A stretch of DNA of 24,647 nucleotides. Source: a virus. The stretch covers positions 1 to 24,647 of IMG/VR virus record IMGVR_UViG_3300009285_004882. One strand, 5' to 3'. A model generated the notes under the pieces. That model was not told the DNA's origin. It saw only the letters and a program-made list of their open reading frames with translations, and did not search any database. Both the position numbers and the translations under genes were made by a program. Within the stretch, counting starts at the first letter, position 1; the number at the start of each line of letters is the position of its first letter. Of the stretch, positions 1 to 24,647 are shown piece after piece.

Positions 1-140
1 TTAATCTCTTATTGTGATGAAAAAATTACGTTTCGGTCTATAAAAAATCTCCCGCTATTGGGACTATAGTTAATAACAACTGTTTTAAGCATAAAAACAC
101 TGGTTGTTAAGAAAATATTAAGAAAATACCAATAATTTTC

Positions 141-168
141 TTGGAAAGAGTCCAAAAAAGAGTATATA
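141..168 (+). promoter_or_regulatory. Candidate sigma70-like promoter for the beta-helix gene
   Basis: A TTGGAA box at 141-146 is followed by a 16-nt spacer and TATATA at 163-168. Each box matches 4 of 6 consensus bases. A small TTGGA/TCCAA inverted repeat (141-155) overlaps the -35 side. The only gene downstream on this strand starts at 277. AT-rich sequence gives such matches by chance, so this is tentative. Confidence 0.3.
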
Positions 169-176
169 GACATTAA

Positions 177-257
177 AGGGCGGCTAACTGCTGGCACTAA
201 TGCCATATGGCCCGTAATTAAGCGGTGATTCTGAAATAAATGAGCACAGACCGCCCT
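177..257 (+). promoter_or_regulatory. Structured 5' leader with a 7-bp closing stem
   Basis: AGGGCGG at 177-183 is the exact complement of CCGCCCT at 251-257. Between them lie a TGGCA/TGCCA mini-hairpin (199-212) and the palindrome GCCATATGGC. The closing stem ends about 10 nt before the ribosome binding site (AAGGAT) of the gene at 277, so the fold could affect translation. The 81-nt length and 7-bp closing stem recall a tRNA, but no T-arm or anticodon arm is recognisable. I see no known riboswitch core. The rest of 1-276 is AT-rich and holds nothing else I can support. Confidence 0.35.
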
Positions 258-276
258 ACTATTTTAAGGATTTTGG

Positions 277-1962
277 ATGAAAAAAGCCTTTTTAGTGTTG
301 TTTCTGGTGCTGACGGCGGTTGGGCGGGGGGCGACATATTATGTCAATGGCACAACCGGAAACGACACTCACGGGAACGGCACAGAGACATGGGTTGATA
401 CCGATTCAAGCGAGACTTGGAGTGCCGGGGATACCGGGCCTTGGGCGACCATCCAAAAGTCGATTGATACGGTCTCAGCCAGTACGCATACTATCAATGT
501 GGCCGCCGGAACGTACGGCGATGAGGCCAGCGATATTATTACAATCGACACCGATCAAAGCAATAAGACATTAACGCTTGTGGCATCGGGGACGGTTATA
601 GTAGACACCAACAACGCAACCGCCATGATTTCGGTTACCGGGGCAATCAGCACGTCGTCGATTGAATTTCAGGGATTTACGTTTCAAGGGCATCAGGCCA
701 GCCAATTTGGGCTTCGTTACAGTGCACACAATAACGACTTAGACCTTGTACTGACGAATTGTATATTTGATACGACGGGGGACAACACCGTCTATATGAC
801 CCCATTTTATTCCGCAGCGGTTGCTTCTGCGGTCAATCGGACGTTGACATGTACAGGTTGCGAGATTAACTCGGTCGGCACAAACCCAACCTATGAGTTT
901 TTGCTGTTTTCCGACTTTGGAAATATCATCTTTGACACGTGTACCATTAATTATCCAGCCACAGATACAGGAGCCATTCTTTTCAAGCTGGTAGGTTATC
1001 AGGCCAGATTCAGTGTTAGGAATTGTACGATCACACAAAGTTCATCAGCGGGAGGAACTACTTTTGATCCTGCTCTGATAACGGCTTTAACCAGCGTTGA
1101 ATTTTACTTTAATACCATATCGGGCGGAAATTCCGGTGCGGTCGCAGGCGGAAAAGGAATCTTTTTAGAGCCGTTTACAGGTGTTAAATATGATGCTTAT
1201 ATTGTCGGAAATACCCTTACACCGAGAGGAAGAGGTATTTCGGTTGGCGCGGACTCCGATGCGACTCCTTACGATATGGGTTATATTTATATTGCAAATA
1301 ACCGCATCACAAAGCAGAGCACGGATGAAGGTCACGGCGTTTATTTAGGACTCACAGGGACGGACAATGAAAACATCATTTTTGAAAACAACTATGTCAA
1401 TGTGAGTTCCAGAGATGACGAGTATGCGTTAGTTATCAAATCAACCGGCGTGACGGCGATCAACAATGAATGTATTGGTGATTACGCCTGTGATATTAAG
1501 GGCGGACAGGGAGTTTTGTTACGAAATAATAAACTCACGACCACGGGAAAATATGCTCTTTGGATAGAAGATCAACCGGCAGCCGGGGCAAATCCACAAC
1601 GTTTCCCGCAAAAGTTCTCGGTGGAAAATAACATCATCAATGGTTCGGGCGGCGAGTATTCCGTATATGCCACAGATCAAACTTATTATACCGCATGTAA
1701 TTTCGACCGGAATCTTTACTACGGCGGCTCCGTGGCAACCTTTTTTATTGATGGAGACAAGACGTTTGCTCAGTGGCAGGCGTATTGGCTTTCCAATGGA
1801 ACAACGGAAACCAGTAAAGTCAATGATTCTGCGTCTAAAGTGCAAAATCCCGGTACTGCAACCGGGTTATATTTAGATATGGACGGGACAAAAGAATGGG
1901 TGGGTATCCCGCAGAGTTCCGGCAGCAGTGATCGCCGCGCCCGATATTCCGGTCTTTATTAA
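277..1962 (+). CDS. Secreted right-handed parallel beta-helix protein
   Basis: A 561-aa protein with a clear Sec signal peptide: MKK, a hydrophobic stretch at residues 4-15, and a probable cut after Ala19 (GRGA|TYYV). The mature N-terminus (TYYVNGTTGNDTHGNG, then GPWATIQKSIDTV and INVAAGTYGDE) is the usual opening of pectate-lyase-like beta-helix proteins (DUF1565-type). Many short strand-turn repeats follow, such as IEFQGFTFQG, VLTNCIFDTTGDN and YIANNRITKQS, through residue ~480. Such folds occur in polysaccharide lyases and phage tailspikes; no catalytic residues can be assigned by eye. AAGGAT lies upstream of ATG 277. The gene stands alone, convergent with the leftward operon. A signal peptide is unusual for a virion spike, so it may instead be a secreted or surface protein expressed during infection or lysogeny. 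Confidence 0.75.
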   Translation: MKKAFLVLFLVLTAVGRGATYYVNGTTGNDTHGNGTETWVDTDSSETWSAGDTGPWATIQKSIDTVSASTHTINVAAGTYGDEASDIITIDTDQSNKTLTLVASGTVIVDTNNATAMISVTGAISTSSIEFQGFTFQGHQASQFGLRYSAHNNDLDLVLTNCIFDTTGDNTVYMTPFYSAAVASAVNRTLTCTGCEINSVGTNPTYEFLLFSDFGNIIFDTCTINYPATDTGAILFKLVGYQARFSVRNCTITQSSSAGGTTFDPALITALTSVEFYFNTISGGNSGAVAGGKGIFLEPFTGVKYDAYIVGNTLTPRGRGISVGADSDATPYDMGYIYIANNRITKQSTDEGHGVYLGLTGTDNENIIFENNYVNVSSRDDEYALVIKSTGVTAINNECIGDYACDIKGGQGVLLRNNKLTTTGKYALWIEDQPAAGANPQRFPQKFSVENNIINGSGGEYSVYATDQTYYTACNFDRNLYYGGSVATFFIDGDKTFAQWQAYWLSNGTTETSKVNDSASKVQNPGTATGLYLDMDGTKEWVGIPQSSGSSDRRARYSGLY

Positions 1963-1988
1963 CCTTTTCCGATTTATCGGGATAGGTT
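1961..1988 (+). terminator. Weak hairpin just after the beta-helix gene
   Basis: AACCT (1961-1965) pairs with AGGTT (1984-1988), enclosing CCGA-TTTA-TCGG. It begins within the stop codon of the gene ending at 1962. There is no real T-tract after it, so function as a rightward terminator is uncertain. Confidence 0.3.
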
Positions 1989-2026
1989 TGAAGTGCTCGT
2001 TTACATAAAAATAGCGTCTAACAGGC

Positions 2027-2067
2027 TTAAAAATAAAGCCCCTCTCCTGCGGGAACAGAAGAAGGGC
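2027..2067 (-). terminator. Rho-independent terminator of the leftward operon
   Basis: On the minus strand, 2067 to 2038 forms a 12-bp hairpin with a 6-nt loop. All 12 pairs form if two G-U wobbles are allowed. It is followed directly by a T-rich tract (TTTATTTTT). On the plus strand the same two positions are C-A mismatches and there is no T-tract, so the direction is clear. It sits 57 nt beyond the last leftward gene. Confidence 0.75.
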
Positions 2068-2078
2068 CGACAGAAATA

Positions 2079-2112
2079 GCCCCCTCTTTCCCGGTAAAGG
2101 GATTGAGGGGGC
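2079..2112. terminator. Second hairpin between convergent genes
   Basis: GCCCCCTC (2079-2086) and GAGGGGGC (2105-2112) form a perfect 8-bp stem, extended inside by TCCC/GGGA. It lies between the leftward operon and the 2027-2067 terminator. Neither side has a good T-tract. It may back up termination or protect the mRNA 3' end. Confidence 0.45.
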
Positions 2113-2123
2113 GTAGGGTTCGT

Positions 2124-2306
2124 TTATGGCCTATTGATCCGGCGGTAAAAGTCCACAATCTTGTTTAACAGTTCCGAGTGATTCAACTTTTGCCGTCTTA
2201 GGGTCAGTTCTTCGGCCTTAAGAAGCTCAAAGTTTTCTTTGGCCTGCTTTGATATGGCCAAATTCCTTTTATCCTCTCTTTTCGTGCATGGTCGTCCTGC
2301 GTTCAT
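2124..2306 (-). CDS. Small basic protein, ribbon-helix-helix-like regulator candidate
   Basis: A 60-aa basic protein. A flexible N-terminus with an AGRPCTKREDKRN stretch leads into a short possible strand (NLAIS), a helix (KQAKENFELLKAEELTLRR) and a second helix (LNHSELLNKIVDFYRRI). This order and length fit the ribbon-helix-helix (CopG/Arc-type) DNA-binding fold, but that is inference from the pattern. AGGTGA lies before the ATG, and the gene starts 3 nt after the stop of its upstream neighbour, so the two are co-translated. It is the last gene of the leftward operon. If it is a repressor, the repeats in the divergent control region (5441-5705) are natural candidate operators. Confidence 0.65.
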   Translation of the reverse strand: MNAGRPCTKREDKRNLAISKQAKENFELLKAEELTLRRQKLNHSELLNKIVDFYRRINRP

Positions 2307-2309
2307 TAT

Positions 2310-2648
2310 TCACCTGCTTTCCGCCGCTGATATGGCGGCTTGTAATGGTTGTTGTAAATCTTGGCAAGCCATAATTGCTTGATTCAACGATCCATTGACT
2401 ACACATCCTTGTTTCGTAAGTTCGGAAAGTGCCCAAACCACGGTATCAAGCGATTTCTTGCACGCTTCGAGTAGTTCCGGGGCCGCGGCGATAAGACGGG
2501 CATTAGCTAATAATTCATCATGTTCTTGCTTAGTCCATACGCCTGTTTCAGCGATAAAAGCGTTTGTTTTTTCTTCTCGGATAACATAAGATTCACTGTT
2601 TCCGTGGTTTACATGTGCGCAAGTCCATTTTCCCTTAGTGTAACTCAT
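2310..2648 (-). CDS. Phage protein with NARLIAAAPELLEA motif
   Basis: A 112-aa protein. The opening MSYTKGKWTC, a short beta-rich section (SYVIREEKTNAFIAETG) and then NARLIAAAPELLEACKKSL at residues ~48-66 are the hallmark of a very common small phage/prophage protein family found in early or accessory regions. The C-terminal half is helical. The family's molecular role is unknown to me. It overlaps the upstream lysozyme-like gene by ATGA and has the same AAAGCAGGTGAA ribosome-binding segment as the next gene downstream. Confidence 0.75.
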   Translation of the reverse strand: MSYTKGKWTCAHVNHGNSESYVIREEKTNAFIAETGVWTKQEHDELLANARLIAAAPELLEACKKSLDTVVWALSELTKQGCVVNGSLNQAIMACQDLQQPLQAAISAAESR

Positions 2649-3016
2649 TTTTCACCTGCTTTCTTAATTTTATTGATATATGCTTTAACTTTTGGTTCAT
2701 TCATTTGTTTCCATCCGTCCGGGCCTGCACAATGGATAGATGCGAGTATTTCCATTGTGGCCTTTTTGCCGGTCGTTTTCTGATAATGATTCCCGTACCG
2801 TGTCAAGTATGCCTTGACTACCTTTTCGGCCTTCTGCGGGTCTTGTGCTTCGCTATACGGCCAATTAACGCCGAGATAATCAGTTCCATCTTTCCAATAT
2901 AATTCCCATATTTGAAATTTCCCTATGGCACGTCCAGAATCTCCGACGGCTTGATTATTGCCGGCGGATTCGACTTGGGCAATTAAGGGCAAAAGGGCAA
3001 AAATGATCTTATCCAT
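2645..3016 (-). CDS. Lysozyme/transglycosylase-like enzyme (candidate endolysin)
   Basis: A 123-aa protein from ATG 3016. This start is chosen because AAGGGGGGG lies just upstream and the ATG overlaps the previous gene's stop by 8 nt (ATGGATAA); an in-frame start at 3097 would bury most of that gene. IAQVESAGNNQAVGDSGRAIGKFQI resembles the active-site segment of lysozyme-fold transglycosylases, with Glu16 as likely catalytic acid and GKFQI as the substrate-cleft loop. Conserved-looking IHCAGPDG follows at ~98. It would cleave peptidoglycan glycan strands at lysis or during entry. There is no signal peptide, so a phage endolysin would need a holin, and none is evident in the leftward operon. 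Confidence 0.7.
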   Translation of the reverse strand: MDKIIFALLPLIAQVESAGNNQAVGDSGRAIGKFQIWELYWKDGTDYLGVNWPYSEAQDPQKAEKVVKAYLTRYGNHYQKTTGKKATMEILASIHCAGPDGWKQMNEPKVKAYINKIKKAGEK

Positions 3017-3212
3017 TTTGCCCCCCCTTGATGATCGAAAGCTTGATTCTGTGTAGTTTTTCATGGTATTGTCCAGAAATTCTTTGAAACGCATCATTCA
3101 GCAGATCGCCCTTGAAGTTGGTTAACGCCCGGAATTCTGTTTCAGTCCTCCAGACTTCGAGGTTTACAAATTTCCGATTGACTTCATTATTTACTTTTGA
3201 TAGATTTTCCAT
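3009..3212 (-). CDS. Small hypothetical protein upstream of the lysozyme-like gene
   Basis: A 67-aa soluble, mostly helical protein (MENLSKVNNEVNRKF...). AAGGAGT lies 8 nt before the ATG, a strong ribosome binding site. Its stop overlaps the start of the lysozyme-like gene by 8 nt, so translation of the two is probably coupled. It has no membrane segment and so is not a holin. It could be a lysis regulator or unrelated; I do not recognise the family. Confidence 0.6.
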   Translation of the reverse strand: MENLSKVNNEVNRKFVNLEVWRTETEFRALTNFKGDLLNDAFQRISGQYHEKLHRIKLSIIKGGQNG

Positions 3213-3242
3213 GCTCTTTACTCCTTATCAGTAAAGGGTCAT

Positions 3243-3272
3243 GGGGCTGGCGTTTTACGGACGCGCAGCCCC
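3243..3272 (-). other. Intergenic RNA hairpin E1
   Basis: GGGGCTG (3243-3249) pairs with CAGCCCC (3266-3272) and GCGT with ACGC inside it, leaving a one-base bulge and a 7-nt loop. It lies 7 nt below the stop of the gene at 3280-3801. No T-tract follows in the leftward direction. Its minus-strand apical part contains CCGTAAAA, shared with E2. Confidence 0.55.
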
Positions 3273-3279
3273 AAAATGA

Positions 3280-3801
3280 TTAGTTATTTTTCCATATCCG
3301 AATTGGCATAAGGCAAGCCCACATAAAACTATCCGCAAAATAAGCGATAGTATCTGCGCCACGACTTAGGAAATTTGGGCTAAAATGCAGTACTGCTTTA
3401 AGAAAACGCTCAAAATTCCAATAATCAAGAGCAATATTCCCGATAGTTGCGGCGGTTACAATTTCATGTAGTGTATCACAGCGATGCGCCAGCAAAACCG
3501 ATTCTTCTATTAGGTTTATAACGTCTTCGAGTTTAGGAAAAAACTGGTTTTCTGTCTTTACAAGACAATTCCCCTCAAGTTTATAACAACCCTCTTGATA
3601 GTTTCCGTAACCAAAAAACATTGCCCCGCATCGTCCATCCGTCGCTAAAAGTTTTGCCTTACGAACGCAAGCGTAATGCGCGTAAGGGTGGTTTGGATCC
3701 CGTCTGTATCTATCTGCGGTTTCTTTTTTGATGATACTGCGTAAAACAGCAAGTGTATTTTTGTCTGGTTCAATAAGAGACAATTTTTCTTCGTTTTTCA
3801 T
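3280..3801 (-). CDS. Small DNA sliding clamp (DnaN)-like protein
   Basis: A 173-aa protein. LLATDGRCGAMFF (residues 51-63) resembles the ATDGhRLA signature of bacterial beta clamps. FFPKLEDVI (87-95) looks like the F/YP-x-x-x-x-VI segment that follows it. The C-terminus has FLKAVLHFSPN... and ends with ACLMPIRI (162-169), like the terminal IMPMRL of DnaN. That order matches a single clamp domain; a full DnaN has about 370 aa in three domains. Possible roles are a replication accessory factor, a clamp competitor or a diverged clamp subunit. AAGGAAT precedes the ATG. It is flanked by hairpins E1 and E2. The assignment rests on motif order by eye and is moderate. Confidence 0.5.
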   Translation of the reverse strand: MKNEEKLSLIEPDKNTLAVLRSIIKKETADRYRRDPNHPYAHYACVRKAKLLATDGRCGAMFFGYGNYQEGCYKLEGNCLVKTENQFFPKLEDVINLIEESVLLAHRCDTLHEIVTAATIGNIALDYWNFERFLKAVLHFSPNFLSRGADTIAYFADSFMWACLMPIRIWKNN

Positions 3802-3835
3802 TTTTCTATTCCTTATCCTATAGTTTTTAAGTCCA

Positions 3836-3863
3836 GAGCCGAGATTTTACGGTATCGCGGCCC
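3836..3863 (-). other. Intergenic RNA hairpin E2
   Basis: The arms 3836-3844 and 3855-3863 pair at 8 of 9 positions on the minus strand, counting one G-U. The 10-nt loop contains CCGTAAAA on the minus strand, the same 8-mer found in the apex of E1. It lies 26 nt below the stop of the 89-aa gene. No leftward T-tract follows immediately. Confidence 0.5.
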
Positions 3864-3888
3864 TAAATTATGGGGTTAAACAAGAAGC

Positions 3889-4158
3889 TCAACTTTTATC
3901 ACTATTTTCTTCCGCTAAGCACTGATGGCAAACGCGCCATGGGTCAATTTCGCCACGTCTTACGGCCTCACAAAAAGATTCTTCTGTGTGTCCTTCGGCT
4001 GGGGTTAAACCGGAATCTTTTAGCGCGGCGACTGCCCGTAAATAGCCGTGATTTCCAAGCAAATACTGCCGACGCTCCTCTGTTCCGGGGGCACGATAAT
4101 TATCTTCCCCGCATATTGGGCACGTATTGAACAGGTTTTTTTCTTTTTCTTTTTTCAT
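3889..4158 (-). CDS. Small protein with split four-cysteine zinc site
   Basis: An 89-aa protein. CPICGED at residues 13-19 (Cys13, Cys16) and VCHQC at 76-80 (Cys77, Cys80) make two CxxC knuckles at opposite ends. They could bind one zinc and close the protein on itself. The middle is helical and charged (TEERRQYLLGNHGYLRAVAALKDSGL). AAGGGAAG lies before the ATG, and the upstream gene's stop is 2 nt away. Role unknown; protein- or nucleic-acid-binding zinc adaptors of this size are common in phage early regions. Confidence 0.65.
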   Translation of the reverse strand: MKKEKEKNLFNTCPICGEDNYRAPGTEERRQYLLGNHGYLRAVAALKDSGLTPAEGHTEESFCEAVRRGEIDPWRVCHQCLAEENSDKS

Positions 4159-4160
4159 TT

Positions 4161-4400
4161 TTACTTCCCTTCTGCCGCATCAATAGCGGCTATAAGAAGT
4201 TTTCGACTTTCGCCAAGTTGTACATGGTTTAATTTTGAAGTTGTAATTTCCCTATTATCTATCATAAAATTAAGATTTTGCAGGGTGTATTTACACGCTT
4301 CCAGCAGTAACCCGAAGTTATTCCATCGAAGCATCAATTCATCCGAAATGGCTTTCGGGCAGTTAACTTCACAACCGGCTATTATAATTTTCTCGTTCAT
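4161..4400 (-). CDS. Small hypothetical protein
   Basis: A 79-aa protein from ATG 4400, preferred over an in-frame ATG at 4442 because the segment AAGCAGGGAAAAA directly precedes it. That segment matches the ribosome-binding stretch used by the genes at 2306 and 2648. It also avoids overlap with the 56-aa gene upstream. The product begins MNEKIIIAGCEVN and is helical afterwards, with LRWNNFGLLLEACKYTLQNL and an end (LLIAAIDAAEGK) reminiscent of the NARLIAAAPELLEA-type protein at 2310-2648, which ends LQAAISAAESR. A distant relationship is possible. No function can be given. Confidence 0.6.
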   Translation of the reverse strand: MNEKIIIAGCEVNCPKAISDELMLRWNNFGLLLEACKYTLQNLNFMIDNREITTSKLNHVQLGESRKLLIAAIDAAEGK

Positions 4401-4435
4401 TTTTTCCCTGCTTTCTGCCTTATAGGCTAAAAGAA

Positions 4436-4606
4436 TTAACAATCAGTTATTCCCCATGTTCCCTTGATTGTTTCAGTTGTTCCACACGGCGGAACAATAC
4501 CACCGATATAATCATCCTCAATCATATCGGCAATGTGTCGCAGTAAACCGGCCACGGTTGTTTCCGGTGTTTCGTCGGTTACTTCAAAATCAATTAGTAC
4601 TTTCAT
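4436..4606 (-). CDS. Small acidic hypothetical protein (56 aa)
   Basis: An open frame of 57 codons, short enough to be missed by a 60-aa cut-off. AAAAGGGTAG precedes ATG 4606 at good spacing, and it fills an otherwise empty gap in the operon. The product starts MKVLIDFEVTDETPETTVAGL and continues with a helix (RHIADMIEDDYIGG), ending in KGTWGITDC. The shape is an alpha/beta mini-domain with two cysteines. I do not recognise the family. Confidence 0.6.
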   Translation of the reverse strand: MKVLIDFEVTDETPETTVAGLLRHIADMIEDDYIGGIVPPCGTTETIKGTWGITDC

Positions 4607-4643
4607 TTTTCTACCCTTTTCAAAGTTTTAAGTTTTATTTCAT

Positions 4644-4701
4644 CTACAATCCCGCTCAAAAGTCCCGGTTCATGCCGACACCGGGACGGTTAAAAGAGCG
4701 G
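4644..4701 (-). other. Intergenic RNA element E3, two nested stems plus ATTGTAG tail
   Basis: An outer stem CCGCTC/GAGCGG (4652-4657 with 4696-4701) encloses a perfect 8-bp inner stem GTCCCGGT/ACCGGGAC (4662-4669 with 4680-4687). On the minus strand TTTT follows the inner stem, so it could act as a weak terminator. The 3' arm then runs on into AGCGGGATTGTAG, a 13-mer also present in E4. It begins 1 nt below the stop of the 143-aa gene. Confidence 0.55.
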
Positions 4702-4702
4702 A

Positions 4703-5134
4703 CTATTTTAAGCTGTCTTGAAATATATTCCAAAACGTAGGATCGAGGGAAATTGATTGTCCGGTGCAGGTTCGACCCCAGAAACTCATACATAACTCGT
4801 CGGACTCAATGACAGGTTCGCCAATTTCGCGCAGTTCTTCAAGTAACCATTCATCTGTGATAATCCACCATTCAAATATTTCTTGCGGTTCTTGTTTTGG
4901 CTCTTCTTTTGATTTACAGCATTTCGCCGCTTTTGCAATATCTTGAAAACCTCTACCACATTCAGGACACTTAAACTCATAAAAGTTTTCGATTTCGTCG
5001 TATTGCAAAACTTCTTTTTCCAGCAACTTTTCCACCAAACAGGACGCCAAAACAACGCTATTTTGTATCCTGTTTTCGATAATCTGTTTTTGTTCTGGAG
5101 TTGAATTGCCATAATGTATTTTTTTTGTTTTCAT
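4703..5134 (-). CDS. Hypothetical protein with cysteine-rich zinc-finger-like segment
   Basis: A 143-aa protein. The N-terminal half is helical (PEQKQIIENRIQNSVVLASCLVEKLL). FKCPECGRGF at residues 54-63 gives a CxxC knuckle, with KCC at 71-73 as likely partner ligands. The C-terminal half is acidic and rich in Trp (EIFEWWIITDEWLLEELREIGEP). AGAGGTAGAG precedes the ATG. The gene lies between elements E4 and E3. The mix of a zinc knuckle and an acidic domain suggests protein binding, but no family is recognised. Confidence 0.65.
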   Translation of the reverse strand: MKTKKIHYGNSTPEQKQIIENRIQNSVVLASCLVEKLLEKEVLQYDEIENFYEFKCPECGRGFQDIAKAAKCCKSKEEPKQEPQEIFEWWIITDEWLLEELREIGEPVIESDELCMSFWGRTCTGQSISLDPTFWNIFQDSLK

Positions 5135-5177
5135 AATCTCTACCTCTTTTCTCTTTTAACCTTGTTTTTTAGTGTTG

Positions 5178-5222
5178 CTACAATCCCGCTTTGCTTTTGA
5201 AAGCCACGGCAGACCGAGCGGG
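5178..5222 (-). other. Intergenic RNA element E4, branched fold plus ATTGTAG tail
   Basis: CCCGCT (5185-5190) pairs with AGCGGG (5217-5222). Inside, the minus strand can form CGG-TCTG-CCG and GCTT-TCAA-AAGC, giving a three-way junction. The 3' arm continues as AGCGGGATTGTAG, identical over 13 nt to E3 while the interior differs. It lies just below the stop of the 70-aa gene. Confidence 0.5.
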
Positions 5223-5227
5223 GGAAA

Positions 5228-5440
5228 TCAAACTATTCCACCGTTAATATATTCAGCCAGTTCCGTATAAATATCTGACTTGCGCCATGCACCGTCGCCA
5301 TAAACAAAAGAATGAGTGCATACCGAATCTGTCAAAGAAAAGATTTTCCCATCCGGGGCAGCCATAGAAATTGCATAGCCGTCATCCTGTATAATACAAC
5401 CGGCTTTTTCGGCCAGAGCATAAATATTTTGCTTTTTCAT
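5228..5440 (-). CDS. Hypothetical protein, first gene of the leftward operon
   Basis: A 70-aa protein, MKKQNIYALAEKAGCIIQDDGYAISMAAPDGKIF..., with an alternating pattern that suggests a small alpha/beta fold. The ribosome binding site is weak (only GAG 6 nt before the ATG). It is the first gene after the leftward promoter at 5486-5514, the position often held by an early regulatory or host-takeover protein. There is no helix-turn-helix and no family recognised. Confidence 0.6.
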   Translation of the reverse strand: MKKQNIYALAEKAGCIIQDDGYAISMAAPDGKIFSLTDSVCTHSFVYGDGAWRKSDIYTELAEYINGGIV

Positions 5441-5464
5441 TTTTACTCAAATTCTAAGGTTAAT

Positions 5465-5476
5465 ATTATCAATCTC
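5465..5476 (-). repeat. 12-mer shared by two divergent leaders, copy 1
   Basis: On the minus strand this reads GAGATTGATAAT and starts 9 nt after the -10 box at 5486-5491, so it lies at the extreme 5' end of the leftward transcript. An identical copy lies at 6817-6828 on the plus strand, just before the ribosome binding site of the gene at 6843. Confidence 0.55.
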
Positions 5477-5485
5477 ACTGTTTAA

Positions 5486-5514
5486 AGTATAGTAAACCAA
5501 AAGCACGAAAGCAA
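5486..5514 (-). promoter_or_regulatory. Sigma70-like promoter of the leftward operon
   Basis: On the minus strand, TTGCTT (5514-5509) is separated by 17 nt from TATACT (5491-5486). The -10 matches 5 of 6 consensus bases and the spacing is ideal. Transcription would begin near 5479, about 40 nt before the first leftward gene. Confidence 0.6.
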
Positions 5515-5542
5515 GCAAATAATCAAAATGATTTCAAAACCT

Positions 5543-5666
5543 GCATTATTAAGCCAAAAAGACGCTATATAACCAAATAAATATGAAAATAATTATCAAA
5601 AAAACATGTTGGACACTTGACATATAAAACAATTAAACCATAAACCGCATTATTGAAGCAAAAAAG
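5543..5666. repeat. Imperfect direct repeat in the divergent control region
   Basis: GCATTATTAAGCCAAAAAG at 5543-5561 recurs as GCATTATTGAAGCAAAAAAG at 5647-5666, 104 nt away. The first 8 nt are identical, and the rest differs by one shift. The first copy is 29 nt upstream of the leftward -35; the second begins 3 nt after the rightward -10. These are natural positions for operators, but no binding protein is shown. Confidence 0.4.
5617..5644 (+). promoter_or_regulatory. Candidate promoter for the terminase small subunit gene
   Basis: A perfect TTGACA (5617-5622), a 16-nt spacer, then CATAAA (5639-5644), which matches 4 of 6 -10 bases. It faces right, about 60 nt before the gene at 5706. The surrounding 5441-5705 stretch is very AT-rich and holds no gene I can support. 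Confidence 0.45.
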
Positions 5667-5705
5667 AAGGCAATAATAGTACAAAACAAGAAAAAGATAA
5701 AAACT

Positions 5706-6167
5706 ATGACAGATATGCAACTAAAAGAATTTACCGAAACAATACCCCTAATAAGCATACCTAATCCAATTGTCAAAAAATCAACAAAAGGGATCAAAAA
5801 CCCACTTAAAAGGCCAAAAAACATCAATTACAATGGTGCGCCACGCAGATTCGAATGTATACCTAAAGATATTGATACAGTAAATAAAATTATCAATGAC
5901 TTTTGCATCCTTCCAACAGAGGAACAAACAGTATGCGATTTAGCATTAGCGCTAAACATAAGCAGGGTTACATTGTTGGAGTATATAAGACGAGGTGATG
6001 ACTTATCTTTTGTAATAAAAAGGGGTTATACTTTTTGCGAGCGTAAATACGAGCGTAAATTAAGCTCACAGCAGTACGGAGGTGCTATTTTTGCCCTCAA
6101 AAACATGGGTTGGCGTGATATTCAGGAAACAACAGGCGGTGTACAGATCAATATTGTTCCAAAGTGA
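5706..6167 (+). CDS. terS: Terminase small subunit-like DNA-packaging protein
   Basis: A 153-aa protein. After a basic N-terminus, TEEQTVCDLALALNISRVTLLEYIRRG (71-97) is a helix-turn-helix that would recognise DNA. The C-terminal YGGAIFALKNMGWRDIQETTGG (124-145) matches the xxxFxLKNxGWxDxxExxxG signature common in phage small terminases. It would bind the packaging site and hand DNA to TerL. It lies two genes upstream of terL. The start is uncertain: there is no strong Shine-Dalgarno sequence at ATG 5706, and a second ATG lies 9 nt downstream. The gene is visibly more AT-rich than terL and portal, hinting at a separate origin or different selection. Confidence 0.75.
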   Translation: MTDMQLKEFTETIPLISIPNPIVKKSTKGIKNPLKRPKNINYNGAPRRFECIPKDIDTVNKIINDFCILPTEEQTVCDLALALNISRVTLLEYIRRGDDLSFVIKRGYTFCERKYERKLSSQQYGGAIFALKNMGWRDIQETTGGVQINIVPK

Positions 6168-6244
6168 TACTACTATATATGGTGTGCTTGTATGGATTTT
6201 ATAGCAATAAATCAAAAGCTTTGTTTTAAGCTTAAAAATGCAGG

Positions 6245-6272
6245 TTGAATGCAACATTATACCCATTATAGG
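6245..6272 (+). promoter_or_regulatory. Possible promoter before the zinc-finger gene
   Basis: TTGAAT (6245-6250), a 16-nt spacer and TATAGG (6267-6272) each match 4 of 6 consensus bases. It lies 24 nt before ATG 6297. Only weak support. Confidence 0.25.
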
Positions 6273-6296
6273 ACGTTGATAGAGAAAAGGTGAAAT

Positions 6297-6662
6297 ATGA
6301 GTGAATGCAGGATATGTGGTAAGGATTGCAATGGACAGACCTGCTCTGGTGCTTGCAGGGCTAAGTTATCACGTGCGCACGCGCACGGTCAAGGCGCACG
6401 CGCACAGGCGCACGCAGAAGGCGCACGCCCTGAATTTAGCGTAACAGAGGGCAAACCCGCTCTCCACGATTGCGCAGGTGATGCGATCTCGGTCCCGACC
6501 ATACCACAGTCCCCCCTTGATAATGGCTATGACGTGGTACTAAGCGACGGCCAGATACTACATCGCACACCTACGGCAATCACAGACCCATTGCTAAGGC
6601 AACTATCAAAGCAATATGACATTATTAATAACAGGCAAACATCAGGTATAAATCTATGTTAA
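6297..6662 (+). CDS. Zinc-finger protein with His/Ala/Gly repeat tract
   Basis: A 121-aa protein. The N-terminus CRICGKDCNGQTCSGACRAKLSR has Cys at 4, 7, 11, 16 and 20, a compact zinc-binding module of a type seen in small phage proteins (CxxC...CSxxCRxxxxR). A low-complexity tract follows, RAHAHGQGARAQAHAEGARP, encoded by four GCGCACGC repeats. The C-terminal 50 residues (YDVVLSDGQILHRTPTAITDPLLRQL) look folded. AAAAGGTGA precedes the ATG. Position between terS and terL suggests a role near packaging, or merely a host for a DNA site. The function of the protein is unknown. Confidence 0.7.
   Translation: MSECRICGKDCNGQTCSGACRAKLSRAHAHGQGARAQAHAEGARPEFSVTEGKPALHDCAGDAISVPTIPQSPLDNGYDVVLSDGQILHRTPTAITDPLLRQLSKQYDIINNRQTSGINLC
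6375..6428 (+). repeat. Four GCGCACGC iterons inside the zinc-finger gene
   Basis: Exact GCGCACGC copies start at 6375, 6394, 6408 and 6421, with spacings of 19, 14 and 13 nt. The tract is strikingly GC-rich within an AT-rich neighbourhood and lies about 200 nt downstream of terS. Iterated sites beside a small terminase gene are candidates for a packaging (pac) site or a replication or protein-binding site; that role is inferred. Confidence 0.55.
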
Positions 6663-6816
6663 AGACGAGCAAAACCCAGAACACAGCCGGATCACGGCAG
6701 GGATTGACTTCCCCGCCTGTGCAAAAAAAATATAACTACCCTGATGTTCTAAAAAATACACCCCCCATTTCAATTCCGATATTTTTTGTCTTTAATATAT
6801 AAAAGGTAAAGTTTAC

Positions 6817-6828
6817 GAGATTGATAAT
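6817..6828 (+). repeat. 12-mer shared by two divergent leaders, copy 2
   Basis: GAGATTGATAAT, identical to the minus-strand 12-mer at 5465-5476. It ends 3 nt before the AGGAG ribosome binding site of the gene at 6843. The remaining intergenic 6663-6816 holds a weak GGCAGGG/CCCCGCC hairpin near 6698-6717 and AT-rich sequence, with no clear promoter. Confidence 0.55.
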
Positions 6829-6842
6829 TTAGGAGTACAAAC

Positions 6843-7343
6843 ATGAAACAATACGGAAAAATAGCTTTATTCAGCATTTTGACATTGGTAGTTGTTTTTG
6901 GGATTATTGCTTACAAGTCGATCCCTTTAAGTGCGGCGAATTGGCCGGCAACAAATACGATTTCGATTCATAAAGCGATGGGGAACGGATTTTCGACGGT
7001 AGGCAATGCGTATGCGATTATCTCGCCGGTAGCTAACTGTGATATGTACAATTCATCCGGTGCTGTAGAGACTACATACGCTTCTGCGGCGATAACATTT
7101 ACCGCAGATGGTCAATATACGGATGAAGCATTGGCTACAATTCCGGCTTTGCCTCAAACAATTACTGATTGGGAGATAACATTTTACGAAAATGCTACTC
7201 CGACCGCCGGAGATGCGGCCGTTATTGGGCCTTGCAGACTTGATCCGCATACAGGTCAGACGTTTACTGATACGAATCCTATCAAGTATAACCGTGTCCG
7301 GATAACCAATCAGCAGACCGACGCAAAGGATCGACGAGATTAA
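6843..7343 (+). CDS. Signal-anchored or secreted protein upstream of terL
   Basis: A 166-aa protein. Residues 7-23 (IALFSILTLVVVFGIIA) form a membrane segment after a short basic N-terminus (MKQYGK). SIPLSAANW gives a possible signal-peptidase site around Ala32. The remaining ~130 residues are rich in Thr, Ala and Ser, with alternating strands (AITFTADGQYTDEALATIPAL, WEITFYENATPT), suggesting a small beta domain exposed outside the inner membrane. TTAGGAG lies before the ATG. Its stop overlaps the terL start (TAATG), so the two are tightly coupled. I do not recognise a family. Possible roles are a membrane-associated virion component or a superinfection-type surface protein. Confidence 0.6.
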   Translation: MKQYGKIALFSILTLVVVFGIIAYKSIPLSAANWPATNTISIHKAMGNGFSTVGNAYAIISPVANCDMYNSSGAVETTYASAAITFTADGQYTDEALATIPALPQTITDWEITFYENATPTAGDAAVIGPCRLDPHTGQTFTDTNPIKYNRVRITNQQTDAKDRRD

Positions 7344-8689
7344 TGGCTGTAACCGTTAAAACAATACAGGCAGAACCTTTTCAATACTCTTTCTTTACGA
7401 GTATTGCCCGGTATCCGGGTATGGTCAGTAGTTGGGGCACCGGAAAGACTATGTGGGCATTGATGAAGGGGATATTGTTAAGCCGGTTTTATGAAGAAAA
7501 TCTTGGATTGGTTGTAAGAAGTAAGTTTACGGATTTACGTGATAGTACAATGAAGGATTTTGAGCGATATACGGGACTTACAATCCCGCAGGGGACGAAA
7601 GAAATCGATATTGGAAGCTCAAAAGTCATGTTCCGTCATGCAAAAGAGCTAAGCGGTTTACAAAACGTAAACCTTGGCTGGTTTTTGATTGAGCAGGCGG
7701 AAGAGTTTCCGACGGAGGCTCAGTTTGACTTGTTAAGAGGGCGGCTTCGGCGTGAACTGAAAAGAGACTCGGATTATCATATTGACAAAAAAAGCCCGAT
7801 GTATCAGACATTAGTTAATATGGAAAAGAATCCGCTTCGGCAGGGGATTATTATCGCTAATGCCAAAGGTCATAATTGGGTATGGAAACGGTGGGTTAAG
7901 AGTATTCCCGATGGATATGCCGGTTTTCAGGCGACGACATTTGACAACGAGGGGAATTTGCCGAAGGACTTTATTGAAGACTTAAAACGGATGGCGATTG
8001 ACAGTCCGGTGAAATACGCTCAGTTTGTCCTGAACGACCACAGCGAGGTTGATATTACCGCGTCTTATTATGCGTCGTATATTTCCCAACTAAGAAAGAA
8101 CGGACATATTACGAAGATTTCGTATGATCATAATACGCCGGTATATACCGCTTGGGATTTAGGATTTGACTGTACTTCAATCTGGTTTTTTCAGATTGTC
8201 GGTAACGAAATTCATATTATTGATTATTACGAGAACACCGGAAAACCTATTGACCATTATGTTGATATTATCGTGTCCCGAAAACAGTCCGATAAATATA
8301 TATACGGAACATTTTATATGCCGCATGACTCAAACAAAAGAGAGATGCAGTCTGGGATTTCTTTATCCAGTGCAATCAGGAATATGGGATATACGGTTGT
8401 TGCGCTGGAACGGGAAAAGAATATTGATTTTGGGATTAACCGGGTCATGCAGACGTTGCCCCGATGCTGGTTTGATGAAAAGCGGTGTGAAAACGGATTG
8501 GAAGGACTTGAACATTATCGAAGAGAATATGATGAGGACAGGAAAATCTATCTGGAATCGCCACTCCATGATTGGTCAAGTCATCCGGCGGATTGCTTTA
8601 GATACCTTACTAAGTCATTGGAAAAAGCTAAGGCTTCAGTTAATTTAACATTGGATGCTTACCGTGAAATGAAGAGGAAATATGCCTAA
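7343..8689 (+). CDS. terL: Terminase large subunit (packaging ATPase and nuclease)
   Basis: A 448-aa protein that pumps DNA into proheads through the portal and cuts it. ATPase: SSWGTGKT (29-36) is the Walker A loop, with Ser in place of the usual first Gly. NLGWFLIEQAEEF (110-122) is the Walker B region, with Glu117-Gln118 where Asp-Glu is commonest. RNase H-like nuclease: YTAWDLGFDCTSIWFFQ (268-284) carries Asp272 and Asp276, and HDWSSHPADCFRYL ends with the metal-binding Asp417. Domain order and length are typical of P22-like and related terminases. The start codon overlaps the previous stop (TAATG), and the end overlaps the portal start by 8 nt. Confidence 0.92.
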   Translation: MAVTVKTIQAEPFQYSFFTSIARYPGMVSSWGTGKTMWALMKGILLSRFYEENLGLVVRSKFTDLRDSTMKDFERYTGLTIPQGTKEIDIGSSKVMFRHAKELSGLQNVNLGWFLIEQAEEFPTEAQFDLLRGRLRRELKRDSDYHIDKKSPMYQTLVNMEKNPLRQGIIIANAKGHNWVWKRWVKSIPDGYAGFQATTFDNEGNLPKDFIEDLKRMAIDSPVKYAQFVLNDHSEVDITASYYASYISQLRKNGHITKISYDHNTPVYTAWDLGFDCTSIWFFQIVGNEIHIIDYYENTGKPIDHYVDIIVSRKQSDKYIYGTFYMPHDSNKREMQSGISLSSAIRNMGYTVVALEREKNIDFGINRVMQTLPRCWFDEKRCENGLEGLEHYRREYDEDRKIYLESPLHDWSSHPADCFRYLTKSLEKAKASVNLTLDAYREMKRKYA

Positions 8690-10658
8690 CGAACGGGACA
8701 GAAAAAAAGAGTTTGACGAAGCGTACAGTCAGGCATGGTCTGGATTCGGGTCATGGCAATCGTTCGCTCGTGAAGACCTTCGTTCGTTTTTAGGCGACTC
8801 ACTGACGGAAAAAGAAAAGAATTCGCTTCGGAATCAGAACAGGGATATTCTGTTCCTTCAGTTAATCAGAAGGTATGTCAATTGGATTCATGGATACCAG
8901 TGCGATCATAGAATGGCAATTCGGTTTGACCCGATTGAAGGTTCGGATAAACTGACCGCTGCTCAGTTGAATGGATGCCTGAATGTATCCATGTCAAACA
9001 GTCTGGGCTATGAGACGATTTCGGATGCGTTCAAACATACATTGAAGGTGGGTCTTTCATTGGTGAACGCGTATAATGATTCTAATTTTGACACCTCGTT
9101 AGAATGCCTGTATTATAATCAGTTTTTGTTAGACCCGTGTTTTACCCGGATTGACCTTAAAGATTGTCAGTATGGGATTTTAAGGAAATATGTTTCCGAA
9201 AGTGATATAAAACTGATTCTGCCGGATGTCAATGTTGACAAAATTGAAAAAGAATCAAAGACCGGCGATTTATTCCCGAATTATCCATATCCAAATCTGT
9301 ACGGGAAAAAGTTATTGTCGTATGATGAATTCCATCAGAGAACAACCAAAGAAACAACGGTTATTTTGATTAAGCCGTTGATGAAGGAAATTGAATGGTC
9401 GGGCACAAAGAGGCAGCTTGAAGATTTGGTTCCGGCTATCTTGTACCGATATAATTTACAGCCGGAACAAATTAGTACGTTTTCCCGTGTCGACCGAACC
9501 GTCGATGTCAGTTGTTTTGTCAATGGACAGGAAGTAAAACATTCGCAAGACCCGTTTGGGATTGGCGATTTTTCGTTTACACCGGTTATCGGAGTCTATG
9601 ACCCTGAATACGATCAGATGGATATGAAACTTCAGGGTATTGTCCGTCGATTAGTCCCCTTCCAAAAGGTTTCGACAAAGCGTTTGATGGCGATGTTAGC
9701 GTGGTTTGACCAGCAGATAGGTTCAGGTCTGGATGTTGAATCGGACGCGTTGGTGGATATGGAGGATGCTTTTAAGGCAGGCCCCGGCCAACCCAGAATT
9801 TTCAAAGACGGAGCGATCTCCGGAAATAAATACAGAGAACGTCAGATTGCCGATCTCCCTTCCGGGTTTTTAGCGACGCATCAGATTATCAATGAAATGG
9901 CTCCGCAAAGTGTCAGTCTGAATGAGGATATGTTCGGGACTCCCCAGAAGGATACTGAATTATATGGTGTTGTTCAACAGATGCGAATCGGGATGGGACT
10001 GATTGGAAACAGAGGACTCTTTGATAATCTAAGTGTTTCCCAGAAGTGTATCGGCCAAAAAATGTTAAAGTTGATCCAGCAATGGCCGCCCGAAAAAGTA
10101 CAAAGAGTCTTAAACCAGACTCCGGCTCCAGCGTTCTTTACAAAGGATTTCGGGAAATATGATTGTAATGTCTCGGAAGGATTAATGACCAATACACAGA
10201 GACAGACAATGTATTCGGAGTTAATCCAGCTAAAGAAGATGGGGGCGGAACTTCAAGACCCTGCTCCGATCCCGTGGAAAATGATTATTAAATATGCTCC
10301 TGTTCAGGTTGCGACGGACATGGAAACCGAGATTGCTTCAATCGAACAGAAGAACGCACAATCCCAACAGAGACAACAACAGATTGATATGATTTTACAG
10401 CAACTGGCTATTCAGGGTCAGCGGGTTCAGATTGAGAACGTAAAGATGGATACCGCCGAACGACAAAGCCGGATTGCTGAGAATCAGGCAGAGACTGGTT
10501 TTGACCGTGCACAGACAATGTCCGAACTGAATAGTCTTGAGATCAAGAATCAGACGACGCTTTTGAAAGCGGCGATTGAACTGGAAAAACTGCGCGTCCG
10601 AAAGATGGAAGTGGGAGCGAAAATCATGGATATTAAAAAAGGGAATAATGATGGATAG
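8682..10658 (+). CDS. Portal protein, P22-like
   Basis: A 658-aa protein, close in size to the P22 portal (725 aa). The N-terminal region (LRNQNRDILFLQLIRRYVNWIHGYQCDHRMAIRFDPIEGSDKLTAAQLN) matches the P22-type portal pattern, in which the protein binds one capsid vertex and forms the DNA channel. FDNLSVSQKCIGQKMLKLIQQW lies in the crown region. Residues ~545-655 form a long Gln/Glu-rich helix (QKNAQSQQRQQQIDMILQQL...), like the P22 portal barrel that projects into the head. Overlap with terL at ATGCCTAA indicates coupling and the conserved packaging-module order. Confidence 0.87.
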   Translation: MPNERDRKKEFDEAYSQAWSGFGSWQSFAREDLRSFLGDSLTEKEKNSLRNQNRDILFLQLIRRYVNWIHGYQCDHRMAIRFDPIEGSDKLTAAQLNGCLNVSMSNSLGYETISDAFKHTLKVGLSLVNAYNDSNFDTSLECLYYNQFLLDPCFTRIDLKDCQYGILRKYVSESDIKLILPDVNVDKIEKESKTGDLFPNYPYPNLYGKKLLSYDEFHQRTTKETTVILIKPLMKEIEWSGTKRQLEDLVPAILYRYNLQPEQISTFSRVDRTVDVSCFVNGQEVKHSQDPFGIGDFSFTPVIGVYDPEYDQMDMKLQGIVRRLVPFQKVSTKRLMAMLAWFDQQIGSGLDVESDALVDMEDAFKAGPGQPRIFKDGAISGNKYRERQIADLPSGFLATHQIINEMAPQSVSLNEDMFGTPQKDTELYGVVQQMRIGMGLIGNRGLFDNLSVSQKCIGQKMLKLIQQWPPEKVQRVLNQTPAPAFFTKDFGKYDCNVSEGLMTNTQRQTMYSELIQLKKMGAELQDPAPIPWKMIIKYAPVQVATDMETEIASIEQKNAQSQQRQQQIDMILQQLAIQGQRVQIENVKMDTAERQSRIAENQAETGFDRAQTMSELNSLEIKNQTTLLKAAIELEKLRVRKMEVGAKIMDIKKGNNDG

Positions 10659-11064
10659 ATTCGGCGATGTTATGACATGGGCGACCGAAGACCTGAACAA
10701 GAGACTGATTGATGTAGTGAACTCCAAATCGTCCAGACGTGAACCTTATTTTATTCTGATTATTACCAAAGACGGGTACATGGGTCAGTCGTCGGGAAAT
10801 TCCCGAAAAAAGATTCCGACAAAAACCGTGGATATGTCCAAAAGCAAAGTTGTCAGTAACCGGATTATGATTTTGGAACCAAATCAGTTACCGAAAGTTC
10901 CGATGCTGGGAACATCTTTATTCCGAGTAGATAACCGGACGGGCGAGGTAAAATGTGTCTATGTGCTTCCTTTGGATAAGCCTCAGTTTGGAAATTTTGA
11001 GATTACCGGAGAAAGTGAATTGGTTGCGAAAAGTGCACAGGGAATGCCAATCGTTTATAATTGA
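10651..11064 (+). CDS. Conserved-position hypothetical protein after portal
   Basis: A 137-aa protein from ATG 10651 (an ATG at 10648 is equally possible). This start is chosen because AAAAGGGAATA lies just upstream and the overlap with the portal stop (ATGGATAG) is the same 8-nt arrangement seen elsewhere here. The longer frame from 10576 would be buried in portal. The product has an N-terminal helix (DRFGDVMTWATEDLNKRLIDVV) and then a beta-rich body (YFILIITKDGYMGQSS, FRVDNRTGEVKCVYVLP). Its place between portal and scaffold suggests a head-assembly accessory. Family not recognised. Confidence 0.65.
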   Translation: MDRFGDVMTWATEDLNKRLIDVVNSKSSRREPYFILIITKDGYMGQSSGNSRKKIPTKTVDMSKSKVVSNRIMILEPNQLPKVPMLGTSLFRVDNRTGEVKCVYVLPLDKPQFGNFEITGESELVAKSAQGMPIVYN

Positions 11065-11070
11065 GGAACT

Positions 11071-11244
11071 ATGACTTCCGAACAGCGTGAAAAACTTGAA
11101 AAAATCGGGCATGAGATACACCGTATCTTTCCGGATGAGTTTGGCAAAGTTACATTTTCGTTTAACCTGAAACCTGACCGAAAAGATGTCAATGTCAATA
11201 TTGGAACCGAATTCAGTACGATTTTGAAGTCGTTACAAAAGTAG
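11071..11244 (+). CDS. Small protein (57 aa) between portal block and scaffold
   Basis: An open frame of 58 codons, shorter than the usual 60-aa cut-off. TGAGGA precedes ATG 11071, and the ATG is 6 nt after the previous stop. The product starts MTSEQREKLEKIGHEIHRIF and continues with FGKVTFSFNLKP and VNVNIGTEF, a helix followed by two strands. The helix-then-FGKVTF layout faintly resembles the small DUF2292-type proteins; I would not press this. It is the last gene before a strong terminator. Confidence 0.6.
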   Translation: MTSEQREKLEKIGHEIHRIFPDEFGKVTFSFNLKPDRKDVNVNIGTEFSTILKSLQK

Positions 11245-11249
11245 TTCTT

Positions 11250-11255
11250 TATAAT
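11250..11255 (+). promoter_or_regulatory. Isolated TATAAT -10-like box before the terminator
   Basis: An exact TATAAT in an AT-rich stretch. The nearest -35-like TTGAAG lies 20 nt upstream, too far for a standard promoter. If active, transcription would begin near 11262 and meet the terminator at 11288, giving a ~70-nt RNA or an attenuated scaffold/capsid transcript. Confidence 0.2.
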
Positions 11256-11287
11256 TAAATAATTTTACAGGACACCCTGAAAAACAG

Positions 11288-11334
11288 GCCCCTGATGTAC
11301 AGAGATTGGTTCTTTGTGCGCAGGGGCTTTTTTT
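11288..11334 (+). terminator. Strong intrinsic terminator between head genes
   Basis: GCCCCTG (11288-11294) pairs exactly with CAGGGGC (11321-11327). A second inner stem ACAGAGA/TCTTTGT (one G-U) extends it. Seven T residues follow at 11328-11334. It lies 44 nt after the 57-aa gene and 26 nt before scaffold, so it splits the packaging genes from the capsid genes. Confidence 0.85.
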
Positions 11335-11359
11335 GTACCCTTAAAAAAAGGAATAGATT

Positions 11360-12136
11360 ATGGAAAACGATGTAAACAATGTTCCGGTCATCACGGAACA
11401 AACCGATGCACCGGCTCAGGATGTGCAAGGCGTAAGTCAGTCCGCCACTGACACAGGCGTATCCCAGCCCGCCACTGGAGTAGAAAATCCTGCTGGCGTT
11501 CAGCAGGTGAAGCAGGAACAGTCTGTTCCGTACGACCGGTTCAAAGAGGTCAACGAGAAGGCCAAGCTTTACGAACAGCAAAATTCATTATTGATGCAGC
11601 AACTTCAAATACGTCAGCAGCAGACAGTCCAGAAGCAGGAGCCTGTTTTTAAGCAGGTCTGTAAAGAACTCGGCTACACGGACGATTATCTGACACAGGA
11701 TCAGATTGCTCATGCGAACGAAGTTGTGTTTGAGAAAATGAATGAACAACAGACGCTTAAAAATTACGTGGCTTCAAAGCCCGATTATACGTCGGTTGTC
11801 GGCTCCGTAAATCCTTTGACCGGCCAACTGGAACTGGCGGCTCCGCTTCAACGTCAAATGGCAGCAAATCCAACAATCGCGGCGGCCATCCTTAGAAGCC
11901 CGGACAGGGCGATTCTGGCTTATGAATTCGCATCCAAAGACCCGGATTATCAGAGGTCTTTACAGCAGACAACCGTAACAAAAGCGGCACAGCAGGCAGC
12001 GCAATCGTTGCAGACGCGTCAAATGTCCATCAGTTCCGTATCGGGACAGGGAACATTAGACAAAGCGGCTCAGATACGGTCTATGTCGGATGATGAATTC
12101 GAAAAATATAAGCAGGAAATTATGAGCAGGCCGTAG
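11360..12136 (+). CDS. Scaffold protein of the prohead
   Basis: A 258-aa protein with no globular look. The N-terminus is acidic, Gln- and Pro-rich (VPVITEQTDAPAQDVQGVSQ). SVPYDRFKEVNEKAKLYEQQ (55-74) is a typical scaffold segment leading into a coiled coil (LLMQQLQIRQQQTVQKQ). Helices follow, and the C-terminal end is DEFEKYKQEIMSRP. Position directly before the major capsid gene is the strongest support. It would guide capsid assembly and then leave. AAAAAAAGGAATA precedes the ATG. Confidence 0.8.
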   Translation: MENDVNNVPVITEQTDAPAQDVQGVSQSATDTGVSQPATGVENPAGVQQVKQEQSVPYDRFKEVNEKAKLYEQQNSLLMQQLQIRQQQTVQKQEPVFKQVCKELGYTDDYLTQDQIAHANEVVFEKMNEQQTLKNYVASKPDYTSVVGSVNPLTGQLELAAPLQRQMAANPTIAAAILRSPDRAILAYEFASKDPDYQRSLQQTTVTKAAQQAAQSLQTRQMSISSVSGQGTLDKAAQIRSMSDDEFEKYKQEIMSRP

Positions 12137-12150
12137 CAGAAAGGAAATTT

Positions 12151-13080
12151 ATGAGCGACAATTTAACTACCACCACAGAAGTCTCACCGGCAGTGGGAAT
12201 CGTTTACCAGCGAACCCTGCTCCAGCCAAACTTTCCTCAGTATGTTCACACCCGTTTTGCGGAAAAATACGCGCTTCCATCTAAAAGCGGTACAACGCTT
12301 AAAATGAGGCGGTATTCCCGGTACTCGGCGGCAACGACTCCTTTGACCGAGGGGATCACCCCGACCGGACACAAGCAAAGCAAGGTTGATTTAACGGCTA
12401 CCGTAAGTCAGTACGGTGATTATGCCATTATCACAGATGTCGTCGATCTGACGGTTGAAGACAAGAATATCGTGATTGAGGTTGATCGTCAAGCTGACCA
12501 GATGCGAAACACCGAAGATGTTTTGACACGGGATGTGTTGGCTAATGGCGCTTCTTCGATTACCTGTTCTAATGGAAGTCCGACGGCAACGATGATCAAT
12601 GCGACTGACATTGAGACAGCAAGACTGACGCTTCGCGCAGCGAATGCAGCGTATATGACTACCATGATTAAGGCGGGAACCGGACAGGGAACCTCTCCGA
12701 TCCGGCAATCGTACTGGGGTATTGCGCATGCTTCCAATGAGACAAATCTGTCGAATGTCTCTGGGTTTAAGCATGTAACTAATTACGCCAACGGCGGAGC
12801 GACCGATGCCGAAGAGTTCGGGTCAACCAATGGTGTTCGATGGTTGACATCGACTCAGGGGTATTACAGTTCCACGAACTACTACAACATGATTATCGCA
12901 AAAGAAGCGTATGGGATTATCAATCTGGACGGCGGAAGCGCAAAATCTATCGTCAAAACCGCGTCTGGGATGGATGACCCTCTTGACCAGCGTAAAGCGA
13001 CCGTTGGCTGGAAAATGTGGCAAGTCGCCAGAATCCTTAACGATGCTAATTTAATCGTTTTGATTAGCACATTGTCATAG
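12151..13080 (+). CDS. Major capsid protein, N4 gp56-like family
   Basis: A 309-aa HK97-fold shell protein. The pattern GTTLKMRRYSRYSAATTPLTEGITPTG (47-73) followed by VDLTATVSQYGDYAIITDVVDLTVEDKN (79-106) is characteristic of the N4 gp56 family of major capsid proteins. Downstream segments (TRDVLANGAS, SYWGIAHASNETNL, KAYGIINLDG-like, WKMWQVARILNDANLIVL) fit the A-domain and P-domain core. It follows scaffold by 14 nt, with AAAGGA as ribosome binding site. Start ATG 12151 gives a short N-arm, normal for the family. Confidence 0.88.
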   Translation: MSDNLTTTTEVSPAVGIVYQRTLLQPNFPQYVHTRFAEKYALPSKSGTTLKMRRYSRYSAATTPLTEGITPTGHKQSKVDLTATVSQYGDYAIITDVVDLTVEDKNIVIEVDRQADQMRNTEDVLTRDVLANGASSITCSNGSPTATMINATDIETARLTLRAANAAYMTTMIKAGTGQGTSPIRQSYWGIAHASNETNLSNVSGFKHVTNYANGGATDAEEFGSTNGVRWLTSTQGYYSSTNYYNMIIAKEAYGIINLDGGSAKSIVKTASGMDDPLDQRKATVGWKMWQVARILNDANLIVLISTLS

Positions 13081-13093
13081 AAAGGGAAAAATT

Positions 13094-13744
13094 ATGAAAG
13101 TAGTTAGCGGAACTTTTATTGCGTCTGGGTCTGCGACCAATGTTGAATGCGGGTTTGAGCCGGATTATGTAGAACTTTATTCTGCGTTAAGCGGAACGGA
13201 ACTCGGATTCAAATTCTTCAAATGTCTGGCAGACGCCGCGACCAGCGGTCAGTATGGTATTGCGATTGCCAATGCCGGAGATGTCTCTGTTTGTGCATCC
13301 GCTGCGGCGGGTATTGCAACTTACAACACGGCGGCAAATAAAGTGCTGATTGAATCGCCCGTGATCGGAACCGGAAAAGTGGCAGTTTCTGTAACTGACT
13401 GGACATCCAGTGTATCCACGGCGGCAACTGCCCGAAGCACAACTGCAATTGGTACGGTTGTTCGACCGACGACTCATAATGGAAGAGTCTATGAATGTAC
13501 CACCGCGGGCACATCCAGCGGGACGGAGCCGACAACGTGGACAACGACCGTTGGCGGAACTGTTACGGATAACGATGTCGTCTTTACCTGCCGCGAAGAA
13601 GAAACGATTCGTGAAGGCTGTCAGGGTTTCACCGTTGGGGCAGATATTGCAACTGACAGCGAAATCTGGGTCTTTAAGGCTGAAAAACATGATATGACGG
13701 GCAACCTCGGCGATGCTGATGCAACAAACCCGGTAAGATTCTAA
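13094..13744 (+). CDS. Probable capsid decoration or head-surface protein
   Basis: A 216-aa protein rich in Thr, Ala and Gly, all beta by pattern. It is encoded 13 nt after the major capsid gene with its own AAAGGG site. Residues 1-110 (MKVVSGTFIASGSATNVECGFEPDYVELYS...) look like one jelly-roll-like domain. Residues ~115-167 hold a module common in phage structural proteins: TTAIGTVVRPTTHNGRVYECTTAG ... EPTTWTTTVGGTVTDNDVVFTC. Position after the capsid gene suggests a capsomer-binding protein. This rests on location and composition. Confidence 0.6.
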   Translation: MKVVSGTFIASGSATNVECGFEPDYVELYSALSGTELGFKFFKCLADAATSGQYGIAIANAGDVSVCASAAAGIATYNTAANKVLIESPVIGTGKVAVSVTDWTSSVSTAATARSTTAIGTVVRPTTHNGRVYECTTAGTSSGTEPTTWTTTVGGTVTDNDVVFTCREEETIREGCQGFTVGADIATDSEIWVFKAEKHDMTGNLGDADATNPVRF

Positions 13745-13753
13745 ACTAAAACA

Positions 13754-13782
13754 GGGGAGTCTTCGGACTCCCCGTACTTTTC
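13754..13782 (+). terminator. UUCG-tetraloop hairpin after the decoration gene
   Basis: GGGGAGTC (13754-13761), TTCG loop, GACTCCCC (13766-13773): a perfect 8-bp stem with the very stable C(UUCG)G loop. GTACTTTT follows, so the U-tract is short. It probably gives partial termination or protects the capsid-gene mRNA 3' end. Confidence 0.7.
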
Positions 13783-13796
13783 AACAGGAGATATTC

Positions 13797-14375
13797 ATGG
13801 AAACAGTAGCTAATACTCTGTCAGACCAATTGGAGTCAATGGACAAAGAGGCGTTAATTACGCTGGCAAAAGAGACATACAACCTTGATATTGATCGTCG
13901 GCTTTCGGAAATGTCAATCCGGAAAGAACTGCTGCATCAGGACACGGAAATCAAACGGCAGGCGCGGGCAATGACGGAACAATCCGCCAATTCCGTTGCT
14001 ACGGATTCCGATCCGCTGGTAACAATCGTGTTTATGCCGCTGGATTTTCCGAACGCACCGCTTGATTTCAGTTATGACAGTGGACGCGGAGTTGTCGGAG
14101 CCTCGGCGACTCCTAATGAACGGGAAAAGGCGATTAAACGAGGCGCACTTCCGACTCTGCCGAGATACCAGTTATTTCCCGGCCAGACCTATGAGCTTCC
14201 GATGAGTGTCGTAAAACACCTGAAATCAAAAACGTTCAGGGATTCGCAACCCATCATAGATACTCAGACGGGGATGATTGCGGGAAATAAGCCGATTATC
14301 AAGCCGAGATTTTCCGCTGACATCCAATTGACTGACGACCAGTATCGTAAAGTTGGAAAACCAAACACCTTATAG
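13797..14375 (+). CDS. Hypothetical virion-region protein
   Basis: A 192-aa protein. The N-terminal ~60 residues are helical and charged (LSDQLESMDKEALITLAKETYNLDIDRRLSEMSIRKELL), resembling a small SAP/Rho-N-like or dimerisation helix pair. The rest is a beta-containing domain with LVTIVFMPLDFPNAPLDFSYD and LPRYQLFPGQTYELPMSVVKHLKSKTF. The latter half recurs in phage structural cassettes beside capsid genes, and here it lies between capsid and fibre genes. AGGAGA precedes the ATG. A head-completion role is possible but not shown. Confidence 0.6.
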   Translation: METVANTLSDQLESMDKEALITLAKETYNLDIDRRLSEMSIRKELLHQDTEIKRQARAMTEQSANSVATDSDPLVTIVFMPLDFPNAPLDFSYDSGRGVVGASATPNEREKAIKRGALPTLPRYQLFPGQTYELPMSVVKHLKSKTFRDSQPIIDTQTGMIAGNKPIIKPRFSADIQLTDDQYRKVGKPNTL

Positions 14376-14384
14376 GAGTAACCT

Positions 14385-17099
14385 ATGAAAACTGTATCGT
14401 TTAATGAATGCGATTCACCGGATGAAGTCTGTAAATTGTTCAATCGTGTATTTGCAGACCTCGAACTTTTGAATGTAAAACTTATTCAAGTGGAGAAAAA
14501 AATGGACGCTAAACCGGAAAAAAAAGTGAAATCAAAAAAATCCGGATTTGCACGTCTTGGCGTATTGCTGGCCGTTGTTATGGTTTTTTCAATCGGTGCG
14601 TGTGCTGAATTATGGCCGATTACGTATGATAACTGTTCGAACCCTGAAAGTCTGACCGTTCTTCTGCAAAACCGGCTTGGGATTACCGGAAGTACCTATA
14701 CCTTCGGTAACGGACTGACGATTGACAACGCAACGAACAATGTCTTTGAATGGAACGAGAACTCTGAAGACCTGTTATGGACGTTTGGAACGAACCTTCT
14801 TTCGTTGACCAGTACGACTGGAGTTGTAAAAGTCAATTTTGGTGCGGTTGTTCCGGCAGGAAACCAGTTTCTTATGAATCCCGTAGCGGACAAAGTCGGG
14901 TCTGTCGAAGGAACCCTTTATTATGACAGCGATGACGATAATTTGTACCTGACTACCACGGCGGGTCAGGTTGATTTGACCGCCGCCGCAGGCTCGATTA
15001 CGGATTTCGACACGGCTTATAACGGCGGAAGTACGGTCGATGTGGATACTGATGCGATAACCTTAACTGTCAGCGATACGGATAATAATCTGGCCTTGAT
15101 TATGGCACAGAACGACACCACGAATAATCCGAATGTAGTCCAGATTACTAATGCCGGAACGGGGATTGGTCTGGATATTGACGGTCAGGCGGCAGGCAGG
15201 GACATCGAAGGAACCGGGGCAACATGGTATGTAACGGGCGCAGGCGAGGGTACTTTTTCAAGCGTGTCGTCTGTATTTACATCGACCGGAAATTTCACTC
15301 TTGAATCCGCCGAAACTATTGGAAACGCAACAAATAGTGAAATTGCATTCACTGAAAATTCCGGTGAAGATTTTATTTTCGATATGGATGCAGGAACGAA
15401 CGCCATCGGACTCAAAAGTTCAACAGGCGTTGATGAGTTAGCAATGGGTGCAGTTGATGATTTGACCGGAGTCGGGACAATTGTTTTTGATGCGGCAGCC
15501 TCAACAATTACATTGGCGTCTGATGGTGTAGCTCAAGACCTTACGTTATCCGTAACCGGAGCTCAGAATTCAAGTCTGGTTTTGGTCTCTTCTGGAACCG
15601 GTGCCGATGCACTGACAGTTTCAACGTCGGCTGGCGGTATGGATGTTACCGTTGCAGGGGCCGCAGCAGGTGAAGATTTGGATTTACTGTCGAATACGTC
15701 TATTAATCTGACAGCTAACGAAGCCGCTATGGACGATGCGATTGTAATTGCAACCGGTGGTGCCGGAAGTGGCATGCAGATTACCTCTCTGGCAGATATT
15801 GACATTACGACTACAGGTGCAGCCGGTGAAGATATTTCTTTGACGAACACCGGTGGGTCTATCAATTTAACGGCAACCGAAAGTGCGGTGGATTCAATCG
15901 TGATTTCATCGTCTGTCGGCGGTATTGATATTACCGCTGCGGGCGGTGCCGCGACTGAGGATATTGATATTCTGGCAACGTCCAGTTCAATCAATATCGA
16001 TGCTGGCGAAAACGCGGCCAGTGCGATTACCCTAACAACCGGAGCAGGCGCAACAGGCGGAACATCTGAAACCATCGTGATTACCAACACGGATGGTACA
16101 AGTGCAAATGCCATCACTGTTAATGCCGCAGCAGGCGGTATCAATGTTGATGCACTGGATGATATTGACTTGACTGTAACAGCAGGCGGGGCAGGCGAAG
16201 ATTTGCTTTTGACTGCAACTGGCGCTCAGGATACGGCGATTACTCTTACCTCGTCCGGTACAGGCGATGATGCGATTGGTTTGGTTACGACCGCAGGCGG
16301 TATCAATATCAATATGTCCGGCGGTGCAGCGGGTGAGGATTTTGAAATCACTACCGCTACGTCGATTGATTTTTCATCCAGTGAGGCGGCAGCCGATCAG
16401 TTCAAGATGGATGCGACTGGAACTGTTGCCGGGAATGCGATTAACCTCGAAACAACGGATGGCGGTATTGTGTTTACCGCAGATGGCGCAGCTAACGGCG
16501 ATATTACCATTGATGCCGAAGATGTTATCAGTCTTACATCCGCGAACGCAGCAGGTATTCTTGCTTCAACAAACGCCAAGACACTTCGATATGAAACCTT
16601 CGGAATCAGTCAGGGTGTAACTGCGGCAAGTGAAGTGATTGTCGGAAACGGCGGTCAGGGTTTGATTTGTACTTCATTGGATGCCGGTGTAAACGAAGCA
16701 GGCGCAACAACGGGATATGCAACTGTCGGCGATGATGAAGATATTTTGATTTTCTGGGTTCCGCTTCCTGATACATGGGTTGATACAGGTACTCAGACTG
16801 ATCTGGTACTTCAATTCTATATCTCCGAACAGGCGGCTGAAGAGTGCAATATGGATGTCAGGATTTTCGAGTTCAATAACACCACGCCGATTCTTTCCGA
16901 TACACTGTTGGTTGCGAACGGGGCGGGCGCAGGATGGGTTAATCTTGTAACGAACGCCACGGGTATCGGGAACGATGCAGATGTTGATGCAGACGACAAC
17001 GGGTATATTGTTGAAGTTACGGCTACCGCAGATACGGATGATTTTCGTATTTACGGCGCACGATGGAAATACCGCGTTGGATTGCAGGCAACTCAATAA
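14385..17099 (+). CDS. Large beta-repeat surface/fibre protein with internal signal sequence
   Basis: A 904-aa protein. Residues 1-39 are a soluble helical extension. Met40 opens a textbook signal sequence: a lysine-rich stretch (KPEKKVKSKKS), hydrophobic residues 58-71 and ACA|EL at 72-76. Both starts have ribosome sites: TAGGAG before 14385, and GGAG at 14492-14495, 6 nt before ATG 14502. Residues ~390-725 contain about five imperfect 42-50-aa repeats of the form GGIDITxAGGAAxEDIDIxxxxxSINIxAxE, suggesting a stacked beta-strand shaft. The last ~180 residues (TLRYETFGISQG..., DTWVDTGTQTDLVLQFYISEQ) look like a beta-sandwich head. It may be a head or tail fibre, or a phage-encoded surface adhesin. 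Confidence 0.65.
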   Translation: MKTVSFNECDSPDEVCKLFNRVFADLELLNVKLIQVEKKMDAKPEKKVKSKKSGFARLGVLLAVVMVFSIGACAELWPITYDNCSNPESLTVLLQNRLGITGSTYTFGNGLTIDNATNNVFEWNENSEDLLWTFGTNLLSLTSTTGVVKVNFGAVVPAGNQFLMNPVADKVGSVEGTLYYDSDDDNLYLTTTAGQVDLTAAAGSITDFDTAYNGGSTVDVDTDAITLTVSDTDNNLALIMAQNDTTNNPNVVQITNAGTGIGLDIDGQAAGRDIEGTGATWYVTGAGEGTFSSVSSVFTSTGNFTLESAETIGNATNSEIAFTENSGEDFIFDMDAGTNAIGLKSSTGVDELAMGAVDDLTGVGTIVFDAAASTITLASDGVAQDLTLSVTGAQNSSLVLVSSGTGADALTVSTSAGGMDVTVAGAAAGEDLDLLSNTSINLTANEAAMDDAIVIATGGAGSGMQITSLADIDITTTGAAGEDISLTNTGGSINLTATESAVDSIVISSSVGGIDITAAGGAATEDIDILATSSSINIDAGENAASAITLTTGAGATGGTSETIVITNTDGTSANAITVNAAAGGINVDALDDIDLTVTAGGAGEDLLLTATGAQDTAITLTSSGTGDDAIGLVTTAGGININMSGGAAGEDFEITTATSIDFSSSEAAADQFKMDATGTVAGNAINLETTDGGIVFTADGAANGDITIDAEDVISLTSANAAGILASTNAKTLRYETFGISQGVTAASEVIVGNGGQGLICTSLDAGVNEAGATTGYATVGDDEDILIFWVPLPDTWVDTGTQTDLVLQFYISEQAAEECNMDVRIFEFNNTTPILSDTLLVANGAGAGWVNLVTNATGIGNDADVDADDNGYIVEVTATADTDDFRIYGARWKYRVGLQATQ

Positions 17100-17109
17100 C
17101 GTTTAACAG

Positions 17110-17138
17110 ATGGGCGGGCTAATTACCCGCCCATTTTT
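17110..17138 (+). terminator. Intrinsic terminator after the 904-aa gene
   Basis: ATGGGCGGG (17110-17118) pairs perfectly with CCCGCCCAT (17126-17134) around a 7-nt loop, followed by a run of five T (17134-17138). It begins 11 nt after the stop codon and separates the repeat protein from the tail block. Confidence 0.85.
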
Positions 17139-17151
17139 CTAAAGGTTTTAT

Positions 17152-18195
17152 ATGAGCTTAACATGGACACGTTCTGAAATACGGTCGAAATTCAGGGAAT
17201 TGACCAAAAATCCCGATACCAGCCAGATTTCAGATTCAGATATTAACGATAAGATTAACGACTTTTACCGGAATAAGTTTCCTTTTGATATTAAGTCAAT
17301 CCTTCTGAAAGGAACATATCCCGTCTCGTTATCTCCGACGGATTCAGGAAGGTATTCAGTCGATGCGTCGATCCTTAAAATCCAGCCGACAGAGAACGAC
17401 CCGTTAAAACTGAACGGACAGGATGTTGAGTTTACGCAGGACAGGCAGAAATTCTTTGACGCTTACCCGAAAGATACCGGTTCAGCATTTGTTATCAGCG
17501 ATTCCGGTGTGGTTTTAGCGATTGGTTCAGATACGACCAAAGTCGCTAATTCCGCTTTCTATTACGAGATTGGCGGTTATTCCTATTATAAGGCTGCAAC
17601 CGAAACATCGTTGTCTGGAAGTACGATTCCGCAAAGTAAGTACGGGGCATGGCGACTTGAAATAAATGCGGATGGAACAATCTCGATTGAGGCGGCCTCG
17701 GCGAATTCGACAGGATATACCACTCCGGCTAAAGCCATTGAAGGGATTGCCGATGAAAGTTCAACAAAAGCGGCGATGGGATATGTTACCGTGATTAATA
17801 CATCCGGTACATTTATCCCCGGCACAACCGGACTGGATGCCGTAGGCGTTACCGATACCTATACTGATGGATGGAATAGTACCCGAAACCGGCCTGAAAT
17901 GATTTTGTTGTATGATAATTATTTATACGCAGGCCCAAAACCGGATGACTGGTATGAATTGGTTATTCCATATTTGAAACGACCGGACGAATTATCTTCG
18001 GACAGTTCTGTTCCGTTGGATGTTCAATGGGGAATGGCGATTGCTTATGGTACATCGATTGAACATTATGTTCAGGAAAGCGATGATGAAAAAATATCAT
18101 TATTAGCTCCCGTCTATTCACTGCTTATCAGTGATATTAACAAGAAATACAGTTCACAGCAAGGCATAACCCGCCGGGTAAAGGCGTCTTTTTAA
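17152..18195 (+). CDS. Head-to-tail adaptor (neck) protein with inserted domain
   Basis: A 347-aa protein. The N-terminus SEIRSKFRELTKNPDTSQISDSDINDKINDFYRNKFPFDI matches the helical start of gp4/adaptor-like proteins that sit under the portal. The ending (PEMILLYDNYLYAGPKPDDWYELVIPYLKRPDELSSDSSVPLDVQWGMAIAYGTSIEHYVQES...) is the matching C-terminal helical part. Residues ~117-235 are an inserted module (YYEIGGYSYYKAATETSLSGSTIPQSKYGAWRLEINADGTISI...), found in many unrelated phage head proteins. It would lock DNA in and connect the tail. AAAGGT precedes the ATG. Confidence 0.75.
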   Translation: MSLTWTRSEIRSKFRELTKNPDTSQISDSDINDKINDFYRNKFPFDIKSILLKGTYPVSLSPTDSGRYSVDASILKIQPTENDPLKLNGQDVEFTQDRQKFFDAYPKDTGSAFVISDSGVVLAIGSDTTKVANSAFYYEIGGYSYYKAATETSLSGSTIPQSKYGAWRLEINADGTISIEAASANSTGYTTPAKAIEGIADESSTKAAMGYVTVINTSGTFIPGTTGLDAVGVTDTYTDGWNSTRNRPEMILLYDNYLYAGPKPDDWYELVIPYLKRPDELSSDSSVPLDVQWGMAIAYGTSIEHYVQESDDEKISLLAPVYSLLISDINKKYSSQQGITRRVKASF

Positions 18196-18205
18196 GGGGT
18201 ATAAC

Positions 18206-19141
18206 ATGGCCGGAGACGGAAATTGGAATAAACTGTTACCCGTGGCGGGTGAAAAGGCAAGACTCGTCAGTGGAATTATGCGGGACAATAATAGCGGCAT
18301 CGAAACCGCGATGAACGCTGAGCATATCTTTAACGGGACAACTGCCGCTACGCAAACAGGGGCGCACCGACAGGGTTCGGCAAGGGCGTTTTTTCAAGAC
18401 TCCGCCCCGGCGACTGCGGTTGACGGCTCTGCGTTTGCCTCAACGGATTTAGGGTCTTTGTGGTTTGATACCAATAGTTCACCGGACAATATTTTGTATG
18501 TCTTGACTGCCACGACTCCAACGTGGACTCCGGTCTCAACAGAGATCATTGCAACGTTACTTGCCTCAGCAAGAGTGTTTGGAAGCACGTTAGGCGTTGC
18601 CAGCGATTTTGCCGTTAATACAGATAAACTTACCGTCGATGCCGCTACCGGAAATACTCTTATCGCCGGAACATTAGACGTTACCGGAAACTTAGACCCG
18701 ACTTCATTTGAAGCAACGAATGGCGGATTTATCGACGAAGATTCAATGGCGACTGACAGTGCAACCAAAGTCCCGTCTCAGCAAAGCGTTAAGGCGTATG
18801 TGGACAACCAGATTGACGCTACTGTCGGATCAGGAACTACAAGTCCGTTGGCTATGACAGGGTCGAATGATTCTATTGGAGAGATTACACTTCCTAATGG
18901 TTTCATTATGAAATGGGGCAAAAAAACAATTACAGGAACCGATGGCACAATAACATTTACAACGGAAGGGTTGTCGGCATTTCCCAATGCTTGTTTTCAG
19001 GTTATTGTTTGTGGCGGAAATTCATCGAGCGGAACAACACAGACGATTCAGTCACACACTCCAACGGCTACGAGCTTTAAATGGCATACTGGAAACGGGG
19101 CGGATTTAACTCCGGCAAGATGGTTTGCGATAGGATACTAA
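18206..19141 (+). CDS. Tail fibre protein
   Basis: A 311-aa protein. The N-terminal ~70 residues (MAGDGNWNKLLPVAGEKARLVSGIMRDNNSGIETAMNAEH) would attach to the tail. A short repetitive shaft contains GNTLIAGTLDVTGNLDPTSF and FIDEDSMATDSATKVPSQQSVKAYVDNQI, the latter a very common fibre signature. The C-terminal ~85 residues (LPNGFIMKWGKKTITGTDGTITF ... FPNACFQVIVCGG ... FKWHTGNGADLTPARWFAIGY) match the knob at the end of gp53-like fibres, which contacts the receptor. Its stop is directly adjacent to the next start (TAAATG). Confidence 0.8.
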   Translation: MAGDGNWNKLLPVAGEKARLVSGIMRDNNSGIETAMNAEHIFNGTTAATQTGAHRQGSARAFFQDSAPATAVDGSAFASTDLGSLWFDTNSSPDNILYVLTATTPTWTPVSTEIIATLLASARVFGSTLGVASDFAVNTDKLTVDAATGNTLIAGTLDVTGNLDPTSFEATNGGFIDEDSMATDSATKVPSQQSVKAYVDNQIDATVGSGTTSPLAMTGSNDSIGEITLPNGFIMKWGKKTITGTDGTITFTTEGLSAFPNACFQVIVCGGNSSSGTTQTIQSHTPTATSFKWHTGNGADLTPARWFAIGY

Positions 19142-21196
19142 ATGAGTTATAAACCACTTCCAATTTTTGATTTCAGGACGGGATTGTACCTTGCCAAAGA
19201 GGCATGGCTCAATCCAGCGGATGCGTTCTATGAATTGGAAAACTGCTATCTGGAGCGGGGTGTTCTCAAAAAACGAAAAGGGTATCTCCAGTACGGACGG
19301 ATGGTAACATCGGATACGGACAAAATAAGCATCACAACGTTTGCTACATCCGCAGGCGGCGCAAAAACCCAGATTACGACATCGTTTGCGCATGGATATA
19401 CAACCGGAAACACGGTAACAATCGAAGGATGCGTTAGTTCTCCCTATAACGCCGATCATGTAATAGAAAGTGCAGCGGGTTCAACATTTGTAATTCCCAT
19501 AGCCTATGTCGCCGAGGCGGGTGCGTATTCAAAGACAGTCAGACTTCAACAAAGTTACGCAACCAGCGAAATTATGGGACTTTTGCCGTATGTCAATGGA
19601 ACCGTAACTTCACTGCTGGCAATGAATCGCACCCGAATAAATAAATATAATACAACAACATCGGTGTTTGATGATCTAACCGTTCGAAGGGTCGGGTATA
19701 AGACGGGGGCTGTTGTTCTTCCAGTCGCTGGCGAAGTCTTAACACAGGGAGGGGTTACGTCTTATATAACAAATGTATCAGTAGATAATGGTACATGGGC
19801 GGGTGGGGATGCTTCGGGAGAATTATATATTCATACCAAGACCGGTGGTAATTTTTCCGCAGGCGCATCAACACTTTCCGGAGGCGGGACGTGTACTCTT
19901 TTGGCCGCAGATTCCATCTATGAGAATACCGGCGACGATAGTCAGTTTTTCTGGATATGTAACTGGCAGGATGTCGCCTATTTTGTGAATGGAAAAGACC
20001 AGATACGAACCTATGATGGAACAGTGCAGGGAAATCTTGTCGTTGATCTGGATGTTCTGGGTGGGCCGGATAATGATGTAGCGACGACTTTGATTATTGT
20101 TGTTTACAAAAACAGATTGATGCTGTTAAGTCCAACCGTAGATGGAACCATTCAACGGCAGCGGGCTATGTGGAGCGAGATTAATCTGCCCCGTCAGTGG
20201 CAGGCCGCTAATTATATTGACTGCCCAACGACAGATTCGATTGTTACCGCAGGTTTTATCGGAGAGGATTTGGTCGTTCTCTTTACTGCGTCAACGTGGA
20301 AATTGATCTATACCGGAGATACAACAATTCCGTTCCGGTGGGAAAAACTTAAAAGCGATTATGGAGCGACGGCAACCTATTCATTGACGGAATACTCAAA
20401 GGAATTCTGGTCGATCAGCAATACACGGTTAATCTCGTGTGATTCACATGAAGTTTTTCCAATAGACGAAAAGATTCCCGATTTAATGCTGTCGTTTAAT
20501 CAATCACAGATTCAGTATTGTTATGGATTGGATTTGGCTGAAATACGACAGAACTGGTTATCCTATGTATCATCGGAAGCATCTGATTCAAAACCGGATA
20601 AAGTGGTTGCGATTAATTACGACGAAATGAACTGGTCAACACAGACACTTCCGGTTCACTGTATGGGTTCATACTCAGAGGTCAGCGACCCGACCTTTGA
20701 CGGAATTGGTCTGTTTTTCGGCGACAATGATATGGCGTTGGATGATATTGATGTCGCCTTGGATGATATTTCGTTACAGGCCGGATACCCGTTAAACCTG
20801 ATGGGGTGCAGGACGGGATATATTTACCGTTTGAATTACGGCGGAAACGATGCTGGGTCTGATATTCCGTTCAGTGTGATTACAGGATGGTGGAATCCAT
20901 ACACAGAACAGGGAAAACGCGCCGATCTGGGATATATTGATTTCTTCGTAACTTCATTGACAGGCGCAACTTGCGATATTTCTCTGTTTATTAATCATCA
21001 GGCATCGGCGTATGCAACCCGAACATTGAAATTCGACGCGACATCCAGTGAGGGAACAAAAACCCGGTACCGGATCAAAGTCGGAACAATCGCTGATTTT
21101 CATCGAATCCAGATTAGCCATACAGAATCGAATCAGTCGATAGAGATTCATGCAATAGTTCCTTACTTTCGTCCGGCGGGAGTATTGTATGGATAA
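19142..21196 (+). CDS. Tail hub / P22 gp10-like stabilisation protein
   Basis: A 684-aa protein. The opening FDFRTGLYLAKEAWLNPADAFYELENCYLERGVLKKRKGY is the hallmark of a phage family that includes the P22 packaged-DNA stabilisation protein gp10 (472 aa), which forms the tail hub. Blade-like repeats follow: WQDVAYFVNGKDQIRTYDG, NRLMLLSPTVDG, EDLVVLFTASTWKLIYTGD and NTRLISCDSHEVFPIDEKIPD. The extra length comes partly from an insert at ~60-130 carrying the widespread AHGYTTGNTVTIEG module. The protein should plug the tail and hold DNA. Start ATG 19142 abuts the previous stop. Confidence 0.72.
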   Translation: MSYKPLPIFDFRTGLYLAKEAWLNPADAFYELENCYLERGVLKKRKGYLQYGRMVTSDTDKISITTFATSAGGAKTQITTSFAHGYTTGNTVTIEGCVSSPYNADHVIESAAGSTFVIPIAYVAEAGAYSKTVRLQQSYATSEIMGLLPYVNGTVTSLLAMNRTRINKYNTTTSVFDDLTVRRVGYKTGAVVLPVAGEVLTQGGVTSYITNVSVDNGTWAGGDASGELYIHTKTGGNFSAGASTLSGGGTCTLLAADSIYENTGDDSQFFWICNWQDVAYFVNGKDQIRTYDGTVQGNLVVDLDVLGGPDNDVATTLIIVVYKNRLMLLSPTVDGTIQRQRAMWSEINLPRQWQAANYIDCPTTDSIVTAGFIGEDLVVLFTASTWKLIYTGDTTIPFRWEKLKSDYGATATYSLTEYSKEFWSISNTRLISCDSHEVFPIDEKIPDLMLSFNQSQIQYCYGLDLAEIRQNWLSYVSSEASDSKPDKVVAINYDEMNWSTQTLPVHCMGSYSEVSDPTFDGIGLFFGDNDMALDDIDVALDDISLQAGYPLNLMGCRTGYIYRLNYGGNDAGSDIPFSVITGWWNPYTEQGKRADLGYIDFFVTSLTGATCDISLFINHQASAYATRTLKFDATSSEGTKTRYRIKVGTIADFHRIQISHTESNQSIEIHAIVPYFRPAGVLYG

Positions 21197-21923
21197 ACTG
21201 AATATCAAAACAGCCTATCGTGAACCGCCTGTCGAAGTCTATAAGGCTCCTATCGACAAGAACGGACTGGATGCAGCCATTAAACAGATTCTGTATGGAA
21301 TTGAGGATGATTTCTCGAAAATATCCGAACGGATTAACTGGTTATTAAATTTCTGTAACGGCGGATCAGTCGGAACTGCATCAAGAGTTCCGTATTTTGA
21401 CTCATCTGGAAATCTAACTTCTGATTCTTCAATGACTTACAGCACGTCCACGGGATTGTTACTGACGACTCCCGTTCAGTCTACGACCTTTACCGGAACA
21501 AAAGTGAAATTGACAGTCGAAGGCGGGATCGCTGTAAAGCTTACCAATAAGACTGGAGCGGTTACGGTGAAAGGCGAGATTGTCCGACCTGATTCCGCAA
21601 CGGACAGTGGGGTTGTCAAGATTGTTGTCGATATACCCAGCCCTATTGGTGTCTTTTATGAATCAGGGATCGCCGCTGACGCAGAGACATGGGTGGTTAT
21701 ATCAGGAATTGCGGATGTTTATTTTACCGGGAATACGACGCGGGGTTATCTGGCCAGAGGGTTTATTACCTCGGATGGGGCCGGATATGTTACGGGTCAG
21801 GCGTTAGCGGAAGCGTATCCTTCTTCGCCGCATGATACGGATAAACATTTTTACGAGATCGGACACGTTCTTGAATCCAGAGTTGGAGCAGGACTGGCAA
21901 AATGTGTTCTTCATTTTAATTGA
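21189..21923 (+). CDS. Fibre-like virion protein with C-terminal HFN domain
   Basis: A 244-aa protein. A helical N-terminus (GLDAAIKQILYGIEDDFSKISERINWLLNFCNGG) leads into a short fibre shaft (VPYFDSSGNLTSDSSMTYSTSTGLL). Residues ~118-244 form a beta domain (VTVKGEIVRPDSATDSGVVKIVV ... PIGVFYESGIAADAETWVVISGIADVYF ... HFYEIGHVLESRVGAGLAKCVLHFN), which I recognise as a recurrent C-terminal module of phage fibre or decoration-like proteins. GGGAG precedes the ATG, which overlaps the previous stop by 8 nt (ATGGATAA). Confidence 0.65.
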   Translation: MDKLNIKTAYREPPVEVYKAPIDKNGLDAAIKQILYGIEDDFSKISERINWLLNFCNGGSVGTASRVPYFDSSGNLTSDSSMTYSTSTGLLLTTPVQSTTFTGTKVKLTVEGGIAVKLTNKTGAVTVKGEIVRPDSATDSGVVKIVVDIPSPIGVFYESGIAADAETWVVISGIADVYFTGNTTRGYLARGFITSDGAGYVTGQALAEAYPSSPHDTDKHFYEIGHVLESRVGAGLAKCVLHFN

Positions 21924-21924
21924 T

Positions 21925-22380
21925 ATGATAGCAAAACTATTTAATGAGAATATTGAAAAACTAAGACCGGTTGCTCAGACATGGGTTTCGGCGACTCAGG
22001 AGAATGAGTTTGGATTGACAGTCAATGTTGATTCTCACTTGGCCGATCTTGAAAAACTGACAGAGAATATCAGTTCAACACTGATTGCTTTATATGAAAA
22101 AGAAGTTCCGGTCGGGTATCTCGGATTGAAAATTTTCACGAATCCGCTGGGACGTGAAAAAATCGCATCGGAACATTACTGGTATGTTCTTCCGGAAAAG
22201 CGGACAACCGGAAGTATTAAGTTGCTCAGGACAGCGAAGATGTGGGCGAAATTAAACGGGTGTTCGCAGATTATTTTCAACGCCAGCCGACTCGCCAGCG
22301 GAATGCACGATAAAGTTTGTGCATTTTATGAAAAACTCGGCTGTAAAAAATTTGAAACCAGTTACATTCAGGAGATATAA
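21925..22380 (+). CDS. GNAT-family N-acetyltransferase
   Basis: A 151-aa protein from ATG 21925, 1 nt after the previous stop. An upstream in-frame ATG at 21832 would lie inside the fibre-like gene. The core fits GNAT: ALYEKEVPVGYLGLKIF is the beta-4 region, HYWYVLPEKRTTGSIKLLRTAKMWAKLNGC carries the motif A-like acetyl-CoA loop (PEKRTTGS) and following helix, and HDKVCAFYEKLGCKKFETSYIQEI is motif B. It would transfer acetyl from acetyl-CoA to an amine; the substrate is unknown. It lies between tail and ejection genes, an arrangement seen in other phages, so it may modify a virion or host protein. Confidence 0.78.
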   Translation: MIAKLFNENIEKLRPVAQTWVSATQENEFGLTVNVDSHLADLEKLTENISSTLIALYEKEVPVGYLGLKIFTNPLGREKIASEHYWYVLPEKRTTGSIKLLRTAKMWAKLNGCSQIIFNASRLASGMHDKVCAFYEKLGCKKFETSYIQEI

Positions 22381-22382
22381 TC

Positions 22383-23258
22383 ATGGGATGTTTCAGCATG
22401 GGCGGGACGGATGTTAAACAGAAATCGACCTTGACGGAAGGGCAGCAAAAACTGCTGGATCAGTTGACGGGAATTCTCGGCGGTCAGGTTGGTCAGGGTG
22501 TTCAGTCTTATCCCGGAAATACCGTCGCAGGGGTTAGCCCGTTACAGCAGCAGGGAATGGGGGCAGTTTCAGGCGGGCTTACTGGTTTTCAGAATTTCAT
22601 GGGTGGGTATAATCCGAATGCAGGACAGACCTATTTGAATCAGGCGCAACCAGCGTTAAATACGATGCTGGCTGATTATGACCCGTCTGCGGCGAAAGAC
22701 TATTGGAATCAGACGTTTGTCAATCCGTCGATGCAAAACTGGCAGGAGAATATACTACCGGGGGTTAAAGAGCAATTCGCCTCGGCTAACGCCGCTGACA
22801 GCGGGATGATGAACAGGGCGATTGCGCAAAGCGGACGAAATTTGTCAACCGATTTGAATGCACAACTGGCGAATATTCTTTATTCCGGAAGCGAGGCGCA
22901 AAAATCACGTCAGCAGACGGGAATCAATCAGGCGATGGATTTTGCACAGATGCCGGGGGCTTTCGCTCAGCAATACGGCCAGCTACAGGGGTTGGGAAGT
23001 GATTTGGCGACACAGGCGGTAAATACCGGCGGAATCCAGCAGCAGTATGAACAGAACAAACTGAATGAAGCCTTGCAGAAATGGCAGCAGTCTCAGCCCT
23101 ATAATAATCCGTGGCTCCAGAATTATCTTGCCCCGGCCTTAGGTACGCCTGCGTTTGAAAATGTGGCCATGCAGCAGCCGATGGGGCTTGGCAGTTCCGC
23201 ACTGTTAGGCGGTATTAGTGCGGCTGGAAATTATTTTGGAATGAAAGCACCACGATAA
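22383..23258 (+). CDS. Putative ejection (internal virion) protein
   Basis: A 291-aa protein, Gln-, Gly- and Ala-rich. It opens MGCFSMGGTDVKQKSTLTEGQQKLLDQLTGILGG. Helical segments follow (WNQTFVNPSMQNWQENILPGVKEQFASANAADSGMMNRAIAQSGRNLSTDLNAQLANILYSG) and a Gln-rich stretch (GIQQQYEQNKLNEALQKWQQSQPYNNPWLQNYL). This composition and the QPYNNPWLQ ending are familiar from podovirus proteins encoded after the tail and ejected with DNA. A Cys at position 3 is not in a signal peptide. AGGAGA precedes the ATG. The role is by position and composition. Confidence 0.62.
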   Translation: MGCFSMGGTDVKQKSTLTEGQQKLLDQLTGILGGQVGQGVQSYPGNTVAGVSPLQQQGMGAVSGGLTGFQNFMGGYNPNAGQTYLNQAQPALNTMLADYDPSAAKDYWNQTFVNPSMQNWQENILPGVKEQFASANAADSGMMNRAIAQSGRNLSTDLNAQLANILYSGSEAQKSRQQTGINQAMDFAQMPGAFAQQYGQLQGLGSDLATQAVNTGGIQQQYEQNKLNEALQKWQQSQPYNNPWLQNYLAPALGTPAFENVAMQQPMGLGSSALLGGISAAGNYFGMKAPR

Positions 23259-23268
23259 GGAGTTTAAT

Positions 23269-24498
23269 ATGCAGTATATACCCGCAGATAATACAGCTTC
23301 ACTATTGCTGATAGACGCATTAGGAAATCTTGGCTCAGGTCTTGGAAAAAGAGCAGGTTACAATGAAGCGTTAAAAAAACTGAAACAGGATACCGCCGAT
23401 CAGGGCCGGGATGTCCAGTCATTTCTGGATTATATCAATCAGTCAAATGCTTATCCCCAGAATCTGGCGCAGGCTCAATACGACAGAGAGAATCAGCAGG
23501 CGATGAATAGTGCGTTCCTGCCGAATCCATTTCGTCCGGGGGTTGCTCCGATGTTTCCGCCTCAGTCGCTGACTCCTTTGCCGAAAGAGCCGGTGATGCC
23601 TCAGTTCAAGACACCGTTTGGGGCGCAATTGGCGGGACAATATGCTTTGCAGGGGGTCAAGAATCCAACATCCTCGGATGAACTTTTGGCGAAATTAGTT
23701 CAGGATAAAGTGTCGGGAAAAGGGACTCAGCAGACGGATGAGGCGATAAAGCTTCTTTCACGGAGAAATCAATATCAGCAGGCATTGAAATTAGCGATGT
23801 ACCAGACGGAAGATGGTGAATTCCGGTGGGGATACCACGATCCTGTTACGGGAGGACTTGTTGAGGACTTACGCAAGGCAAATCCAAAAGAGATTACCTC
23901 TTCTTCGATAGAATTACTGGATTTAAATAAGGCTGCAAAACAGGCGGAAGTCGAAAAGAAAGAAGCAGAGGTCGAAATGATTCCTCTGGAAAAACAGAAA
24001 AAACAGCTTGAGGTTGAGAGTCTTTCTTTACACAATGAATTTCAAAAGGAAACCGATCCTGTTAAAAAAGAAATTATTGGTCAACAACTCGAAGAGAAAA
24101 AAGTCCGGATTGAACAGATTAAAGCACAAACGGAAAGAACTCAAAAGCTGATTGAGAAAATGGAAGGGTCTGACCAATACAAGGCGGACATAGCAAAAGG
24201 GATAGAGGCATTTGACATGAATGAAGACCCACATAATATCGCACGTCAGGTGTCCAGTAAATATCCTGAAAAATCTGCCGAGATCAACAGGATATTTTTA
24301 TCTGAGGAACCGCGAACTGCTATTGAAGCGATGATACGTCAGGGTATGAAAGAAAATACACCCCCTCGACCGAAAACATTTGAAGTAGAGAAAGAAAAAT
24401 TACTTGATCCCGGAACAGCCCAGAAGATTTTAGACGAAGCAGGCGGAGATAGGGAAAAGGCAAGAGTGATTGCAAAAGAACGGGGATATAAACTCTAA
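23269..24498 (+). CDS. Coiled-coil ejection-type protein
   Basis: A 409-aa protein. It has a helical start (LLLIDALGNLGSGLGKRAGYNEALKKLKQ), a Pro-rich linker (residues ~83-112, NPFRPGVAPMFPPQSLTPLPKEPVMPQFK) and a long charged coiled coil (residues ~222-305, KKEAEVEMIPLEKQKKQLEV ... KKVRIEQIKAQTERTQKLIEKM). The C-terminal part is small and helical (DPGTAQKILDEAGGDREKARVIAKERGYKL). AAGGAG precedes the ATG. It overlaps the next start by TAATG. It is probably another internal virion protein working with its neighbours to form a DNA-entry channel; this is inferred. Confidence 0.6.
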   Translation: MQYIPADNTASLLLIDALGNLGSGLGKRAGYNEALKKLKQDTADQGRDVQSFLDYINQSNAYPQNLAQAQYDRENQQAMNSAFLPNPFRPGVAPMFPPQSLTPLPKEPVMPQFKTPFGAQLAGQYALQGVKNPTSSDELLAKLVQDKVSGKGTQQTDEAIKLLSRRNQYQQALKLAMYQTEDGEFRWGYHDPVTGGLVEDLRKANPKEITSSSIELLDLNKAAKQAEVEKKEAEVEMIPLEKQKKQLEVESLSLHNEFQKETDPVKKEIIGQQLEEKKVRIEQIKAQTERTQKLIEKMEGSDQYKADIAKGIEAFDMNEDPHNIARQVSSKYPEKSAEINRIFLSEEPRTAIEAMIRQGMKENTPPRPKTFEVEKEKLLDPGTAQKILDEAGGDREKARVIAKERGYKL

Positions 24499-24647
24499 TG
24501 CCGGATATTTTCGATACAATAGAACCAACACGAAAGCCGGATATTTTCGATACAATAGAACCAACACGTAGAGATATGTTTGATTCTATTGAAACCGAAA
24601 AGCCACAGACTCCTTTTGAAAATCCTTTTGGATCTATTGGGGCTACA
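24498..24647 (+). CDS. Start of a large repeat-bearing virion protein (cut by window end)
   Basis: An open frame from ATG 24498 (TAATG overlap with the previous stop) to the window edge, 50 codons. It begins with three copies of a 12-residue unit: PDIFDTIEPTRK, PDIFDTIEPTRR, then a diverged DMFDSIETEK, followed by TPFENPFGSIGAT. Short D-I/M-F-D-x-I repeats at the N-terminus occur in giant phage ejection polyproteins with transglycosylase or protease domains. Whether such domains follow cannot be seen here. Confidence 0.6.
   Translation, partial: MPDIFDTIEPTRKPDIFDTIEPTRRDMFDSIETEKPQTPFENPFGSIGAT
24501..24568 (+). repeat. 32-nt exact tandem repeat, period 36 nt
   Basis: 24501-24532 and 24537-24568 are identical over 32 nt, so the 12-codon unit was recently duplicated. 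A third unit downstream has diverged at the DNA level (GATATGTTTGATTCTATTGA). Confidence 0.9.

Follow-up and report, generated by a model that had tools for sequence, protein, structure and literature searches.

We tentatively propose that a small gene in the window (the whole 24,647-base stretch of DNA analysed here, which is the virus record) encodes a divergent mini-clamp from domains II and III of the bacterial beta sliding clamp (DnaN), and that it may act as a free-standing docking pocket capturing host replication proteins. The link to clamps comes through a related phage, and the possible role through short phage clamps that keep the partner-binding pocket of DnaN and have lost its ring-closing interface.

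The gene and its surroundings

The gene lies within a run of small leftward genes that makes up the left part of the window, and terminase, portal, major head and other virion genes run rightward from 5.7 kb. The features that concern the gene and its neighbourhood are as follows (window coordinates):

2310-2648, minus strand: phrog_1273 relative, the downstream gene of the leftward set (profile search)
3242-3273, minus strand: strong intergenic hairpin directly after the mini-clamp-like gene (z -4.66, folding versus shuffles)
3280-3801, minus strand: mini-clamp-like coding sequence of 173 aa with an ATG start (ORF call); among left-arm ORFs, it and the mini-clamp of the related phage L002 match each other best
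3810-3814, minus strand: AAGGA, resembling a ribosome-binding site, 8 nt before the ATG (by eye)
3833-3867, minus strand: weaker hairpin directly before the gene, with CCGTAAAA in the loop region (z -1.58; 12 of 200 shuffles fold as well)
5706-6167, plus strand: small terminase subunit (phrog_606, profile search)
7343-8689, plus strand: large terminase subunit, used as bait for related phages (similarity search)

The two hairpins bracket the gene on the minus strand and have the CCGTAAAA element in common; by itself this element is not rarer than chance within the window (at least two copies in 36 of 100 shuffles). Downstream, positions 2645-3097 (minus) hold a lysozyme- or transglycosylase-like gene (Destabilase 4.2e-7, SLT 1e-4) that overlaps a 67-aa ORF at 3009-3212. 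Elsewhere on the plus strand, two large proteins of 904 and 561 aa (14385-17099 and 277-1962) have no significant family match, and 18206-19141 encodes a tail-fibre-like protein with a Gp53-like C-terminal domain (PF21882, 2.9e-13).

Clamp motifs and the link to a related phage

Four segments of the window protein resemble clamp sequences:

3631-3651, minus strand: LLATDGR, residues 51-57, counterpart of DnaN VATDGHR (pocket positions T172, G174, H175 and R176)
3517-3543, minus strand: FFPKLEDVI, residues 87-95, counterpart of DnaN RFPDYRRVL (P242, R246 and V247)
3367-3384, minus strand: FSPNFL, residues 140-145, resembling NPKF of L002 and FNPRF of Skatevirus BS5 (alignment by eye, no statistics)
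3295-3312, minus strand: LMPIRI, residues 164-169, counterpart of DnaN VMPMRL (M362-R365)

The first-pass annotation had reported LLATDGR, FFPKLEDVI and LMPIRI in DnaN order within the 173-aa ORF, and this was confirmed. With patterns composed with the mini-clamps and the window protein in view, a choice by which the shuffle figures flatter the case, the strict ordered pattern (ATDG, FP, then MPxR near the C-terminus) arose in 0 of 300,000 shuffles, and two looser patterns, shared by the window ORF and L002, arose in 1 and 2 of 300,000. Since no shuffle carried the strict pattern, the order in which the motifs come exceeds chance. Of all ORFs in the window and at loci L002-L081 (1,497 of which have at least 120 aa), only the window ORF carries the strict pattern.

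The family link to DnaN proposed in the same annotation found no direct profile match. No clamp model in Pfam, PHROGs or NCBIfam matched the window protein, phrog_3007 was not among its PHROGs matches at E up to 1 (phrog_2112 reached E 0.039), and the bacterial DnaN domains PF00712, PF02767 and PF02768, all three present in E. coli DnaN, were absent from it. A profile built from 15 mini-clamps did not list the protein, and in a profile-profile comparison its scores of 15-19 fell inside the range of 196 decoys (best 21-25; one of the decoys was the window ORF), whether or not L002 and a further viral protein, L099, were added. The alignment of the whole protein to E. coli DnaN was equalled by 29.5% of 1,000 shuffles; in comparisons with 21 individual clamps, namely E. 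coli DnaN and 20 short clamps excluding L002, the lowest shuffle p values were 0.01 (Bcep43) and 0.031 (Ivi), both uncorrected, and most were above 0.2. A sequence search of the PDB returned no clamp (best E 0.5 or worse), and the AlphaFold model, built on a two-sequence alignment, had a mean pLDDT of 33. Direct relatives were found neither among viral contigs, searched with the protein alone or with the window and L002 alignment, nor among genome contigs, and the phage records yielded nothing beyond a weak 27% piece in an archaeal virus record. The portal protein as bait found nothing.

The part of the family link that stood runs through L002. A search with the large terminase subunit (TerL) gave 90 related viral stretches, from which 80 loci were kept; in the closest, L002, TerL is 56% identical to that of the window. 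A 174-aa minus-strand ORF lies about 4.5 kb left of TerL in L002 (about 3.5 kb for the window counterpart), on the same strand and the same side of the terminase genes in both. When only left-arm ORFs were compared (43 in the window and 79 in L002), the two proteins were reciprocal best matches (E 0.0044 and 0.0026, with no other match better than 1.7); they are 29% identical over 55 aa, and L002 carries FVATDGKRLH and IMPIT. The Smith-Waterman score of the pair (59) was reached by 2 of 5,000 shuffles. With L002 as query the window ORF ranked first of 4,669 distinct ORFs; with the window query L002 ranked third, behind two ORFs of one other family, which also preceded it in a phmmer search over 7,542 ORFs (E 0.084 versus 0.24). 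In an all-against-all comparison of the left arms, one other pair, probably accidental, scored slightly better (E 0.0023 versus 0.0027). Because this pair does so once all 43 queries are counted, the link to L002 is modest, and because of this caveat we lowered our estimate for the clamp kinship of the window protein by a small step; we still consider that kinship probable, on the indirect evidence of its L002 relative. A phrog_1273 protein occurs in the left arm of both phages at different places, about 1.7 kb from the mini-clamp in L002. Profile searches of the ORFs from loci L001-L081, of which many are fragments, turned up no further mini-clamp.

By its profile matches and predicted fold, the 174-aa L002 protein is clearly clamp-derived. 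It matches phrog_3007 (1.3e-6), phrog_947, DNA polymerase processivity factor (4.3e-6), NCBIfam TIGR00663 dnan (4.7e-5, under that model's curated cut-off) and, by sequence, beta clamps in the PDB (0.0015). It has no Pfam match, its contig holds no second phrog_947 match, and a plasmid search gave one weak match to it. Its model reached a pLDDT of 76.7 and a pTM of 0.75; the alignment behind it included the window protein and 13 DnaN fragments, a composition that favours a clamp result. When this model was compared with the PDB by Foldseek, 47 of the 50 matches listed were named clamps or clamp complexes and 3 were mismatch repair complex chains (TM-scores 0.47-0.60, rmsd 6-9 among the matches listed). 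A second structure aligner placed model residues 1-166 on E. coli DnaN 124-366 (7azk_D, Z 12.2, rmsd 4.0, 157 residues), the best clamp being 6ap4_F (Z 12.6, rmsd 3.7 A, 153 residues). The structural match to a clamp that the first-pass annotation had proposed as a check is given by the model of the relative L002, where the part aligned to DnaN II-III has MPI (162-164) inside it. In a viral fold search with the L002 model, 12 of the 50 matches listed were short proteins of 163-222 aa; the 217-aa Sam46 protein of this search is presumably Sam46 gp53, named a PolIII-beta-type processivity factor in a passage of its genome paper (PMC8190038).

Short phage clamps, their pocket and their spacing

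Short beta-clamp-like proteins are an already known phage family, phrog_3007. E. coli DnaN matched 313 of 50,697 phage records, at one place each; in 133 records the match spans at least 80% of DnaN, and among the 34 lower-coverage matches listed 27 start at residue 136-150. The 178-aa protein of Skatevirus BS5 matched 294 of 50,697 phage records (a count that includes a few full-length clamps, at least one), and in 283 of them the match spans 80% or more of the query. We fetched 18 short clamps of 169-224 aa from annotated records; examples of the family are Bcep43 gp15, Escherichia phage rolling gp39, Skatevirus BS5 and Vibrio phage vB_VnaS-L3. Record labels read 'DNA polymerase III beta subunit', 'RusA-like Holliday junction resolvase' (11 of the 40 matches listed in the Skatevirus BS5 search) or hypothetical; the Bcep43 record has 'DNA Pol III b subunit fragment', and two records disagree on phiHSIC ORF2, one calling it a beta subunit and the other RusA-like. 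PHROGs labels phrog_3007 a RusA-like Holliday junction resolvase, and in our profile comparisons it behaves as a clamp family. All 9 fetched members scanned (of 18) matched phrog_3007, the same 9 also matched phrog_947, and 3 of 3 mini-clamps checked matched the NCBIfam dnan model. The phrog_3007 profile matched 9 of 14 control genomes, and in 6 of 8 other genomes its matches fell in frames 364-414 aa long, lengths to be expected of DnaN.

The VnaL3 clamp adjoins a primase-polymerase and ends about 3.4 kb before the terminase gene, on the terminase strand; the terminase of this phage also resembles that of the window. A search for prophage mini-clamps at E 1e-17 found them in 0 of 398 and 0 of 194 genomes of two bacterial phyla, with the E. 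coli control positive by some protein. One phage record, MG065686.1 (Campylobacter phage A18a), has at 113831-114928 a coding sequence whose product shows 100% identity with DnaN of E. coli K-12, which suggests bacterial contamination of that record. E. coli also makes a short form of its own beta, the UV-inducible beta*. In the portions of the open PubMed Central literature searched for it, beta* did not appear, and among titles and abstract openings in that literature there was no study of a short phage clamp's function and there were no binding data for any mini-clamp.

We aligned the 18 fetched members to E. coli DnaN, taking as the pocket the 18 positions given in a passage of PMC11139829 and as the dimer interface I78, R103, F106, I272, L273, E298 and E304. 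The members retain about residues 136-251 and 311-366 of DnaN; domain I is absent, and so is the first half of domain III (about 252-310), on which I272 and L273 sit. All 18 cover 18 of 18 pocket positions and 0 of 7 dimer-interface positions, and the window protein likewise covers 0 of 7. L002 and L099 cover 2 of 7 in the same alignment, which we took as probably stray alignment. Identity to E. coli DnaN was 69% in the pocket versus 22% elsewhere for 20 short clamps (the 18, L002 and L099), and 63% versus 25% for 13 full-length viral DnaN, where the full-length controls and L099 had been retrieved by the VATDGKRL pattern and the 18 members by clamp similarity, choices that both favour pocket residues. 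The pocket thus looks, on these alignments, as conserved in short clamps as in full-length ones, with the ring interface gone.

In the window protein, 17 of the 18 pocket positions were aligned and 7 were identical, in an alignment that misplaced FP; L002 has 10 of 18 identical. By hand alignment the protein retains T172, G174, P242, V247, M362, P363 and R365 and departs from DnaN at H175R, R176C, L177G, R246D and V360C. Given these changed residues, the protein may bind a different partner or be losing its pocket.

The window protein, L002 and L099 have a still shorter layout than the 17 phrog_3007 members measured. From ATDG to FP there are 35 residues in the window protein, 40 in L002 and 43 in L099, versus 60-96 in the 17 relatives and 70 in E. 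coli DnaN; from FP to MP there are 76, 77 and 80, versus 62-76 and 120, these ranges leaving out Vib1246 (in which the automatic measure caught the wrong FP) and L095 (probably likewise). L099 (191 aa) was found by a scan with the VATDGKRL pattern and has a C-terminal GEPxRP segment in common with L002; its contig also encodes SSB, a DnaB-type helicase, a Dam methylase and a PD-(D/E)XK nuclease. Its alignment with the window protein was no better than shuffles (p 0.5). The pattern V[YF][YF]GEPxRP was dropped as a family signature: of the 7 viral stretches carrying it, 2 were the L002 and L099 contigs and 3 (L123-L125) had it in unrelated frames, and among the 11 listed of 13 genomic stretches none was a clamp. 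A separate 227-aa viral clamp (L095, 3344-4024, minus) has a central-domain match (phrog_947 6.8e-13) and an unusual C-terminal end; it is truncated differently from the mini-clamps and was left out of family counts.

The window protein is like phrog_3007 in being short and in having ATDG, FP and MPxR-like motifs in order, but differs in its ATDG-FP gap (35 versus 60-96 residues in the 17 members) and in being missed by the family profile. With bacterial DnaN it shares the motif order, and its relatives share the peptide-binding pocket, whereas DnaN has 366 aa in three domains with a ring-closing interface and the window protein has 173 aa. Its motif spacing is near-identical to that of L002 and L099. 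Gp168 of phage Twort is likewise a phage protein aimed at the host clamp system, but it binds the DNA channel of the host clamp, and the passage concerned does not call it a clamp homologue (PMC11139829). An anti-Tmn protein of Dhillonvirus was dropped as a comparison; it is described as rod-shaped in a passage of PMC11846954, and two other Dhillonvirus papers contained no passage matching the clamp terms.

Possible role and competing explanations

On the reading that we tentatively favour, the window protein would be one compact module from the II/III part of the beta clamp. Its relatives have lost domain I together with half of domain III, and the dimer interface with them, but keep the pocket for QLxLF-type motifs; such a protein should close no canonical ring around DNA. 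The free pocket might capture the clamp-binding motifs of the host clamp-loader delta, Pol III alpha and others, by which either host clamps would be starved of partners or captured partners would be brought to phage DNA. In passages of PMC11139829, the motifs of all known partners bind the clamp pocket, the same pocket is the target of antibacterial peptides, and clamp-loader delta has an about 50-fold stronger affinity for a monomeric beta variant than for the dimer; a ringless soluble pocket could therefore be a strong competitor for delta or polymerase tails, or an adaptor. The first-pass suggestion that such a protein could recruit host replication factors, or compete with them, is consistent with the anatomy of the relatives, in which the pocket appears to be kept. 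That the window protein itself folds like them, binds clamp-binding motifs and captures partners, and with which of the two outcomes, we infer. A broader version of this idea, which we think somewhat unlikely, is that phages kept only the docking pocket and dropped the ring, so as to have a soluble receptor that would, during infection, capture host polymerases and clamp-loader delta; the most reduced forms would be the window protein, L002 and L099, with the pocket on one clamp-like module, that of the window being retuned to another partner.

The resemblance could also be convergent or accidental, the gene encoding a small unrelated phage protein that happens to have ATDG, FP and MPIR segments. 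The window protein's lack of profile support, its shuffle-level similarity to DnaN, the pLDDT of 33 for its model and the unrelated left-arm pair that scores as well as the L002 pair would all fit such an accident; against these stand the strict motif order, which the shuffles did not reproduce, and the finding that among left-arm ORFs the window protein and a genuine mini-clamp of the same length and motif spacing in a related phage are each other's best match, and we consider an accident unlikely. A mini-clamp in decay, losing its pocket and with little present function, is decidedly unlikely in our view: the changes at H175, R176, L177, R246 and V360 in the hand alignment and the lower pocket identity (7 of 17 aligned positions versus 10 of 18 in L002) could be read in this way, but the ORF is intact, is preceded by a sequence resembling a ribosome-binding site and lies within a run of small leftward genes.

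The first-pass annotation had also raised a higher-order ring, in which about six one-domain subunits would self-assemble and serve as a phage processivity factor. Clamp rings are built of six similar repeats, as dimers of three or trimers of two (in a passage of PMC4858162), the DnaN search found no second clamp beside a short clamp at its cut-off, and replication genes accompany some short clamps, with SSB and a DnaB-type helicase on the L099 contig and the primase-polymerase beside the VnaL3 clamp. Yet all 7 canonical dimer-interface positions are uncovered in the 18 relatives and in the window protein, and no replacement interface was seen, so that ring formation by mini-clamps is disfavoured on the alignments and we consider such an assembly decidedly unlikely.

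On the docking-pocket reading, the window protein is a divergent form of a known kind of short clamp. A pocket that is kept while the ring interface is lost would give these proteins a testable role, as a natural decoy or adaptor for clamp-binding motifs, and the layout of L002, L099 and the window protein would indicate to what size such a pocket can shrink.

Follow-up and report, generated by a model that had tools for sequence, protein, structure and literature searches.

A fibre-like phage gene with two start-like ATGs as the probable fused form of a two-part unit bearing a signal peptide

The 904-aa fibre-like gene in the window, by which we mean the whole stretch of 24,647 nt that was analysed, represents, by homology, a conserved two-part unit whose components are here fused in frame: a small helical 'ECDS/EVDS' protein and a signal-bearing, fibre-like beta-repeat protein. 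The start next to the signal lies inside a longer gene in some phages and opens a separate, overlapping gene in others, which suggests a real inner start and a protein that leaves the cytoplasm. The best explanation, towards which we lean with some reserve, is that the unit joins a small helical protein that would stay in the cytoplasm to a fibre-like protein that would be exported by Sec under its own signal peptide. The features of the gene are collected in Table 1, in which SD denotes a Shine-Dalgarno sequence.

Table 1. Features of the fibre-like gene and its downstream neighbour in the window
Feature	Position	Strand	Basis or remark
904-aa fibre-like ORF	14385-17099	+	in 24.6-kb viral record (24,647-nt window)
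SD TAGGAG of the long start	14373..14378	+	sequence; anti-SD energy -6.8 kcal/mol; overlaps the stop of the upstream gene
N-terminal 'ECDS' domain (N-domain), residues 1-39	14385..14501	+	HMM homology to separate small genes; predicted helical
Internal SD GGAG	14492..14495	+	sequence; SD energy -6.4 kcal/mol
Second in-frame ATG (codon 40), where a signal-first form would start	14502..14504	+	sequence, SD, relatives
Lys-rich linker ending at invariant Gly54	14505..14546	+	alignment of fused relatives
Signal-peptide-like segment, residues 55-74	14547..14606	+	pattern; homology with N-terminal signal peptides of L044 and L026
Mature fibre-like beta-repeat protein, conserved 'SNPxxL...' start	14607..17096	+	
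347-aa structural-block gene	17152..18195	+	anchor for collecting relatives

Both in-frame starts described in the sequence-only reading are found, ATG 14385 with its TAGGAG and ATG 14502 with GGAG at 6-nt spacing, and the 39 residues that precede the second ATG are soluble, as that reading held. The SD energies of the two sites fall inside the range of the window's other gene starts, and the RNA around ATG 14502 is nearly unstructured (-2.1 kcal/mol, matched by 0.5% of sampled in-gene positions), an openness that is start-like too. Both ATGs look like genuine start sites. Only 2% of the internal ATGs in 20 fused genes have an SD as strong as that of ATG 14502, and 8% of synonymous recodings of the same protein reach its strength (p = 0.08), so that this SD is notable and not extreme. 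When SD strength is taken over the whole linker and the start codon is ignored, the excess in the family is weak (p = 0.018) and the window is unremarkable. These figures bear on a reading in which only ATG 14385 is used and ATG 14502 has arisen by chance in the A-rich linker, with a single exported product whose leader would have a long Lys-rich n-region and would include the N-domain. We regard this as possible but doubtful: an SD in the top 2% and comparable to those of real starts argues against it, whereas the synonymous resampling favours it, as does the fact that lysine codons alone make the linker A-rich and open, whatever the linker's function.

Relatives were collected via the capsid, the 347-aa neighbour and the start of the fibre, which gave about 45 uncultivated phage contigs. 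In 22 of them, the window included, the N-domain, the Lys-rich linker, the signal and the fibre lie in one frame (the fused layout). Sixteen relatives have instead a separate small ORF, mostly of 45-100 aa, directly upstream of a signal-first fibre gene; two further contigs, L026 and L045, are less certain members of this class, their small ORF being a plausible Lys-rich match that the HMM missed. A third layout (L004, L100, L102, L104 and L106) has a signal-first fibre with no N-domain found adjoining it. L032 and L051 were left unclassified, and L108, with a 30-residue match only, was left out as another kind of gene. An HMM built from 13 fused N-domains detects 14 of the separate small ORFs among 6385 ORFs (E 5e-16 to 3e-4), and these ORFs are therefore homologous to the fused N-domains; the small ORF of L046 scores more weakly (E 0.011) and L099 stood outside this test. 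When 13 fused members were first aligned, the Lys-Gly motif supplied the sole invariant residue, its Gly. Two irregular loci were also seen. The fibre ORF of L003 is seemingly broken by a frame change at 6240-6290 and resumes at 6288-7622, which could be a sequencing error or a real split. In L103 (4398-7190) a different gene lies upstream and runs in frame, with no stop on the way, into the signal-first fibre, which starts alone in the near-identical L104 (4749-7190).

The separate members provide further insight into how the two parts meet. In them the signal opens the fibre gene, whose SD energies run from -4.7 to -10.9, and in most pairs this gene overlaps the small one by 1, 4, 8 or 11 nt, although others have no overlap. 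K-G-x-K or a similar sequence often closes the small protein because its last codons contain the SD of the fibre gene, and it is to this end that the window's linker corresponds. Judged by overlap geometry only, most split relatives resemble coupled pairs, the downstream start lying a few nucleotides from the upstream stop. Stop-start overlapping gene pairs with termination-reinitiation (PMC6728339), and conserved transitions of frame (PMC3711429), have been described, and the split relatives share with stop-start pairs the short overlaps and a downstream SD inside the upstream gene; the window differs in being fused in frame with no stop between the parts. Programmed ribosomal frameshifting, which is known for some overlapping ORF pairs (PMC3711429), might alternatively join the two parts in the split relatives, so that the fusion would be functional throughout. 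The overlaps are A-rich, as this would favour, but the two ORFs do not keep one relative frame (an overlap of 1 or 4 nt places them in one, an overlap of 8 or 11 nt in the other, and some pairs have none), and we consider frameshifting very improbable.

Whether homologues keep both starts, a matter that the sequence-only reading left to alignment, receives a divided answer. A signal-like hydrophobic segment is present in every readable related fibre gene of the same type, and a start codon occupies a conserved site before the h-region in 12 of the 20 fused genes (ATG in nine, GTG in three more); seven of the 20, the window among them, have there no start of three codon kinds with a fair SD. 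An ATG 3-9 codons before the h-region is found in 9/20 fused genes against 2.1 expected by chance, and the SDs of these ATGs are stronger than those at other internal ATGs (p = 1.4e-4). Resampled codons give nearly equal strength, so that selection on the SD at synonymous positions is not detected at the family sites (p = 0.10), and the protein motif, once present, is enough to account for the SD. In the window the ancestral start position reads KKSGFAR, its start codon having been lost; ATG 14502 is found about 14 codons before the conserved site, and the ATG of L003 in a place like that of ATG 14502 has a weak SD (-2.7). In the product from ATG 14502 the n-region of the signal peptide would span about 20 residues. 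The claim that the second start yields an exported form thus finds support in homology, through the signal-first relatives, and is weakened by the position of the window's own ATG. Absence of the ancestral start codon from the window and several other fused genes is in keeping with use of ATG 14385 only, whereas the retention of ATG or GTG beside the signal in the 12 genes counts against it, and we think the inner start is likely to be real in the family.

The distribution of the two states on trees shows repeated switching. Changes between the fused and separate labels number at least five on the tree of the 347-aa protein and at least two on the capsid tree. The window is nested among separate members in the former and is basal to a mixed group in the latter, and the trees give different directions for the switch in its clade; recombination between genes could explain the disagreement. 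Switching of this kind would be easiest if the second start were already in use. Switching between fused and split states around one start codon also offers comparative evidence on the use of internal starts, usually an experimental question. A known case of an embedded start is lysA of mycobacteriophage Ms6, in which lysA(241) lies in frame within lysA and both forms are endolysins (PMC3111421). Like the window gene, it is one phage gene with two in-frame starts, the inner of which has a ribosome-binding site, giving a long and a short protein, the short one being putative in the window. The window differs in that its inner start would place a signal peptide near the N-terminus and in that its relatives encode the parts separately.

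The n-region, hydrophobic core and ACA site of the sequence-only reading are present at residues 54-74, with A-C-A before E75, and the hydrophobic segment is conserved; homologues without the N-domain begin there. Judged by hydropathy and pattern only, residues 45-74 have the charged n-region, the hydrophobic core and the small residues at -3 and -1 expected of a Sec signal cut by signal peptidase I, with a possible site at A72-C73-A74 | E75, and the relatives share this layout. Two separate-type homologues align to the window from residue 55 (L044, at its residue 2) and residue 60 (L026, at its residue 5), so that the window contains a complete signal-first protein within a longer one. The split and N-domain-less relatives show a textbook N-terminal signal, in which -1 is mostly A or G, ahead of a conserved mature start. 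Conservation of the hydrophobic segment as a signal peptide is supported by the alignments of L044 and L026 and by the start codon that most fused relatives retain close to it. It might instead be a membrane anchor or an assembly element that is not cleaved, as hydrophobic segments occur in anchors too; the N-terminal signals of these relatives and the same kind of signal in neighbouring genes make this unlikely. The window protein also has an alternative lipobox pattern, IGA-C73, whose match ends at C73. A cysteine at this position is missing in most relatives; the mature protein of the window may be a lipoprotein.

Taking the preferred two-part reading, ribosomes starting at 14385 would make a precursor of N-domain plus fibre, and those starting at 14502 a signal-first precursor. 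Both would enter the host Sec pathway, signal peptidase would cut near A74 and release the fibre outward, and the N-domain would remain inside, as it would where it is separately encoded. The two starts would then set the amount of N-domain more than the destination of the fibre. The sequence-only reading had proposed another division, in which the long form is cytoplasmic and enters virions and the short form is exported. Two credible in-frame starts are indeed present, and an N-domain that carries charge might in principle slow targeting. However, the signal is intact in the long form, which may be exported too, and the N-domain would have to block export, which nothing here suggests; moreover, no signal-less fibre form is seen in the split relatives, where an N-domain encoded on its own has no means of blocking export in cis. 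We therefore regard a cytoplasmic or virion long form as quite improbable.

The 904-aa protein has no sequence match in Pfam, PHROG, NCBIfam or PDB, and its full-length model is poor (pLDDT 47; a helix at residues 12-41 belongs to this low-confidence model). A 190-residue model of residues 76-265 is better (pLDDT 77.5) and gives no match at E < 0.001 in fold searches; a likeness to collagen trimerisation domains over 25 residues lacks significance (E 1.7). No convincing family match was found for the small N-domain, and a scan with the 684-aa downstream protein gave no relatives. The fibre, the 347-aa neighbour and a signal-bearing tail fibre have no relative in 50,697 phage records. N4-gp56-type podophages such as Pseudoalteromonas phage vB_Pun_Y3 (OR779980) have a distantly related major capsid protein (about 29% identity) and a partly similar gene order, but vB_Pun_Y3 has no match to the window fibre or the 347-aa gene, and 1/44 of its genes is signal-like. 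The sole bacterial-genome match to the capsid, at 32% identity, is in Fulvimarina endophytica and is possibly a prophage (L091 8001-8831).

In the tailed phages that have been well studied, folding and assembly of the tail proteins are understood to take place in the cytoplasm. With a simple filter plus an SD requirement, 69/329 genes are signal-like in 25 family loci against 3/134 in three control phages, a ratio that is only indicative: the filter is a crude one, which overlooks several fused genes and lets through some false hits (an internal start in the small gene of L007 is an example), and the family loci consist mainly of structural regions. The signal-bearing genes include a protein with a Gp53-like tail-fibre C-terminal domain (L005) and a tail collar domain protein (L003; PHROG tail collar fibre, E 2.9e-40). 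With about a fifth of the sampled genes of the structural-block region signal-bearing, tail fibres among them, one may ask how such fibres reach the virion, or whether they act on the host surface instead. We found no paper in the open-access literature on signal peptides on tail fibres of this kind, the nearest being a study of Porphyromonas gingivalis phages, tailed phages with genes for predicted Sec signal peptides (PMC10367356). In both groups, genes of tailed phages are predicted to rely on the general secretion system of the host; in the P. gingivalis phages (PMC10367356) the signals are carried by capsid proteins, spanins and genes of unknown function, and in the window family by fibre-like and tail-fibre-domain genes in the structural block. 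In the window itself, a Gp53-like_C tail-fibre protein without a signal peptide is encoded at 18206-19141, and the equivalent place in several relatives is held by signal-bearing fibre genes (with Gp53-like_C in L005).

In four relatives the fibre gene and the 347-aa gene are separated by a gene for an O-antigen-ligase-like (Wzy_C) membrane protein that has TPR repeats (L025 4378-5874; L039 4422-5993; L046 4505-5986; L057 4507-5985). O-antigen ligases act outside the inner membrane, and speculatively this location would fit fibre export. A tentative and rather unlikely proposal is that a tailed-phage clade sends its fibres across the inner membrane via Sec in place of cytoplasmic assembly, so that they would mature in the periplasm or at the cell surface, in some phages maybe with glycosylation by the phage-encoded ligase-like enzyme, the two-start gene being one control on this route.

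Three other window genes have, or could have, a hydrophobic N-terminus. A 561-aa protein (277-1962) has a canonical N-terminal signal peptide and a beta-helix-like start, 'YYVNG...', and a 166-aa protein encoded directly before the terminase gene (6843-7343) has an N-terminal hydrophobic segment; neither has a family match. On the minus strand, at 2645-3097, a 150-aa lysozyme/transglycosylase-like protein has a possible internal start (MDKIIFALLPLIAQVESAG) that would give it a hydrophobic N-terminus.
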